Source: Ensifer sp. BR816 (GTDB taxonomy: Bacteria > Pseudomonadota > Alphaproteobacteria > Rhizobiales > Rhizobiaceae). From it: a DNA stretch of 64,000 bases. The stretch lies in NCBI RefSeq assembly GCF_000378985.1, contig NZ_KB905370.1, forward strand, positions 5,516,799 through 5,580,798, read 5' to 3'. This document shows, piece after piece, positions 1 through 64,000 of the stretch (within the stretch, counting starts at the first letter, position 1; each line of letters begins with the position of its first letter). Under the pieces are notes generated by a model. The model saw nothing but the letters and a program-made list of their open reading frames with translations, searched no databases and was not told the DNA's origin. The position numbers were made by a program, and so were the translations under genes.

Positions 1-812
1 GCAACACCGCTCCCGCTTCCGCAACGACGTCTCCGCCAGCCGCGGGCGTCGCCGTCGCCGGCGAAGGTGCGCCAACCCTTCCGCATGACCTGTCGCCGGT
101 CGGCATGTTCCTCGCCGCCGACGTGGTCGTCAAAAGCGTGATGATCACGCTGGCCCTGGCTTCCGTGGTCACCTGGGCGATTTTCTTCGTCAAGACGCTG
201 GAACTTGCCTATGGAAAGTCGCGGATAAAGCGTGCGGTTCGCGTTCTGACCTCAGCAAAGGGTCTGGCGGACGTGGAACTCGACCGCAGGTCGGGAGCTG
301 CGGCCGCGATGGTTGCTGCCGCAGTCGATGAGATCGCCCGTTCCGAGGCGGTCTTGGATCAAGCACCGGCAGCAGGCGTCAAGGAACGTGTCGCGTCACT
401 TCTCGCCCGCATCGAGATCCGCGCCGGCAAGAGGATGAGCGCAGGCACCGGCATTCTCGCTTCGATCGGCTCGGTCGGTCCCTTCGTCGGCCTGTTCGGC
501 ACTGTCTGGGGGATCATGAATTCCTTCATCGGCATCAGCAAGGCGCAGACCACCAATCTGGCGATTGTCGCACCGGGTATCGCCGAAGCCTTGCTGGCAA
601 CCGCCATCGGGCTCGTCGCGGCCATACCGGCGGTGGTGATCTACAATTATTTCGCCCGTTCGGTCGGGGGGTACAAGCTCGTCCTGGCCGATGTCGCCGC
701 CGCGGTCGAAAGGCTCGTCAGCCGTGACCTCGACCATCGCCATCTCCGCAAGGCGCAGCCGCGCCGGCAGGACGGCTACGGCGCCGATGCGCCGATCGCC
801 AGGATCGGGTGA
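1..812 (+). CDS. exbB: ExbB, proton-channel subunit of the TonB energy-transducing complex (5' end outside window)
   Basis: The reading frame is already open at base 3, so the true start lies upstream and the first ATG at 105 is probably internal. The visible N-terminus is Ala/Pro/Thr-rich, as in rhizobial ExbB proteins with a long periplasmic extension. It is followed by a membrane segment at about 125-190, a cytoplasmic domain, and two more membrane segments at about 465-535 and 550-650 containing the MotA/TolQ/ExbB-type stretch GSVGPFVGLFGTVWGIM. With ExbD it forms the inner-membrane motor that powers TonB-dependent receptors for iron chelates. Its stop codon TGA at 810-812 abuts exbD. TolQ is the alternative, but the following ExbD and the N-terminal extension favour ExbB. 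Confidence 0.93.
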   Translation, partial: NTAPASATTSPPAAGVAVAGEGAPTLPHDLSPVGMFLAADVVVKSVMITLALASVVTWAIFFVKTLELAYGKSRIKRAVRVLTSAKGLADVELDRRSGAAAAMVAAAVDEIARSEAVLDQAPAAGVKERVASLLARIEIRAGKRMSAGTGILASIGSVGPFVGLFGTVWGIMNSFIGISKAQTTNLAIVAPGIAEALLATAIGLVAAIPAVVIYNYFARSVGGYKLVLADVAAAVERLVSRDLDHRHLRKAQPRRQDGYGADAPIARIG

Positions 813-817
813 CGGCC

Positions 818-1243
818 ATGGCGGGAAGGATATCCGAAGGCAGCGGCGACCTCGACGAGAACAGCGAGATCAACGTCACGCCGTTTATCGACGTGATGCT
901 GGTGCTGTTGATCATCTTCATGGTGGCCGCGCCACTGGCGACCGTAGACATGAAGGTCGATCTGCCGCAATCGGTCGCCACGCCGACGCCGCGCGACGAC
1001 AAGCCGGTATTCGTGACGTTGAAGGCTGACCTCTCGCTCGCGATCGGCAATGAGGAGACGGGACGTGACGCCTTCGTGGCGGAACTCGACCGGATCACCA
1101 ATGCGAACAAGGAAACCCGCGTCCTCATCCGCGCCGACCGGCTGGTCGACTACGGCGAGCTGATGGCAGTCATGAACCTCGTACAGGGAGCGGGCTACGG
1201 CAAGATAGCGCTCGTCGGGCTCGAAGCCGCTCCCGGCCGCTGA
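818..1243 (+). CDS. exbD: ExbD, TonB-system proton-channel subunit
   Basis: A 141-aa protein of the ExbD/TolR family. It has a short cytoplasmic N-terminus, one membrane helix at about residues 23-43 starting NVTPFIDVMLVLLIIF, and a periplasmic domain. Asp25 in the helix matches the protonatable aspartate of ExbD. I chose ATG 818, six bases after the exbB stop; a GTG at 809 overlapping that stop is possible. The pair is translationally linked. No tonB follows: a terminator and a methyltransferase gene come next, so TonB must be encoded elsewhere or upstream. Confidence 0.93.
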   Translation: MAGRISEGSGDLDENSEINVTPFIDVMLVLLIIFMVAAPLATVDMKVDLPQSVATPTPRDDKPVFVTLKADLSLAIGNEETGRDAFVAELDRITNANKETRVLIRADRLVDYGELMAVMNLVQGAGYGKIALVGLEAAPGR

Positions 1244-1275
1244 CGGCGCCTGCCGCCCAATCCGATCGCATCCGA

Positions 1276-1309
1276 GCCGCCAGCCTCACCCGCTGGCGGC
1301 TTCCTTTTT
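1276..1309 (+). terminator. Rho-independent terminator after exbD
   Basis: A 9-bp perfect stem, GCCGCCAGC at 1276-1284 with GCTGGCGGC at 1292-1300, has a 7-base loop and is followed by TTCCTTTTT. It lies 33 bp past the exbD stop and closes the exbBD operon. Confidence 0.88.
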
Positions 1310-1449
1310 GCAGGTCGAATTGCCGCGGTCGCTTGAAACCGGAAGTGCGGCGAATTATGAGCTTAGGCAAGAGGCTGCCACGCAGCCAGGCTAAGATCGC
1401 GCGGGGCTCCTGAATGGCGGCGCCGCGCCCCGCTACACGAGGCAGTATT

Positions 1450-2109
1450 ATGAACTTCGAAGCAGCGCGCATTAAGATGGTGGACAATCAGATCCGTACG
1501 ACGGATGTGACCTCCCATTCGGTTCTGACCGCTTTCCTCTCCGTGCCACGCGAGGAATTCGTGCCAGCGAAGATGAAGGAACTTGCCTATATCGACACGG
1601 ATATCGCGCTCAGCGGCGGCGCCGCGCCGCGTTACCTCATGGAGCCGTCTCCGCTGGCGAAGCTGCTGCAGCTTGCCCAGATCACCAAGTCGGACGCGGT
1701 GCTCGAGATCGGCGCGGGGACGGGTTATGGGTCCGCCTTGCTGTCGCTCATCGCCGGCTCCGTCGTTGCGCTGGAGAGCGACGAATCGCTTGCCGCGGCA
1801 GCGACCGAGACGCTGGCTCGTCTCGGCTATGACAATGTCCGGGTAGTGAGCGGCGACCTCACCAAGGGATATGTTGCCGAAGCGCCTTACGGCGTGATCT
1901 TTATCAACGGCGCGGTCGAAGCGATTCCGGCATCCCTCTTCGAGCAGCTTCGCGACGGTGCTCGCCTGGTCGCCGTTGAAGGGTTTGGTAACGCATCTCG
2001 TGCGAAACTCTATGTGCGCGAATCGGGAAGGACTTCGGAGCGATCCGATTTCAACACCTCCGTGAAGCCGCTGCCTGGCTTCCATCGCGAGCGGTCATTC
2101 ATTTTCTGA
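1450..2109 (+). CDS. Protein-L-isoaspartate O-methyltransferase family protein
   Basis: A 219-aa class I SAM-dependent methyltransferase of the PIMT family, starting MNFEAARIKMVDNQIRTTDV. The SAM-binding motif I VLEIGAGTGYGSALL lies near residues 83-97. Family members repair isoaspartyl residues, but this branch, found next to tolC in rhizobia, is diverged from canonical Pcm and its substrate is uncertain. I chose ATG 1450 over an in-frame ATG at 1414 because the family consensus begins there. A second PIMT-like gene is at 27917-28570. tolC follows after a 277-bp gap. Confidence 0.85.
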   Translation: MNFEAARIKMVDNQIRTTDVTSHSVLTAFLSVPREEFVPAKMKELAYIDTDIALSGGAAPRYLMEPSPLAKLLQLAQITKSDAVLEIGAGTGYGSALLSLIAGSVVALESDESLAAAATETLARLGYDNVRVVSGDLTKGYVAEAPYGVIFINGAVEAIPASLFEQLRDGARLVAVEGFGNASRAKLYVRESGRTSERSDFNTSVKPLPGFHRERSFIF

Positions 2110-2163
2110 GGAGCCTCTTATTGAGGTATCTCAGCATGCGCGTGCGGGCCTAAATTCTGCAAT

Positions 2164-2179
2164 GTTGCCAATCGGCAAC
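2164..2179. promoter_or_regulatory. Inverted repeat upstream of tolC (possible operator)
   Basis: GTTGCC and GGCAAC form a perfect 6-bp inverted repeat around AATC, 208 bp upstream of the tolC start and 55 bp after the methyltransferase stop. There is no T-run, so it is not a terminator. A regulator site is inferred only from the symmetry. Confidence 0.3.
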
Positions 2180-2386
2180 GTATCATGTGTTTCTTTTTGA
2201 AATACCCCCCTCGAATGCAGTGCACGGTTGTCGTAAGTTCGAATCCGGGGTTCAAAGTGGTAGGACGTAGTGATTTGCCCGCCGAGGGGTGGCTGGGCGT
2301 GTCACTGCATGGATTGAGCAGGTCGCCCACGGGGATCTGGCCTGCTGGAAATTGCCGGGTGCGTGCGCCCGCTGATCGGAGGGAAG

Positions 2387-3757
2387 ATGGTGTCGATTGT
2401 CCGCAAAGCAGCCTTGTGGGCGGCTGTTTCGACCAGTGTATTGCTTGCGCCGCACGTCGTGCTCGCCGAGACGATATTCGGGGCGATGGCCGCGGCCTAC
2501 GGGAACAATCCCGATCTCAACGCCGCGCGCGCCGGCCTTCGCGCCACCGATGAAGGCGTTCCGATCGCCAAGGCCGGCTACCGGCCGCAGATCGGTGCTT
2601 CGGCCACCGGTACTCTGACGCGCGTCGATCAGGAGCGAACCGGCAGCCGCGATTTTCATGACGGGCAGGTCGGCATCTCGATTACCCAGACGATCTTCGA
2701 CGGATTTCAAACCTTGAACAACGTCAGGGCGGCGCAGTCGGACGTGTTCGCCGGCCGGGAGACGCTGAAGGCCAACGAGATCCAGATTCTCCTGGCGGCC
2801 GCCCAGTCCTATGCGAATATCGCCCGCGACCAGCAGATCGTCTCCATTCGCCGCCAGAACCTGGCCTTCCTGCGGGAGCAGTTGAATGCCGCTCAGGCCC
2901 GCCTTGACGTGGGCGAGGGCACCCGGACGGATGTAAGCCAGGCGGATGCTCAACTTGCCGACGCGCAATCGCTGCTCGTGACCGCGATTGCCCAGTTGAA
3001 GCAGAGCGAAGCGGTTTATGTCCAGATCGTCGGCGTCGCTCCGAGGGGCATCCGCCAGTCGGGACCGGCAACGAGGGGCATGCCGCGGTCTCTGGATCAG
3101 GCGGTTGCGACGGGCCTGCGGGAGAACCCGCAGATCCTCGCCGCACAATACAACGTCGATTCGGCAGGCTTCCAGGTGAAGTCGGCCGAGGGCACGATGC
3201 TGCCGGGCGTCGTTCTTCAGGGATCGGTCACGCGCAACACCGGCAATTCCGGCACAGGCCTCGACGACACCACCGCGAGCGTTACCGCCCGCCTCGAGGT
3301 GCCGATCTATCAGGGTGGCGCCGAATACGGTCAGATCCGCCAGGCGAAGGAAGTCCTGGGGCAGCAGCGTATTCTCGTCGATTCGGCGCGTGCCTCGGTG
3401 CAGCAGACGGTCGTTTCCGCGTATGCGCAGCTCGAATCTGCCCTGGCGCGGATCACCGCGAGCAGGTCGCAGATTTCGGCCGCGAATCTCGCCCTGGAAG
3501 GTGTCATCGAAGAACGCAAGGTTGGCCAGCGCACCACCCTCGACGTGCTCGACTCGCAACAGGATGTCCTGGATGCGCAGGAATCGCTCGCCGCTGCACA
3601 GCGCGATGCCGTGGTGGCGAGCTACGCACTGCTTGCGGCCATGGGCAAGCTGACGGTCCAGGTTCAGGGCCTGCAAGTGGCCGAGTATCGTCCGGAGCAG
3701 CACTACGAAGCCGTCAAGGACAAGTGGTTCGGCCTGCGGACCGTCGACGGGCGCTGA
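2387..3757 (+). CDS. tolC: TolC, outer-membrane efflux/type I secretion channel
   Basis: A 456-aa TolC/OEP-family protein. A signal peptide covers about residues 1-27 (hydrophobic core ending in VVLA before ETIFG). The two long helical repeats typical of TolC follow, each with Gln/Ala/Arg-rich coiled segments and a TQTIFDGFQ-type strand. It forms the trimeric outer-membrane duct for drug efflux pumps and type I secretion of proteins such as exopolysaccharide glycanases. The start ATG 2387 is preceded by a strong GGAGGGAAG ribosome site, which rules out the longer in-frame extension from 2363. It is probably monocistronic. Confidence 0.95.
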   Translation: MVSIVRKAALWAAVSTSVLLAPHVVLAETIFGAMAAAYGNNPDLNAARAGLRATDEGVPIAKAGYRPQIGASATGTLTRVDQERTGSRDFHDGQVGISITQTIFDGFQTLNNVRAAQSDVFAGRETLKANEIQILLAAAQSYANIARDQQIVSIRRQNLAFLREQLNAAQARLDVGEGTRTDVSQADAQLADAQSLLVTAIAQLKQSEAVYVQIVGVAPRGIRQSGPATRGMPRSLDQAVATGLRENPQILAAQYNVDSAGFQVKSAEGTMLPGVVLQGSVTRNTGNSGTGLDDTTASVTARLEVPIYQGGAEYGQIRQAKEVLGQQRILVDSARASVQQTVVSAYAQLESALARITASRSQISAANLALEGVIEERKVGQRTTLDVLDSQQDVLDAQESLAAAQRDAVVASYALLAAMGKLTVQVQGLQVAEYRPEQHYEAVKDKWFGLRTVDGR

Positions 3758-4021
3758 GGTTACCGCGCCATTTTCCTTGATCCAACTTGGGTTTGAGGAA
3801 AGAGATCAGATTGCAGGAAGTATCGCGCGCCGATGGGCTACCATGGGCGCGCGATTTGCGTTCGTTGCTATGGCACCTGCTGCAAAAAACAAATCTGTGC
3901 AAGAATTTCCTCAGCTGATTCGCGACATTTGTTTCGTTCGCGGACTCACATAAGGTTCGTTCGAAATCGGCACGCGGACGCGCTCTTGAGTTGCGCTTGT
4001 CCGCAGCAAACGAGGATTGAA

Positions 4022-4795
4022 ATGGCACAGCTCAATGTCGCACGAGAACCTTCGATGGATGAGATCCTGGCATCCATTCGCAAGATTATCGAGAACAACG
4101 AGCCTGGTCTTGCCGGCGGCGCTGCTGCGCAGACCTTCGAGGATGGCACGGATGAGATCGAATTGACGATCGACTCCGAAATGGGCGCCACCGCATTCGA
4201 TTTATCCGATCACAGCGCCTCCGCTTCCCCGCCGTCATCGAGCCCGGAGCCGACCGGCGCCGATGCGACCGCATCCTCTTCGTCGCCGCTTTCTCTCGCC
4301 GACGTGGCGGCGCGGGTGCGGGCAGCCTCCGAGCGCCACGCGTCGCACTACACCCCGAAGGAGCCGGCAAGCCTCGATCAGGCCGCCGATCCAGCACAGG
4401 ACAGCCCGATGATCACATCCCGGATGGCGGCGGTTTCGTTCCCGAAAGCGACTGCGACCGTGGCCGGGCCGGCGCCTGATGGGCCCCTGTCGCGCAGCCT
4501 TGACGAAGAGCCTGCGCCGGCGGCGCCCGTCTACCCGGCTGCTCCGGAGGCGGCGGGGAAGGTGGACACGACCGGCGGCGCGATCGTTTCATCGGCCGTC
4601 AGCCGCCAGGTGGCGCGTGCCTTTGATGATCTGGCGCACGCGGTGGACCACGGACCGAGGCGTTCTTTCGACGAGATTGCCGAGGCCATGCTTCGCCCGA
4701 TGCTGCAGGAATGGCTCGACGACAATTTGCCGACGCTGGTCGAAAAGCTTGTGCGCGAAGAAATCGAACGGGTCGCACGCGGTCCGCGGCGCTGA
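4022..4795 (+). CDS. popZ: PopZ-like DUF2497 polar organizing protein
   Basis: A 257-aa protein with the PopZ layout. A conserved N-terminal helix MDEILASIRKIIENNEPG is followed by a long acidic, Pro/Ala/Ser-rich disordered linker. The C-terminal oligomerisation segment contains MLRPMLQEWLDDNLPTLVEK and EEIERVARG. In Caulobacter and relatives PopZ self-assembles into a pole-localised matrix that anchors the chromosome origin. I chose ATG 4022 because homology begins there; the frame stays open upstream to 3833 without family features. It lies just upstream of valS, a linkage common in Alphaproteobacteria. Confidence 0.88.
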   Translation: MAQLNVAREPSMDEILASIRKIIENNEPGLAGGAAAQTFEDGTDEIELTIDSEMGATAFDLSDHSASASPPSSSPEPTGADATASSSSPLSLADVAARVRAASERHASHYTPKEPASLDQAADPAQDSPMITSRMAAVSFPKATATVAGPAPDGPLSRSLDEEPAPAAPVYPAAPEAAGKVDTTGGAIVSSAVSRQVARAFDDLAHAVDHGPRRSFDEIAEAMLRPMLQEWLDDNLPTLVEKLVREEIERVARGPRR

Positions 4796-4838
4796 ACTTT
4801 ACCCGAATATAGCCGTCCAGAGCCGGAAAGAGTGATGG

Positions 4839-4858
4839 AGCGCCGCCTTCGGCGCTCA
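4839..4858. other. Hairpin between popZ and valS
   Basis: GAGCGCCG and CGGCGCTC form a perfect 8-bp stem around CCTT, 44 bp after the popZ stop. No T-run follows on the plus strand, so it may stabilise or process the 3' end rather than terminate. Confidence 0.4.
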
Positions 4859-4951
4859 GGTGCGATCGAGCCGTTCAGAGAAAAACCGCCGACGGACACC
4901 CTTGAGTTGACGAGTGGAGCCGTGAACATCGCGGCTTTTTCCGTGTTTGTG

Positions 4952-4980
4952 TTGACTTGCGCGGGCCGTTCCGGTTTACA
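4952..4980 (+). promoter_or_regulatory. Candidate sigma70-type promoter of valS
   Basis: TTGACT (4952-4957) and TTTACA (4975-4980) are separated by exactly 17 bp and end 36 bp before the valS start codon. The -35 is strong and the -10 moderate. The assignment rests on motif match and position only. Confidence 0.55.
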
Positions 4981-5016
4981 AAACCCTGACATCAATCTCC
5001 AAAATTGGCGCAAAGA

Positions 5017-7860
5017 ATGCTCGATAAGACCTACGATTCCGCATCCGTCGATCCGCGTATTGCCAAGAAGTGGGACGATGAAAACGCGTTTCGTGCCGGC
5101 GCCGGCGCCAAGCCGGGCGCCGAGACCTTCTGCATCGTGATTCCGCCGCCGAACGTGACGGGCTCCCTGCACATGGGCCATGCCCTCAACAACACGCTGC
5201 AGGATGTCATGGTGCGTTTTGAGCGCATGCGCGGCAAGGATGTCCTCTGGCAGCCGGGCATGGATCATGCCGGCATTGCCACGCAGATGGTCGTCGAGCG
5301 GCAACTCGCCGAGCGCCAGCTGCCGGGCCGCCGCGACATGGGACGTGAGGCCTTTATCGACAAGGTCTGGGAATGGAAGGGCGAATCCGGCGGCCTGATC
5401 TTCAACCAGTTGAAACGGCTTGGCGCCTCCTGCGACTGGTCGCGCGAGCGCTTCACCATGGACGAGGGACTGTCCGAATCGGTCGTCGAGGTGTTCGTCA
5501 GCCTCTACAAGGAAGGCCTTATTTATCGCGACACGCGCCTCGTCAATTGGGATCCGAAGCTGCAGACGGCGATTTCGGACATCGAGGTCGAGCAGGTCGA
5601 GGTCAACGGCCATCTCTGGCACCTGCGCTATCCGCTCGAAGAGGGCGTCACCTATCAGCACCCGGTTGGGTTCGACGAAGACGGCAATGCCACCGAATGG
5701 GAAACCCGCGACTATCTGGTCGTAGCCACGACACGTCCGGAAACGATGCTCGGTGATACCGGTGTCGCGGTGCATCCGGATGATGCGCGCTACAAGGGGA
5801 TTGTCGGCAAACACGTCATCCTGCCGATCGTCGGACGCCGCATACCGATCGTCGCCGACGAATACCCGGACCCGACGACCGGCACCGGCGCGGTGAAGAT
5901 GACGCCGGCCCATGACTTCAACGATTTCGACGTCGGCAAGCGCCGTGGGCTTCGCCAGGTCAACGTTTTGACCGCTGACGGCCGGATCACGATCACCAAC
6001 AACGAGGACTTCCTCGAGGGCCTCGATCACCCCACAGCGCTCCATGGCGCCTGGGATCAGCTCGAGGGCAAGGACAGGTTCGAGGCCCGCAGGCTGATTG
6101 TCGAAATGCTCGAGGCCGCCGGTCTCGTCGACCATATCGAGCCGCACAGGCATGTCGTGCCGCACGGCGACCGCGGCGGCGTGCCGATCGAACCGCGGCT
6201 CACCGAGCAATGGTATGTCGACGCAAAGACGATGGCCAAGCCGGCTATCGCCTCCGTCAGGGAAGGACGCACGGCCTTTGTCCCCAAGAACTGGGAAAAG
6301 ACCTACTTCGAATGGATGGAGAATATCCAGCCCTGGTGCATTTCGCGTCAGCTCTGGTGGGGTCATCAGATCCCGGCCTGGTACGGTCCGGACGGTCAGG
6401 TCTTCGTCGAGAAGACGGAAGAAGATGCGCTGCACGCCGCAATTCAGCATTACCTTGCGCATGAAGGACCGATGAAGGCCTATGTCGAGGACCTGCTCGA
6501 GAACTTCAAGCCGGGCGAAATCCTGACGCGCGACGAGGATGTGTTGGACACCTGGTTCTCGTCCGCGCTGTGGCCCTTCTCGACGCTCGGCTGGCCGAAG
6601 GAGACGCTGGAACTCGAAAAATACTACCAGACCGACGTCCTCGTCACCGGCTTCGACATCATCTTCTTCTGGGTCGCCCGGATGATGATGATGGGCCTGC
6701 ATTTCATGAAGGACGCCGACGGCACACCCGTCGAGCCGTTCCATACGGTCTACGTCCATGCGCTTGTTCGAGACAAGAACGGGCAGAAGATGTCGAAGTC
6801 GAAGGGCAACGTCATCGATCCGCTCGAACTGATCGATGAATATGGTGCCGACGCCCTGCGCTTCACGCTGGCGATCATGGCCGCCCAGGGGCGCGACGTG
6901 AAGCTCGATCCGGCCCGCATTGCCGGCTATCGCAACTTCGGCACCAAGCTGTGGAACGCCACGCGTTTTGCCGAGATGAACGGCGCCACGAGCAGCGAGG
7001 GCTTCATTCCGGAAGCCGCCTCGCTGACGGTCAACCGTTGGATTCTGACCGAGCTGTCGCGCACGATCCGCGACGTCACCGAGGCGATCGAGGGATATCG
7101 GTTCAACGACGCAGCCGGAAGCCTCTACCGTTTCATATGGAACCAGTTCTGCGACTGGTACCTCGAACTGCTGAAGCCGGTCTTCGGCGGCGAGGACGAG
7201 GACGCCAAGCGCGAATCGCAGGCTTGCGTCGCCTATGTGCTCGACGAAACCTACAAGCTCTTGCATCCCTTCATGCCCTTCATGACGGAGGAGCTGTGGG
7301 AAAAGACCGCCGCCTCAGGGCGCGAGCGCGCGACGCTGCTGTGTCTCGCCGAATGGCCGGGAGCTTTCTACGCGGACGATCTGGCCGCGGATGAAATCAA
7401 CTGGCTGATCGATCTCGTGTCCGGAATTCGCTCGGTCCGGGCGGAAATGAACGTTCCGCCGGCGGCGATGGCGCCCCTGGTCATCGTCGGCGCCAAGGGC
7501 CTGACGAGCGAGCGCCTCGATCGGCATGCCTCCGCGATCAAGCGCCTGGCGAGGGTGGAGAGCATCGAGCACGCGGCGACCGCGCCGCGCGGCAGCGCGC
7601 AGATCGTCATCGGCGAGGCAACAGCCTGCCTCCCGCTCGGCAGCCTCATCGATTTGGCGGCCGAGAAATCCCGCCTCGAGAAGGCAATTTCCAAGGTCGA
7701 GGTCGAGCGCGAGAGAATTCTCGGCAAACTCGCCAATGAAAAGTTCGTCGCCAACGCCAAGCCGGAGCTGGTCGAAGCGGAACGGGAGCGACTGGCGGAG
7801 CTCAACCTGCAGAAGGACTCGCTTGGCGTCGCCCTGACCCGCGTTTCCGAAGCTGGCTAG
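5017..7860 (+). CDS. valS: Valyl-tRNA synthetase
   Basis: A 947-aa class I aminoacyl-tRNA synthetase of the valine type, charging tRNA-Val in the cytoplasm. The HIGH-type motif lies in NVTGSLHMGHALN at about residues 46-58, and KMSKSKGN at about 591-598. The CP1 editing domain lies between them, with DDARYKG and GTGAVKMTPAHDFNDF. The C-terminus is a basic/acidic coiled-coil arm (about 880-947) typical of ValRS. The start MLDKTYDSASVDPRIAKKW matches the family; an upstream in-frame TTG at 5005 is less likely. The terminator at 7888 closes the transcript. Confidence 0.98.
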   Translation: MLDKTYDSASVDPRIAKKWDDENAFRAGAGAKPGAETFCIVIPPPNVTGSLHMGHALNNTLQDVMVRFERMRGKDVLWQPGMDHAGIATQMVVERQLAERQLPGRRDMGREAFIDKVWEWKGESGGLIFNQLKRLGASCDWSRERFTMDEGLSESVVEVFVSLYKEGLIYRDTRLVNWDPKLQTAISDIEVEQVEVNGHLWHLRYPLEEGVTYQHPVGFDEDGNATEWETRDYLVVATTRPETMLGDTGVAVHPDDARYKGIVGKHVILPIVGRRIPIVADEYPDPTTGTGAVKMTPAHDFNDFDVGKRRGLRQVNVLTADGRITITNNEDFLEGLDHPTALHGAWDQLEGKDRFEARRLIVEMLEAAGLVDHIEPHRHVVPHGDRGGVPIEPRLTEQWYVDAKTMAKPAIASVREGRTAFVPKNWEKTYFEWMENIQPWCISRQLWWGHQIPAWYGPDGQVFVEKTEEDALHAAIQHYLAHEGPMKAYVEDLLENFKPGEILTRDEDVLDTWFSSALWPFSTLGWPKETLELEKYYQTDVLVTGFDIIFFWVARMMMMGLHFMKDADGTPVEPFHTVYVHALVRDKNGQKMSKSKGNVIDPLELIDEYGADALRFTLAIMAAQGRDVKLDPARIAGYRNFGTKLWNATRFAEMNGATSSEGFIPEAASLTVNRWILTELSRTIRDVTEAIEGYRFNDAAGSLYRFIWNQFCDWYLELLKPVFGGEDEDAKRESQACVAYVLDETYKLLHPFMPFMTEELWEKTAASGRERATLLCLAEWPGAFYADDLAADEINWLIDLVSGIRSVRAEMNVPPAAMAPLVIVGAKGLTSERLDRHASAIKRLARVESIEHAATAPRGSAQIVIGEATACLPLGSLIDLAAEKSRLEKAISKVEVERERILGKLANEKFVANAKPELVEAERERLAELNLQKDSLGVALTRVSEAG

Positions 7861-7887
7861 CCGCTACAGACCTGGCTAAACATGCAG

Positions 7888-7916
7888 ATCCGTGGCGGAA
7901 ACGCCGCGGATTTTTT
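7888..7916 (+). terminator. Rho-independent terminator after valS
   Basis: A 10-bp stem ATCCGTGGCG (7888-7897) and CGCCGCGGAT (7902-7911), with one G-U pair and a GAAA tetraloop, runs into a T-tract. It lies 27 bp past the valS stop. Confidence 0.92.
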
Positions 7917-8018
7917 CGTCATGGTGCGACTTCGAATCGGTACGCGCGTGGGCGATCATGCGTCAGGTTTGCACGCATGGGTTTTGTCTGGGCTTATTTC
8001 GAGGTGGCAGGGGACACA

Positions 8019-8055
8019 AACATTGCAAAAAGCAATGTTGTTGTCGTGACGTCAC
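8019..8055. promoter_or_regulatory. Two adjacent palindromes upstream of the FadL-like gene
   Basis: The 443-bp gap between valS and the FadL-like gene has no credible ORF but holds two perfect symmetric sites 6 bp apart: AACATTGC-AAAAA-GCAATGTT (8019-8039) and the 10-bp palindrome GTGACGTCAC (8046-8055). An AT-rich stretch follows at about 8085-8160. Paired operators for a dimeric repressor or activator controlling the outer-membrane protein gene are inferred; no named regulator site was recognised. Confidence 0.4.
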
Positions 8056-8303
8056 ACGCTGCTAGATTATTGGAATAATGTTCCTGATCGGGCGGGATTC
8101 ATATTGTGGAAATGGAAAAAAATTTTTCACTATCCGGAATATGGCCGAATCATGAAATTCTTACGTAAATTTGATGACCGAATCTGTCGGGTTTAACCCT
8201 CCGACCACGATTTGCCATTCACAGGATCGTGACGAATATTCAGCCCAAGTGCGGCGGTGCGAGGTCAAAACGCCGCATTCATGAAATGCAGGGGAGGAGC
8301 TGG

Positions 8304-9521
8304 ATGGCTCGAAATAGACTGAAAAAGGGGATTCTGGCGGCGGTTGCCGGAATGCTCGTCGCATCGGCTGCGCAGGCTGGGGGGCTCGAACGCAGCGGTT
8401 ACAATATCGATCTCTTGTTCGATCCATCGGACTATGCGGCGGAAGCGACGGCGACGTATGTCAGTCCGCAACGTGATCTCAAGAACGTAACGGACATCAA
8501 TGCTGCGAACGGCATCGGCTCCAACGGAATAGGCGGCGGCAGCACGAGCGTTCGGGATACGGAAGACTATTGGGCGCCCCGTGTGGGCGTAAAGGCTGGC
8601 TTGGGTGACAGTATTGACTGTATGGCGGACTACTCCCAGCCTTGGGGCGCCCACACCAATCCGGGTAAGAACTGGATGGGTGCAAACGACAATATCGAGA
8701 CCAAGGTCGAGAGCGACAACTACGCGGCCACCTGCTCCTACAAATGGGATATGGGGCCGGGCTTCGTCCGTCTGATCGGCGGCGCGTTCTACCAGGAGGT
8801 CGGTGGTTTCAAGGAACGCCTTGTTGCGCCCGATTTTGCCGTGCCGGGCAACGGCATCGGCCGTCTCGACCTGGAGGGCTCCGGCTGGGGCTGGCGCACC
8901 GGTGTCGCCTATGAAATCCCGGAATACGCGATGCGCGCGAGCCTCGTCTATAACAGCGCCGTCGACCTGGATGACCTTTCTGGATCGATCGACCTGAGGC
9001 AACTCGGGCTGACAAAGTACGACGTCTCCGGTTCCGCTTCGATGCCGGATTCGCTGGAACTCAAGGTGCAGTCCGGTATCGCTCCTGGATGGCTGGCGTT
9101 CGGTTCTGTCAAGTGGACCGATTGGAGCCAGTTGCAGGTCCTCAATTTCTGCCCCGCGACGGTGACGCTGGCTACGCCGTGCACCAGCCTTGATCTGTTG
9201 TATCGCGACGGGTGGACCGTAACTGGCGGCATCGGTCACAAGTTCAACGATCAATGGAGCGGCGCGGTCAGCTTGGCCTGGGACCGCGGTACAAGCACCG
9301 GCATCGGTACGCAGACAGATACCTGGACGCTCGGTACGGCCGTTTCCTACAGCCCGACGCAGAACATCGAGCTTCGGCTTGCCGGTATCGTGGGCATCAT
9401 GACCAGCGGCGAGTCCGGTCCGACGACCTACCAGGGACAGGTCTATGGCGACGAAGTTACCTATGACTTCGACAACGACTTCGTCGGCGCAATTTCCACA
9501 TCGCTAAAAGTCAGGTTCTGA
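8304..9521 (+). CDS. FadL/OmpP1-family outer-membrane transport protein
   Basis: A 405-aa protein with a clear signal peptide (about residues 1-25, ending AAQA before GGLERSGYN) and the FadL/OmpP1/TodX pattern. This comprises an early LFDPSDYA segment, alternating amphipathic strands, and a terminal strand ending SLKVRF. FadL relatives are 14-stranded barrels that import long-chain fatty acids or other hydrophobic compounds. The substrate here is not determined by sequence. The start ATG 8304 sits 4 bases after GGGGAGGAGC; longer in-frame starts from 8229 lack this. It is monocistronic, with its own upstream palindromes and a strong terminator. Confidence 0.86.
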   Translation: MARNRLKKGILAAVAGMLVASAAQAGGLERSGYNIDLLFDPSDYAAEATATYVSPQRDLKNVTDINAANGIGSNGIGGGSTSVRDTEDYWAPRVGVKAGLGDSIDCMADYSQPWGAHTNPGKNWMGANDNIETKVESDNYAATCSYKWDMGPGFVRLIGGAFYQEVGGFKERLVAPDFAVPGNGIGRLDLEGSGWGWRTGVAYEIPEYAMRASLVYNSAVDLDDLSGSIDLRQLGLTKYDVSGSASMPDSLELKVQSGIAPGWLAFGSVKWTDWSQLQVLNFCPATVTLATPCTSLDLLYRDGWTVTGGIGHKFNDQWSGAVSLAWDRGTSTGIGTQTDTWTLGTAVSYSPTQNIELRLAGIVGIMTSGESGPTTYQGQVYGDEVTYDFDNDFVGAISTSLKVRF

Positions 9522-9541
9522 TCTCCATCGATCAGCGTCTC

Positions 9542-9569
9542 AAGGCCCGGTTCTGCCGGGCCTTTTTTT
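9542..9569 (+). terminator. Rho-independent terminator after the FadL-like gene
   Basis: A perfect 9-bp stem AAGGCCCGG (9542-9550) and CCGGGCCTT (9556-9564) with a 5-base loop runs into seven T residues, 20 bp past the stop codon. Confidence 0.95.
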
Positions 9570-9943
9570 GCCTGGGCGAGGCATCCGGGCCCTTGCTTAT
9601 AAGCAAGTGCGAATGTGACGATTCAGCAACACATTTATTACTATGCTTTGCTAGTATCCGGCTCGTGTCGAGTATGTCCATTTCCCGCCACAAAATGGGA
9701 GCAGCGATAATAGCGACAAACGTGCGAGTGCTGTGTTTGCGTTTGAGGTGAACTGAGTTTGTGTGCCGCCATGACATCCCTTAGCAACTGGCGATTGGCG
9801 CCTGGTCGGGCCGACATCGATCACGGCGGAACTGATGCGCGCGGCACGGCGTTGCTGCGAGGGAATGCTCGAACGACACAGGGCATGGTCGGTAGTGGTG
9901 GTTGGTTCGGCGTAGCCGGCTGGAACGGAAGAAACTGATTGTG
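9570..9943. other. Noncoding upstream region of exoR, with a 16-bp palindrome
   Basis: This 374-bp interval separates the FadL-like terminator from exoR. It contains the perfect palindrome CTTGCTTATAAGCAAG at 9592-9607, 337 bp before the exoR start. No protein-coding pattern is seen on either strand. It presumably carries the exoR promoter, but no convincing -35/-10 pair was identified. Confidence 0.5.
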
Positions 9944-10747
9944 ATGCGCGCGGGAGAATACAAGTCGCTTAGGGTGGCGGTACTGGGCATGTCCCTGGCG
10001 GTTGGCGCCACCACTGCCGGGCCGGCGCGCGCCTTTGATCCCACCGCGGGCGTGACGAAGGAATCGGGCCCCTTCGCGCTCTTCAAGTTCGGGTTCTCCG
10101 CCTACAAGAACGGCCGAAAGGACGAGGCGGTCGAGGCCTATCGCTACGCTGCCGAAAAGGGCCATACGGGATCGCGCTGGGCGCTCGCCAATATGTACGC
10201 CTATGGCGACGGGGTCGCCGAGAACGATCTCGAGGCGTTCAAGATCTATAGCGAAATTGCCCAGCAGGGCGTCGAGCCCGGTTCGGAGGATACCGGCTAT
10301 TTCGTCAACGCGCTGATCGCGCTTGCCGGCTACTACCGCCGCGGCATTCCGGACAGCCCTGTGGCGGCGGACCTGCCGCAGGCGCGTCAGCTGTATTTTC
10401 AGGCGGCTTCGACCTTCGGCATCGCCGAGGCGCAGTTCCAGTTGGCGCGAATGCTGCTTTCGGGCGAGGGCGGCTCGGTCAATGTCCAGCAGGCCAAAAA
10501 ATGGCTGAACCGGGCGCGCAAGAACGGCCATGCCGGGGCCATGGGCGTCTTTGGAAACGTCATTTTCCAGGAGGGTCAGACGGTGCGCGGGCTCGCCTAT
10601 ATGACCGCAGCGCTCGACCAGTGTTCGCCGAAGGACCGGCCATGGCTCCAGTCCATGCAGGAACAGGCCTTCTCCCTCGCGAGCGAGGACGATCGCCGCG
10701 TCGCAATCACCATGGCGCAGAACATGCACCCGCAGGCCGACGAGTGA
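9944..10747 (+). CDS. exoR: ExoR, periplasmic Sel1-repeat regulator of exopolysaccharide and motility
   Basis: A 267-aa protein with a signal peptide (about residues 1-30, cleavage after ARA before FDPTAG) and tandem Sel1-like helical repeats through most of the mature part (for example EAYRYAAEKGHTGSRWALANMYAYGDGV and AEAQFQLARMLLSGEGG). Its length and sequence match Sinorhizobium ExoR. That protein binds the ExoS sensor in the periplasm and keeps the ExoS-ChvI two-component system off, restraining succinoglycan synthesis and permitting motility. The start ATG 9944 begins MRAGEYKSLR. It converges with xthA on the opposite strand. Confidence 0.95.
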   Translation: MRAGEYKSLRVAVLGMSLAVGATTAGPARAFDPTAGVTKESGPFALFKFGFSAYKNGRKDEAVEAYRYAAEKGHTGSRWALANMYAYGDGVAENDLEAFKIYSEIAQQGVEPGSEDTGYFVNALIALAGYYRRGIPDSPVAADLPQARQLYFQAASTFGIAEAQFQLARMLLSGEGGSVNVQQAKKWLNRARKNGHAGAMGVFGNVIFQEGQTVRGLAYMTAALDQCSPKDRPWLQSMQEQAFSLASEDDRRVAITMAQNMHPQADE

Positions 10748-10774
10748 TCCTGCCGAACCGGTGCTTGTGACTCC

Positions 10775-11560
<786 letters not shown>

Positions 11561-11753
11561 CCGCATCTGCCTTTCTTTTGTGGTCTCGCGTTGGCGCCGA
11601 GTCGTTTTAGCGGCTGAGGTTTCTTTTGACAAATCTCGGGCGGCAGGACGCAACAGCCGCTAAGAAGGCCCATTTCGTTGGGCGTTCGCTGGAAGAAATG
11701 CAGCCGCTGGTGGCGGAATTGATTCCTCATTCGGTCCGTCTATAGTCCCGCCC

Positions 11754-13217
11754 ATGATCGCGTTCATCGAGAATTATTGGCCGCATTTCCTGGCGCTCCT
11801 GTCCTTCGCGCTGGGCGTGCCGGCGATCATCCATGCGGCCATGACGAAGGACGATGTCCGCGCCGCCGCCGGCTGGGTCGGCGTCGTCCTCCTTTCGCCG
11901 GTGATCGGGGCTGTGATCTATGCGGTCGCCGGCATCAACCGCATTCGCCGCTCCTCGATCGGCTTGCAGCGCTCGCTGCTGCGCACGAGCGGTCCGGACC
12001 CGTTTCTCGGTTCCGATGTCACGGACGAGAACGTTGCGGTCCGCTTCGGACAGCGATTCGCGGCGATGAAGATCCTTGGCGACCGGGTGTCGCGCTTTTC
12101 GATGTCGACCGGCAATCACATCGCCATGCTGGAGGGCGGCGACGAGGTATATGGTGCGATGCTCGAGGCGATTGCCGGCGCAAGCCGCAGCATCCTCTTC
12201 GAAAGCTATATCTTCGATCGCGATCAGATCGGGCTTCGCTTTGCCGATGCGTTGATCGCCGCGGTCAAGCGCGGCGTCAGCGTCCGGGTCCTGATCGACG
12301 CGGTTGGGGCTCGCTATTCCGTGCCGAGCATCGTCAGCTATCTGCAGGAAGGAGGGGTCACGACCGCGGTCTTCAACGGCAACATCATCATGGGCCTCAG
12401 GCTGCCCTACGCCAATCTGCGCACGCACCGAAAGATCGTCGTCGTTGACGGCGCAGTGGCCTTTACCGGCGGCATGAACATCCGTGCGGGCTTCGCGACC
12501 GAGATCGCAGGCACTGCCGCTTCGTTCGATACTCATTTTCGCGTGACCGGACCGATCGTCGCCGACATATTCCAGGTGGGGGCGGAAGACTGGCAGTTCT
12601 CGAGCGGCGAGTTGCTGGCGGGCGAAGCCTGGCGGCTGGCCGATATCGAGGAGCGCGGCGATGCGCCCTCGGTGCTGATGCGAGCGGTTCCCTCGGGGCC
12701 CGACAGCACGAATGAAACCAACCACAAGATGCTGATGGGGGCCTTCTCGATCGCGCGCCGACACATCCGGGTGATGTCGCCCTATTTCCTCCCGGACAGG
12801 GAATTGATCAGCGCGCTGGTGACGGCGGCACGGAGAGGCGTCGAAGTCGACATCATCGTGCCGGCGGTCAACAACCTCACCCTTGTGGACCGCGCAATGA
12901 CAGCGCAATTCGATCAGGTGCTGGAAGGCCATTGCCGCGTGTGGCGTGCGAAAGGAAGCTTCAACCACTCCAAGCTGATCGTCGTCGACGGTCTTTGGTC
13001 CTATGTCGGATCGAGCAATCTCGATCCGCGCTCGCTCCGCCTCAATTTCGAATTCGATCTGGAGGTTCTCGACGACGCCCTTGCGCAGGCGATCAGCGAA
13101 AAGATCTGCACGGTCCGCGGGACGGCCGCCGAGGTGACGCTGGCGAGCCTCGAGGCGGAGCCCTTGCTCAACCGTCTGGCGAATCGCCTGCTTTGGCTCG
13201 GTTCGCCCTATCTTTAG
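11754..13217 (+). CDS. cls: Cardiolipin synthase (phospholipase D superfamily)
   Basis: A 487-aa membrane-bound bacterial cardiolipin synthase that condenses two phosphatidylglycerols. Two hydrophobic segments lie in the first 65 residues (WPHFLALLSFALGVPAIIH and AAGWVGVVLLSPVIGAVIYAV). Two HKD catalytic motifs follow: HRKIVVVDG near residue 225 and NHSKLIVVDG near residue 404, each with downstream GG/GSSNLD features. The ATG at 11754 directly precedes the first membrane helix. It stands alone between xthA and erpA, both on the other strand. Confidence 0.93.
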   Translation: MIAFIENYWPHFLALLSFALGVPAIIHAAMTKDDVRAAAGWVGVVLLSPVIGAVIYAVAGINRIRRSSIGLQRSLLRTSGPDPFLGSDVTDENVAVRFGQRFAAMKILGDRVSRFSMSTGNHIAMLEGGDEVYGAMLEAIAGASRSILFESYIFDRDQIGLRFADALIAAVKRGVSVRVLIDAVGARYSVPSIVSYLQEGGVTTAVFNGNIIMGLRLPYANLRTHRKIVVVDGAVAFTGGMNIRAGFATEIAGTAASFDTHFRVTGPIVADIFQVGAEDWQFSSGELLAGEAWRLADIEERGDAPSVLMRAVPSGPDSTNETNHKMLMGAFSIARRHIRVMSPYFLPDRELISALVTAARRGVEVDIIVPAVNNLTLVDRAMTAQFDQVLEGHCRVWRAKGSFNHSKLIVVDGLWSYVGSSNLDPRSLRLNFEFDLEVLDDALAQAISEKICTVRGTAAEVTLASLEAEPLLNRLANRLLWLGSPYL

Positions 13218-13240
13218 AGATGGATGAAGCGTGAGGTCGT

Positions 13241-13573
13241 CTAGACCGAGAAGCTTGTTCCGCAGCCGCAACTTGCAACGGCATTCGGATTCTTGATCTG
13301 AAAGGATTGGCCGAGCAGGTTGTCGACGAAGTCGATTTCCGAGCCGCCCATATAGACCAGCGAGAGGCTGTCGATCAGCACTTTGGCATTGCCCTTTTCG
13401 AGCACGAGATCGTCATCGTTCTCCGTGTCCACCAGATCGAACTTGTAGGAGAATCCGGAGCAGCCGCCGCCTTCGACAGAGACACGCATCGCGGTCTTGT
13501 CGTGCTCGGTCTGAAGGATGGTGGCGATGCGCCGGGCGGCCGCATCCGAAAGGGTCACTGTTTCTTGCATCAT
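13241..13573 (-). CDS. erpA: Iron-sulfur cluster insertion protein (ErpA/IscA, HesB family)
   Basis: A 110-aa A-type carrier that delivers Fe-S clusters to apoproteins. The three cluster-ligating cysteines are present: one in [14 protein letters not shown] and two in the C-terminal SCGCGTSF. I chose the start [10 protein letters not shown] (13573, or the next Met at 13570) because AGGAGG lies six bases upstream and homology begins there; a longer frame reaches 13705. It is divergent from dgt, a pairing common in rhizobia. SufA/IscA would be an alternative name, but no suf or isc genes adjoin. Confidence 0.9.
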
Positions 13574-13766
13574 GTCTGGCCTCCTGCCGGGGTCAAGAAC
13601 CGGAGAGATTCGTGTGCGTCCTGACGTTACAATTGCTGGGCTTGAGAAGCGAATCTCGGGTTTCCCATTGATTTCAGCGGTCATTCCCTCGTCGCTTTCT
13701 TGCAACGCATACTATAGGTATGAAGGCTTGAATGTCCCGTCAATGGGACGGCATCGCAGGTGTGAA

Positions 13767-14984
13767 ATGGCTTTCGACAGACAGGCCCTGGGCTTCGGTT
13801 ATGGTGAGCACGCAGCTTTTGCGTCCAATCCCGCGGCGACGCGCGGCAGGCTCTATGCCGAAGCCTCCAGCCCGACGCGTTCCGACTTTCAGCGCGACCG
13901 CGACCGCATCGTCCATACGACCGCGTTCCGTCGCCTGAAGCACAAGACGCAGGTGTTCATTGCCGCCGACGGCGACCACTACCGCACCCGGCTCACGCAC
14001 ACGATCGAAGTCGCGCAGATCGCGCGCGCCCTGGCACGGGCGTTGAAGCTTGACGAGGATCTGGCCGAGGGGGTGGCGCTCGTCCACGACTTCGGCCACA
14101 CGCCATTCGGACATACCGGCGAAGATGCGCTGCACGACGTGCTGAAGCCCTATGGCGGCTTCGACCACAATGCCCAGTCGCTGCGGATCGTCACAAAGCT
14201 CGAACGCCGCTACGCGGAATTCGACGGCTTGAATCTCACCTGGGAGAGTCTCGAGGGCCTGGTCAAGCACAACGGGCCGCTGATGACGCCGGAAGGCGAG
14301 GGCACCCGAGGCCCGGTGCCGCAGCCGATTCTGGACTACTGTGCCGTCCACGATCTCGAACTGGCGAGTTTCGCGAGCCTCGAAGCCCAGGTCGCCGCGA
14401 TCTCCGACGATATCGCCTATAACACCCATGACATCGACGACGGCTTGCGTGCCGGCTACCTCACTTTCGAGATGCTTGAGGAGGTTCCGTTCCTGGGCCG
14501 CTTGATGCGCGAGGTGCACGACCGCTACCCGGGCCTCGAACGCAGTCGCTTCACCCATGAGATCATGCGGCGCCAGATCACCGCGATGGTCGAGGACGTC
14601 ATCGGCGTCGCCCAGACGGGTCTGCGCGAGGTTCGCCCCGACAGTGCGAGCGATGTGCGCAAGGCCGGCAGGGTCATCGCGACCTTCTCCGAGGCGATGA
14701 GCGAGACCGACCGGCAGATCAAGAACCTGTTGATGACGCGTATCTATCGTCACCCGGAGGTCATGCGCGTGCGCCAGGCAGCGGCCTCGATCGTCACCGA
14801 CCTCTACCGCGCGTTCATGGCCGACCCGCTCTTGATGAAGGAGCATTACTGGATCGACCAGATCGCCGGGATGGCCGAGCCGGCAAGAGCGCGTCATGTG
14901 GGAGACTATCTCGCCGGGATGACCGATACCTTCGCGATCAGCGTGCACCGGCGTTTGTTTGACCACACGCCGGATTTGCGGTAG
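13767..14984 (+). CDS. dgt: Deoxyguanosinetriphosphate triphosphohydrolase-like protein (HD domain)
   Basis: A 405-aa dGTPase-family protein that hydrolyses dNTP to deoxynucleoside and triphosphate. The HD-domain metal ligands are visible in [15 protein letters not shown] and [15 protein letters not shown], with a further Asp in [17 protein letters not shown]. The N-terminal [20 protein letters not shown] is characteristic of the family. The start ATG 13767 ([18 protein letters not shown]) is chosen on homology; the frame is open upstream to 13518. A terminator follows, then argS. Confidence 0.93.
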
Positions 14985-14997
14985 TGACGCGCCGCGC

Positions 14998-15036
14998 GGA
15001 GGCTGCAGGTTCCCCACGGGACCCGGCCTCCTTTTA
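14998..15036 (+). terminator. Terminator after dgt
   Basis: GGAGGC (14998-15003) pairs with GCCTCC (15026-15031) around an inner stem GGTTCCC/GGGACCC with one mismatch, followed by TTTTA. Confidence 0.75.
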
Positions 15037-15084
15037 TAGTTTTGCGCCATTCTCCAGTTGGACTGGAAAGAGCGGATGGATCAG

Positions 15085-16845
15085 ATGAACCTTTTCACAG
15101 ACTTCGAATCAAGAATTAAAAACATTCTGGAATCACTTGATATCGTTCGTGAAAAGCGATCCGACATTGACTTTGGGCGCGTTAACATAGAGCCGCCGCG
15201 CGATGCGAGCCACGGCGACGTCGCGACCAATGCAGCAATGGTTCTCGCCAAATCGCTGGGCACCAACCCGCGCGCCCTGGCCGACCTCATCGTCGAGAGG
15301 CTGCGCCAGGATCCCGAAGTGGCGGACGTCTCCGTCGCCGGCCCGGGGTTCATCAATGTCAAGCTGTCGGTCTCCTATTGGCAGAAGCTCCTCTCGACGA
15401 TGGTGCGGGCAGGAACGGATTTCGGACGCAGCACCGTTGGCGCCGGGCGGAAGGTGAACGTCGAATATGTATCGGCGAATCCGACGGGTCCGATGCATGT
15501 CGGCCATTGCCGTGGCGCCGTTGTCGGCGACGCTCTGGCCAATCTGCTGGCCTTCGCCGGCTATGACGTTGCCAAGGAGTACTACATCAACGACGCGGGG
15601 TCGCAGATCGACGTGCTCGCCCGCTCGGCATTCCTGCGCTACCGGCAGGCGCTCGGCGAGGAAATCGGCGAAATCCCGGCCGGGCTTTATCCCGGTGATT
15701 ACCTGGTGCCCGTCGGCGAGGCACTTGCCGACGAATTCGGCACGAGCCTGCGGATCATGCCGGAAGACCGGTGGATGCCACTCGTCAAGGAACGCGTCAT
15801 CGACGCGATGATGGCGATGATCCGCGAAGATCTGGCCGCGCTCAACGTCAATCACGATGTCTTCTTCTCCGAACGGATGCTGCACGACAATGGCGCGGCG
15901 CGGATTCGCACGGCGATCAACGACCTGACCTTCAAAGGGCATGTCTACATAGGCACGCTGCCGCCGCCGAAGGGGCAACTGCCGGAAGATTGGGAGGACC
16001 GCGAACAGACGCTCTTCCGTTCGACCGAGGTGGGCGACGACATCGACAGGCCGCTCATCAAGTCGGATGGCAGCTATACTTACTTCGCTGCCGACGTCGC
16101 CTATTTCAAGGACAAGTTCGACCGTGGCTTCCATGAGATGATCTACGTGCTCGGCGCCGACCACGGCGGCTACGTGAAGCGCCTGGAGGCGCTGGCGCGG
16201 GCAATATCCGAAGGGACGGCGAAGCTGACGGTGCTGCTGTGCCAGCTCGTCAAGCTCTACCGGAACGGCGAACCGGTGAAGATGTCGAAGCGCTCGGGCG
16301 ACTTCGTGACGCTACGCGACGTGGTCGACGAGGTCGGTCGCGATCCGGTCCGGTTCATGATGCTCTACCGGAAGAATTCGGAGCCGCTCGACTTCGACTT
16401 TGCTAAGGTGACGGAACAGTCGAAGGACAATCCGGTCTTTTACGTACAGTATGCGCATGCGCGTTGCTGCTCGGTATTTCGCCAGGCGAAAGAAGCGTTT
16501 CCTGATCTTGATTTGTCTTCGATCGATCTTGCCGGCGCTGTGATCGGGGCAATCGTCGATCCTGCCGAGCTGCAGCTCGTTGCCAAGCTCGCAGAATATC
16601 CGCGCGTCATCGAGGCTGCAGCACTCTCGCAGGAACCTCACCGGATCGCTTTTTACCTCTATGATCTTGCTGCGGCCTTCCACGCACTCTGGAACAAAGG
16701 TAAAGAAAATCCAGAATTACGTTTTGTTAACGATAAGAACAGAGAATTGAGCATTGCCAGACTCGGGCTGGTGCATGCTGTCGCCTCGGTATTGAGGTCG
16801 GGTTTGTCCGTTACGGGCACCTCGGCGCCGGAAGAGATGCGGTAA
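15085..16845 (+). CDS. argS: Arginyl-tRNA synthetase
   Basis: A 586-aa class I synthetase charging tRNA-Arg. It has the N-terminal additional domain, the HIGH-type motif in [17 protein letters not shown] (about residues 130-146), the KMSKR-type motif [14 protein letters not shown] near residue 399, and a C-terminal DALR anticodon-binding domain ending near [11 protein letters not shown] chose the start [12 protein letters not shown] at 15085 on family agreement; an in-frame ATG at 15076 has a nearby GGAAAGAG and is an alternative. The SPOR protein gene follows 63 bp downstream. Confidence 0.97.
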
Positions 16846-16908
16846 GTAGTGTCACCATTTCCCCACAATGCGCTGGCAATTCAACGCAGGCAGTTGTGAG
16901 TGGAAACT

Positions 16909-19818
16909 ATGGCAGACAAACAATTCGCACGAAGCGGGCCGGCAGAATTCGACAAATTGGCCGATGATGATCCGTTGAGCGAACTTGCCCGCATTGTCGG
17001 TTACGATGCTCGGCCAGCAGTTCAGCAATTGCAGGAATTGCAGCGGCACCAGGAGGCGATCCGACGCGATCCGACCTTTGATCTTGAAGACGAACTGCTG
17101 CGCGCCTTCGACAGCTACGACGCCCCACGCGCAGCGCCGGTTCATCCCGACACCGGGCTTGTCGAGCACCCGGCTGCCAACGCCGCGGCCGACTCGCCCG
17201 CCGAGCCTGTTCTGGAAATCCAGGAGCCTGTCGCGCCGGCCGTCGAACCCGCCGACGAGGTAGCTCCCGAGTCGGAAGCCTACGCGCCAGCTTTCGATGA
17301 GGGCCACGTCTCGAACGACCATGAGCCTGAAGCCGTTGTGGCGCAGGACCTCGATCCCGCAGTTGATCTCGAGCGCGAACTCGAGCTTTCGCTTGGCTAC
17401 GAAGATTTGTCGGCGGAACCTGTGCCTGTCGATTCAGTGGCGCAATCCAATGTTCAGGCCGACACGTCGGAGCTTCCGGCTTTCGAAGACTGGCAGGAGC
17501 CGCTTGCCTCCAGGCTCGCTGCGGCTGGAAAAGCTGCCGAGCAGGCCGCGATCGCGGAGCCGGTGTACCTGGACATGGCCGAGCCGGATCAGCCGCAGGA
17601 GGCGGCGCTCACCGAGGCGATCGCAGCGCATGTGTCGCCGGCCATGCCGTCTGAGACTGCGGCGACCGACCAGGTCGATCGCCTGCTGGCTGATGTCGAG
17701 CGCTTCCCGGTCATTCCGGTCGTCCCGGCCGCAGCAGTCACGGCCACAGCCGCCGCGCAGGCGAGACCCTCGGTGGTCTCCGCTCCCGTCGCGAGGAAGA
17801 ATACCTATCCTTTCACGCCGACGTTCAGCCGCGCGACGCCGGTCGCGTCAACGTCCGGCACGTCACAGCAGAGGGCCTTCGCCAGTCCGATACAGGCGCC
17901 GTCAGCGGTGAAAGCGCCGGTCGCTCCGGTCGTCCCGCCTGTGGCACCTGCCGAACCGGCACTCCAGATCACGCAAGACACGCTGCGGCAAGCCGAGGCA
18001 GAGCCGAGTTTCGATCTCGATGATTTCGAACTCGAACTGGCCGACATCGCGTTGGAGATGGATCTGTCGAAAGACGATGCGCCGAAGGTGGCTGCAGATG
18101 TGGCGCCGGTCGTAGCGCATCCCGCGCTGGTCGAGCCCGCTCATCAGCCGTTCCTGCAGGCGCTCGCTCCGGCGAGCGAACCGAAGCCGCAGCGTGAACA
18201 GGTGCAGGCATCCGTGGTCGCTCCTGTTTCAGCGGTCGCGGAGGCCGAGGAGACATCATCGGAGAGCCCGCTGCCCTTTGATCCCGCCATGATCGGCGAG
18301 ATGGAAAGCGGTGTCGCACCGATCGCCGATCTCGATGTCCCGCAACTGCCGTCGCTGGAGGCCGAGGTCAAGCCGGCTGCCTACCCGAGCGATTTCGACC
18401 TGGATATCGACGCGGAAATGGCGCAGCTTTTCGGCACACCGGCGCCGGTCGCAAAGGGCACAGGCGCCAGCCAGGCCGGGCCAGTAGCCGCGGCTCATGC
18501 CGGATCGGCTGGCAATGGAGGCGCGCCGCTCGCTTCGCTCAACGATTTCGACGAGTTCGAGAAAGCGATGGAAGAGGACTTCCAGCGTTCGATGTCTGAG
18601 CGCCGAAACGCGGCCCAAGACGCCGAGCGAGTGGCGGCAATGCCGCGGGCCGAAGCCATCGACTTTGCCGAGCAGGGCTACGGTCGCCGCTCGTCGCGCA
18701 CGATGCTGCTCGCCGCGAGCGTCGCCGGGGTCATAATTCTCGGGGGTGCCGCCGTTTACGCCTGGATGGGCGGCAGCAGCGCGGTGCTGTCCGGCGACGG
18801 TCCCAAAATCATCCTCGCCGACAAGGACCCCGTAAAAGTCGTTCCGGAGCAAAAGGGCGGCAAAACGGTGCCGAACCAGAATAAGGCCGTCTACGATCGC
18901 GTGGCGGGTGACCAGAGTAGCGCGCCACGTCAGGAGGCCCTTGTCTCCTCGACGGAAGAACCGATGGACGTGGTCCAGAAGACGCTGACGCCCGAGACTC
19001 TGCCGCTGGAAGGCAGTAGCGATGGAGATGCTCTGCCGGGTGTGTCAGCGCCCGAAGAGGAAGAAGTCGCACGTCTGACGCCCGATGCACCTGCGGAGAA
19101 TGGTGCCGTCGAGGAAGACAGCGCTCCGGCCGTCGCGCCGCGCAAGGTCCGGACGATGATCGTCAAGCCGGATGGGACGCTTGTCCCGCGTGAGGAGCCG
19201 GCGGCAGAAGCCACGGCTGCGGCCGTAGCCCAGCCCATTCCAGCCAGCGCTTCGGCGGAAGCCGGCGCTTCCGGCTCCCAGGGCAAGGCGGCAGTCGCTG
19301 TTGCCGCAACCGACCTGCGAGCCGCCGAAGAGCCGGCCGCTCCTGCCGAGAAGGTCGCGCTTGCGGCACCGAGCGAACCCGCTCTGGGCGAGGTTGCTCC
19401 TGTCCGCAACGTCAAGACGACGGCCGTCGGCAGCGAACCGGTCCCGCAGACGCGGCCCGCGACCGAAGCTCCGGCAGCCAAGGCACCGGAAGCCAAGACA
19501 CCGGAAGGTCAGGCGGCGACGGAAACGGCGGCTGTACAGCCCACCGCGCCGCTCGCGACCGCATCGGTTCCGGCCGGCAGCTACGTCGTCCAGATTGCCT
19601 CTCTGCCTTCCGAGGCCGAGGCGCAGAAAAGCTACAATAGCCTCGCAGCGAAGTTCGCGAGCGTCATTGGTGGTCGCGGCGTGGATATCCGCAAGGCGGA
19701 AATTGCCGGCAAGGGTACCTACTACCGCGTCAGGATACCGGCCGGTTCGCGGGACGAAGCGAATTCGCTTTGCTCGCGCTACAAGAGCGCCGGCGGAAGC
19801 TGCCTTGTGACGAAGTAG
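16909..19818 (+). CDS. SPOR-domain cell-envelope protein with a very long disordered region
   Basis: A 969-aa bitopic membrane protein. Residues 1-595 are acidic and rich in Pro, Ala, Glu and Val with no recognisable fold. A single membrane helix (TMLLAASVAGVIILGGAAVYAWM, about 598-620) follows. A second Pro/Ala/Glu-rich periplasmic linker leads to a C-terminal SPOR domain (about 890-969) starting GSYVVQIASLPSEAEAQKSY. SPOR domains bind glycan strands lacking stem peptides at division sites. ATG 16909 is chosen; a GTG nine bases upstream is possible. Its position just before nagZ supports a peptidoglycan role. It is much longer than typical SPOR proteins. Confidence 0.85.
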   Translation: MADKQFARSGPAEFDKLADDDPLSELARIVGYDARPAVQQLQELQRHQEAIRRDPTFDLEDELLRAFDSYDAPRAAPVHPDTGLVEHPAANAAADSPAEPVLEIQEPVAPAVEPADEVAPESEAYAPAFDEGHVSNDHEPEAVVAQDLDPAVDLERELELSLGYEDLSAEPVPVDSVAQSNVQADTSELPAFEDWQEPLASRLAAAGKAAEQAAIAEPVYLDMAEPDQPQEAALTEAIAAHVSPAMPSETAATDQVDRLLADVERFPVIPVVPAAAVTATAAAQARPSVVSAPVARKNTYPFTPTFSRATPVASTSGTSQQRAFASPIQAPSAVKAPVAPVVPPVAPAEPALQITQDTLRQAEAEPSFDLDDFELELADIALEMDLSKDDAPKVAADVAPVVAHPALVEPAHQPFLQALAPASEPKPQREQVQASVVAPVSAVAEAEETSSESPLPFDPAMIGEMESGVAPIADLDVPQLPSLEAEVKPAAYPSDFDLDIDAEMAQLFGTPAPVAKGTGASQAGPVAAAHAGSAGNGGAPLASLNDFDEFEKAMEEDFQRSMSERRNAAQDAERVAAMPRAEAIDFAEQGYGRRSSRTMLLAASVAGVIILGGAAVYAWMGGSSAVLSGDGPKIILADKDPVKVVPEQKGGKTVPNQNKAVYDRVAGDQSSAPRQEALVSSTEEPMDVVQKTLTPETLPLEGSSDGDALPGVSAPEEEEVARLTPDAPAENGAVEEDSAPAVAPRKVRTMIVKPDGTLVPREEPAAEATAAAVAQPIPASASAEAGASGSQGKAAVAVAATDLRAAEEPAAPAEKVALAAPSEPALGEVAPVRNVKTTAVGSEPVPQTRPATEAPAAKAPEAKTPEGQAATETAAVQPTAPLATASVPAGSYVVQIASLPSEAEAQKSYNSLAAKFASVIGGRGVDIRKAEIAGKGTYYRVRIPAGSRDEANSLCSRYKSAGGSCLVTK

Positions 19819-19844
19819 CCTCAGAAACGGTTCGAGAAGTGGAA

Positions 19845-19878
19845 CGGGCGCGGCAGGGATGTCGCGCCCGCTTTCTTT
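19845..19878 (+). terminator. Hairpin terminator after the SPOR gene
   Basis: CGGGCGCG (19845-19852) pairs perfectly with CGCGCCCG (19863-19870), followed by CTTTCTTT. It lies before nagZ, so nagZ transcription may be attenuated or start separately. Confidence 0.7.
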
Positions 19879-19962
19879 AAGGCAGGCGTTTGCCTGTGCA
19901 TGGAGATGTCGGGCGTCGGTTTGCCGCTTCGCGGTTCGGCCGCAGGACACTATGATCCACGT

Positions 19963-20979
19963 ATGAGCGAATCAAAGGCATTCATCTCGGGCTGCAAAGG
20001 CCTTTCCCTGACGGCGGACGAGCGCAGTTTCTTCGCCGGCGAACGCCCCTGGGGCTTCATTCTCTTCGGCCGCAACATCGGTGAGAGAGAGCAGATCTGC
20101 GATCTCGTCGCGGCTCTGCGGGACAGCGTCGGCAATCCGAAAGCGCCCGTCCTGATCGATCAGGAGGGCGGTCGTGTGCAGCGCATTCGGCCGCCGCTCG
20201 TGCAGCAGTATCCGAGCGGTGCTGCGATCGGGGAGCTCTACCGAAGCGACGAACAGATGGGGCTGCGCGCAGCCTGGCTGCTTGGGCGCCTGCATGCGTT
20301 CGATCTCATGCGCTTCGGCATCACCGTGGATTGTCTGCCGGTTCTCGACGTTCCGGTGCCCGGCAGCCATGACGTCATCGGCAACCGGGCTTACGGACAC
20401 GACCCGGCGATCGTGACGACGATCGGCCGTGCGCTGAGCGAGGGCCTGAAGGCGGGCGGCATGCTACCGGTCATGAAGCACATGCCGGGCCATGGCCGCA
20501 CCTTCGTGGATTCGCATCACAATCTGCCGGTGGTCAACGCCTCGTTGGAAGAACTGAAGCGAGTCGACTTCCAGCCTTTCGCTGACATGAAGGACGAGGC
20601 GATGGCCATGTCGGCGCATATGGTCTTCACCGCGATCGATCCGGACAATCCGGCGACGACGTCTCCGAGGGTCGTGCAGGAGATCATCCGCGACTATATC
20701 GGCTTCGACGGCCTGTTGATGTCCGACGACGTTTCCATGAACGCGCTTGCCGGGGATATGACGGCCCGCGCCCGCGGGATTATCGGCGCAGGGCTCGATC
20801 TCGTCTTGCATTGTCACGGCATTATGGAAGAAATGAAGGCCGTCGCCGATGTCGTGCCGGTCCTTTCGGGCGATCGGCTGCGGCGGGCCAAAGCGGCTGA
20901 GGCCGCCTTCCGGCAGCCGGATGCTTCGGACGAAGACATATTGCGAGCGGAGTTCAATGCGATGTTCGCGCTCGCCTAG
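19963..20979 (+). CDS. nagZ: Beta-N-acetylhexosaminidase NagZ (glycoside hydrolase family 3)
   Basis: A 338-aa cytoplasmic GH3 enzyme that removes GlcNAc from anhydromuropeptides in peptidoglycan recycling. The family signature KHMPGHGRTFVDSHHNLP lies near residues 172-189 and carries the His of the catalytic Asp-His dyad. LIDQEGGRVQRIRPP and LLMSDDVSMNAL (candidate nucleophile Asp) are also present. ATG 19963 starts MSESKAFISGCKG; longer in-frame starts lack family similarity. The last base of the TAG stop is the first base of a two-hairpin repeat. scpA follows after 138 bp. Confidence 0.93.
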   Translation: MSESKAFISGCKGLSLTADERSFFAGERPWGFILFGRNIGEREQICDLVAALRDSVGNPKAPVLIDQEGGRVQRIRPPLVQQYPSGAAIGELYRSDEQMGLRAAWLLGRLHAFDLMRFGITVDCLPVLDVPVPGSHDVIGNRAYGHDPAIVTTIGRALSEGLKAGGMLPVMKHMPGHGRTFVDSHHNLPVVNASLEELKRVDFQPFADMKDEAMAMSAHMVFTAIDPDNPATTSPRVVQEIIRDYIGFDGLLMSDDVSMNALAGDMTARARGIIGAGLDLVLHCHGIMEEMKAVADVVPVLSGDRLRRAKAAEAAFRQPDASDEDILRAEFNAMFALA

Positions 20980-21083
20980 CGCATCGGCCCGAAAATCCGA
21001 GCTGATTTTCGGAAAGCACGATGCGTGGGTGCAAGGTGTTACAGCGCCCTTTTTGCGCGTCTGAAAAGACGCGCGGAGCTGTA
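20979..21083. repeat. RIME-type two-palindrome intergenic repeat, copy 1
   Basis: A 105-bp element of two hairpins. The first pairs GCGCATCG with CGATGCG and CCGAAAATC with GATTTTCGG. The second pairs TTACAGC with GCTGTAA and GCGCGTCT with AGACGCGC around GAAA. A second copy with the same architecture is at 36522-36625. The pattern fits the rhizobial intergenic mosaic elements (RIME); family membership is from memory, the repeat itself is seen directly. Confidence 0.85.
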
Positions 21084-21117
21084 AGAGAGAAGGCAGCGCC
21101 GGCTGCGCTGGAAGGGC

Positions 21118-21990
21118 ATGGTGGCGATGGGGTCTGACGAAAGGCAGGGACAGCCCGCGGCAAAGGCGCCGATGGAGCCTTTGTGGCAGGAGGAGTCTGC
21201 CGAACGCGGCCTGCACGAGGAAGAGCTCGTTGTCGACATCGGCGGCTTCGAGGGGCCGCTCGATCTGCTGCTTCATCTTGCCCGCAGCCAGCGCGTCGAC
21301 CTTTCCCGCATCTCGGTTCTCGCACTTGCCGAACAGTATATCGCCTTCATCGAGCGGGCGCGCTCCATCCGCATCGAACTTGCCGCCGACTACCTGGTCA
21401 TGGCGGCATGGCTTGCCTACCTGAAGTCACGCCTCCTCATACCCCAGCAGTCGAAAGACGAGGGCCCGTCCGGCGAGGAAATGGCTTCCGCCCTCGCATT
21501 CCGGCTGAAGCGCCTCGAGGCGATGCGCGATGCGGCGACGCGGCTGGTCAACCGCAGCCGGCTGGGTCGCGACGTCTTTGCGCGCGGGGCACCCGAGCAT
21601 CTCGTCGCGGAGAGAAAGTCCGACTACGACGCCTCGCTCTACGACTTGCTGACGGCCTATGCCACGCTCCGGCAGCGCCAGGCGATAACGCAGGTGACGA
21701 TCGAGAAGCGCCACGTCTGGTCGCTTTCCGATGCACGCCTCCTCCTGGCCAGAATGGTTGGGGGCCTTGACGACTGGACCGCGCTCGACCTTTTCCTCAT
21801 CCGCTACATGACGAGCCCGAGGGAGCGCGCAACCGCCATTGCAAGTTCGTTTGCCGCGTCGCTCGAAATGGTGCGGGAGGGAAGGTTGGAGATCCGGCAG
21901 GAAGCCGCTTTCGCTCCGATCTATTTGAGGCGCGGGCCGAAACCGATCGATGCTGCGACCTTGGCGGAAATGGAGGCAGCGCGTGGCTGA
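21118..21990 (+). CDS. scpA: Segregation and condensation protein A (kleisin)
   Basis: A 290-aa ScpA, the kleisin that bridges SMC heads in the bacterial condensin needed for chromosome segregation. The family N-terminus appears as FEGPLDLLLHLARSQRVDLSRI (about residues 44-65), followed by YLVMAAWLAYLKSRLLIP and a helical C-terminus. The first 35 residues are a nonconserved acidic extension. ATG 21118 or 21127 may be used; a GGAAGG stretch lies just upstream. It overlaps scpB by 8 bp, so the two are co-translated. Confidence 0.93.
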   Translation: MVAMGSDERQGQPAAKAPMEPLWQEESAERGLHEEELVVDIGGFEGPLDLLLHLARSQRVDLSRISVLALAEQYIAFIERARSIRIELAADYLVMAAWLAYLKSRLLIPQQSKDEGPSGEEMASALAFRLKRLEAMRDAATRLVNRSRLGRDVFARGAPEHLVAERKSDYDASLYDLLTAYATLRQRQAITQVTIEKRHVWSLSDARLLLARMVGGLDDWTALDLFLIRYMTSPRERATAIASSFAASLEMVREGRLEIRQEAAFAPIYLRRGPKPIDAATLAEMEAARG

Positions 21991-22708
21991 GGCACAAAAA
22001 TACTTGCCCGGAATACCCGACGAGGAAGAGTTCGACGAGCTTCTGGTCGCCCCCGGGCTCGCGGAGGAGGCGGAGCGTATTGCCGAGGCACTCGTCTTTG
22101 CATCGGCGCAGCCAATCTCCGAGAGCTATATCGCCAGCCGCATACCCCGTGGCGTCGATGTCGGGCAGATCATGTCGCGGCTGAAAGAGTCCTATGCGGG
22201 CCGTGGTGTCAATCTCGTGCAGGTCGCCGACCATTGGGCCTTTCGTACTGCTGCCGATCTCTCCTTCGTCGTCCAGACCGATGAACAGGAAGTCAAGAAG
22301 CTCTCCCGTGCCGCATTGGAAGTACTGGCCATCATCGCCTATCACCAGCCGGTAACGCGTGCGGAGATCGAAGACATTCGTGGCGTACAGACGTCAAAGG
22401 GCACGCTCGATGTGCTGATGGAGGCGGGATGGGTGCGGTTCCGCGGCCGCCGGCGCACGCCTGGGCGGCCGGTGACATTCGGGACGACGCGGGATTTCCT
22501 CGATCACTTCGGGCTGGAGGAGATCCGCGATCTTCCAGGCATCGAGGAGTTGAAGGGCGCCGGGCTCCTGTCCGGTCGCGTTCCTTCCAACCTGCATATT
22601 CCGGTGCCCGTCGGCGAGGACGAGCTTTCCGACAATGAAGATCCCATTACCCAGATGGACCTCGAGGAACTGGGCCTCTTGACTCCGAAGGCTGAAGAAG
22701 ACGATTAG
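21983..22708 (+). CDS. scpB: Segregation and condensation protein B
   Basis: A 241-aa ScpB, the winged-helix partner of ScpA in the SMC-ScpAB condensin. The conserved segment LEVLAIIAYHQPVTRAEIEDIRGV is visible at about residues 112-135, followed by the second winged helix with GRPVTFGTTRDFLDHFGL. The start is GTG 21983, overlapping the last 8 bp of scpA, with GGAGG six bases upstream. The acidic C-terminal tail is typical of rhizobial ScpB. Confidence 0.92.
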   Translation: MAEAQKYLPGIPDEEEFDELLVAPGLAEEAERIAEALVFASAQPISESYIASRIPRGVDVGQIMSRLKESYAGRGVNLVQVADHWAFRTAADLSFVVQTDEQEVKKLSRAALEVLAIIAYHQPVTRAEIEDIRGVQTSKGTLDVLMEAGWVRFRGRRRTPGRPVTFGTTRDFLDHFGLEEIRDLPGIEELKGAGLLSGRVPSNLHIPVPVGEDELSDNEDPITQMDLEELGLLTPKAEEDD

Positions 22709-22780
22709 AAATCCTGAGTGGACGGATCGGCTTTAAAGCCGATATGCCCGCCGAATGCCTTCGGTTCAAGGAATAGAGGT

Positions 22781-23890
22781 ATGGGTTCAGACGCGCTCAA
22801 CGGCGCCGTTGCGACGAAGAGACGGCCGGGCGTGTCCTTTGCGGCAAGCCTCGCATTCGAGAACGTCAGCCACCGCTATCATTCCAAGGACACGATCAAG
22901 GACTTCTCCCTGACGGCCGATGCCGGCGAAGTGCTGTGTCTGCTCGGGCCCTCCGGTTCGGGCAAGACGACCTTGTTGCGGATTGCTGCCGGCATCGAAA
23001 TGCAGACAGGCGGGCGGCTTCTGCTGAACGGCCAGGAAATATCGGGACCTTCCGTTTTTCTTCCACCGGAGAGGCGCGGCGTCGGGCTGATGTTCCAGGA
23101 CTTCGCGCTCTTCCCGCACATGACCATTCGGGACAATGTCTGTTTTGGGCTGACGGCCTTGCCGAAGAAGGAGGCCCTGATCCAGGCCGATGCGGCGCTC
23201 GATCGGGTGGGCCTGTTTCACTATGCCGATCGCTACCCTCATGTGCTTTCCGGCGGCGAGCAGCAGCGGGTGGCGCTTGCCCGGGCGCTCGCTCCGCGAC
23301 CGGCGGTGCTGTTGATGGACGAGCCCTTCTCCGGTCTCGATTCCCGTCTGAAGGACTCCATCCGTGCCGACACGCTGGCCATTCTGCGCGAGACCCGGGC
23401 GACGGCGATCGTCGTCACCCACGACGCGGAAGAGGCCATGCGCATGGCTGACCGGATTGCGCTTCTGAAGGACGGCTGTCTGGTTCAGGTCGGTACTGCC
23501 GACGAGCTCTACCGCAAGCCCTGCAATCTTTTTGCGGCCGGGTTCTTTTCCGAGATCAACGTTTTTGATGCACGCGTGCGCGGCGGCCGTGTCGAAACGC
23601 CGCTCGGCGAAGTGCCCGCCGGCGGATACGAGGAGGGGCAGCCTCTCAGCGTGGCTGTACGGCTATCCGGTGTTCAGTTGAAGCAGGAAGGCGGCGACAT
23701 CCCGGCGCGTATCCTGTCGCGGCGTTTCCTGGGCGTGGTCGAGCTTCTGGAACTCGCCGTGCCACAGTCCGAACGGACGGTGCGGGCGCGCATCCGCGCC
23801 GACCTGTTGCCGCAAGGATTGCGCGACGTCACGCTTTCAGTTAACGAGCGCGACATATTGGTGTTTGAAAAAGACGCCTCGACATCTTAG
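22781..23890 (+). CDS. ABC transporter ATP-binding protein (Fe3+/polyamine-type, orphan)
   Basis: A 369-aa ABC ATPase with Walker A GPSGSGKT (about residues 56-63), Q-loop FQDFALFPHM, signature LSGGEQQR, Walker B VLLMDEPFSGLD and switch HDAEEAM. A C-terminal TOBE-like regulatory domain follows (about 270-369). The layout is that of import ATPases of the FbpC/PotA/UgpC group. No permease or binding-protein genes are adjacent, so the substrate cannot be assigned from context. ATG 22781 follows AGAGGT. It lies between scpB and tatA in the same direction, 72 bp after scpB. Confidence 0.85.
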   Translation: MGSDALNGAVATKRRPGVSFAASLAFENVSHRYHSKDTIKDFSLTADAGEVLCLLGPSGSGKTTLLRIAAGIEMQTGGRLLLNGQEISGPSVFLPPERRGVGLMFQDFALFPHMTIRDNVCFGLTALPKKEALIQADAALDRVGLFHYADRYPHVLSGGEQQRVALARALAPRPAVLLMDEPFSGLDSRLKDSIRADTLAILRETRATAIVVTHDAEEAMRMADRIALLKDGCLVQVGTADELYRKPCNLFAAGFFSEINVFDARVRGGRVETPLGEVPAGGYEEGQPLSVAVRLSGVQLKQEGGDIPARILSRRFLGVVELLELAVPQSERTVRARIRADLLPQGLRDVTLSVNERDILVFEKDASTS

Positions 23891-23982
23891 GGTCCGTCAG
23901 AATGATGGCGTGCTGTCGAGCAGCGCCTGAAAAATGACAACGTGATGGCTTTACATCGGTAAAGCTGCGAGGGAGTAAGTGG

Positions 23983-24189
23983 ATGGGTTCGTTTAGCATC
24001 TGGCATTGGCTGATCGTCCTGGTGGTCGTGCTGCTGTTGTTTGGCCGTGGCAAGATCCCGGAACTGATGGGCGACGTTGCCAAGGGCATCAAGAACTTCA
24101 AGAAGGGCATGACCGACGAGGACGCTGCCTCAGCCGACAAGACGATCGACGGCAAGACCGTCGAGCATAAGTCCGACGAAGTCCGCTGA
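23983..24189 (+). CDS. tatA: Twin-arginine translocase subunit TatA
   Basis: A 68-aa TatA with an N-terminal membrane helix ([16 protein letters not shown]), the [23 protein letters not shown] amphipathic-helix signature with its Phe-Gly hinge, and a short charged tail. TatA polymerises to form the pore that exports folded proteins. It is the first gene of a complete tatA-tatB-tatC set. GAGGGAGTAAGTGG precedes ATG 23983. Confidence 0.96.
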
Positions 24190-24263
24190 CGATCGGAAGA
24201 TGGCGGAACCGGGCGCGACATAGCGTCCGGTGAGCCGCATTACGGGTTTGTAGGGCGCGTCGG

Positions 24264-24962
24264 ATGCTTGATATCGGCTGGACCGAGCTTGTTGTTATCG
24301 CAATCGTCTTGATCGTCGTCGTTGGACCGAAGGACCTGCCGCCCATGCTGCGGGCTTTCGGGCGGATGACGGCGCGGATGCGGGGTATGGCCTCCGATTT
24401 CCGCCGTCAATTCGACGAAGCGCTGCGGGAGGCCGATCTCGACGAGGTCCGCAAGACGATCAGCGACGCGCAAAGTCTCAATCCGACCACGGCGTTGCGC
24501 GACGCCATGAACCCGCTGCGCCAGCTCGGGAACGAGATCAAATCGGATCTGCAGAAGGCCACGACGCCCGACGCGCCGGCTCAACCTGCAACGCCGGAAT
24601 CTCAAGTTGCTCCGGCGAGCGCGCCCGCTGGGGCAATTACACAGCCTGTCGACACGGTGGCCGCCGCCGCTGTCGGCTCTGCCTCCCGGCAGATGGAACG
24701 TGCGACGGCGGATGAGGTAAAGGTGGCGGAGGCAAAGCCCGCCGGGGCGCCGCCAAAGCGCGCCGCCAAGCCCAAGGCCGCGACTGCTTCGCCGAAGGCG
24801 CCGACCGTCAAGGCCACTCCGAACAAGCGAGCCCCCAAGGCGACCGCGTCGACGGCGCCGAAGAAGATCGCGGCCAGGAAGACAACAGCCGGCGAGGGTG
24901 CGAGCGCTATCAAGACCGAGAAGACAAGCGCATCTTCGCGCAAGAAAAAAGGTGACGCATGA
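24264..24962 (+). CDS. tatB: Twin-arginine translocase subunit TatB
   Basis: A 232-aa TatB with the N-terminal MLDIGWTELVVIAIVLIVVVGPKDLP helix-hinge and amphipathic helix. A long Ala/Pro/Lys-rich cytoplasmic tail, full of short AKP/KAP runs, is characteristic of rhizobial TatB. With TatC it forms the twin-arginine signal receptor. It overlaps tatC by four bases (ATGA), consistent with translational coupling. Confidence 0.95.
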   Translation: MLDIGWTELVVIAIVLIVVVGPKDLPPMLRAFGRMTARMRGMASDFRRQFDEALREADLDEVRKTISDAQSLNPTTALRDAMNPLRQLGNEIKSDLQKATTPDAPAQPATPESQVAPASAPAGAITQPVDTVAAAAVGSASRQMERATADEVKVAEAKPAGAPPKRAAKPKAATASPKAPTVKATPNKRAPKATASTAPKKIAARKTTAGEGASAIKTEKTSASSRKKKGDA

Positions 24963-25801
24963 GCGGCGATATCGAGGACAAGCCGCAGCCGTTGATCGAG
25001 CACCTCATTGAGCTGCGCGCGCGGCTGATGTGGGCTGTCGGCGCGTTCTTCGTCGCCTTTCTTGTCTGCTTCTATTTCGCCAAGCAGCTATTCAACCTCC
25101 TCGTCCTGCCGTTCAAGTGGGCGGTGAGCTGGGCCGGCCTCAGCCATCGCAACGTCGAGCTGATCTATACCGCCCCGCAGGAATTCTTCTTCACCCAGAT
25201 CAAGGTGGCGATGTTCGGCGCGCTGGTTATCGCCTTTCCAGTCATTGCTTCGCAGGTCTACAAGTTCGTCGCGCCCGGTCTCTACAAGAATGAGCGGGCC
25301 GCCTTTCTGCCGTTCCTGGTTGCGTCTCCGCTTCTTTTCCTGCTCGGCGGCGCTCTGGTCTATTTCTTCTTCACGCCGATGGTCATGTGGTTCTTCCTGG
25401 CCATGGAGCAAGGCGGCGGCGAAGGGCAGGTCGCGATCCAGCTGCTGCCGAAGGTGTCGGAGTATCTGAGCCTGATCATGTCGCTGGTGTTCGCCTTCGG
25501 CCTCGTCTTCCAGTTGCCCGTCGTCACGACGCTCTTGGCGCGCGTCGGCTTCGTCAGTTCGCAGGGACTCGCCGAGAAGCGCAAATATGCGATCGTCATC
25601 GCCTTCGTCGTCGCCGCCGTCCTGACGCCGCCAGACCCTGTTTCCCAGATCGGTCTTGCGCTGCCAGCCATCCTTCTCTACGAGATTTCAATCTATACGG
25701 CGCGACTCGTTGAACGACAGCGGGAAGCTGAGGCACGTGCAGACGAGTCTGCCTCTTCGCAGGAAGGTTCTTCGGGAACGGTCGGGCCCGCCCAGGGCTG
25801 A
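24959..25801 (+). CDS. tatC: Twin-arginine translocase subunit TatC
   Basis: A 280-aa polytopic protein with six predicted membrane segments. It has the TatC N-terminal signature PLIEHLIELRARLMWA, followed by QEFFFTQIKVAMFGALVIAFP, and VLTPPDPVSQIGLALP in the last third. It recognises the twin-arginine motif of Tat substrates. It is the last gene of the tat operon; serS begins 39 bp later in the same direction and may share its transcript. Confidence 0.96.
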   Translation: MSGDIEDKPQPLIEHLIELRARLMWAVGAFFVAFLVCFYFAKQLFNLLVLPFKWAVSWAGLSHRNVELIYTAPQEFFFTQIKVAMFGALVIAFPVIASQVYKFVAPGLYKNERAAFLPFLVASPLLFLLGGALVYFFFTPMVMWFFLAMEQGGGEGQVAIQLLPKVSEYLSLIMSLVFAFGLVFQLPVVTTLLARVGFVSSQGLAEKRKYAIVIAFVVAAVLTPPDPVSQIGLALPAILLYEISIYTARLVERQREAEARADESASSQEGSSGTVGPAQG

Positions 25802-25840
25802 CGTTTTCGCGCCGTGACCTGACCAACGCGTGGGACGACT

Positions 25841-27124
25841 ATGCTCGATATCAAATGGATTCGTGAGAATGCTGGCGTGCTCGATAATGCCCTGGCGAAA
25901 CGGGGCGCGGCGCCGATATCCGCGGCGCTGATCGCGCTTGACGAGCGTCGCCGGGCGATTCTGCAGTCGCTGCAGGAGATGCAGTCCCGCCGCAACGCCG
26001 CCTCGAAGGAAATCGGCGCGGCGATGGCGCAGAAGAACAGCGAACTCGCCGAAAAACTCAAGGCGGAGGTCGCAGCATTCAAGGACGCTTTTCCCGCCGC
26101 CGAAGAGGAGAGCCGGCGGCTCGAAGCCGAGCTCGCCGATACCCTGTCACGCATTCCGAACGTTCCGCTCGACGACGTGCCTGTCGGCCCGGACGAGAGC
26201 GGCAATGTCGTGAAACGGGTCGTTGGCGCCAAGCCCACCTGGAACCATAAGCCGCTCGAGCATTTCGAGATCGGCGAAGCCCTCGGTTTCATGGACTTCG
26301 AAGGCGCTGCCCGCATCGCCGGCTCGCGGTTCACGATTCTGAAAGGGCAGCTTGCCCGTCTGGAGCGTGCCCTCGGCCAGTTCATGCTCGACCTGCACAC
26401 GCAGGAGCATGGCTATATCGAAGTGCAGCCGCCGCTGCTCGTCCGCGACGACGCAATGTATGGGACCGGGCAATTGCCGAAGTTCGCGGAAGACCTCTTC
26501 CGCACGACGGACGAACGCTGGCTGATCCCGACAGCGGAGGTACCGCTGACGAACATGGTGCGCGAGCAGATCCTCGAGGGCGAGAAGTTGCCGCTGCGCT
26601 TTACGGCCTTGACGCCCTGCTTCCGCTCGGAGGCGGGTTCCGCCGGGCGCGATACGCGCGGCATGCTGCGCCAGCACCAGTTCAACAAGGTCGAGCTGGT
26701 CTCGATCACGGACGCCGAGACCTCGCTTGACGAGCATGAACGGATGACCGCCTGCGCCGAGGAGGTGCTGAAGCGGCTCGGTCTCCACTATCGCGTTATG
26801 ACCCTTTGCACTGGCGACATGGGTTTCGGGGCGCGCAAGACCTATGACCTGGAGGTCTGGCTGCCCGGCCAGGATACCTATCGTGAAATCTCCTCCTGCT
26901 CGGTCTGCGGTGACTTCCAGGCGCGCCGCATGAATGCGCGCTATCGCACCAAGGAAGAGAAGGGGACGAAGTTCGTCCACTCGCTGAATGGTTCCGGCGT
27001 CGCTGTCGGCCGTGCGCTGATTGCCGTCATCGAGAACTATCTGAACGACGATGGCTCGATCTCCGTGCCGGAGATCCTCGTTCCGTATATGGGCGGCCTC
27101 CGACGCATCGAGAAAGCGGCCTGA
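25841..27124 (+). CDS. serS: Seryl-tRNA synthetase
   Basis: A 427-aa class II synthetase. The N-terminal long antiparallel coiled-coil arm (about residues 30-105) contacts the variable arm of tRNA-Ser. The catalytic core follows, with [28 protein letters not shown] (motif 2 region) and [19 protein letters not shown] (motif 3). The start [18 protein letters not shown] matches the family. It lies between tatC and surE, 25 bp before the latter. Confidence 0.97.
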
Positions 27125-27149
27125 GGCGCGGGTAAGCGAAAGAGACCGG

Positions 27150-27920
27150 ATGCGCATCCTGCTGACCAATGACGATGGCATTCACGCCGAAGGGCTCTCG
27201 GTCCTCGAGCGGATCGCGCTGACGATCTCGGACGATGTCTGGGTCGTCGCGCCGGAAGTGGACCAGAGCGGACTCGCCCACTCGCTGACGCTCTCGGAGC
27301 CGCTACGGCTGCGACAGGTTGGGGAAAGGCGTTTCGCGCTCAGGGGAACGCCGACCGACTGCGTGATCATGGCGGCGCGCAAGATTCTCGACCGCAAGCC
27401 GGATCTCGTCCTTTCAGGCGTCAATATCGGTGCCAACCTTGCGGACGACGTCACCTATTCCGGCACGGTCGCCGGCGCCATAGAGGGCACGCTGCAGGGG
27501 ATCCGCTCGATTGCCGTCAGCCAGGCCTACCAGCATGCCGTCGGCGGCGCCGTTTCGTGGGATGTCGCCGAGACCCACGCGCCCGCCTTGATCGGCACCC
27601 TGATGAATGTCGAGCTTCCGGAGGGAACGCTCCTTAACGTGAACTTCCCTAACTGCGCGGCCGACGCCGTGGCAGGCGTGGAAGTGACCTCCCAAGGCAA
27701 GCTCGAATTCGGCCTCAGCATTGACGAACGTATCGACGGTCGTGGATTTCCCTATTTCTGGCTCCGCTTCGGCGAGCGTTCGGGTGACTTCCGCGCCGGG
27801 ACGGACATTCGCGCGGTGCGTGAAAACAGGATTTCGGTAACCCCGCTTAAACTGGATATGACCGACTATGCCGTCCAGGAGCGCATTGCGCGCGCACTGC
27901 GGGAAGGGACCGGCGCTTGA
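27150..27920 (+). CDS. surE: 5'/3'-nucleotidase SurE
   Basis: A 256-aa SurE phosphatase that dephosphorylates nucleoside monophosphates. The metal-binding N-terminus [11 protein letters not shown] is intact, with [22 protein letters not shown] and GTPTDCV as further family motifs. ATG 27150 is at the family start; an open extension reaches back into serS. The surE-pcm pair is a classical linkage in proteobacteria, and here the two genes overlap by four bases. Confidence 0.95.
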
Positions 27921-28570
27921 ACGGACGCGTTTTGCAGCAGGAGGGCTTTGCGGCCATGGCGCTGCGCCTTCGTTCCGCCGGCGTGGTCAATCACGATTTG
28001 CTCAAGGCCGTCGAGCAGACCCCGCGCAGCAATTTTTGCCCCCCCCAGTATCAGGACGACGTCTATTCCAAGCGCTTGATCCCGCTTGACTGCGGATCGT
28101 TCATGGAGGGATGTGATTTTGCCGTTCGCCTGCTGCACTGCCTCAATCTCAAGCCAGGTCAGCGTATTCTTGAAGTCGGAACGGGCAGCGGCTTCACGGC
28201 GGCGGTAATGGGGCGTATCGCGGAACGCATCCTGACGATCGACCGGTATCAGACATTGGTGAGCTCGGCGCAGAAGAACCTCGAAAAGACCGGCATCCGC
28301 AATGTCGTGGTCAGACACGCGGACGGTAGTTCCGGAGTGCCGGGTGAGGGGACATTCGACCGAATCCTGATCACCGCTGCGTTCAACAGCCTGCCGCGCA
28401 TGTTTTCCGACCACCTCGTCTCCGGCGGCACCCTGCTGGTTCCGATCATGATGAGCGAAACGCTTTGCCGAATCGTGCGGGTCAGCCGCACGGGCAGCCG
28501 CTTCGATCGCGAGGACCTGTTCGATGCGCCCTATCTTCCCATCGTGCCGCAGCTCGCATCGTTTCTTTAG
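27917..28570 (+). CDS. pcm: Protein-L-isoaspartate O-methyltransferase
   Basis: A 217-aa canonical PIMT that methylates isoaspartyl residues in damaged proteins. The SAM motif [16 protein letters not shown] is at about residues 84-99, with the [10 protein letters not shown] region upstream. The apparent start is TTG 27917, overlapping the surE stop as TTGA; an internal ATG at 27957 would remove conserved sequence. The stop TAG merges into a degenerate repeat. Compared with the tolC-linked paralogue at 1450, this is the more typical Pcm. Confidence 0.92.
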
Positions 28571-28607
28571 CCCATCGGCCCGGGCTGGCATCAGCGATGC
28601 CCTGTAA
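28570..28607. repeat. Probable deleted remnant of the RIME-type repeat
   Basis: Directly at the pcm stop codon the sequence reads GCCCATCGGCCCG, then CGATGC, then CTGTAA. These match the left end, the inner arm and the right end of the repeats at 20979 and 36522, with the central hairpins missing. The position relative to the TAG stop is identical to those two copies. Confidence 0.45.
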
Positions 28608-28759
28608 CGTCCTTCAAAATAGCGAATTAACACATTCTTAACGAAATCCAGCTTCGCGCAAGCTTGCGCCCGTAGCCCGGACAGGCACGATGGCTGACGG
28701 CGCGCTTGAGTCGCGTTTCCGCGTTGATCCGCTCCATCGTGTCAGCGACGGAGACGGTG

Positions 28760-29410
28760 ATGGAGATCGCAAACAGGCTGACCGCAGCGACAACCGGTGA
28801 CGGTTTGGGCAATCTCGCCGGCCGTTCCGCCGGGCAGGTTGTATCCGGCGGTAAAGACGACGGTGCGGTCCAAGCAGTTCCGGCAAACTTCTTCGATCCC
28901 ACGCCGCGCATTTCGCTCTCGGTGGACGCGCTGCTCTATCTCAGCCGCACCAGAAAGACGCCCGAAAAGCTTCCGCCCCTGACCAGTGACGAATGGAACA
29001 ATGGGCTTTCGGGCCAGCTGGCCGCGCGAGAGTATCAGGCCTTCGGCAAGCACGCCGAGACCGGCGACTACAGGGCCTACTACAGTGCCTTTGTCGACTA
29101 CTATGACAGTCTCCGTCCGGAGGACCAGAACAGCCTGCGCTATTTCGGCACGCGTGAGGCGGCCGTGGCCGGCCTGCGGTCGCTGGAATACGATGCCGAA
29201 AGCGGACTGGACGCAGTAGGCAGTTTCAAAAGGCTGGTCAGCGTCTTCCTCGACGAGGACAAGTCGGTGTCTTCAGTCGGCGCCAGTGCTTTGCCGGCGC
29301 GCGAAACCCCCTTTGTCGGCTGGGACGTCGGCAGTATCAGCTACGAGGACCAGCCGCCGGAATCGCGGTCGCAGTCGGAAATCGAGCGCCTCTATTCCGA
29401 ACTTCTCTAG
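28760..29410 (+). CDS. Conserved hypothetical protein
   Basis: A 216-aa soluble protein of unknown function. I do not recognise a named domain. It is acidic, without signal peptide or membrane helix, and has a Tyr-rich middle (YRAYYSAFVDYYDSLRPEDQNSLRYFGTREAAVAGLRSL). ATG 28760 follows GGAGACG by six bases; longer in-frame starts back to 28706 lack such a site. It sits between pcm and the NlpD-like gene on the same strand. Codon pattern and length favour a real gene. Confidence 0.7.
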   Translation: MEIANRLTAATTGDGLGNLAGRSAGQVVSGGKDDGAVQAVPANFFDPTPRISLSVDALLYLSRTRKTPEKLPPLTSDEWNNGLSGQLAAREYQAFGKHAETGDYRAYYSAFVDYYDSLRPEDQNSLRYFGTREAAVAGLRSLEYDAESGLDAVGSFKRLVSVFLDEDKSVSSVGASALPARETPFVGWDVGSISYEDQPPESRSQSEIERLYSELL

Positions 29411-29571
29411 GGGCATGCCGCGGCTGCTCTCGCGTGCGAGCGGCGTCTCCAGCGCCGGTGGCGGCTCATATGGTTAGCATTTCGTCAAATCGGTGCCGCC
29501 CTTAACCGGGCGGTAACTCTAATGCGCTTTAATCATTCCACAGCGAGTTGCGTTCGGAGTGGGTAAGCGTC

Positions 29572-31107
29572 ATGCGTCAATTTTCATCTCCCAGTGCAGG
29601 GAAGTCCTTGGTCCGCCTGAGTGGGGCGGTCTTGCTGGCAAGCGTTGCGACTGGTTGCAGCTCCGACGTAAGCCGTTTTAGCGGCCTCTTTTCGAGGTCC
29701 GACGATATCACCACCAGTTCCATCCCCGGGAATGTGCCGCGCGGCGATGTCTCTGGTGGCCAATTAACCTCGTCCGCTGGTTCGGGCAGCGGATCTTATG
29801 GTCAGGCTTTCCCGAATTCCGGCCAGAGCGCGTCCTATGATCCGATGAGCACGGGGAGTACGCCGGTCTCCAGCGCTCGGGCCGCTTCCACGCCGGTCAG
29901 TGTCCAGCGCACCGCCTTGGCGGAGCCGGCACCGGCCGCGCCGCGCCAGCCGCAGGCGCTCCCCGCGGCCCGCGAGCCGCAACCCGTACTCGCGAAGGCT
30001 GAGCCGCTTCCTTCGTCTTCCGGAGGAACTTCGGCCAAGGGTGGCTGGACGACCGCGAATGCGCCGACGATCATGGTTCGCCCGGGCGATACGGTCGCTG
30101 TATTGGCTCGCCGCTTCGGAGTTCCCGAAAAGGAAATTCTCAAGGCGAACGGCATGAAATCCTCGGGCCAGGTTGAGCCGGGGCAGCGCCTCGTCGTGCC
30201 GACCTTCGGTGGGGCGAGCAGCGCCGCGAAAGCTGCGGCGTCTGGTTCCATTGCCGACTTCGAGGGCGGCAAGCGGCAGCCTTCGCCGTTGCCCGCCGAC
30301 CAGCGCGAAATGGCCATTCTCCCCGGTCAGTCCCAGTCCCGCGAAAAGAGCGAAGGCCGTAACGACGTGGCCGCGGGCAAGCTCAATAATGCCGGTGCGG
30401 GTAGCGGCTCGGATGGTGGCTACACGGTCAAGCCAGGGGATTCGCTGAACAAGATTGCGAAGGCAAACGGCGTCTCGGTGGCAGCCTTGAAGCAGGCAAA
30501 CGGCCTGACGGCGGAATCCATCCGCATCGGCCAGAAGCTGAAGATGCCCGGTGCCGCCGCGACGGCGACCGACGCGGTCGTCACGGCCTCTGTCCCGGCA
30601 AAGAAGGAAACGAAGGTCGCGTCGCTCGATCAAGGCAAGCCGGCTGAATACAAGGCACCGGTCGCCAAGGAAAGCGTATCGGACGTCGCCATCAAGACCG
30701 ATGTCGACCAGGAGTCTCCGAAGTCGACCGGGATCGGCAAATATCGCTGGCCGGTCCGCGGGGCGGTCGTCGCAGGCTATGGCTCCAATGTCGATGGCAA
30801 TCGCAATGACGGCATCAACATCTCGGTGCCGGAAGGCACCCCGATCAAGGCGGCCGAGAACGGCGTGGTCATCTATTCCGGCAGCAGCCTGAAGGAACTG
30901 GGCAATGCCGTCCTGGTCCGCCACGACGACGGGACCGTCACGGTCTATGGCAACGCTTCGCAACTGAAGGTCCAGCGCGGCGAAAAGGTTCAGCGCGGCC
31001 AGACGCTTGCCGCCTCCGGCATGACCGGCAAGGCAAGCCAGCCGCAGGTGCACTTCGAGGTGCGCAAGAATGCGACGCCGGTGAACCCGGCGACATTCCT
31101 GGAGTAG
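29572..31107 (+). CDS. NlpD-like LysM/M23 lipoprotein (probably non-enzymatic LytM)
   Basis: A 511-aa lipoprotein with a lipobox ending VATGC near residue 30. Two LysM peptidoglycan-binding domains follow (about residues 167-211, MVRPGDTVAVLARRFGV; and 283-326, YTVKPGDSLNKIAKANGV). The C-terminal M23/LytM domain spans about 400-511. The zinc ligands look degenerate: NDGINISVPEG replaces the usual HxxxD segment, and QVHFEVR replaces HxHFE. Like NlpD/EnvC it is therefore more likely an amidase activator at division than an enzyme. The linkage surE-pcm-nlpD is classic. Confidence 0.88.
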   Translation: MRQFSSPSAGKSLVRLSGAVLLASVATGCSSDVSRFSGLFSRSDDITTSSIPGNVPRGDVSGGQLTSSAGSGSGSYGQAFPNSGQSASYDPMSTGSTPVSSARAASTPVSVQRTALAEPAPAAPRQPQALPAAREPQPVLAKAEPLPSSSGGTSAKGGWTTANAPTIMVRPGDTVAVLARRFGVPEKEILKANGMKSSGQVEPGQRLVVPTFGGASSAAKAAASGSIADFEGGKRQPSPLPADQREMAILPGQSQSREKSEGRNDVAAGKLNNAGAGSGSDGGYTVKPGDSLNKIAKANGVSVAALKQANGLTAESIRIGQKLKMPGAAATATDAVVTASVPAKKETKVASLDQGKPAEYKAPVAKESVSDVAIKTDVDQESPKSTGIGKYRWPVRGAVVAGYGSNVDGNRNDGINISVPEGTPIKAAENGVVIYSGSSLKELGNAVLVRHDDGTVTVYGNASQLKVQRGEKVQRGQTLAASGMTGKASQPQVHFEVRKNATPVNPATFLE

Positions 31108-31132
31108 TCCTCACGGCGCCCGGTGCGCCCGA

Positions 31133-32008
31133 TCAGGCCGTCTCGTCGAGATGACGACGCAGACGGCCAGCCAGGTCCTGAATGAATTGCCACGCGACGC
31201 GGCCGGATCTCGATCCCCGCGTCGTCGCCCATTCCAGGGCATCGGCGTGAAGCGCCTCGCGCTCGACGGTGAGGTGGAAATAGCGCGCGTATCCATCGAT
31301 CATGGCCAGATAGTCGTCCTGGCTGCACTTATAGAAGCCGAGCCAAAGCCCGAACCGGTCCGATAGGGAGACCTTCTCCTCCACGGCCTCCGAAGGATTG
31401 ATGGCGGTCGACTGTTCGTTCTCCATCATGTCGCGCGGCATGAGGTGGCGGCGGTTCGAGGTGGCATAGAGCACGACGTTCGCAGGGCGTCCCTCGACGC
31501 CTCCGTCGAGAACGGCCTTCAGCGATTTGTAGGATGTATCGTCGTGGTCGAAGGAAAGATCGTCACAGAAGACGATGACCGGGACCGGAGCTTGCCGCAG
31601 GATGTCCATCAGGGCGGGGAGAGAGGCGATGTCCTCTCGATGCACCTCGACAAGCTTCAGGCCGCTGCCGGTATCGCGTGCCACCTTCGCGTGGACCGCT
31701 TTGACCAGCGAAGACTTGCCCATGCCGCGCGCGCCCCAGAGCAGCACATTGTTTGCAGGGTAACCCTCGGCGAAACGAAGCGTGTTGTCGAAGAGAATGT
31801 CGCGGACGTGATTGACGCCGGTGATCAGCGAGAGATCGATGCGATTTGGCCTCGCCACCGGCTGCAGATGGCGGGTGGTGGGACCCCACACGAAACATTC
31901 GGCCTCGTTCCAGTCGTTGTCCGCCGCCGGCGGTCCGGCAATGCGGTCGAGCGCTGCCGAAAGCTTCTGCACTTCACTGATCAGAACGTCGAGCTTGGTT
32001 TCGCGCAT
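31133..32008 (-). CDS. DUF815-family P-loop ATPase
   Basis: A 291-aa AAA-type ATPase of the DUF815 family. Walker A is GARGMGKSSLVKAV and Walker B is VIVFCDDLSFDHDD, followed by NVVLYATSNRRHLMPRDMMENE with the sensor Asn. The cellular role is not established. I chose the start at 32008 (MRETKLDVLISEVQKL), with GGAG eight bases upstream. The frame continues to 32233, but that extension is low-complexity and not family-like. It converges with the NlpD-like gene (25 bp) and diverges from yajC. Confidence 0.85.
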   Translation of the reverse strand: MRETKLDVLISEVQKLSAALDRIAGPPAADNDWNEAECFVWGPTTRHLQPVARPNRIDLSLITGVNHVRDILFDNTLRFAEGYPANNVLLWGARGMGKSSLVKAVHAKVARDTGSGLKLVEVHREDIASLPALMDILRQAPVPVIVFCDDLSFDHDDTSYKSLKAVLDGGVEGRPANVVLYATSNRRHLMPRDMMENEQSTAINPSEAVEEKVSLSDRFGLWLGFYKCSQDDYLAMIDGYARYFHLTVEREALHADALEWATTRGSRSGRVAWQFIQDLAGRLRRHLDETA

Positions 32009-32318
32009 CGAAATACTCCAGGAATCTTGGTCCGCAGCCCTGGCCCACGCCCTTGATGGAGCATGCGGCGGCGCTGCAGCCGCGCAATTGTCGGCCGCTT
32101 GTTCTTCAGCCGTGGCGATTTTGTCGGTAGCACGGCGGTTTGCGCTGGAAAAGCCCGGCTGCCCGCCCTCAAGGGGTTCTCCTATTGCCGAAATTGTGTC
32201 AGAGGCAGGAGCAACGGAGAAGGGTGCCGACATTTGTGTCGTGGGATTGCCTACCTATATTCCGGGCGGATTTCGCGCGGCTAAGGTAACCGCGTGGGTT
32301 GAACTCAAGGAGTGATCG
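32009..32318. promoter_or_regulatory. Divergent intergenic region between the DUF815 ATPase and yajC
   Basis: A 310-bp spacer that must carry promoters in both directions, one for the ATPase gene and one for the yajC-secDF operon. yajC has a good AAGGAG site just before its ATG. No clear -35/-10 pairs or hairpins were picked out. Confidence 0.4.
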
Positions 32319-32654
32319 ATGTTCATTACCGAAGCTTTTGCGCAGACTGCCGCTCCCGCCGCCGGCGGGGGGGCCGACATTTTGATGTCCATTCTGCCGT
32401 TCATCCTGATCTTCGTCGTCATGTACTTCCTGATCATTCGCCCGCAGCGTGCGCAGATGAAGCGTCGCGAAGAGCTGTTGAAGAACATCCGTCGCGGCGA
32501 TCAGGTCGTTACCGGCGGCGGTATCGTCGGCAAGGTGACGAAGGTGGTCGACGATTCGGAACTCGAAGTCGAGATTGCCGAAGGGATCAAGGTTCGTGTC
32601 GTGCGCAGCGGTGTTTCCGAAGTTCGCGTGAAGGGTGAGCCCGTAAAGGAATAA
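32319..32654 (+). CDS. yajC: YajC, Sec translocase accessory subunit
   Basis: A 111-aa small inner-membrane protein. One membrane helix lies at about residues 22-42 (ILMSILPFILIFVVMYFLII), followed by the family signature RPQRAQMKRREELLKNIRRGDQVVTGGGIVGKV. YajC associates with SecDF-SecYEG. It lies 48 bp upstream of secDF, the canonical operon order. Confidence 0.96.
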   Translation: MFITEAFAQTAAPAAGGGADILMSILPFILIFVVMYFLIIRPQRAQMKRREELLKNIRRGDQVVTGGGIVGKVTKVVDDSELEVEIAEGIKVRVVRSGVSEVRVKGEPVKE

Positions 32655-32702
32655 ACGCACCAGTCACGACCAGCCGGGCCTGGCGATGGAGCATTTCAAG
32701 GC

Positions 32703-35273
32703 ATGCCCAATTTCTCGCCGTTGAAGAACACCCTGATCTGGCTGGTCGTTCTGGCCGGTTTTGCCTTTGCTCTGCCGAACGTCGTTCCGAGCGAGCAGCT
32801 TGCCGGCTGGCCCACCTGGCTGCCGCATCGGCAGGTGCCGCTCGGCCTCGACCTGCGGGGCGGTTCCGATATCGTCCTGAAAGTCGACCGCGAGAGCATC
32901 GTCGCAGACCGGCTTGAATCCACGATCGCGGCGATTGCACGGGCGCTGCGGGATGCCGATATCGGCTATACGGGTCTTTCCGGCAGTGGCCAGGAAATCC
33001 AGTTCCGGCTGCGCGATGCCTCGAGGGCAGCGGCTGCTCGTGAGGCCATCCGCGCACTGACCGCGCCGGTTGACGCGCCCGACCGAACTGGAAGTCCGAT
33101 CCGGGAACTGGTCGCGGACGAGACCGCGGCGAACGAGCCACTGCGGCTTCGCCTGACGGACGAAGGGATAGATTTCCGTCTGTCCACAGCGCTTACGCAG
33201 GCGATCGACGTCGTGCGTCGCCGCGTCGGGGAGGTCGTCGCTGTCGAGCCGGTCATCCGGCGTCGCGGCAACGACCGCTTGAGCATACAGATACCCGGCC
33301 TGGACGATCCTCAGCGGCTCAAGGATCTTCTGGGCCAGCGCGGCAGCGTCTCCCTCCGGTGGCTCGACACATCGATGCCGCCGCAGCAGGCCCTCGACAC
33401 GCGACCACCTGCCGCATCGAAAATTCTTTATTCGCTGGACGACCCGCCGGTTCCCTACCTCGTCGAAAGGCGGGCGTTGGCCTCGGCCCAGGACTTTGCC
33501 GACGCGCAACCTGGGCTTGATCCGAAAACCGGCGCGCCAGTGGTCGATGTCCGGCTGACGGCCGAGGCATCGCAGCGGATCCTGCCTGTGCTGCAATCCG
33601 CTCCTCAGAGACGTTTCGCCATCGTGCTCGATGGCCAGGTGGTCTCGACGCCGTCGCTGGGCGAAGCCATCGAAGGCGACATCGCCCGGCTCTCCGCCGA
33701 CCTGTCCGAGGAGGGCGCGGCGAATCTCTCTGCACTGCTGAGAGCTGGGCCGCTTCCCGTCTCGCTGACGGTCATCGAAGAACGAACAGTCGGTCCGGAA
33801 GTCGGAACGAATGCCATCGCAAACGGCCTGACAGCAGGATTGGTCGCGGCCGCCGCGGTCGCAGCCTGCATGATCGGATTTTACGGCTTCTTCGGCGTTG
33901 TTGCAGTGGCCGCGGTGATCGTCAACGTTGTGCTCATCGTCGCGGTACTGTCGCTCCTCGGAATCACGCTGACCTTGCCGGGAATCGCGGGGATCATTCT
34001 CACAATCGGTGTCGCGGTCGATTCGAACGTGCTTATCTACGAGCGGTTGCGAGAAGAGGTGCGCCGCAGCACCGAACCGTTGCGCAAAGCCCTCGATACC
34101 GGGTTTTCCCGCGTGTTGAGGAGCATAGTCGACGCGAACCTGACAATGCTGATTGCGGGCGCGATACTTTTCTTTCTGGGTACGGGAGCCATACGCGGTT
34201 TCGCGGCGACGCTTGCAATCGGCAGCGTGACCACCATCCTGACGGCGCACAGCCTGACGCGCCGCCTCATCCGAGGATGGTATCGCCGCCGCCGGCCGAA
34301 ACATTTGCCAAGGGGCATCCGCACCGGCTTCTTTGCCGAGGCCGACATCCGGTTCATGGCGCTGCGCAACCCCGTCTTCATCCTGATGGCGTCTCTTTCG
34401 CTTGCTTCGCTCGTCTTGCTGGTGAGCATCGGCCTCAACATGGGGGCCGATTTCAAGGGTGGGTCTCTCCTGGAACTCCGGTCGAAGGCCGGCACTGTCG
34501 ATGTTGCAGACCTCCGCGCCCGCCTCGACGACCTGAACCTCGCGGAGGTCCAGATTCAGGAACTCGATTCGGCGGGCGACATCCTGCTGCGGATCCCTTC
34601 GCAGGAAGCCGGCGACAACGCAGACCAGACCGCGATGGGCCTGGTTCGCGCCGAACTCGAGGATGACTACACGTTCCGGCGTGTCGAGGTGGTCGGCCCG
34701 GCGGTCTCCGGCGAACTGACGCGCGCCGGAACGCTCGCCGTCGCAGCCGCGATACTCGCCATCATCTTCTACGTCTGGCTGCGTTTCGACTGGAAGTTTG
34801 CCGCCGGTGCGGTCATTACCACGCTTCACGACGTGCTGCTGATGCTGGGCTTCCTCGTGGTGACCGGCATCGAATTCAATCTCGCGAGCCTTGCCGCGCT
34901 TCTGACGATCGTCTGTTACTCGCTGAACGATACGATGGTGATCTACGACCGCGTGCGCGAGAACCTGGCGCGCTATCACCGGATGCGGCTTTCGGTACTG
35001 ATCGACGCATCGATCAACCAGACCCTTTCACGTACCATCCTGACCGCGATGACGACGGCCCTGGCGCTCGTTGCACTTTATCTGTTTGGCGAAAGCCGCC
35101 TCGTGCAGTCTTTCAGCGCAACGCTGCTGTTCGGGGTTGTGATCGGGACGATTTCGTCGATCTATATCGCGGGACCGGTTCTCATTCTCTTCAACCGCCG
35201 AAACAATCGTCTCGGCGGAGCACTGGGAGGACGCGGCACCCCGTCGCAAGACACAGCAACAGGGGCTGCCTGA
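32703..35273 (+). CDS. secDF: SecDF fusion protein, protein-export membrane component
   Basis: An 856-aa natural fusion of SecD (about residues 1-545) and SecF (about 550-856). SecD features are GLDLRGGSDIVLKV near the start, the P1 periplasmic domain, and the membrane block with GVAVDSNVLIYERLREE. SecF begins after IRFMALRNPVFILM and has NMGADFKGGSLLEL and YSLNDTMVIYDRVREN. The protein uses proton motive force to complete Sec translocation. Its stop overlaps the ATG of the Mth938 gene (TGATG). Confidence 0.96.
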   Translation: MPNFSPLKNTLIWLVVLAGFAFALPNVVPSEQLAGWPTWLPHRQVPLGLDLRGGSDIVLKVDRESIVADRLESTIAAIARALRDADIGYTGLSGSGQEIQFRLRDASRAAAAREAIRALTAPVDAPDRTGSPIRELVADETAANEPLRLRLTDEGIDFRLSTALTQAIDVVRRRVGEVVAVEPVIRRRGNDRLSIQIPGLDDPQRLKDLLGQRGSVSLRWLDTSMPPQQALDTRPPAASKILYSLDDPPVPYLVERRALASAQDFADAQPGLDPKTGAPVVDVRLTAEASQRILPVLQSAPQRRFAIVLDGQVVSTPSLGEAIEGDIARLSADLSEEGAANLSALLRAGPLPVSLTVIEERTVGPEVGTNAIANGLTAGLVAAAAVAACMIGFYGFFGVVAVAAVIVNVVLIVAVLSLLGITLTLPGIAGIILTIGVAVDSNVLIYERLREEVRRSTEPLRKALDTGFSRVLRSIVDANLTMLIAGAILFFLGTGAIRGFAATLAIGSVTTILTAHSLTRRLIRGWYRRRRPKHLPRGIRTGFFAEADIRFMALRNPVFILMASLSLASLVLLVSIGLNMGADFKGGSLLELRSKAGTVDVADLRARLDDLNLAEVQIQELDSAGDILLRIPSQEAGDNADQTAMGLVRAELEDDYTFRRVEVVGPAVSGELTRAGTLAVAAAILAIIFYVWLRFDWKFAAGAVITTLHDVLLMLGFLVVTGIEFNLASLAALLTIVCYSLNDTMVIYDRVRENLARYHRMRLSVLIDASINQTLSRTILTAMTTALALVALYLFGESRLVQSFSATLLFGVVIGTISSIYIAGPVLILFNRRNNRLGGALGGRGTPSQDTATGAA

Positions 35274-35659
35274 TGGTCAAAGGTATCGAAATGCACGAAG
35301 CGCACTTCCCCGGACGTGCGCCGATCGACGCCTACGGCAATGGCGGTTTTCGCTTCGCTGACATGTCGCATCGTGGCTCGGTGCTGATGTTGCCGTCCGG
35401 TATCTATGCGTGGGACGTGGCCGAGGGCGATCCGTTGGCGGTCGACAAGTTTCGGCGCGTCCTGGATGAGGCGCAAGGGATCGAAGTCCTGCTCGTCGGG
35501 ACGGGTCGTGAAATCAGACCCTTGCCGGCGGATTTGAAAGCAACGCTTAAAGCCGCCAATATCTCGTCCGATCCGATGAGTACCGGCGCAGCGGTCCGCA
35601 CCTACAACGTCATGCTGGCAGAAGCGCGCGCCGTCGCCGCCGCATTGATTGCGGTTTGA
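35273..35659 (+). CDS. Mth938-domain protein (NDUFAF3-like)
   Basis: A 128-aa Mth938/DUF498 domain protein, with SVLMLPSGIYAWDV and IEVLLVGTGREIRPLPADLKATLKA covering the fold. The human relative NDUFAF3 is a respiratory complex I assembly factor, and alphaproteobacterial relatives are linked to secDF as here. It starts on the last base of the secDF stop codon, so it is translationally coupled. A role in complex I assembly or membrane protein maturation is inference. Confidence 0.85.
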   Translation: MVKGIEMHEAHFPGRAPIDAYGNGGFRFADMSHRGSVLMLPSGIYAWDVAEGDPLAVDKFRRVLDEAQGIEVLLVGTGREIRPLPADLKATLKAANISSDPMSTGAAVRTYNVMLAEARAVAAALIAV

Positions 35660-35682
35660 TCCAGTATCGAAGGATTCCCAGC

Positions 35683-36522
35683 GTGCAAGAGCCCGATGCC
35701 CCGATCCTCGCCACTCTGCGGGACACCGATCGCGATCGCTACCTTGCATGCCTGCTCGCCCCGCCGGAAAAGCGGCACTCGTTAGCCTGTCTCTATGCGT
35801 TCCACGCCGAGATTGCCCGCATCCGCGACATGATACACGAGCCGCTGCCTGGCGAAATCCGGCTGCAATGGTGGCGCGACCTGCTGGAAAACCGATCAGG
35901 GGACGAGGGCCACCCTCTGGCAGGCGCGCTCCTGCGCTGCATTGACGAGCATCATCTGCCCGTGGCGGTTCTGCAGAACATGATCGACGCTCGGATTTTC
36001 GACCTTTACGACGATCCGATGGAGGATACGACGGCGCTGGAAGGCTATGCCGGCGAAACCGCGTCGGCGCTCATTCAGCTTGCCTCGCTGGTTCTCGACC
36101 CGACCAGCGCCGCCGAGTCGGCGGATGCTGCCGGGCATGCCGGCGTCGCGCAGACGATCGCCGGTCTGTTGCTGCTCCTGCCGATCCATTCACGGCGGGG
36201 CCAGGTCTATGTTCCCGCGGACCTTCTGCGCGCGACCGGGCTCGACAGGGAAATGCTGCTGGATGGGCGCGACGAGGAATCGATCGGCAGGGCCGTTCGC
36301 GCATTCTGCGGACTTGGCCGGGATCACCTCGCCAAAGCGCGCAGCAGCCTGGCTTCCATTTCTCCGCAGAATTTCTCTGCCTTCATCCCCGTCGCTCTCG
36401 CCGAGCCGGTGTTCGATCGCGCCGAGGCCGCCGGTGCCCGGACCCTCAGCCAGTCGATCCAGCCGCCTCAGTGGCAGCGGCAATGGCGAATGTGGCGCGC
36501 GAGCCGCCGCCGCCGCTTCTAG
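35683..36522 (+). CDS. Squalene/phytoene synthase-like protein (NDUFAF6-like)
   Basis: A 279-aa protein of the trans-isoprenyl diphosphate synthase head-to-head family. It has the first helix block CLYAFHAEIARIRDMIHEPLPGEIRLQWWRDLL and DARIFDLYDDPM. The strict DxxxD metal motifs of true squalene synthase are weak (RIRDMI and DLYDD remain). This matches the NDUFAF6 branch, complex I assembly factors without proven synthase activity. I chose GTG 35683 with GAAGG eight bases upstream; TTG 35656 is possible. No carotenoid or hopanoid genes adjoin. Its stop codon merges with repeat copy 2. Confidence 0.78.
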   Translation: MQEPDAPILATLRDTDRDRYLACLLAPPEKRHSLACLYAFHAEIARIRDMIHEPLPGEIRLQWWRDLLENRSGDEGHPLAGALLRCIDEHHLPVAVLQNMIDARIFDLYDDPMEDTTALEGYAGETASALIQLASLVLDPTSAAESADAAGHAGVAQTIAGLLLLLPIHSRRGQVYVPADLLRATGLDREMLLDGRDEESIGRAVRAFCGLGRDHLAKARSSLASISPQNFSAFIPVALAEPVFDRAEAAGARTLSQSIQPPQWQRQWRMWRASRRRRF

Positions 36523-36625
36523 CGCATCGGCCCGAAAATCGGACCCGATTTTCGGAAAGCTCGATGCGTAGTTTCCAAGACTTACAGCGTCCTTTGTGCG
36601 TCCGATAGGACGCACGGCGCTGTAA
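36522..36625. repeat. RIME-type two-palindrome intergenic repeat, copy 2
   Basis: A 104-bp element with the architecture of 20979-21083: GCGCATCGGCCCGAAAATC and its complement, then TTACAGC/GCTGTAA enclosing GTGCGTCC/GGACGCAC. Relative to copy 1 the inner stem differs at paired positions in both arms, so base pairing is preserved. It begins on the last base of the upstream TAG stop. Confidence 0.85.
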
Positions 36626-36756
36626 AGGCATGCCACTGCATGGTTCCGTTGGAGGCTGTAGTGTTTGCCGGTCGTGTTCCTGTTCAAGCTGGCGCAAGCC
36701 TCGATCGATAGAGACTAGGCCCTCACGGGTTTCTGTCGTCCGAAAGGGACGGATCT

Positions 36757-37224
36757 ATGCTCTGGTTGATACTCGTCGCTGCGATTGTCTTCGTCGCCGC
36801 ATTTTATGTCTGGATGAATGCACGCGCCGAGCGCGACTCCAGCAATCCCGATACCGGTTCCGCAGTGGTCGAGTTTGGCCGGGCTTTTCCGGATGAAGCA
36901 ATCCGGGCGCTGCATTCGACCATCGACGGCAAGGCCATCTTTCTGCGCCTGCACGACGGCAAGGCCGGCTTCATCCGATCTCACGGCACGCATTATGTAT
37001 GCCATGTCATTCACCCCGGTAAGCTGCGGGTAAACAGTTCCGAAAGCGGGCAGGGGCTCATCGTCCATTTTCCGGATTTCGCCTACCTGGACAACAGCTT
37101 CGAATTTCGAACGGCCGCCGAGGCGGCCGAGGTCTCGCTGTGGCTGCTCGGCAGCTTCAGCCCGAAATCCGAGTTCGCGGAGCCAGCGGCCGAAAACAAG
37201 GCGGCGGCGCAGACGATCGACTGA
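36757..37224 (+). CDS. Membrane-anchored conserved hypothetical protein
   Basis: A 155-aa protein with an N-terminal uncleaved membrane helix (MLWLILVAAIVFVAAFYVWM) and a compact predicted beta-rich domain. That domain includes AIFLRLHDGKAGFIRSHGTHYVCHVIHPGKLRV and LDNSFEFRTAAEAAEVSLWLLGSF. I do not recognise a named family. The start ATG 36757 is preceded by GAAAGGGACGG. It converges with trmFO, five bases between stops. Confidence 0.72.
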   Translation: MLWLILVAAIVFVAAFYVWMNARAERDSSNPDTGSAVVEFGRAFPDEAIRALHSTIDGKAIFLRLHDGKAGFIRSHGTHYVCHVIHPGKLRVNSSESGQGLIVHFPDFAYLDNSFEFRTAAEAAEVSLWLLGSFSPKSEFAEPAAENKAAAQTID

Positions 37225-37229
37225 AATGC

Positions 37230-38651
37230 CTATTCGGCTTCGTGATGCAGCCAGTCGCCGCAGTCCTTGAGTGCCCGCGCCGCGGTTGCCTGTTTCTTGG
37301 CCAGTGCCTTTTCCTTGCCCCGGAATCGTTTGGCACCTTCCGGCCGCGTGAGGGCGCCGGCTTCCAGCGGTGGAAACAGGCCGAAATTGATGTTCATCGG
37401 TTGGAACGAGCGCTTGCCGGGCTCGTCGTCGGAAACGATGTGCCCACCGGTGATGTGATTGAGGAGCGCGCCGAAGGCCGTCGTGGCCGGCGGTAGCGAC
37501 GGCGCATCACCCTTGCGCTCGGCGGCGGCAAACCGCCCGGCGAGAAGGCCGATGCTGGCACTTTCCACATAGCCCTCGCAACCGGTGATCTGGCCGGCAA
37601 AGCGCAGACCGGGCCGGGACTTGAGCGTCAGCGAACGATCGAGGAGGATCGGCGAGTTGATGTAAGTGTTGCGGTGCAGGCCGCCGAGCCGTGCGAATTC
37701 GGCGTTCTCGAGGCCCGGAATCATCCGGAAGACGTCCGTCTGGGCACCGTATTTCAGTTTGGTCTGGAAGCCCACCAGGTTGTAGAGGGTGCCCAGCGCG
37801 TTGTCCTGGCGCAGTTGGACGACGGCGTAGGGCTTGACCGAAGGATTGTGGGCATTGGTGAGTCCCATGGGCTTCATCGGGCCGTGACGCAGCGTTTCGC
37901 GGCCGCGTTCCGCCATTACCTCGATCGGCAGGCAGCCGTCGAAGTAGGGCGTGCCTTCCCATTCCTTGAAGCCTGTCTTGTCGCTGGCGATCAGTGCATC
38001 GACGAAGGCATTGTACTGTTCCTCCGTCATCGGGCAGTTGATATAGTCCTTGCCGGTGCCGCCAGGACCGACCTTGTCGTAGCGCGACTGATGCCAACAC
38101 ACGTCCATGTCGATCGTCTCGGTGTAGACAATCGGCGCGATGGCATCGAAGAAGGCGAGCGCGTCGGCGCCGGTCTCCTGGCGGATCGCCTCGGCGAGAG
38201 CGGGCGCGGTGAGCGGACCGGTGGCGACGATCGCGAGGTCCCACTCCCTGGGCGGGAGGGCACCAATTTCCTCGCGAACGACCGAGATCAGCGGATGACT
38301 TTCGATCTGGGCGCCGACCGCCTGCGAGAAGCCGTCCCGATCAACGGCAAGCGCGCCGCCGGCCGGCACCTGGTTGCGATCGGCCGCCTGCATGATCAGC
38401 GATCCGGCCAGGCGCATTTCCGCATGCAGCACACCAACGGCATTGCTGGCGGCATCGTCGGAGCGGAAAGAGTTGGAGCAGACAAGCTCGGCGAGTCCGT
38501 CGGTCTTGTGCGCATCCGTGCCGCGCACGCCGCGCATTTCATGGAGGATGACCGGGACGCCCGCCTCGGCGATCTGCCAGGCAGCCTCCGAGCCGGCGAG
38601 GCCGCCGCCGATGACATGGATGGGGGAATAAGGGGAGGTGGTCTTGTTCAT
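37230..38651 (-). CDS. trmFO: tRNA (uracil-54-C5)-methyltransferase TrmFO (folate/FAD dependent)
   Basis: A 473-aa flavoprotein (formerly Gid) that makes ribothymidine at position 54 of tRNA using methylenetetrahydrofolate. The N-terminal dinucleotide-binding motif [15 protein letters not shown] is followed by family motifs [36 protein letters not shown] and PFEGCLP-like [15 protein letters not shown]. The C-terminus has [20 protein letters not shown]. The start at 38651 ([13 protein letters not shown]) is chosen; the frame continues 13 codons upstream. Confidence 0.95.
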
Positions 38652-38684
38652 GCGCGGCTTCCTACCACAGGCATGTCGCGCTTC

Positions 38685-38712
38685 CAACAAAAACGGCGCC
38701 CGCAGGCGCCGT
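38685..38712 (-). terminator. Terminator after DUF1127 gene 1 (minus strand)
   Basis: ACGGCGCC (38693-38700) and GGCGCCGT (38705-38712) form a perfect 8-bp stem with a 4-base loop. On the minus strand it runs into TTTTGTTG. It closes the DUF1127 transcript before trmFO. Confidence 0.85.
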
Positions 38713-38740
38713 CTTTGAGATGTCCGGGCTTTCGTTCCGT

Positions 38741-38884
38741 TTAGCGGAAGGAGCGAGCCGCAATGTTGCGGATATCGTAGCGGGTGATGCCGATGTCGCT
38801 CAGGGCGTGGTTCGAGAGACCACCGAGTTCGGCGACAGTGCGGCGATAGTTGATCCAGCTTTTTGCAATACGAATGGGGTTCAT
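38741..38884 (-). CDS. DUF1127 small protein 1
   Basis: A 47-aa basic protein, starting [20 protein letters not shown] and ending [11 protein letters not shown], with the DUF1127 core [19 protein letters not shown]1127 proteins of this size are Arg-rich, often stress-induced; a Rhodobacter relative (CcaF1) and Agrobacterium members influence RNA turnover and stress or phosphate physiology. GAGGAAACGACC precedes the ATG. A sister gene lies 404 bp upstream on the same strand. Confidence 0.9.
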
Positions 38885-39231
38885 GGTCGTTTCCTCAGAT
38901 CGCTTAGGCGAGACAGTGATTTGTCTGCGTCGTTGAGGTTCTTATACGCCTGTCTAATTGGAAGTGGAGTGCAAAGAAAATGCATCTGCTATGCATTTGT
39001 GCACTGCATCGATGATTTGATGGGCAAAGGCAGAGAAAGCCCGAGAATGCATCACGCCACCGGGGGCGGACCCAGGCCAGCATGCGGCAAATGGGGTGTG
39101 CTTCGCCGCAGCTTTGCTCAGTCCAAAAGCGTCGGCGCGCGGTGCGCTTCGCAAAGCTTTTCTTGGCTGGCGTTTCGTCCGGTCAAACAGAGATGCGGCC
39201 CTGCCACTTTTCACGCGACGCAGGCAAAGAA
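38885..39231. other. Intergenic region between the two DUF1127 genes
   Basis: No gene is supported here on either strand. The stretch proximal to 38884 is AT-rich and contains TATAAG on the minus strand at about 38941-38946, a possible -10 box for DUF1127 gene 1, though no good -35 element was found. The rest shows no hairpin or reading frame of note. Confidence 0.4.
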
Positions 39232-39264
39232 AAACGCCCGCCGGCGGGGAGCCGGAGGGCGTTT
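39232..39264 (-). terminator. Terminator after DUF1127 gene 2 (minus strand)
   Basis: AAACGCCC (39232-39239) pairs with GGGCGTTT (39257-39264), with an inner GCCGGC/GCCGG pairing. On the minus strand the hairpin runs into TTTTTCTTTG. Confidence 0.85.
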
Positions 39265-39288
39265 GAAAAGTAGCGCTTGTCTTGTGGC

Positions 39289-39432
39289 TTACTTGACTGC
39301 CTGGCGGGCAACGTAGGGAATGTCAGAACGGCCGATACCGAGGTCGTTCAGCTCGCGGTCGCTCATGCGGCCGAGCTCGCTGCAGGTCTGACGATACTTG
39401 CGCCAATTGTTGAAAGAACGTGCGAGGTTCAT
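39289..39432 (-). CDS. DUF1127 small protein 2
   Basis: A 47-aa protein, MNLARSFNNWRKYRQTCSEL followed by GRMSDRELNDLGIGRSDIPYVARQAVK. This is a textbook DUF1127 sequence and the same length as the neighbour at 38741. GAAAGGAATAGGATC precedes the ATG. An sRNA with anti-Shine-Dalgarno loops is encoded 237 bp upstream on the same strand, the kind of association described for cuckoo/CcsR-type RNAs and DUF1127 genes. Confidence 0.93.
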   Translation of the reverse strand: MNLARSFNNWRKYRQTCSELGRMSDRELNDLGIGRSDIPYVARQAVK

Positions 39433-39668
39433 GATCCTATTCCTTTCAGGGTCGTTTGCCAGCGCTCTATCTCTCTTGCTGGCCGTCATCTTATGGCTGT
39501 GAATATAATCGATTTGGGCGTTGGAAAAAGAGACGATGCTGCATCGCACCCATGCATGCCCTGCAATCCTGTTGATGGACGGTAACGCAGTCTTAATCTT
39601 TGGCGCCGGTACCGTAGATCGACCGCTGCAGGCTGGACGATGACTATCGAAACCTGTTGCAACGCGCC

Positions 39669-39795
39669 AAAAAACAACGCCCGCTGGGGGAGGAGATCCA
39701 GCGGGCGTTGCCTGTTCTGATTGGCAACTGGGAGGAGGAGTGTTGCCAATCCGTATCGGGAGCGCTGGGAGGAGGAGTGCGCTGCCCGATCGATG
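39669..39795 (-). ncRNA. Alpha-r14 family trans-acting sRNA (NfeR1-like)
   Basis: On the minus strand, three consecutive hairpins each present a CCUCCUCCC-type anti-Shine-Dalgarno sequence in the loop. Stems: ATCGGGAGCGC with GCGCT-CCCGAT (39755-39790), ATTGGCAAC with GTTGCCAAT (39720-39750), and a 13-bp stem CAACGCCCGCTGG with CCAGCGGGCGTTG (39675-39710). The last hairpin is followed by six U residues (39669-39674), a rho-independent terminator. Length about 125 nt, three aSD loops and this layout match the rhizobial alpha-r14 family, whose member NfeR1 of S. meliloti affects nodulation and osmoadaptation. The 5' end is estimated from the first stem. Confidence 0.88.
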
Positions 39796-40130
39796 CTTTG
39801 AAGATAGGTGCGAACCCCTAATTTGTATAGGGACACTGCGGAATGGCACGCATGCGCCCGATGCATAGCTCAACCGCCGCCTCTGCAGAAATGCTTCAAT
39901 AATGGGCAATCTGCGCAGTGCGGCTCGGAAAACGCGAGTGGATTTTTGCAACTGCGAAACAATCGGCCCGCATCTGGGGCGCAGGTGTCCTTAGGATGAT
40001 GGGCAACCGCGAGGGCGGCCTCGCGGAGCAATCGCGATCCTTGACGTTCGCCAGGCACGGTCGCTCGCGATGATCCGCTGCGGCGTCGCGGCAGCCGGGC
40101 ATGGCGGCGGGGGTTCACATCGAGGGAAGA
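39796..40130. other. Intergenic region between tRNA-Leu and the sRNA
   Basis: No gene is supported. The end nearest 39796 should contain the sRNA promoter; on the minus strand CTATCT lies just upstream of the estimated 5' end, a plausible -10, but no firm -35 was seen. The remainder shows nothing recognisable. Confidence 0.35.
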
Positions 40131-40213
40131 TGGTGCCCGGTGAGGGACTCGAACCCCCATGCTCTCGCGCTTGGACCTAAACCAAGTGTGTCTACCAATT
40201 CCACCAACCGGGC
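40131..40213 (-). tRNA. tRNA-Leu (anticodon TAG)
   Basis: Minus-strand cloverleaf with acceptor GCCCGGT pairing the 3' ACCGGGC, CCA encoded at 40133-40131. The anticodon stem-loop CTTGG-TTTAGGT-CCAAG gives anticodon TAG. The T-arm is GGGGGTTCGAGTCCCTC, and the type II variable arm fits leucine. Confidence 0.97.
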
Positions 40214-40671
40214 AACGGCGGTGCTTGCCGCCTGTAGAACAATGACAGGCATTTTGGCAAGCCTCGTGTGGGGCTTCCCTACCGGAAATGCTTGCCATTC
40301 GGCGGCCATCGGGTGTATTTGGCGCCCGTGACACACCGCGAAATGTGCCATGACTTCGTGATGCCCGTCGAGGGCGACGCGGCAGTCGCGGGTAGGTGAT
40401 TGGGTTCACCGGCGCCTGGTCAATCGACATTTGCGTGGCGGTGATTGGGTTTCGGTGCAACGAGGCGAGACGGGTCAGTCTTCCGATCGTATCCGGACAA
40501 TATCGCGGCCACATGTCGGTATTCGACGGTGAGGAGGGGAGGCAAAATGCCATTTTGCTTGCAAAACGGTTGCGGAATTGCGTAAAGCCACTCCCGGCAA
40601 ATGGATCGGCTCAAGTGCTCGCCAGACCTTTCGGGGCAAGAGCACTGTCAACGTGAAGTGAAGGTTTGAAC
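40214..40671. other. Upstream region of tig, no gene seen
   Basis: This 458-bp spacer between tRNA-Leu and tig includes the tRNA promoter (minus strand) and the tig promoter. A perfect inverted repeat TTTTGC-TT-GCAAAA sits at 40553-40566, about 105 bp before tig. An 86-codon frame at 40396-40656 has no recognisable features and is not called. Confidence 0.4.
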
Positions 40672-42147
40672 ATGCAGGTTATCGAAACGCTCGCTCAAGG
40701 GCTGAAGCGCGAACTCAAGGTCGTAATTCCGGCCAATGAAATGGAAACTCGGATGAACGAGCGCCTGGCCGAGGTGAAGGATCGCGTCCGCATCAACGGC
40801 TTCCGTCCCGGCAAGGTGCCGGTCTCGCATCTGAAGAAGGTCTATGGCAAGTCGATCATGGCCGAGCTCGTCAACGAGATCGTTCGCGAAAAGCCGACCG
40901 AAATTCTGACGAGCCGCGGCGAAAAGTCGGCCACGCAGCCTGAAGTCGCCATGACCGAGGACGAGGCTGAAGCCGACAAGATCCTCAACGCCCAAGCCGA
41001 TTTCGAGTTTACGCTCGCTTACGAGATCATCCCGGCGATCGAGCTCAAGGATGCGACCGGCATCAAGGTGACGCGCGAAGTCGTCGAGATCGGCGAGGAC
41101 GAAGTCAACGAGCAGATCCTGCGTATCGCCGAAAGCGCCCGCAGCTATGAATCGAAGAAGGGCAAGGCAGCCAACGGCGACCGTGTCACCATCGACTATC
41201 TCGGCAAGGTGGACGGCGCCGCCTTCGACGGCGGCAAGGACGAGGACGCCGAACTGGTGCTCGGCTCCAACCGATTCATCCCGGGCTTCGAAGAGCAGCT
41301 CGTCGGCGTCAAGGCAGGCGACGAGAAGACCATCACCGTCACCTTCCCGGCCGATTATCCGGCAGCCAACCTCGCCGGCAAGGAAGCAACCTTCGACATC
41401 ACTGTGAAGGAGGTCGCCGGTGCTGCTCCGATCGAAATCAACGACGAACTGGCGACGAAGCTCGGCCTCGAATCGGCTGACAAGCTGAAGGAAATCGTTC
41501 GCGGCCAGATCGAAGGCCAGTACGGCTCGGTCACCCGCCAGAAAGTCAAGCGCCAGCTGCTCGATCAGCTCGACGAACTGTACCAGTTCGAGACGCCCGA
41601 GCGGCTCGTCAACGCCGAATTCGACAACATCTGGCGCCAGATCAATACCGACCTCGAGCAGGCCGGCAAGACCTTCGCCGATGAGGACACGACGGAAGAG
41701 CAAGCCCGCGTCGAGTACCGCAAGCTCGCCGAGCGCCGCGTCCGTCTCGGCCTCGTTCTCTCCGAAATCGGCGAGAAGGCCGGCGTCCAGGTGAGCGACG
41801 ACGAAATGCAGCGCTCGCTGTTCGAGCAGCTGCGTCAGTTCCCCGGCCAGGAAAAGCAGATCCTCGACTATTTCAAGAACACGCCCGGCGCCGCCGCTTC
41901 GCTGCGTGCCCCGCTCTTCGAAGAAAAAGTCGTCGACCACCTGCTTTCGGAAGTCTCGGTGACCGACAAGACCGTTTCCAAGGACGATCTGATGGCCGAG
42001 GACGAAGCCGAGGACAAGCCGGCCAAGAAGGCGTCCGCCAAGAAGAAAGCCGCTTCAAAGGCTGAAGCCGCCGAGGGCGAAGAGGCCGCTGCACCGAAGA
42101 AGAAGGCTCCGGCCAAGAAGAAGGCCGCGGACGAAAGCGCCGAGTAA
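40672..42147 (+). CDS. tig: Trigger factor (ribosome-associated chaperone/prolyl isomerase)
   Basis: A 491-aa trigger factor. The N-terminal ribosome-binding domain has the signature [18 protein letters not shown] (about residues 42-59). The FKBP-type isomerase domain is at about 165-250 ([20 protein letters not shown]), then the C-terminal chaperone arms. The last 55 residues are an Ala/Lys/Glu-rich tail longer than in E. coli, typical of rhizobia. It binds nascent chains at the ribosome exit. ATG 40672 is used; a TTG two codons upstream is unlikely. A strong terminator follows. Confidence 0.97.
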
Positions 42148-42169
42148 TCGGACTCTTTCGGAACATTTG

Positions 42170-42193
42170 AAGGCCGCCTTCGGGCGGCCTTTC
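42170..42193 (+). terminator. Rho-independent terminator after tig
   Basis: AAGGCCGCC (42170-42178) pairs perfectly with GGCGGCCTT (42183-42191) around a TTCG tetraloop, ending in TTT. Confidence 0.85.
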
Positions 42194-42202
42194 GCGTTTC
42201 AG

Positions 42203-42232
42203 GGAAAATAAAAGGCCGCCGAATCGGCGGCC
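42203..42232 (-). terminator. Minus-strand terminator downstream of sthA
   Basis: GGCCGCC (42214-42220) and GGCGGCC (42226-42232) form a 7-bp stem. On the minus strand it is followed by TTTTATTTTCC. It lies back to back with the tig terminator and 130 bp past the sthA stop. Confidence 0.75.
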
Positions 42233-42238
42233 GAGCAC

Positions 42239-42345
42239 AGAGCAATTCCAGGAAAAGTGTAACAACGGTTTTCCGTCCGGAATTGCGTAATTTCAAAGGG
42301 TTGGCTCATTTCACCGTTTCAATGAAACGATGAAATGATCTAGAG
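42239..42345. repeat. Dispersed two-hairpin intergenic repeat, ABC/RIME-type (second family)
   Basis: About 107 bp. Hairpin one pairs GCAATTCC with GGAATTGC, with inner GGAAAA/TTTTCC. Hairpin two is a 15-bp stem (42307-42321 with 42323-42337), one mismatch, apex of one base. The wording from AGAGCAATTCC to GATCTAGAG is one I recognise as a common Rhizobiaceae intergenic repeat. It differs in sequence from the 20979/36522 family but shares the two-palindrome design. Confidence 0.75.
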
Positions 42346-42361
42346 CGGCGAGGGGTGGGAC

Positions 42362-43765
42362 CTATACCGCCTTGATCTCGCCCATACGGTTCCAGGCGTC
42401 GAGCCCTGCAATCTTGTAGGCTTCCGCGAGGGTCGGATAGTTGAAGGTGTTTTCGACGAAATATTCGACCGTGCCCTTCAGGTTCAGAACCGCCTGGCCG
42501 ATATGGACGAGTTCGGTGGCCCCTTCGCCGATGATGTGCACGCCGAGCAGGCGCCGGGTCTTCAGCGAGAAAATCATCTTGAGCAGGCCCGCATCGAGCC
42601 CCATGATGTGCCCGCGCGAGGTTTCGCGGAACCGGGCGATGCCGCATTCGTAAGGGATGCCGCGTTCCTTCACTTCCTCTTCGGAAAGCCCGCAGGTGGA
42701 GATTTCCGGCACGGCATAGATGCCGTAAGGGAAGTATTTCTGCGGTTCCTTGGCGATCGCGCCGACGGCGACGCGCGCCGCGACGCGGCCCTGTTCCATC
42801 GATGTCGAGGCGAGGCTCGGGAAGCCGACTACGTCGCCTGCGGCATAGATGTTCGGTACGGCCGTCTGGAATGTTTCCGGATTGACCTTCAGGCGGCCGC
42901 GGCTATCCGCCTCGAGGCCGGCAGCCCCGAGATTGAGCGCATCCGTCGCGCCCATGCGGCCGGCGGCAAACAGGACCATTTCCGTGGTGATCCTGCGGCC
43001 GTTATCGAGCGTAAGCTGGACCTTACCGTCATCAAGCCGTTCCACCTTCTCGGCCTTCTGGCCGAGATTGAGCTTCATGTTGCGGTCCCGAAGCTGATAG
43101 GTGAAGTCCTCGACGATCTCCTTGTCGATAAAGTCGAGCATGGTGGACTTGGGGTCGATTACCGTCACCTGCGTGTCGAGGGCGCTGAAGATGGTAGCAT
43201 ATTCGATGCCGACGACCCCGGCGCCGATGACGACGAGCGAACGCGGCAGGTTCTCGATGTCGAGAAGCTCGTCGCTATCGAGAACGGTCTTGCCGTCGAA
43301 CGGTATGTAGTCCGGCCGAAAGGGTTTCGTGCCGACGGCAAGCAGGATACTGGTACCGGAAACCTGCACGCTCTCGCCGTCGTCCTTGATGACCTCGAGC
43401 GTGGTCGGATTGACGAAGCTCGCCTTGCCGCGGATGTGTTGGACGCGGTTGCGCGCGAACTGGTGCTCAAGGACCTCGACCTCGTGGTTGAGGGTGATGA
43501 TCAGGCGCTGGCGCAAATCCTCCGCGCTGATCTCCTGTTTCACCCGGTAGGAGCGGCCGTAGAAGCCGCGCTCGCGCCAGCCGGACAGGTTGAGCGCCGT
43601 CTCGCGCAGCGTCTTGGATGGAATGGTTCCGGTATGGACGGAGACGCCGCCAACGCGTTTTCCCTGCTCGATGACGAGCACTTTCCTGCCGAGCTTGGCG
43701 GCCTGAATCGCGCCTCTGCGTCCGGCCGGACCGCTGCCGACGACGATAAGATCGAACTGGTTCAT
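42362..43765 (-). CDS. sthA: Soluble pyridine nucleotide transhydrogenase
   Basis: A 467-aa flavoprotein of the dihydrolipoamide dehydrogenase-like family that exchanges reducing equivalents between NADPH and NAD. N-terminal FAD site: DLIVVGSGPAGRRGAIQAA. The redox-disulfide position reads GGVSVHTGTIPSKTL, lacking both cysteines, as expected for SthA and not for lipoamide dehydrogenase or glutathione reductase. NAD site VVIGAGVVGIEYA and C-terminal dimerisation domain are intact. The start at 43765 (MNQFDLIV) has GGGGA eight bases upstream. It is divergent from corA. Confidence 0.93.
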   Translation of the reverse strand: MNQFDLIVVGSGPAGRRGAIQAAKLGRKVLVIEQGKRVGGVSVHTGTIPSKTLRETALNLSGWRERGFYGRSYRVKQEISAEDLRQRLIITLNHEVEVLEHQFARNRVQHIRGKASFVNPTTLEVIKDDGESVQVSGTSILLAVGTKPFRPDYIPFDGKTVLDSDELLDIENLPRSLVVIGAGVVGIEYATIFSALDTQVTVIDPKSTMLDFIDKEIVEDFTYQLRDRNMKLNLGQKAEKVERLDDGKVQLTLDNGRRITTEMVLFAAGRMGATDALNLGAAGLEADSRGRLKVNPETFQTAVPNIYAAGDVVGFPSLASTSMEQGRVAARVAVGAIAKEPQKYFPYGIYAVPEISTCGLSEEEVKERGIPYECGIARFRETSRGHIMGLDAGLLKMIFSLKTRRLLGVHIIGEGATELVHIGQAVLNLKGTVEYFVENTFNYPTLAEAYKIAGLDAWNRMGEIKAV

Positions 43766-43949
43766 GACCGTTTCCCCTGACCCGCGCAAGAATCGTTATT
43801 GCAATGCGGCAAAATTCGCGCACGGACATCTATATCGTCAATCCGCCGGTTTGATGAAGTGGCAATGCCGCAGCGATCTGTCCTGGATGCGTCCGAAGTC
43901 AAATATCGCTATGCTGCTCGCATTCGGCGGAAGTGGGAGACGGATAGGC

Positions 43950-45014
43950 ATGGCGCTTGAGTGGATGAACGGTCCGGCGAATGGTTCGCGGCCCGCGCAC
44001 GGCTATGGCGGCGAATCAGCGCTCGAAGGCGCGTCGAGCAACCGGCCTGGCGTCGTGGCGGCCGCCGTCTATCAAAATGGCCGCCGCGTGCGAGACATCG
44101 AGATCGAAGACGCCGGAGAGTGGCGAAATCGCGAGAACGTTGTCGTATGGATCGGCCTGCACGAGCCTGACCAGCAATTGCTGCGGCAGGTGCAGAAGGC
44201 GTTCGACCTGCACGATCTGGCGATCGAGGACGCCGGCAAGGCGCATCAGCGTCCGAAGTTGGAGATCTATGGGGATGCCATCTTCGTCGTTGCGCGTACC
44301 GCCCATATGGTCGAGGACGAGATCGCTTTCGGCGAGACGCATCTCTTCGTCGGGCGCGGCTATGTCGTCTCGGTTCGCCACGGCGCTTCGACATCCTATA
44401 TGGCGGTGCGGCAGCGTTGCGAGTCTTCCCCGGCTGCGCTTGCGCACGGAGAGAACTATATCCTCTATTCGATCCTCGACTTCATCGTCGACAACTACAT
44501 GCCGGTCGTGGAGACGATCCACGGCGAGGTGGAAAAACTCGAGGACCGTCTGCTTCGCGGTCGCTTGGACAAGGTCGACATTGAACGTCTCTACGTGCTC
44601 CGGCGCAATCTGCTCAAGCTGCGCAACGCCGTCGTTCCTTTGGTCGATGTCTGCCGCCGGCACGAGCATCTCGAATTACCCGGCATGGACGCCGCCATGC
44701 AGCCGCTTTTCCGCGACGTTACCGATCACGTTCGCCGCGTTCAGGAGGACATCGACGCGCTTCGCGAGGTGCTTGCTTTCACCTTTGAAGCAAGCTTGAT
44801 GATCGGCCAATCCGAGCAGACGGAAATCTCGCGCAAACTCGCGTCCTGGGCGGCGATTCTCGCCGTTCCCACGGCGATCGCCGGGATCTACGGCATGAAC
44901 TTCGACGCCATGCCGGAACTCCGGTTCCGTTATGGCTATTTCGTCGTATTGGCCGTGATCTTCGGGCTTTGCGCCACGCTTTACCGGTTCTTCCGGCGTG
45001 CGCGCTGGCTTTGA
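43950..45014 (+). CDS. corA: CorA-family magnesium/cobalt transporter
   Basis: A 354-aa CorA. A large cytoplasmic N-terminal domain with long stalk helix (EVEKLEDRLLRGRLDKVDIERLYVLRRNLLKL) is followed by two C-terminal membrane helices. The pore signature YGMNFDAMPEL at the end of the first helix matches the GMN motif of CorA. The basic tail RFFRRARWL is cytoplasmic. ATG 43950 begins MALEWMNGPANG; the long upstream open frame back to sthA has no family similarity. It converges with radC. Confidence 0.93.
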   Translation: MALEWMNGPANGSRPAHGYGGESALEGASSNRPGVVAAAVYQNGRRVRDIEIEDAGEWRNRENVVVWIGLHEPDQQLLRQVQKAFDLHDLAIEDAGKAHQRPKLEIYGDAIFVVARTAHMVEDEIAFGETHLFVGRGYVVSVRHGASTSYMAVRQRCESSPAALAHGENYILYSILDFIVDNYMPVVETIHGEVEKLEDRLLRGRLDKVDIERLYVLRRNLLKLRNAVVPLVDVCRRHEHLELPGMDAAMQPLFRDVTDHVRRVQEDIDALREVLAFTFEASLMIGQSEQTEISRKLASWAAILAVPTAIAGIYGMNFDAMPELRFRYGYFVVLAVIFGLCATLYRFFRRARWL

Positions 45015-45035
45015 TCGGGGCGGAATGGCCCGGGC

Positions 45036-45827
45036 CTAAAACAGCCGCAGCCCCTTCATGCTCACGTGCCCGTCCTTGCCGATGATCACATGGTCGTGGA
45101 CGGTGATGCCGAGCGGCTTGGCCGCCTCGGCGATCAGCTTCGTCATGTCGATATCGGCACGCGACGGGGTCGGATCGCCGGAGGGGTGGTTGTGGACGAG
45201 GATCAAGGCCGTCGCGGAAAGCTCCAGGGCTCGCTTGACGACCTCGCGCGGATAAACGGGCGTATGGTCGATCGTTCCCTGCTGCTGAACCTCGTCGGCA
45301 ATCAGCGTGTTGCGCTTGTCGAGAAACAGGATGCGAAACTGCTCCTTCGTTTCATGCGCCATTGCAGCATGACAATAGTCGATCACCGCGCTCCAGGATG
45401 ACAGGACCTGCTTGTTGCGCAGCTCGCTCTTCAGCATCCGTTGTGCGGCGGTCGCGATGAGCTTCAAATCGAGCGCGACGGACTCGCCGACGCCCTTGAC
45501 CTCCTGCAGCAAGTGCTGCGGCGCGCCGAAGACACCGGCGAGCGTGCCGAAGCGAACGAGAAGGTCCTTGGCGATCGGTTTCGTGTCGCGGCGGGGAATG
45601 AGGCGGAACAGAATGAGTTCGAGAAGCTCGTAGTCGGCAAGCGACACATCGCCCTGTTCGCGGTAGCGGGCTCGTAGCCGATCGCGATGACCGTGATAAT
45701 GCGCCTCGACGTTGCCGCCAAGCGCCGGCGTCTTGTCCAGTTTCCGCGTCTTCTGCTGCGCGAAGAAATGCCGTTCGTCGGCGGTCTCGCCTTCGTCCGG
45801 TTCTGGAAAAACGGGCGGCTTCGTCAC
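45036..45827 (-). CDS. radC: RadC-family JAB/MPN domain protein
   Basis: A 263-aa RadC-like protein: an N-terminal helix-hairpin-helix-like region ([22 protein letters not shown]) and a C-terminal JAMM metalloprotease-like domain with the motif [16 protein letters not shown] (EHxH...D-type zinc ligands). Its true function is unsettled; early links to DNA repair were withdrawn. The start is GTG 45827, overlapping the map stop as GTGA, which indicates translational coupling in the sfsA-map-radC operon. Confidence 0.9.
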
Positions 45828-46663
45828 GCGTTGCCCAGAGCGCTGACGCCGGGCATGAAAAGGCCGGCCGGTGAAAGCGTGAAGACTTCGCAGCCATTCG
45901 CCGTAACCCCGACCGTGTGCTCGTACTGCGCCGAAAGCGACCGGTCGCGGGTGACGGCCGTCCATCCGTCCGAGAGCACCTTCACATGCGGCCGGCCGAG
46001 ATTGATCATCGGTTCGATCGTGAAGATCATGCCTTCTCTCAATTCCGGCCCTTCGCTGGCTTGTCCGTAGTGGAGGATGTTCGGAGCATCGTGGAACAAT
46101 CGTCCCACGCCGTGGCCGCAGAAGTCTCTGACGACGGAGCAGCGCTCCGACTCCGCATAGATCTGGATTGCCTCGCCGATGGCGCCGGTACGGGCACCGG
46201 GCCGAACCGCCGCTATGCCGCGCATCAGGCATTCATGGGTGACTTCGAGCAGGCGTTCGGCGGCGCGCTTGACGTCGCCGACCGGGTACATTCGGCTGGA
46301 ATCGCCGTGCCAGCCATCGACGACATAGGTCACGTCGATGTTGACGATATCGCCGTCGCGCAAGGGTTTGTCATTCGGTATGCCGTGGCAGACGACGTGG
46401 TTGATCGACGTGCAGGACGACTTGGTATAGCCACGATAATTCAGCGTCGCGGGCAGCGCTCCGTGATCCATGCCGAACTCGTAGACGAAGCGGTCGATCT
46501 CTTCCGTCGTCACGCCGGGCCGCACCCGCGGCACCAGTTCATCGAGGCACCGTGCCGTCACCTGACAGGCCTTGCGCATGCCTTCGAATCCGTCCGGCCC
46601 GTAGAGACGAATGACCCCGGTATTCTTGTAGGGGGCGGCGCCGGCCTCGATATAAGTTACCAT
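45824..46663 (-). CDS. map: Type I methionine aminopeptidase
   Basis: A 279-aa enzyme removing N-terminal methionine. Metal ligands are visible: Asp in [21 protein letters not shown] (two Asp), His in [14 protein letters not shown], and Glu in [10 protein letters not shown] and the C-terminal QYEHTV. The substrate His lies in [10 protein letters not shown]. It overlaps sfsA by seven bases upstream and radC by four bases downstream, forming a tight operon. Confidence 0.96.
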
Positions 46664-47412
46664 TCCAAGACTTTCGATGTTTCAGGCGGTTTTCTTAGAT
46701 CAGCAAGTACCGGTTCGTCCACTATCATCGCACCGGCCGGCACGATGTCGAACGGCGATATCGCGCATCTGACCGCATAGGCTTCGACGCCGCGACGAGC
46801 GGCCCGTTCGAAAGCTCGAGCATAAACCGGATCGAGGTCGCGGCATATCCGCAAGACGCTGCAGTCGTTTCTTTGAACAAGATAGAGCATGATCCCCCGG
46901 TGTCCCGTCTCGACCATGTCCCCGAGCTCGTCAAGGTGCTTGGTGCCGCGCTGCGTCGGGCTGTCCGGAAATTCTGCCAACGCCTCGGCGCGGCTGAAAT
47001 GGACATTCTTCACCTCGACATAAGCAAGCCCCTTTGCCGGATCGCTGAGCAAAATATCGATCCGCGAATTGCGCCCGTACCTCTGTTCGCGGCGGAGCGT
47101 TTCATAGGTGTGGAGATCGCTTATCAGCCCGGCGGCGATCGCTTCTTCGGCGATCCGGTTTGGCAGCCCGGTATTGATGCCGACAAGCGTGCGGTCCGCC
47201 TCGACGATTTCCAGCATGTGGCGATACTTGCGTGTTGGCGAGTCATGCTCGGACAGCCAGATTGCCGATCCTGGCGTCGTCAGGCCACGCATCGAGCCGG
47301 TATTCGGGCAGGAGCCGGTGATCCGCGTTCCGTCCGCGAGGTCTGCATCGAAGAGGAAGCGTTTGTAACGCTGAAGCAGCGTCGCTGGAACGAGCGGGCG
47401 GGCAAAGTTCAC
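46657..47412 (-). CDS. sfsA: SfsA (sugar fermentation stimulation protein homolog)
   Basis: A 251-aa SfsA-family protein with an N-terminal OB-like part ([27 protein letters not shown]) and a C-terminal nuclease-like fold with [11 protein letters not shown] and [17 protein letters not shown]. The E. coli member was described as a DNA-binding regulator of maltose genes; biochemical activity is unproven. It is the first gene of sfsA-map-radC, 16 bp after phaC on the same strand, so it may be cotranscribed with it. Confidence 0.93.
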
Positions 47413-47428
47413 AATGCGCTTCCGCAGG

Positions 47429-49273
47429 TCAGGCGCGTACGCGCACGTAGGAGCCCGGCGCTTCCTCGATGGAGTTGAGTGGCCCTCCGGGCTTGCGGGC
47501 GGGAACGCGCCGCTTGTCGAGCCCTTCGGCCCAATCCTGCCAATGTGGCCACCAGGAGCCGGGCGTTTCCTTTGCCTTCTCTAGCCACGGCTCCAGCTCG
47601 CCCTTCGGGGGGGCGCCCGTCCAGAACTGGTATTTGCCCTTGTCCGGCGGGTTGACGACGCCGGCAATGTGGCCGGAGCCGGACAGAACGAAGGTGACCT
47701 TGCCGCCGAAGAACCCGCTTCCAAGGAAGACGGACTTCGCGGGCGCGATGTGATCTTCCTTGGTGGCAAGGTTGTAGATTGGGATCGTCACGTCGCCGAG
47801 CGATACTTTGCGGCCGCCGAGCACCATCTCACCCTTGGCCAGCTTGTTCTCGAGATAGCAATTGCGCAGATAGAAGGAGTGGTTGGCGGCCGGCATTCTC
47901 GTCGAATCGGAGTTCCAGTAGAGCAGGTCGAAGGGCAGGGGGTCCTGGCCCTTGAGATAGTTGTTGACGAAGTAAGGCCAGATCAGCTCGGATGCGCGAA
48001 GCATGTTGAACGCGGTCGCCATCTTCGAGCCTTCGAGATAGCCGGTCGCGCTCATATTGGCTTCCATCTGCTCTATCTGGTCGTCGTCGACGAAGACCTT
48101 GAGGTCGCCCGCATAGGTGAAATCCACCTGCGTCGTGAAGAGCGTTGCCGAGTGGATCCGCTTGTCGCCCTCGGCGGCATGAAGCGCCAGCGTCGCAGCG
48201 AGCAAGGTGCCGCCGACGCAGTAGCCGATCGCATTGACCTCGCGCTCGCCCGTTGCCTGTTCGATCGTGTCGAGCGCGAAACCGACGCCTTCGCGCGCAT
48301 AGGCTTCCCAGTCCTTTCGCGCGTGGCGTTCATCCGGATTGACCCAGGAAATGACGAAGACCGTATGGCCCTGGTCGACGGCCCATTTTATGAAGGACTT
48401 CTGCGGGTTGAGGTCGAGCACGTAGTATTTGTTGATCCACGGCGGGCAAATCAGCAACGGCCGTTTCAGCACCGTTTCCGTGGTCGCTTCGTACTGGATG
48501 ACCTGGCAGATTTCGGATTGCGCGATCACCTTGCCGGGGGTGATCGCAATGTTCTCGCCGATGGCGAACTTGCTGGTATCCGTCTGCCTGAGCCTGAGGT
48601 CGCCGCGCCCGGCGGCGATGTCCTCGGCGAGCATCTGCATGCCCTTGACGAGATTTGCGCCGCTGGATGCCACGGTCTCCCGGTAGAGTTGCGGATTGGT
48701 GGTGATGAAATTGGTCGGGGAGAGCGCGCTCGATATCTGCCGGATATAGAAGGCCGCCTTGTGACGGGTGTGGTCGTCCAACCCTTCGGCATCCTCGACC
48801 ATGCGCTCCGCCCAGTCGGAGGTCACGAAATAGGCCCGGCGGATGAAGTCGAAAAAGGGATTCTTCACCCAGTCTTCGTCCGAAAATCGCTTGTCGTTGC
48901 GTTGGAGGCTCTCCGATTCGGCGACATCGTCGCCGGCCATGCGTTGCATTGTCCTCGACCAGATGTCGAAGAAGCTTCCCATCAGATGCGTCTGCGCTTC
49001 CAGCGTCCGGCGCGGATCGGATAGCCAGTATTCGGAGACTCTGGAGAGTGTCCTGACCATGTCGGAGACAGGCTCGGCGTAGGCGTCTTTCTTCTCGCCG
49101 GTCTCCCGCGGCGCCAACCACGCCGACGCCGCTTTTCCCATCTGTTCGACGGCGCGGGCCAGGTTGATGGCCAGATTATGGGGATCCTTGACGATGTAAG
49201 GCTCGACCGATTTCGGATCGAAGCCTGAGAAGCCGCCCTTGCCCGTGGTGTCCTCGGCCTTGTCTGATGTCAC
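47429..49273 (-). CDS. phaC: Class I poly(3-hydroxyalkanoate) polymerase
   Basis: A 614-aa PHB synthase that polymerises (R)-3-hydroxybutyryl-CoA on carbon-storage granules. The N-terminal PhaC_N region is followed by an alpha/beta hydrolase core. That core has the modified lipase box GYCVGG carrying the catalytic Cys (about residues 340-345), [14 protein letters not shown], and the C-terminal [12 protein letters not shown] with the catalytic His. The start is GTG 49273 (VTSDKAED) with GGAGG upstream; the longer frame to 49480 is unlike the family. It is divergent from a small lipoprotein gene. Confidence 0.95.
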
Positions 49274-49382
49274 CCGGCGTCCTCCACAGCACGTTGTTTG
49301 TTTTGTATTTTTACATTCTGCCCGAAAATGATTACAAGGGCTAGCGCATCGTCGCCCCTTAAAAGCAGAGGTCATCGCCAGC

Positions 49383-49688
49383 ATGCTCGTCGCCGCAAAC
49401 CAGCGTTCGCTTTCCCGGATTACCGGTTTGATTCTCGCAGGCATGCTTGCCGGATGCAGTTCGACGGCCGATCTCGCCACCTACCCCTCGGTCTATGGAC
49501 AGAAGCCTGCCGCCATGCAGCAGATGACCAACGAAGAGGCGGTCAACATGCAGGGGCGGCTGACGGCGCTTTCCGCCCAGCGTAAATCCGGCGCCATCTC
49601 CGAAGCGGAGTATCAGCGCCGTCTGAAGGAATTGCAGTTGCTTGCCGAACAGCATGGGGCCGAAGCGCTGAAACAGATCGAGAATTAG
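49383..49688 (+). CDS. Small lipoprotein with SHOCT-like C-terminus
   Basis: A 101-aa predicted lipoprotein: signal sequence with lipobox LAGC (Cys25 in LILAGMLAGCSST). The helical C-terminal half contains LSAQRKSGAISEAEYQRRLKELQLL, which resembles the short SHOCT oligomerisation motif. The function is unknown. It is divergent from phaC with a 109-bp AT-rich promoter region between them, and 122 bp upstream of the aminotransferase. Confidence 0.75.
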   Translation: MLVAANQRSLSRITGLILAGMLAGCSSTADLATYPSVYGQKPAAMQQMTNEEAVNMQGRLTALSAQRKSGAISEAEYQRRLKELQLLAEQHGAEALKQIEN

Positions 49689-49810
49689 CACTTGCCTTTC
49701 TCGTGATTTGGCCGCAAAGCGTTGAATGGCCGCAATGACGGCCATTCACCCCGCGCATGTTGAGCGATTGCCGAAGAGGCCCAAAAACCTGCGCCAAATG
49801 AGGTCTGGAG

Positions 49811-51028
49811 ATGGAAGAGTTTCATAAAGTCCGGCGTTTGCCGCCCTATGTTTTCGAACAGGTCAACCGTTTGAAAGCAAGCGCGCGAGCCGCCGGTGCT
49901 GACATCATCGACCTCGGCATGGGCAACCCGGATCTTCCCACTCCGCAGTCGATCGTCGACAAGCTCTGCGAGGTCGTCCAGGACCCGCGCACCCATCGTT
50001 ATTCGTCGTCGAAGGGCATTCCGGGGCTGCGCCGCGCCCAGGCCGCCTATTATGCCCGCCGCTTCGGCGTCAAGCTCAATCCCGAGACGCAAGTGGTCGC
50101 CACTCTCGGCTCGAAGGAAGGCTTCGCCAACATGGCGCAGGCGATCACCGCGCCGGGCGACGTGGTCCTGTGTCCGAACCCGACCTATCCGATCCACGCT
50201 TTCGGCTTCCTGATGGCCGGCGGTGTCATCCGCTCGATCTCCGTCGAGCCGGACGAGAGCTTCTTCCCGCCGCTCGAGCGGGCCGTGAAGCACTCGATCC
50301 CGAAGCCTCTGGCGCTGATCCTCAATTATCCGTCCAACCCGACGGCTCAGGTCGCGACACTCGATTTCTACAAGGACGTCATCGCCTTCGCGAAGAAGCA
50401 TGACATCATCGTGCTGTCGGACCTCGCCTATTCGGAAATCTATTTCGATGACGTGCCGCCGCCCTCCGTTCTGGAAGTGCCGGGCGCAATCGACGTGACG
50501 GTGGAATTCACCTCGATGTCGAAGACCTTCTCGATGCCCGGCTGGCGGATGGGCTTCGCGGTCGGCAACGAGCGGCTGATCGCGGCGCTGACGCGGGTGA
50601 AGTCCTACCTCGACTACGGCGCCTTCACGCCGATCCAGGTGGCCGCGACGCAGGCGCTGAACGGCGACGGCAGCGACATCGCGGAGGTGCGCAACATCTA
50701 CAAGCGCCGCCGCGACGTCATGGTCGACAGTTTCGGCAAGGCCGGCTTCGAGGTGCCGCCGCCGCCGGCGACGATGTTCGCCTGGGCGAAGATCCCCGAA
50801 AAGTTCCGCCATCTGGGTTCGCTGGAGTTCTCCAAGCTGCTCGTCGAGAAGGCGGATGTGGCGGTGGCCCCCGGCATCGGTTTCGGCGAGCAGGGCGACG
50901 ACTATGTTCGCCTGGCGCTGGTCGAGAACGAACACCGCATTCGTCAGGCGGCGCGCAACATTAAACGCTTCCTGTCGACGGCGGACGAGACGATGCACAA
51001 TGTCGTCTCGCTGAACGCCCATCGGTAG
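49811..51028 (+). CDS. Class I/II pyridoxal-phosphate aminotransferase (AlaC/DapL-like)
   Basis: A 405-aa fold-type I aminotransferase. The PLP-binding lysine lies in FTSMSKTFSMPGWRMGF. NPDLPTPQSIV and LNYPSNPTAQVA are family motifs, and the substrate Arg lies in the C-terminal YVRLALVENEHRIRQA. The overall pattern is closest to alanine/LL-diaminopimelate aminotransferases (AlaC group), not classical aspartate aminotransferase. Its neighbour hom is in aspartate-family biosynthesis, so a role in amino acid synthesis is plausible; the exact substrate is not fixed. Confidence 0.88.
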   Translation: MEEFHKVRRLPPYVFEQVNRLKASARAAGADIIDLGMGNPDLPTPQSIVDKLCEVVQDPRTHRYSSSKGIPGLRRAQAAYYARRFGVKLNPETQVVATLGSKEGFANMAQAITAPGDVVLCPNPTYPIHAFGFLMAGGVIRSISVEPDESFFPPLERAVKHSIPKPLALILNYPSNPTAQVATLDFYKDVIAFAKKHDIIVLSDLAYSEIYFDDVPPPSVLEVPGAIDVTVEFTSMSKTFSMPGWRMGFAVGNERLIAALTRVKSYLDYGAFTPIQVAATQALNGDGSDIAEVRNIYKRRRDVMVDSFGKAGFEVPPPPATMFAWAKIPEKFRHLGSLEFSKLLVEKADVAVAPGIGFGEQGDDYVRLALVENEHRIRQAARNIKRFLSTADETMHNVVSLNAHR

Positions 51029-51055
51029 GAAAACCGCCGACTTTCGCGCAATATG

Positions 51056-51076
51056 GCCCCGCCAGTCCGGCGGGGC
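51056..51076. other. Hairpin between the aminotransferase gene and hom
   Basis: GCCCCGCC (51056-51063) and GGCGGGGC (51069-51076) form a perfect 8-bp stem with a 5-base loop and no T-run. It ends 25 bp before the hom start and may be an intercistronic stabiliser or weak terminator. Confidence 0.45.
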
Positions 51077-51101
51077 GCCTTCTACATGTTAGGAACTTGC
51101 T

Positions 51102-52424
51102 ATGGCAGATGCCCTCAAAATCGGCATTGCGGGCTTGGGGACGGTTGGTGCCTCGCTCGTGCGGATTCTCCAGGAACGTCACGAGATGCTGGCAACGACG
51201 TGCGGAAGGCCGATCGAGCTTGTTGCCGTGGCGGCAAGGGATCGCAGCAAGGACCGCGGCGTCGATCTGACGAAGGCTGCCTGGTTTGACGACTCGGTGG
51301 CGCTCGCCTCCGAGGCGGACATCGATGTCTTCGTCGAATTGATGGGTGGGGCAGCGGATCCGGCCTATTCCTCGGTCAAGGCCGCACTTAAGCGCGGTAT
51401 CCATGTGGTTACCGCCAACAAGGCGCTACTTGCCAGGCACGGCATCGAGCTCGCCGGCATCGCCGAGGAAAAGGGCGCGCTGCTCAACTACGAGGCGGCG
51501 GTCGCAGGCGGCATTCCGGTCATCAAGGCGCTCCGCGAATCGCTGACGGGCAATACCGTCTCGCGCGTCTACGGGATCATGAACGGGACCTGCAACTATA
51601 TCCTGACAAAGATGGAGAAGGAGGGGCTGACCTTCGAGGCCTGCCTGAAAGAAGCGCAGCGTCTCGGCTATGCCGAAGCGGATCCGGCCTTCGATATCGA
51701 GGGCAACGACACCGCCCACAAGCTTTCGATCCTGACGAGCCTCGCCTTCGGCACGGCAATCGCCGCCGACGACATCTACCTGGAAGGCATCACCAATATC
51801 TCGATCGAGGACATCCAGGCAGCCGCCGACCTTGGCTATCGCATCAAGCTGCTCGGTGTGGCACAGCGCACCGAGAGCGGTATCGAGCAGCGCGTCCATC
51901 CGACGATGGTGCCCTATGATTCCGTTATCGCACAGGTCGACGGCGTGACGAACGCAGTCGCCATCGAATCCGACATACTGGGCGAATTGCTGATGGTCGG
52001 CCCCGGCGCCGGCGGCAATGCGACCGCCTCGGCCGTATTGGGCGATATTGCCGATATCGCCAAGAGCCGCCCGGGTGCCCAGCACGTCCCGGCTTTCGGG
52101 CGACCGACCACTGCGCTGCTGCCCTACAAGCAGGCGCGGATGCAGAGCCATGAGGGCGGATATTTCATCCGCCTGAAAGTGGTCGATCGCACGGGCGTCT
52201 TCGCCAACATAGCCGGGCACATGGCGGAGAACGACATCTCGCTCGAATCCATCATGCAGCATTCCAAGCACTATGCGGATCCGGCCGAGCCGAAGACCAT
52301 TATCCTGGTGACGCACGCCACGCACGAAGCCTCGGTGCGCAAGGCGATCGTTTCGATCAAGGGCGAGGGTTACCTCGTCGGCGAACCGCAGGTGATCCGT
52401 ATCGAGCGGCCCAAGGACTGGTGA
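51102..52424 (+). CDS. hom: Homoserine dehydrogenase
   Basis: A 440-aa enzyme reducing aspartate semialdehyde to homoserine for threonine and methionine synthesis. The N-terminal NAD(P) motif GLGTVGASLV lies at about residues 8-17. The catalytic domain carries GIMNGTCNYILTKME and AQRLGYAEADPAFDIEGNDTAHKL. A C-terminal ACT domain (about 350-430, FIRLKVVDRTGVFANIAGHM) suggests feedback control by threonine. AGGA lies eight bases before ATG 51102. A strong terminator follows directly, then recJ. Confidence 0.97.
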   Translation: MADALKIGIAGLGTVGASLVRILQERHEMLATTCGRPIELVAVAARDRSKDRGVDLTKAAWFDDSVALASEADIDVFVELMGGAADPAYSSVKAALKRGIHVVTANKALLARHGIELAGIAEEKGALLNYEAAVAGGIPVIKALRESLTGNTVSRVYGIMNGTCNYILTKMEKEGLTFEACLKEAQRLGYAEADPAFDIEGNDTAHKLSILTSLAFGTAIAADDIYLEGITNISIEDIQAAADLGYRIKLLGVAQRTESGIEQRVHPTMVPYDSVIAQVDGVTNAVAIESDILGELLMVGPGAGGNATASAVLGDIADIAKSRPGAQHVPAFGRPTTALLPYKQARMQSHEGGYFIRLKVVDRTGVFANIAGHMAENDISLESIMQHSKHYADPAEPKTIILVTHATHEASVRKAIVSIKGEGYLVGEPQVIRIERPKDW

Positions 52425-52465
52425 TCCATTAAAACTGTTGAGAAACCGCTCCGGCGGGCCGATTG

Positions 52466-52497
52466 CAGGCCGGGGTGCCCGGCCTGACGGTTTTTCC
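52466..52497 (+). terminator. Rho-independent terminator after hom
   Basis: CAGGCCGG (52466-52473) pairs perfectly with CCGGCCTG (52479-52486) around GGTGC. Outer AAACCG (52443-52448) can pair with CGGTTT (52488-52493), and the hairpin runs into TTTTT. Confidence 0.9.
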
Positions 52498-52546
52498 GCC
52501 TAGAAATCTTCGTTAAATACGCGAGGACTTCGGGCGGACAGGCAGC

Positions 52547-54349
52547 ATGGACGTATTGGCGGATCCGATAGAGCGGGCATTTCTCGGCGTCGAACGCTCG
52601 ATCAGCGGTCAGCGCTGGGTCTCGCGCCTGGATCAGGCCGGGCAGAATCGCGCCTTGGCGATCAGCCAGGTGCACGGCTATTCGGAGCTCATCGCAAGGG
52701 TGCTGGCAGGGCGCGGCGTCGGCCTTGATGATGCGGCGCAATTTCTCGACCCGACGCTCCGTGCGCTGATGCCCGATCCGGATCTGCTGACCGATTGCCG
52801 AAGGGCCGCGGAGCGACTCGCTCACGCCATTCGCCGCGGCGAAAAAGTCGCGATATTCGGCGATTACGATGTCGACGGGGCGGCGTCCTCGGCGCTGATG
52901 CTGCGGTTCCTGCGCCATTTCGACGTCCCGGCCGAGATCTATATTCCCGATCGAATCTTCGAGGGCTACGGTCCGAACCCGCACGCGATCGAGCAGTTGA
53001 TCGGCAACGGCGCCGCTCTGATCGTCACCGTCGACTGCGGCTCGACGAGCCATGAGTCGCTCGCCGTCGCTGCCGACCGCGGCATCGACGTGGTCGTCAT
53101 CGATCACCATCAGGTCGGTGCGACGCTTCCGCCGTGCCACGCGCTCGTCAATCCGAATCGCGAGGACGATTTGTCCGGGCAAGGGCACCTATGCGCCGCC
53201 GGCGTCGTCTATCTGGTGCTCGTCAACACATTGCGGGTGCTGCGCCTTGCGGGCGAGCCGCGTGTCGGGTCGTTCGATCTGCTGGCACTGCTCGACCTCG
53301 TCGCGCTCGCAACGGTCTGCGACGTGGTGCCGCTCAAGGGACTGAACCGCGCCTATGTCGTCAAGGGGCTGATCGCCGCGCGCCATATGGGCAATAACGG
53401 CTTGGCAGCCCTGCTGCGCAAGGCCGCAATTGGCGGCCCGGTGACGCCCTATCACCTCGGCTTTCTGATCGGGCCGCGCATCAATGCCGGCGGGCGGATC
53501 GGCGATGCAGCCCTCGGCAGCCGGCTCCTGACCCTCGATGATGCTACGGCGGCCGAGGTGATCGCCAGCCAGCTCGACGAGCTCAATCGCGAGCGGCAGG
53601 CGATGGAGGCGGCGATGCTCGCCGAGGCGGAGGCGGAAGTGCTGGCGGAATACGGCACGGGCGAGGGTGCCTCGGTGATCGTCACCGCCCGGGAAAACTG
53701 GCATCCTGGCATCGTTGGCCTCATCGCGGCGCGCATCAAGGAGAAGTTCCGCCGACCGGCCTTTGCGATCGCCTTCGACCCGAGCGGCCGCGGAACGGGC
53801 TCCGGCCGTTCGATCACCGGTTTTGACATGGGCAGGCTCGTTCGCGCGGCCGTCGATGATGGCCTCCTCGTCAAAGGCGGCGGACATGCCATGGCGGCCG
53901 GCCTGACGGTCGAGCGGGCCAAACTCGGGAGATTGCGCCAATTCTTCGAGGAGCGCGCCGAGACTGCGGTACGCGATCTGGTCGCCGTAGAGACCCTCAA
54001 GCTCGACGGCGCGCTGGCAGCGGCCGGGGCAACGCTCGACCTCGTCGACCTTCTCGACCAGGCGGGCCCCTATGGATCGGCTCATCCGCAGCCGGTCTTC
54101 GCCTTTCCCCAGCACCGGCTGCGCGACAGCCGTCAAGTCGGCGCCAATCATGTCAAGGTCACGCTCGAGGGCCATGACGGTAGCCGCATCGACGGTATCG
54201 CCTTCCGGGCGACGGAAACGCCGCTCGGCGATTTCCTGCTCGGCAATCGCGGCGCGACGGTTCATGTCGCCGGGTCCGTGTCGGCGGATCTCTGGCAAGG
54301 GTCACGTCGGGTGCAACTGCGCGTGTCGGACGCTGCGAAGGCCGGTTAG
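52547..54349 (+). CDS. recJ: Single-stranded-DNA-specific exonuclease RecJ
   Basis: A 600-aa DHH-family 5'-3' exonuclease used in recombination and mismatch repair. DHH phosphoesterase motifs: FGDYDVDGAASSALML, TVDCGSTSHE, VVVIDHHQVG and ALATVCDVVPL. The DHHA1 domain has WHPGIVGLIAARIKEKF and GGGHAMAAGLT, and a C-terminal OB-like domain follows. The start ATG 52547 begins MDVLADPIERAFLGVERS. It is separated from hom by a terminator and only 122 bp; the glpX gene usually found between hom and recJ in Rhizobiales is not here. Confidence 0.95.
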   Translation: MDVLADPIERAFLGVERSISGQRWVSRLDQAGQNRALAISQVHGYSELIARVLAGRGVGLDDAAQFLDPTLRALMPDPDLLTDCRRAAERLAHAIRRGEKVAIFGDYDVDGAASSALMLRFLRHFDVPAEIYIPDRIFEGYGPNPHAIEQLIGNGAALIVTVDCGSTSHESLAVAADRGIDVVVIDHHQVGATLPPCHALVNPNREDDLSGQGHLCAAGVVYLVLVNTLRVLRLAGEPRVGSFDLLALLDLVALATVCDVVPLKGLNRAYVVKGLIAARHMGNNGLAALLRKAAIGGPVTPYHLGFLIGPRINAGGRIGDAALGSRLLTLDDATAAEVIASQLDELNRERQAMEAAMLAEAEAEVLAEYGTGEGASVIVTARENWHPGIVGLIAARIKEKFRRPAFAIAFDPSGRGTGSGRSITGFDMGRLVRAAVDDGLLVKGGGHAMAAGLTVERAKLGRLRQFFEERAETAVRDLVAVETLKLDGALAAAGATLDLVDLLDQAGPYGSAHPQPVFAFPQHRLRDSRQVGANHVKVTLEGHDGSRIDGIAFRATETPLGDFLLGNRGATVHVAGSVSADLWQGSRRVQLRVSDAAKAG

Positions 54350-54496
54350 GGCGTTGCCTGCTGCTGGCTAAAATGCGTGAAGCTGCTTCAAAAATTCCTA
54401 GCAATAACAAAGCGATTGGCTGTACCGTGGGACGTGCCATTCCTCCTCTTTCCTATTTCACCTTTTTCATAGTATGTTGCTGATGCTTCGGCACAG

Positions 54497-54571
54497 GCGC
54501 CCATCGTCTAGCGGTCAGGACGCCGCCCTCTCACGGCGGTAACACGGGTTCGAGTCCCGTTGGGCGTACCA
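54497..54571 (+). tRNA. tRNA-Glu (anticodon CTC)
   Basis: Acceptor GCGCCCA pairs with TGGGCGT, CCA encoded at 54569-54571. The anticodon stem-loop CCGCC-CTCTCAC-GGCGG gives CTC. The T-arm is ACGGGTTCGAGTCCCGT. Its upstream sequence differs from that of the other three tRNA-Glu genes in this region. Confidence 0.95.
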
Positions 54572-54645
54572 ATTTCCTTGCCATCCGGCCGAGCCAATTT
54601 CCCGATTTTTCCCAAGAAAAATCCAACTTAGTCGCGCTCGGTCAC

Positions 54646-54674
54646 TTGCGGGAATCCGAAGGCCCCTCTATAAG
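54646..54674 (+). promoter_or_regulatory. Promoter of tRNA-Glu (TTC) copy 1
   Basis: TTGCGG and TATAAG with exactly 17 bp between them, 80 bp before the tRNA. The same two boxes and spacing precede the two inverted tRNA-Glu genes, which supports the call. A GCACGG/CCGTGC hairpin lies in the leader just before the tRNA. Confidence 0.8.
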
Positions 54675-54754
54675 CCACCTCGTCTTGCAGCGCCGTGCGC
54701 CATGCCGGTGCACAAAGGTCGCTGCAACGCTGCACGGTTACGAGCCGTGCGCAG

Positions 54755-54830
54755 GCGCCCATCGTCTAGCGGTCTAGGACGCCGCCCTTTCACGGCGGAA
54801 ACACGGGTTCGAGTCCCGTTGGGCGTGCCA
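54755..54830 (+). tRNA. tRNA-Glu (anticodon TTC), copy 1
   Basis: Acceptor GCGCCCA/TGGGCGT with CCA encoded at 54828-54830. CCGCC-CTTTCAC-GGCGG gives anticodon TTC. The promoter-to-tRNA unit 54646-54830 recurs twice in inverted orientation at 58623-58808 and 58941-59129. Confidence 0.97.
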
Positions 54831-55078
54831 TTGACCAATTAAATCAAATGGTTGCATCGTCTCTCGACTACGAGCTGCCGGAACAGTCGAGCGTCTCAAG
54901 CCGTTTGCGTTCCCGCCCTCGCAGGCCTATCCTTCAGCATTTTCTAATACGAAGATAAGCAAGTGCTACCGTCGGCATTTGGTGGAATGCCTCAACGCCG
55001 GCGAAACTACGCGAGGCTGATTTGGCCCTGACCCGGGCTGCCGGTCCAGGCAGGCCGGAACCAGACGGGGAAGCATCG

Positions 55079-55348
55079 ATGAACGATCGCGCTTCGATTA
55101 CGCTAGCTTGCATCCTTTTCAGCGGGGCGCTCGTCGCGTGCACAACTGTGACGGGCAGTATCGGGCCCACGCCCGGCACCCACCAGATCGCAGGTCATCC
55201 GTACCGGTCGATGAATGACTGCGTCCGCAGGACCCCCATCGGCCAGTTCGATCTAAAATGCGACGTTCCGCTCATCGGTTACCGCAACTTTTCCGATCCA
55301 ACGATCGTGCCGCAGGTCGGCGCACCCGGGGGCTTCCATTTCCGCTAG
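55079..55348 (+). CDS. Small lipoprotein of unknown function
   Basis: An 89-aa predicted lipoprotein: signal sequence ITLACILFSGALVACTTV with lipobox LVAC. The short mature part contains two further cysteines in MNDCVRRTPIGQFDLKCDVP and ends GGFHFR. I recognise no family. ATG 55079 has GGGGAAG six bases upstream; the frame is open further upstream to 55022. It is the first gene of the block enclosed by inverted tRNA-Glu genes, 248 bp after the tRNA, and the 495-aa exported protein gene follows. Confidence 0.72.
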   Translation: MNDRASITLACILFSGALVACTTVTGSIGPTPGTHQIAGHPYRSMNDCVRRTPIGQFDLKCDVPLIGYRNFSDPTIVPQVGAPGGFHFR

Positions 55349-55539
55349 ATGCGGCCGCACTCAAAGTAAACGAGGCGCAGGCCCAGACTTCGAGGCCGGC
55401 ACGAGGGGAGCCGTGTTCTGGTGCGCAGTCGCCAATCTCATCCGGGACGTTCGAGGTGAGATGCGCCGGCGCCGCATTCCCTCTAGCGAGGAACGATCCA
55501 AGGCAGTATCATGGCAAGTCGCCCCGGCGGGACTTAGCT

Positions 55540-57027
55540 ATGGCAACACTCAGCCTCATCTCGTTCTGCCTCGTTCTGCTGCTTGGCTCTCCCGCAGTAG
55601 GGCAGGCAGCAAATCGCGACAGACTTGCCCCGCAAGATACGCTCGAAATCAGCGCTTCGGGATGGGATGCGTTGCTTGGCGGCTTGCCCGATACGGCGAT
55701 CGAGGCAATGGGGATGTCCGACCTTCCGAGAATCGGACGGCTGCTCGGTACTGGGCAGGTCGAGCTCGCTGCGATGAAGGCCCAGCTCAAGCCAGAAGCG
55801 GACACGACTGCGCCGGACGGGGAGGTCGCGGAAGTCTGGATCGACGAGGCATTTGCGCTGACCCCGCGCGAACGCGCCAGAAGCGCTGCGCCGGCGGAAA
55901 TTCTTCTCGCGGCAAGCCAGGAGGCCGATGCGCCCAAGAGTGGCATGCAGTTGGCCGGGGGCAAGCTGGAGGAAATTCTGCGCCGCGCTCTGGCGGCGGC
56001 CAGACGAGACCTCGAGGCGATGCGGAGTGTCGCCGAGAAGCAGCGCCAAAGAGCAGACGCACTCGCGCGAGATCTGACGATGATGCTGCAAGTCGTCGAA
56101 GAGGTGGAGGCCAAAGCCGCTGGAGCAATGCGGGCAAAGGCTGCCGCGCTCCGGGCGCGAGACGCCGCGGAAGCGGCCCTGGCCGATGAGAGACGGGCAC
56201 TTGATGAGGTGCGGCGAAAGCAGGCAACTTACGAAGTTCGTCAGTCGACTGCGGCCCCGCGGACTGACGTCAGTTTGACAGTGGCAGGGAAGGCCGCCGA
56301 CGTGGAGGCCCGTCAAATTGCCGAGGCTGCGGCAAGGCGGGCTGTCGAAGAGCTCGCGCTGGAACGCGGGAAGGCGAGGTCGCTCGCACGGGAACTCGAC
56401 TCCGTTCGCCGTGAGCGCGACGCGACAAAACGGTGGGCGACGCAGGACGGGCGCGATCTCGCTGTAGCGCGCCAAATTGCTGAGGCTGCGGCAAGGCGGG
56501 CTGTCGAAGAGCTCGCGGCGGAACGCGAGAGGGCAGCTTTGCTAGCGCGGGAGCTCGACTCCGCCCGCCGTGAACGCGACGCGGCAAACCGGTGGGCGAT
56601 ACAGGACGGCCGCGATCTCGTCGTGGCCCGCCAATTGACCGCAGTTCCGCAGCCCGACGCCAATTTGGTAGCGGCGGAGAAGGCCGCCGTCATGCTGGCT
56701 CGCCAAATTGCCGAGGCTGCGGCAAGTCGGGCTGTCGAACAGCTCGCATTGGAACGCGAGAAGGCAGCGTCACTCGCGCGCGAGCTCGACGCCGCTCTCC
56801 AGGAACGCGATGCGGCGAAGAAGCAATTGACCCGGATATCGGCGGCGCAGCAGCGTGCGTCGGAGGAGCCGCGCGAGCGGGCCGATGGCCGCGCGCCTGC
56901 GGCGACGCGAAAGGAAATTGCCCCGCGCAAGACCCGCACGGAGCGCCGAGAGGCGGGCATGGAGCGCGCACCGAAGCCGCTGCCCGACGAGCTTCTCCCC
57001 AGGCGGCTGTTGCCCGGCCTCTGGTAA
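55540..57027 (+). CDS. Exported coiled-coil protein with internal repeats, unknown function
   Basis: A 495-aa protein with a signal peptide (LSLISFCLVLLLGSPAVGQA, about residues 4-23), then a short globular part (ISASGWDALLGGLPDTAIEAM). A long Ala/Arg/Glu-rich coiled coil runs from about residue 145 to 450. Three related units start ARQIAEAAARRAVEEL or a close variant at residues 257, 310 and 387. The first two are spaced exactly 53 residues apart, sharing LARELDS-RRERDA and TQDGRDL-type segments. The C-terminus is basic and Pro-rich, ending LLPGLW. No enzymatic motif is seen. ATG 55540 has only a weak ribosome site; a nearby ATG at 55511 leads quickly to a stop. Confidence 0.75.
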   Translation: MATLSLISFCLVLLLGSPAVGQAANRDRLAPQDTLEISASGWDALLGGLPDTAIEAMGMSDLPRIGRLLGTGQVELAAMKAQLKPEADTTAPDGEVAEVWIDEAFALTPRERARSAAPAEILLAASQEADAPKSGMQLAGGKLEEILRRALAAARRDLEAMRSVAEKQRQRADALARDLTMMLQVVEEVEAKAAGAMRAKAAALRARDAAEAALADERRALDEVRRKQATYEVRQSTAAPRTDVSLTVAGKAADVEARQIAEAAARRAVEELALERGKARSLARELDSVRRERDATKRWATQDGRDLAVARQIAEAAARRAVEELAAERERAALLARELDSARRERDAANRWAIQDGRDLVVARQLTAVPQPDANLVAAEKAAVMLARQIAEAAASRAVEQLALEREKAASLARELDAALQERDAAKKQLTRISAAQQRASEEPRERADGRAPAATRKEIAPRKTRTERREAGMERAPKPLPDELLPRRLLPGLW

Positions 57028-57070
57028 GGGGGAAGTCCAGGAGTGACATGCGCAGATAAGGACTATGGCG

Positions 57071-57763
57071 ATGCGGGCCTACTTGGCCGCGACCTTCCTG
57101 ATTGCAGTTACAATGGGGCTGGCCCCGGCTTTGGACCTGGGTGGTCAGTTCGGTGGTGTGGGACTCGGCGCCGCGGCCGCGGGTGGCAAAAACGGCGGCC
57201 AGTCGAAGACCAGCGCCGGAGGCGGAAAAAAGGCTGGAGCCGCGGTCGGTGCGAAAGCGGGACCGAGCAGCGGGGTTCGCGGCAACGCCGGCGGCCAGAG
57301 TCATGGCACATCGACCGGAAGTGGTGCGGTGGGTGGCAAAATTGGCGGATCGTCAACGAACACCGCGGGAGCCGGCGTCGCTCCCGCAACGGGCGTATCG
57401 ACGTCCGTCCGCCTGCCTTCTACCCTTTGGCCGTTAAAGTCTGGGCTCGGCGAGCGCGGCGAGTACGAGGAGGGCGTTTTGGGCTATCGCGTGACCGACC
57501 CAATGACAACGGGAGCGATTTCGGATGGCACAGGCGCCGTGGTTCGCGTCTGCCTCCAGGCGATCACGTCGGCCGCATTGCCCCTTGGCGCCGTGCGGGT
57601 ACGCGGCGCAAGCGCCGGTCCTCTAGTCGCGCAACGCGGTGGCGCGCTGACGGCTCCAATTGCCGTGCGCATAGAATATGCGCGACAAGGCGGCGCCGAG
57701 GTCCGTCAGGCGCGAGTCAGGTGCCATCTCGACTCGAACGGCATGGTCATCGCGGTGACTTGA
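57071..57763 (+). CDS. Secreted Gly/Ala-rich protein with a C-terminal two-cysteine domain
   Basis: A 230-aa protein: signal peptide MRAYLAATFLIAVTMGLAPA, then a Gly/Ala/Ser/Lys-rich low-complexity region (about residues 23-105). The C-terminal domain (about 150-230) contains VCLQAI, IEYARQGGAEVRQARVRC and a terminal NGMVIAV. That domain aligns without gaps to the C-terminus of the 119-aa protein at 58091, with both cysteines 57 positions apart in each. ATG 57071 has AAGGA eight bases upstream; ATG 57065 is too close to it. It is 43 bp after the coiled-coil gene, probably the same operon. Confidence 0.75.
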   Translation: MRAYLAATFLIAVTMGLAPALDLGGQFGGVGLGAAAAGGKNGGQSKTSAGGGKKAGAAVGAKAGPSSGVRGNAGGQSHGTSTGSGAVGGKIGGSSTNTAGAGVAPATGVSTSVRLPSTLWPLKSGLGERGEYEEGVLGYRVTDPMTTGAISDGTGAVVRVCLQAITSAALPLGAVRVRGASAGPLVAQRGGALTAPIAVRIEYARQGGAEVRQARVRCHLDSNGMVIAVT

Positions 57764-58090
57764 ACCGCGCGACAGGATCGTCGGCAGGCTCAGGTAGGGC
57801 ATCGGCACAGCAGGCGGAACACCGGCGCGGCGGGACCTCTGTCTACGCGAGCCGCGCCGTCAAGAGGCAAGGAGACCACACCGGTCCGAGCGGCGCATCA
57901 AATGGTCTGGCCGCGGGCCCCGGACCTACAAAGCGTGGCCGGCATACACAGCTACAGATCCGCGACGCGTCGAGACCCGGGCCCCAAAGCTCCTCCTCCC
58001 ATCCATCAAAAGTCGCACTGCAATGTTGATGGGGAGACAAGTTAGAATGCCTTTCTCCTAGGAAGTTGGCTCCAGAGAGGACGACACGCC
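57764..58090. other. Noncoding spacer between the two paralogous secreted-protein genes
   Basis: These 327 bp hold no credible gene. Open frames crossing the region are shadows of high-GC coding sequence upstream. No strong hairpin or promoter was identified, although GAGAGGA near the right end serves as ribosome site for the gene at 58091. Confidence 0.4.
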
Positions 58091-58450
58091 ATGCAGACGA
58101 TCAGAATGCTCAGCGCCGCGATGCTTTTTCTCACTGGTCCAGCCTTCGCGGCCGACTTGCTGCCGGAACCGGTGACGCCGGTCAGCCACGGCGTTTCGCC
58201 GGCCGATCAGCCGACCGTCAACAGCTGCAACGAGGCGATCGCCCAATGGGCTGCGCCATACAATCCGGCAGCCGTCGAGACCAGCCTGGCCGAGCCCGTG
58301 CGTGCAGGCGCGGCCGGCGAGCGGATCGCCACGCTCAACGTCAAGATCGACTATGAGCGCCAGGGTGGCACCGACCCGCGCTCGGCGACCATCGCCTGCA
58401 CGGTGGCGTCGGACGGAGAGGTCAGTGTTGCGGTCCTCGAGGAAGGGTAA
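58091..58450 (+). CDS. Small secreted protein sharing the two-cysteine domain
   Basis: A 119-aa protein with a signal peptide (IRMLSAAMLFLTGPAFA, cleaved before ADLLPEP). A single domain contains SCNEAIAQWAAP, KIDYERQGGTDPRSATIAC and DGEVSVAV. Cys-x2-AI, Tyr-x-RQGG and the second Cys sit at the same spacing as in the C-terminus of the protein at 57071, so the two are paralogues and probably disulfide-linked folds. I recognise no characterised family. GAGAGGA precedes the ATG. The gene ends 172 bp before an inverted tRNA-Glu gene. Confidence 0.78.
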   Translation: MQTIRMLSAAMLFLTGPAFAADLLPEPVTPVSHGVSPADQPTVNSCNEAIAQWAAPYNPAAVETSLAEPVRAGAAGERIATLNVKIDYERQGGTDPRSATIACTVASDGEVSVAVLEEG

Positions 58451-58622
58451 GGCGGGATCCCGCCAGCAGGACGAGCCTCTCTGCCGCTCCTGCGTAGTCT
58501 ATGTTGATGCTGTTCGGCCGCTGGCCGCTCGGATCATTGGAAGAGACGCGCCAACCGATGCCTTCCCGTGCCTTCAGGAAAGGTCGAAGAACTGCCTGTA
58601 TCTATCTGAAATTTTTAAAGAA

Positions 58623-58698
58623 TGGCACGCCCAACGGGAATCGAACCCGTGTTTCCGCCGTGAAAGGGCGGCGTCCTAGACCGCTAGACGATGGGCGC
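58623..58698 (-). tRNA. tRNA-Glu (anticodon TTC), copy 2
   Basis: Minus strand, 76 nt with CCA at 58625-58623. The anticodon stem-loop is the same CCGCC-CTTTCAC-GGCGG. It differs from copies 1 and 3 by one base in the T-loop (GGGTTCGATTCCC). It points toward the enclosed gene block, opposite to copy 1. A T-rich stretch follows its 3' end on the minus strand. Confidence 0.96.
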
Positions 58699-58779
58699 CT
58701 GCGCACGGTTGGTAAACCGTGCAGCATTCGAGTGTTGCAGCGACCTTATGCGCCAGCACGGCGCTGCAAGACGAGGTGG

Positions 58780-58808
58780 CTTATAGAGAGCGCCTGGGAT
58801 TCCCGCAA
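58780..58808 (-). promoter_or_regulatory. Promoter of tRNA-Glu (TTC) copy 2
   Basis: On the minus strand TTGCGG and TATAAG are separated by 17 bp, identical boxes and spacing to those at 54646 and 59101. Confidence 0.8.
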
Positions 58809-58940
58809 GTCACCTGGAACAATATTTTTCGATTTTTCGGCAAGAATTTAAGAGGATCGCATCAGGCTCTTTTCGCGCGTAAGCATAAGCTCGGCGCGTG
58901 CGACACCAGCGAAGTATTCGCAAGAATTCGAGAAGAAGAA

Positions 58941-59016
58941 TGGCACGCCCAACGGGACTCGAACCCGTGTTTCCGCCGTGAAAGGGCGGCGTCCTAGACC
59001 GCTAGACGATGGGCGC
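58941..59016 (-). tRNA. tRNA-Glu (anticodon TTC), copy 3
   Basis: Minus strand, 76 nt with encoded CCA; identical anticodon arm to copies 1 and 2 and T-loop identical to copy 1. It lies 242 bp upstream of copy 2 on the same strand. Confidence 0.97.
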
Positions 59017-59100
59017 CCCCGCACGGTTAGTAAACCGTGCAGAAATTCAAAGTGTTGCAGCGACCTTTGTGCGCCAGCACGGCGCTGCAAGACGAAGTGG

Positions 59101-59129
59101 CTTATAGAGAGCACTTCGGATTCCCGCAA
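59101..59129 (-). promoter_or_regulatory. Promoter of tRNA-Glu (TTC) copy 3
   Basis: On the minus strand TTGCGG and TATAAG with a 17-bp spacer, the third occurrence of this promoter type in the region. Confidence 0.8.
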
Positions 59130-59184
59130 GCGGCAATTCTCAAATTTTCTCAGAAAATTTACAGCCGCGGCCGCAGCCGATTCC

Positions 59185-60501
59185 TCAGCCGTTGCGACGG
59201 CGGCAGCGCCAGTTCCAATCGCGCTGCCGGCCGATATCGATATGCACGGATTCGGTGTGGCAATAGGTGCCGACACCGCCACGGCCGGGCAGGCTTCTGA
59301 GATAGTCGGCCAGATCCCACTTGCTGACGCCCTTGACCTGGATGTCGGCCGCTTCGCAGCGCGTATGAAGCGATTGGCGCTTCCGGCTGACTTTGATCGG
59401 CCGAAGCCCGGACGTGACCATCACCTTCTGACCGTAGTGCCGCTCCACGCTCTTCAGCATGTCGAGGAGCGCCGGCTTGAAGCAGCCGGTTTCCACGCTC
59501 TCCGTCTGCAAGATGAGGCCGCTTGGCGCCAGACGCGCGAGGCCCGAGAGATTGGCGACCTCGACCGGGGCGTCGTCCTCCTCACCCGCATGGTCGGCAT
59601 GATCCATGTTGAACAGCGGATTCAACTTGACGCCCGGCAGCGCGGTATAGGCGAGCGAGGCGACCCGAGGTTCAGGTGCATTGCCGGTCGTGATGGTCCG
59701 CTTCTCTGTGGCGGGCGTATCGCTTGCCTCGCTGTTCCGGAGCTTCGGTTTGCGTTTGGCCGCAAAGAGACTTGCGAACGTCCAGCTCTTGCTCGTCCGC
59801 TGCGGATCCTTCTCACCGTCCCCAGGGGAGGTGGGCTGAACGGGATTCGCTGCAGGCGGCGCCGTCTGCTCGGTCGACGCCACTTCGATTGTCTGCAATG
59901 GAGCAGCTGCCTCGCCGGAGCGAGACGCCTGTGCGCTGGTGGGCAACGGCACCCCGGAAGGAAGGTCTGCGGCGCTGGTGGTGCTTTCTGTCACGGCCGT
60001 TGGGGTCGAAGTGGCGTTGCTTGCGCCTTCCTGGGGCAATATGACGGGCCGCACCGCCGGCTGCGCGCCGCTGAAGAGGCTGTTGCTGGTCGCGTTCACG
60101 CCCGGCTGGCCACCGGCGCCGGCTCGCGTTCCGGATGGCTGGGCGGCGTTCGCAGGCACGGTCCCGGTGACGGGCGATTGCCCGTAGATGCTCGACGACG
60201 TGGCGTTAAGGCCGGTGCTCTGCGTTGTCAGGCCCTGCTGCAAAGCCGCAGTATCCGCTTCAGCAGACGGTTCTCCCGCCTGTTGTGTATCCGCGCCGGA
60301 TGCGGCGAGTTGGCCATCCCGGGGCTCGCGTGCCGCCGCCGCGGCACTCGGCGAAGCTGTTGGTTGCTGCGATTCGACCGGATTGGCGCCCTCGCTCTCG
60401 GCCACCGCTGAGACACAGCCGGCGAGCGTGATCAACGATACGGAGAACGCCGCGGCGCGCCCGATCGACAGGAGCGCGCGTCTCGAACCCAGTTGTTGCA
60501 A
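59185..60501 (-). CDS. DUF882/peptidase M15-like lipoprotein
   Basis: A 438-aa lipoprotein. The signal sequence AAAFSVSLITLAGC places the lipidated Cys near residue 29. A long Ser/Thr/Ala/Pro-rich linker (about 30-250) leads to a C-terminal DUF882 (YcbK-like, M15 superfamily) domain at about 320-438 with VTSGLRPIKVSRKRQSLHTR, CEAADIQVKG and ESVHIDIG. Its His/Asp residues resemble D,D-peptidase zinc ligands (HxxxxxxD...HxD). A cell-wall role is inferred. The apparent start is TTG 60501, with GGGGAT eight bases upstream; no in-frame ATG or GTG gives a better fit. Confidence 0.82.
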   Translation of the reverse strand: MQQLGSRRALLSIGRAAAFSVSLITLAGCVSAVAESEGANPVESQQPTASPSAAAAAREPRDGQLAASGADTQQAGEPSAEADTAALQQGLTTQSTGLNATSSSIYGQSPVTGTVPANAAQPSGTRAGAGGQPGVNATSNSLFSGAQPAVRPVILPQEGASNATSTPTAVTESTTSAADLPSGVPLPTSAQASRSGEAAAPLQTIEVASTEQTAPPAANPVQPTSPGDGEKDPQRTSKSWTFASLFAAKRKPKLRNSEASDTPATEKRTITTGNAPEPRVASLAYTALPGVKLNPLFNMDHADHAGEEDDAPVEVANLSGLARLAPSGLILQTESVETGCFKPALLDMLKSVERHYGQKVMVTSGLRPIKVSRKRQSLHTRCEAADIQVKGVSKWDLADYLRSLPGRGGVGTYCHTESVHIDIGRQRDWNWRCRRRNG

Positions 60502-60907
60502 CGTCTTATCCCCGCTCTCCGCGCATATCCGCGATTCGCCCGTGGATATGCAGCAAGTCTCAATTCCGAAACATTGCCCGGAACAGACAACTTTTCTCTC
60601 GCGGCGAGAAGTTACCCCGCCACGGGAAGGTCAGGCCAAGTAGAGGGTTATGAAACCGCAAATGATTGCGAAGCATAACCCCGTTTCAACTATGGCGCGG
60701 AAATTAGTGGATACCGCGCAATTTGTAAACTGGCGCTAACCCTTTCCGACTTCACAATACAGATGCGAAGGCCCGGCATTGGCCGGGCCTGAAAATCTCG
60801 CGATCGTCAATCGCTGCTGCTGATCTTCGAGTTCGGTCCCGCGCGTCGTGCCGCGCCGGCCTACAGCGTCGCACGCCAAACCATGGGCGATGCGCGTTGC
60901 GCGAGGC
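60502..60907. other. Intergenic region between the DUF882 gene and gloA
   Basis: A 406-bp spacer with no supported gene. It contains a 9-bp perfect hairpin AGGCCCGGC-ATTG-GCCGGGCCT at about 60769-60790 without a clear T-run on either strand, possibly the 3' end of the gloA transcript. AT-rich sequence at about 60640-60760 should include the DUF882 gene promoter. Confidence 0.45.
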
Positions 60908-61348
60908 TTACCAGGCGCCGGTATTGCCCATGGAGGCCCAGGGCTCCTGTGCCGAAAGGTGCTCTCCCTTCTGCAAAATCTCGATCGAAATGCCGTCGGG
61001 CGAGCGGACGAAGGCCATGTGACCGTCGCGGGGCGGTCGATTGATCGTCACGCCGTTATCCATAAGGTGCTTGCAAAAGGCGTAGATGTCATCGACCTCA
61101 TAGGCGAGGTGACCAAAATTGCGTCCGCCGGTATAGTCCTCGGTGTCCCAGTTGTAGGTGAGTTCCAGGCAGGGCGACACCTCCGCTTTGGCGCGGTCGA
61201 GATCGCCAGGTGCGGCGAGGAAGACGAGCGTGAAGCGGCCTTTCTCGTTCTCGTATCGGCGAATTTCCTGGAGCCCGAACAGCGTTGAGTAGAAATGGAG
61301 AGCCTGGTCGAGGTCCTTTACACGAACCATCGTGTGCAGATAGCGCAT
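60908..61348 (-). CDS. gloA: Lactoylglutathione lyase (glyoxalase I)
   Basis: A 146-aa metal-dependent glyoxalase I that isomerises the methylglyoxal-glutathione adduct. Two vicinal-oxygen-chelate half-domains: MRYLHTMVRVKDLDQALHFYSTLFG with the first His ligand, and FGHLAYEVDDIYAFCKHLMDNG, ending GISIEILQKGE with the last Glu ligand. The start at 61348 (MRYLHTMVRV) has GGGA upstream; the frame extends 30 codons further without similarity. It is divergent from the cold-shock gene. Confidence 0.95.
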   Translation of the reverse strand: MRYLHTMVRVKDLDQALHFYSTLFGLQEIRRYENEKGRFTLVFLAAPGDLDRAKAEVSPCLELTYNWDTEDYTGGRNFGHLAYEVDDIYAFCKHLMDNGVTINRPPRDGHMAFVRSPDGISIEILQKGEHLSAQEPWASMGNTGAW

Positions 61349-61541
61349 TGGATTGTCCCTGTTTTGTAGAAGATGGCGTATACTTAAGTGAGAGCAAGCC
61401 AGAGGCAAGCCTGCGGCCCCATAAATGACCCCGGCCAATTTATGTCGAGGGACTTGCGCATGCGCAGCGGGACGATGTTATTCTGGTCCATAAGAATCAG
61501 TTAACCGTATCGAGAGTTGCGCGTAACGAGGGGCTGGGAGA

Positions 61542-62120
61542 ATGGCGGACAGGACATCTTCAAAAGGCGTCATCGAAAATGACGGCCTTGGCAATGACGC
61601 TCTGGATCTCATCGAGATCACCGGTGTCATCAAGTGGTTCGACGTCGCCAAGGGCTTCGGCTTCATCGTTCCCGACAACGGCATGCAGGACGTCCTGCTG
61701 CACGTCACCTGCCTGAGGCGCGACGGTTACCAGACCGTGCTCGAAGGCGCGCGTGTCGTTGCGCTTATCCAGAAGCGCGAGCGCGGTTATCAGGCCTTCC
61801 GCATTCTTTCGATGGATCAGTCGACGGCGGTTCACCCGTCGCAGCTCCCACCGGTACGCACCCATGTCCAGGTCACGCCGACAAGCGGGCTGGAACGGGT
61901 TCTCGTCAAGTGGTTCAACCGCACCAAGGGTTTCGGCTTCCTGACGCGCGGCGAAGGCACCGAGGATATCTTCGTGCATATGGAAACCCTGCGCCGCTTC
62001 GGCTTGACGGAGTTGCGCCCCGGCCAGGTGGTGCTGTGCCGCTTCGGTGACGGAGAGAAGGGTCTGATGGCTGCCGAGATCCATCCGGACGGCCCGACGC
62101 CGACCAACCGGTCGCACTGA
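61542..62120 (+). CDS. Tandem cold-shock-domain protein
   Basis: A 192-aa protein with two cold-shock domains. The first is at about residues 25-92 (GVIKWFDVAKGFGFIVPD, DVLLHVTCL) and the second at about 117-183 (VLVKWFNRTKGFGFLTRGEG, DIFVHMETL). Both keep the RNP1 KGFGF motif, while RNP2 in the first is changed to LLHV. Two-domain cold-shock proteins are typical of Alphaproteobacteria and bind single-stranded RNA/DNA. The stop overlaps the ATG of the DUF192 gene by one base (TGATG). Confidence 0.93.
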   Translation: MADRTSSKGVIENDGLGNDALDLIEITGVIKWFDVAKGFGFIVPDNGMQDVLLHVTCLRRDGYQTVLEGARVVALIQKRERGYQAFRILSMDQSTAVHPSQLPPVRTHVQVTPTSGLERVLVKWFNRTKGFGFLTRGEGTEDIFVHMETLRRFGLTELRPGQVVLCRFGDGEKGLMAAEIHPDGPTPTNRSH

Positions 62121-62605
62121 TGCGCATGCTGCACAACCTCCTTGCGAGAAGCGCCGTTACGGCGCTTTTTTTGTTGTCGGTGTTCGTCTCGTCGGTTTCT
62201 GCGGATGCGTCCTTCGGCAAGGACAAGATCCGGCTTCTCACCAGTGGCGGGCGTGGCCATGACCTCACCGTCGAACTGGCGATCGAACCGGAGCAGCGCG
62301 AACAGGGCTTGATGTACCGGCGCCAGATGGCTGAAGATCACGGCATGCTGTTCGATTTCGGCGAAACGCGGCGGGTGATGATGTGGATGCGGAACACCTA
62401 TCTGCCGCTCGACATGCTCTTCATCGCCGCGGACGGCACCGTCCGCACCATCCATGAGAATGCCGTTCCCCTGTCCGAAGCCATCATCGATTCGGAAGAG
62501 CCGGTGGCGTTCGTGCTGGAACTCAACGCCGGAACGGTGAAACGGCTTGGCATAAAGGCGGGCGACCGGATCGCCGGCGCACGCATTCCTGCCGGCACGC
62601 GATAA
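62120..62605 (+). CDS. DUF192 exported protein
   Basis: A 161-aa protein with a signal peptide (VTALFLLSVFVSSVSA, about residues 13-28) and a DUF192 domain: ELAIEPEQREQGLMYRRQMAEDHGMLFDF, MMWMRNTYLPLDMLFI and AFVLELNAGTVKRLGIKAGDRI. Members of this family are small periplasmic or membrane-associated proteins of unknown function. It is translationally coupled to the cold-shock gene upstream. Confidence 0.92.
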   Translation: MRMLHNLLARSAVTALFLLSVFVSSVSADASFGKDKIRLLTSGGRGHDLTVELAIEPEQREQGLMYRRQMAEDHGMLFDFGETRRVMMWMRNTYLPLDMLFIAADGTVRTIHENAVPLSEAIIDSEEPVAFVLELNAGTVKRLGIKAGDRIAGARIPAGTR

Positions 62606-62682
62606 GTCCGCCTATGGGTCGGTACCGCCAAATTTGCTGTTGCAGGTGAAAGGCGAAGCGTGTATCTCCGCCTTCGTCGGCT

Positions 62683-62759
<77 letters not shown>

Positions 62760-63073
62760 CTTAACTCTTTGAATTTCTTGCGCGATTGAAGCGATGCCGT
62801 GGCGGAAGATGGGCCGCCGGCGGGTGATCATGACTGCCCGTGACACGCACTTGAAAAAGCTGCATTTTCCTGTCGGAAGTCATTCCGTTTTAAATCATTC
62901 TGCGCTAAGGGAAGACGGAGCGGGGACGGAATCTGCCTCGCGGAGCATGGTTTCCCAGGGATTGGATCCCATCTGGGGCAAAACCATGATCAATGTCCGA
63001 GACACGTCAGCGACTTCGTGCACCTGGGCGTACGTTGGCGTTGAGATGGGTAGACGGGAGCCGTTTGAAAGCC
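62760..63073. other. Intergenic region with a long imperfect hairpin (repeat-like)
   Basis: These 314 bp contain no supported gene. At 62946-62988, CATGGTTT pairs with AAACCATG, inner CCCAG pairs with CTGGG, and innermost GGAT with ATCC, a nested hairpin of the kind seen in rhizobial mosaic repeats. The preceding 62870-62920 stretch (GTCGGAAGTCATTCCGTTTT and following) also resembles such elements. Family assignment is tentative. Confidence 0.4.
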
Positions 63074-63379
63074 ATGTCCGCGAAGATCTATCGTCCCGCG
63101 AAGACAGCCATGCAGTCCGGCAAGGCCAAGACGCATCTGTGGATGCTGGAGTTCGACCAGGAAAAGCCGCGCACGATCGACCCGATCATGGGCTACACGA
63201 GTTCAGGCGACATGCGGCAGCAGTTGCGGTTGACCTTCGAAACCGCCGAACAGGCGATCGCCTATGCCGAACGCAATGGCATCGAATACCGCGTGATCGC
63301 GCCCAAGGACGCGACGCGCAAGAATGTGTCCTATTCGGACAATTTCCGTTTCAACCGGATGCAGCCCTGGACCCATTGA
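63074..63379 (+). CDS. NDUFS4-like complex I accessory protein (ETC complex I subunit region)
   Basis: A 101-aa member of the NDUFS4/ETC complex I conserved-region family. It has AKIYRPAKTAMQSGKAKTHLWMLEF, then DPIMGYTSSGDMRQQLRLTFETAEQAIAYAERNGI, and ends KNVSYSDNFRFNRMQPWTH. In Alphaproteobacteria and mitochondria this supernumerary subunit stabilises the NADH-dehydrogenase module of respiratory complex I. ATG 63074 (MSAKIYRPAK) is chosen; the open frame to 62993 is not family-like. It lies between tRNA-Pro and tRNA-Arg. Confidence 0.9.
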   Translation: MSAKIYRPAKTAMQSGKAKTHLWMLEFDQEKPRTIDPIMGYTSSGDMRQQLRLTFETAEQAIAYAERNGIEYRVIAPKDATRKNVSYSDNFRFNRMQPWTH

Positions 63380-63406
63380 GGTCTGCGGCAGGGCGACCGG
63401 CCCAAC

Positions 63407-63483
<77 letters not shown>

Positions 63484-63605
63484 ACCTACAAGTAATTGAT
63501 TTAGTTACAAATTATTCCGGGTCTTCGTTGTGGCTGCGACCAGTATTTTATTCGCGAGCCGCTTTATATCGTGTTCCCGGCTTTTCTGGTATGACAGCTT
63601 TAGGG

Positions 63606-64000
63606 TCATTTCTGCAGGCTGCAGACGAATCCGCTGCACAGATAAGGCGTGTTCACGCCTCCGAGGACCGGCCGCAGGATCAAAAACAGCGGCAGATTCC
63701 AAAGCATCATCAGGTGCACAGCCGCATCGATCCGCTTGTTCTTGAACCATAGACTGCGGAGGATAAGCAGAAGGATAGCGGTTCCCCACGATCCGCGCGG
63801 CTTCACTTCGGTTGAGCGGAAGTTCTGGAAGATGTTTGCAAGGCCGAATTCCGTATAGCGGAAATAGTCATGCGGCGCGTCGTGCAGCGGGAACTGAAAC
63901 GGCGTCGACACGAATACCCTGCCACCCGGCTTCAAGATTTTATGGATGTTCTCTGAAGCTTTGAACGGCTCGCGGACGTGCTCCAGCACCTCAGCGCAGA
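63606..64000 (-). CDS. Class I SAM-dependent methyltransferase (5' end outside window)
   Basis: The frame is open through the right edge of the window, so the N-terminal part is missing. Visible is the methyltransferase_11-type motif IV AEVLEHVREPFKASENIHKILKPGGRVFVSTPF, followed by YFRYTEFGLANIF and a hydrophobic C-terminal stretch (AVHLMMLWNLPLFLILRPVLGG). The apparent GTG at 63989 is internal to motif IV. Such enzymes occur in polysaccharide and glycolipid clusters, but the substrate cannot be inferred from this fragment. The gene converges with tRNA-Arg and may mark the start of another region. Confidence 0.8.
   Translation of the reverse strand, partial: CAEVLEHVREPFKASENIHKILKPGGRVFVSTPFQFPLHDAPHDYFRYTEFGLANIFQNFRSTEVKPRGSWGTAILLLILRSLWFKNKRIDAAVHLMMLWNLPLFLILRPVLGGVNTPYLCSGFVCSLQK

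Follow-up and report, generated by a model that had tools for sequence, protein, structure and literature searches.

tRNA-Glu genes and their neighbourhood

The window, i.e., the whole stretch of 64,000 nucleotides of Ensifer sp. BR816 that was analysed, stems from a genome assembly of three contigs. It contains four tRNA-Glu genes, which were identified with ARAGORN and on all of which the Rfam tRNA model agreed (Table 1), so that the gene set of the preliminary description was confirmed. The same is true for its observation that the three TTC genes have a promoter, a hairpin leader and a tRNA in common. With a TTC unit as query, four matches were found in the own genome at E<=1e-10, all of them within the tRNA-Glu locus. 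A query comprising both minus-strand units yielded just short partial matches beyond the locus, and these are copies of the leader repeat treated below. Compared with dinucleotide shuffles, the folding of the three leaders was more stable, with z values of -3.9, -3.4, and -4.4.

Four open reading frames (A to D) lie between the inner tRNA genes. Comparison with Pfam, at the cut-off of the families, and with NCBIfam assigned no family to any of them, and their signal-peptide-like N-termini were judged by eye. The earlier view of four exported-type proteins without known family thus stands, but gene A is part of an inverted segment and not of the block of genes B, C and D. Gene A is present in the window and in eight relatives, which makes 9 of the 32 genomes, and in these relatives it is located on the other strand, between recJ and TTC1. 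Relatives of gene D were found at six loci in the genome contigs searched. Two of these, in S. americanum CFNEI 156 and S. fredii USDA 205, correspond to the tRNA-Glu locus described here, and the other four have neither recJ nor tRNA-Glu within 6 kb.

Table 1. Features of the tRNA-Glu locus in window coordinates
Feature	Position	Strand	Basis or remark
Inverted segment (tRNA-end remnant, CTC, TTC1 unit, gene A)	54389..55358		blastn against G006 and G007
Decayed tRNA-Glu 3'-end copy before the CTC spacer	54422..54441	+	candidate attachment-site remnant
Former TTC2-CTC intergenic spacer in front of CTC	54442..54496	+	resembles spacer of compact G011, G020
tRNA-Glu(CTC)	54497..54571	+	ARAGORN, Rfam tRNA model
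TTC1 promoter-like TTGCGG-17-TATAAG	54646..54674	+	
TTC1 leader, 80 nt	54675..54754	+	related to dispersed palindromic repeat
tRNA-Glu(TTC), TTC1	54755..54830	+	ARAGORN, Rfam tRNA model
Gene A, 89 aa	55079..55348	+	lipoprotein-like (by eye)
Gene B, 495 aa	55540..57027	+	repetitive and similar to a coiled coil; N-terminus like a signal peptide; no family above cut-off
Gene C, 232 aa	57065..57763	+	exported-like; C-terminal part related to gene D
Gene D, 119 aa	58091..58450	+	exported-like; relatives at other loci too
tRNA-Glu(TTC), TTC2	58623..58698	-	ARAGORN, Rfam tRNA model
TTC2 leader, 81 nt	58699..58779	-	repeat-related
TTC2 promoter-like TTGCGG-17-TATAAG	58780..58808	-	
tRNA-Glu(TTC), TTC3	58941..59016	-	ARAGORN, Rfam tRNA model
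TTC3 leader, 84 nt	59017..59100	-	best of the three against profile of dispersed copies
TTC3 promoter-like TTGCGG-17-TATAAG	59101..59129	-	

Gene order in the genus and the inverted segment

Gene order and orientation were compared in 32 genomes of the genus, i.e., the genome of the window (G000) and 31 other readable genomes; the fragmented assembly G031 was left out. In all 31 other genomes the tRNA-Glu genes at the locus have the same direction, and the usual order in the genomes compared is recJ-TTC1-CTC-TTC2-TTC3-M15. Relative to this, a segment of about 1.0-1.1 kb with the lipoprotein-like gene A, TTC1 and CTC is inverted in the window, and the inversion is documented in this one genome of the 32. 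Blastn analysis revealed that positions 54389-55356 align in inverted orientation to G007 and positions 54435-55358 to G006, and that both flanks are collinear. The breakpoints are located somewhere in about 54344-54389 and 55358-55453, outside of the tRNA units. No inverted repeat above chance was found at the breakpoints; the longest match was 7 nt, which was equalled in 100 of 200 shuffles. In the other genomes compared the TTC units are repeated in direct orientation, an arrangement that permits deletion but not inversion, and, thus, they cannot have caused the flip. Together with the breakpoint result, this indicates that the inverted units are a consequence of the flip.

The preliminary description had proposed that recombination between the inverted units flips the block of exported proteins, as is the case for invertible DNA cassettes with inverted repeats. 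In this genome inverted repeats do flank a block, and the tRNA arms, which comprise 95 nt with 96-97% complementarity (promoter arms: 54-59 nt with 90-93%), would in principle be sufficient for homologous recombination. However, with respect to recJ and M15, genes B, C, and D are oriented alike in each of the six genomes with this block, and on these grounds an inversion of the block between the tRNA units was rejected. The flipped part is A-TTC1-CTC instead, with its breakpoints outside of units that are direct repeats in the relatives, and an invertible cassette is therefore extremely improbable. The alignment across the genus revealed the anticipated variation in content between the tRNA genes, but not in B-C-D orientation. 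It could also be that the unusual orientation of A-TTC1-CTC results from an assembly error, in line with its occurrence in a single genome and with the vicinity of repeats that are able to confuse assembly. Mis-joins would be expected at repeats, yet the breakpoints have no inverted repeat above chance, and the genome is assembled in three contigs, so that this explanation is very unlikely.

The number of tRNA-Glu genes at the locus, which had been suggested as a check, varies indeed. G003 has one TTC gene fewer, and its unit on the M15 side is chimeric. The upstream part is TTC3-like (0.74-0.79 versus 0.50-0.58), and the downstream part is TTC2-like (0.91) in comparison to two of four relatives, the other two giving 0.18-0.40 for all units. 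This chimeric unit can be explained by a deletion via recombination between direct-repeat TTC units.

The hairpin leader and a dispersed repeat

A search of the own genome with the leader resulted in at least 150 listed matches at E<=1 and at least 143 at E<=1e-3 (the E-values are rough), three of which are the TTC leaders. The idea of a tRNA-Glu-specific RNA was abandoned after these genome-wide matches. The best 20 other copies have the same palindrome type, and the fetched copies are up to about 108 nt long and contain two palindromes. The repeat was matched in 82 of 199 genomes of the family. At the locus it was found in 43 of 96 TTC units, and the other 53 have a spacer of 13-15 nt. For the reverse test, a profile was built from 13 of the 20 fetched dispersed copies, omitting seven in which GCATG is missing at the second palindrome. 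It matched 29 of the 43 long units and none of the 53 short units at E<=1e-3. The values for the three leaders of the window were 5.9e-10, 9.3e-5, and 1.1e-3, the last one narrowly above the threshold. A pattern for the short spacer matched 30 of 199 family genomes; it is strict, and thus a miss in a genome tells little.

The repeat family is presumably RIME, which was reportedly described by Osteras et al. in 1995 (cited in PMC2873474). RIME, the Rhizobium-specific intergenic mosaic elements, are dispersed repeats of rhizobial intergenic regions and are also mentioned in two further publications (PMC2573895, PMC2245857). Like RIME, the leader repeat is dispersed in a rhizobial genome, and its fetched copies have two palindromes; in contrast, the copies in the leaders are located between promoter and tRNA. 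Among the titles and abstract beginnings searched, no paper on a repeat in a tRNA-Glu leader was found. The repeat-derived tRNA leader is the most unusual part of an otherwise ordinary class of phenomenon. If it has an influence on the maturation of tRNA-Glu, a natural test is offered by species that possess the leader and species that lack it. A far-reaching and unlikely extension would be that several Sinorhizobium lineages have co-opted the repeat, which would now form the 5' leader of all their tRNA-Glu(UUC) precursors, that it spreads between units via gene conversion, and that the tRNA-Glu(UUC) supply depends on processing of the repeat-derived hairpin.

Inserts at the tRNA 3' ends and the proposed history of the locus

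In the ancestral order, B-C-D lies between TTC2 and CTC. It is present in six genomes of six species and, thus, has long been resident at the locus and is not a cassette that was exchanged recently; on the recJ tree, in which 7 of 29 inner branches are open, its distribution requires three changes. The insert starts at the 3' end of TTC2, which is intact, and the TTC2-CTC spacer is retained before CTC in all six genomes. Directly in front of this spacer in the window, 15 of 20 positions agree with the tRNA 3' end. The offset (-77) equals that of the intact tRNA end in the compact genome G020, and the agreement was equalled by 2 of 1000 mononucleotide shuffles. Including this one, partial tRNA 3' ends were detected in G000, G007, and G008 (equalled by 2, 0, and 1 of 1000 shuffles), and in G002, G006, and G009 no copy above chance was found. 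The block showed no similarity to two integrase queries, and the window proteins have no family above the cut-off.

Inserts of 0.75-18 kb are located 3' of TTC2 or CTC in 19 of the 32 genomes; the TTC2-CTC side is occupied in 14 of them and the interval between CTC and TTC1 in 8. For these counts G000 was placed on the TTC2-CTC side following its ancestral order, and the split inserts of G010, G027, and G032 were assigned from match coordinates. Between TTC2 and TTC3 no insert was seen in the 32 genomes. The tRNA 3'-end copy was also found with other inserts in G016, G029, and G032 (0, 4, and 3 of 1000 shuffles as good), i.e., above chance in 6 of the 14 genomes that have an insert on the TTC2 side, and it was not above chance in G010, G019, G025, G026, and G027. 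In G010 and G022, tail pieces of the tRNA (47 and 48 nt; 94 and 92%) are located at the distal end of the CTC-side insert. Tyrosine integrases are encoded in the inserts of G008 and G022, and the G010 insert has an integrase by similarity, which is 89% identical to that of G022. The inserts of G016 and G029, which are 0.75-0.77 kb long, contain C-terminal pieces of integrases, with 36% over 66 aa in G016 and 61% over 33 aa in G029. The remaining inserts had no match to the two integrase queries. Pfam searches, which covered 30 of the 128 open reading frames in the inserts, revealed no integrase among 5 of 9 frames of G019 and 6 of 12 of G025. The proposals that tRNA-Glu 3' ends serve as integration targets and that cassettes are exchanged here were both supported by the inserts and by the integrases or remnants in some of them.

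B-C-D is most likely the decayed remnant of an integrative element. Alternatively, the block could have arrived by homologous exchange or by some other route whose junction fell on the TTC2 3' end by coincidence, which would fit the lack of integrase similarity and the three genomes without a tRNA copy above chance. This is unlikely in view of the junction, which has a tRNA 3' end on one side and the retained old spacer on the other, the partial copies at the matching place in the other three genomes, and the tyrosine integrases in further inserts. A little less likely still is a function of the leader as a regulatory or processing RNA specific for tRNA-Glu, as opposed to an origin by repeat insertion. 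With the aligned leaders as input, RNAalifold gave no base pairs, for which alignment gaps were blamed, and pairing was then counted on a hand-written structure. In favour of function, 84.6% of the cells were paired versus 22.5-42.7% in slid controls, 38 cells had changes on both sides versus 19 in shuffles, none of 500 of which reached this value, and in 13 of 32 genomes every TTC unit read carries the long leader. However, related sequences can beat such shuffles without structure, and the number of pairs with double changes did not exceed that of shuffles (9 versus 8.8; 291 of 500). In addition, the hairpin is present at more than 100 other places of the own genome, among the matches listed none just upstream of another tRNA, and is missing from the short-spacer TTC units.

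The best explanation, with a probability of about 0.82, is a conserved Sinorhizobium/Ensifer tRNA-Glu cluster that is a repeated site of 3'-end insertion, to which a separate inversion of A-TTC1-CTC and a repeat leader were added. In the cluster of recJ, TTC1, CTC, TTC2, TTC3, and the M15 peptidase gene, tRNA 3' ends would have been used repeatedly. Most likely, the 3' end of TTC2 was the target of an integrative element, which was inserted there by an integrase, left TTC2 intact, and gave rise to the partial tRNA 3'-end copy beside CTC that is seen in three of six genomes. Thereafter it would have lost its integrase, and genes B, C, and D remained. The inversion in this genome, with breakpoints outside of the tRNA units, changed direct tRNA repeats into inverted ones; its route was probably non-homologous. 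A separate promoter-like sequence precedes each TTC gene, and here the repeat lies between this sequence and the tRNA and would be transcribed as leader, having probably spread or been lost among units through gene conversion. The history of the locus can thus be read as one tRNA cluster in which two neighbouring tRNA 3' ends were reused, with remnants at several stages of decay.

A similar situation is described in the pertinent sections of a study on S. meliloti, in which genomic islands and prophages are mostly found at tRNA 3' ends, with preserved tRNAs, short direct repeats, and integrases, and 25 of 52 tRNA genes are used as integration sites (PMC11476347). Its wording may count tRNA-Glu(CTC) among these 25. 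The preferred sites given there are tRNA genes 010, 030, and 039, and numbers 035-038 appear in these sections in Table 3 only. B-C-D differs from those islands in being a decayed remnant and in residing in other species. Insertion at the 3' end is common to both, and the order of the tRNA-Glu genes in Table 3 of that study (035 UUC, 036 UUC, 037 CUC, 038 UUC) is the same as in the relatives compared here.

Inversion and deletion in the tRNA-Glu cluster

The four tRNA-Glu genes of the window were found in the orientations given in the preliminary description, and the promoter-leader-tRNA unit that it ascribed to the TTC genes is indeed common to them. The TTC unit had four matches in its own genome at E<=1e-10, every one at this locus, and matches were present in 33 of 33 genomes of the genus examined. 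The cluster between recJ and the M15 peptidase gene was read in 32 genomes (the fragmented G031 was left out). In the 31 genomes besides that of the window, all tRNA-Glu genes at this locus lie on the strand opposite to recJ, and the usual order is TTC1, CTC, TTC2, TTC3; S. meliloti 1021 has this order too, going by how its genes are numbered in PMC11476347 (Table 3). CTC was not seen in G028, where the stretch contains N. In G018, two TTC genes are present at the locus, and a second group (TTC, CTC, TTC) lies about 288 kb away on the same contig, adjoining N; this is either a rearrangement or a scaffolding error.

Comparison with two relatives, G006 and G007, revealed collinearity up to the end of recJ, followed by an inverted stretch and a return to collinearity (see table). 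The inverted stretch contains the small lipoprotein-like gene A, TTC1, CTC and a tRNA-end remnant; in eight other genomes, gene A is on the opposite strand, with recJ on one side and TTC1 on the other. It had been proposed that recombination between the units flips the block of exported proteins. This was not borne out, as the three exported-like genes B-C-D are not flipped relative to relatives. The proposed cause also fails: the TTC units are direct repeats in relatives, and therefore recombination between them can delete, not invert. A search for an inverted repeat at the inversion breakpoints found none above chance. The locus belongs to a known class of tRNA insertion hotspots and has undergone an inversion in one genome; it had been misread as an invertible cassette.

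G003 has one TTC gene fewer than usual. The upstream part of its M15-side TTC unit is TTC3-like (identity 0.74-0.79 versus 0.50-0.58) and the downstream part TTC2-like (0.91 against G014 and G015); downstream, ungapped comparison with G013 and G022 was low for all units (0.18-0.40). The loss is a deletion of the kind that recombination between direct-repeat units can produce.

Coordinates of features in the window and in related genomes
Feature	Sequence	Position	Strand
Collinearity ends (recJ end)	window	54343-54345	
Inverted stretch, start	window	54389 or 54435	
Inverted stretch, stop	window	55356-55358	
Collinearity resumes	window	55453 or 55479	
tRNA-Arg(TCT)	window	63407-63483	
Palindromic repeat copy	window	21031-21093	-
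Palindromic repeat copy	window	36574-36625	-
Second tRNA-Glu group of G018	L057	5372-5765	
Decayed tRNA-Glu copy of G002	L040	9328-9401	
Integrase-like sequence	L062	18665-19270	
Integrase-like sequence	L051	10321-10956	
Integrase-like sequence	L060	10445-10654	

Insertions at tRNA 3' ends

Where no insert is present, TTC2 and CTC are 56-107 nt apart, and CTC and TTC1 109-220 nt. Inserts of 0.75-18 kb were present in 19 of 32 genomes, on the TTC2-CTC side in 14 and in the CTC-TTC1 interval in eight; the sizes for G010, G027 and G032, whose inserts span two sequence stretches, were taken from match coordinates. No insert was seen between TTC2 and TTC3 among the 32 genomes (spacing 167-249 nt). 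An integrase is accompanied by a tape-measure protein in G008 and by a capsid protein in G022, and the G010 integrase is 89% identical to that of G022. In both G010 and G022, the CTC-side insert terminates in a far-end tRNA tail copy of 47-48 nt. The G025 island carries ABC transporter and polysaccharide genes, has relatives in G010, G026, G027 and G032, and showed no similarity to two integrase queries. Integrase C-terminus pieces remain in the 0.75-0.77 kb inserts of G016 and G029. The TTC2-CTC insert of G002 holds a decayed tRNA-Glu copy (85-89% identical, about 70-75 nt) near a lactate/malate dehydrogenase-like ORF. Integrase-like sequence near tRNA-Arg(TCT), downstream of the cluster, in three relatives suggests a second insertion site.

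The former TTC2-CTC spacer is kept before CTC in all six B-C-D genomes. A tRNA 3'-end copy precedes it in the window's genome, G007 and G008 (15, 17 and 15 of 20 bases; 2, 0 and 1 of 1000 mononucleotide shuffles were as good), and nothing above chance was found there in G002, G006 and G009. Among genomes with other TTC2-side inserts, the copy was found in G016, G029 and G032, and not in G010, G019, G025, G026 and G027. B-C-D is interpreted as a decayed element that had entered at the 3' end of TTC2. The block parts CTC from the TTC2 promoter, and the kept spacer may hold a putative CTC promoter. By eye, promoter-like sequence was noted directly 5' of CTC in G005 (TTGGGA-17-TATATG), G010, G016, G025, G026, G027, G029 and G032, all in one clade where CTC often lies apart from TTC2. 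Genes C and D have a common stretch (34% over 77 aa). Relatives of D in other Ensifer/Sinorhizobium genomes (L077, L078, L079, L080) have no recJ or tRNA-Glu within 6 kb; thus, the D family is not restricted to the tRNA-Glu cluster.

The TTC leader and a dispersed palindromic repeat

The repeat-derived leader is the part of the locus worth a bench test. The distance from the -10 element to the tRNA is 13-15 nt in 53 of 96 TTC units and 37-88 nt in 43, and a long leader is present on one or more units in 18 of 32 genomes. Pairing in the leader hairpin is conserved; the number of double-change pairs did not exceed that in shuffles. The recJ tree requires a minimum of 4 changes to explain the TTC1 leader and 3 to explain the presence of any long leader. 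Short spacers also occur beyond the genus (30 of 199 genomes), which suggests that the short form is older.

A model built from the leaders had at least 150 matches in the window's genome, at least 143 of them at E<=1e-3 and the three TTC leaders included, and across the family it matched 82 of 199 genomes. The best 20 non-leader copies follow, with minor differences, the pattern CTACAGCGCCGCGCGTC...GACGCGCAAAGGTCGCTGTAGCACTTTGA. When the 149 chromosomal matches listed were set against the positions of 48 tRNAs, the three TTC leaders were the only ones directly upstream of a tRNA and on the same strand as it (20-31 nt away); one further match is 228 nt from a tRNA, on the opposite strand. After each of the two further copies in the window comes a second palindrome, which ends in GGGCCGATGCGCTAG.
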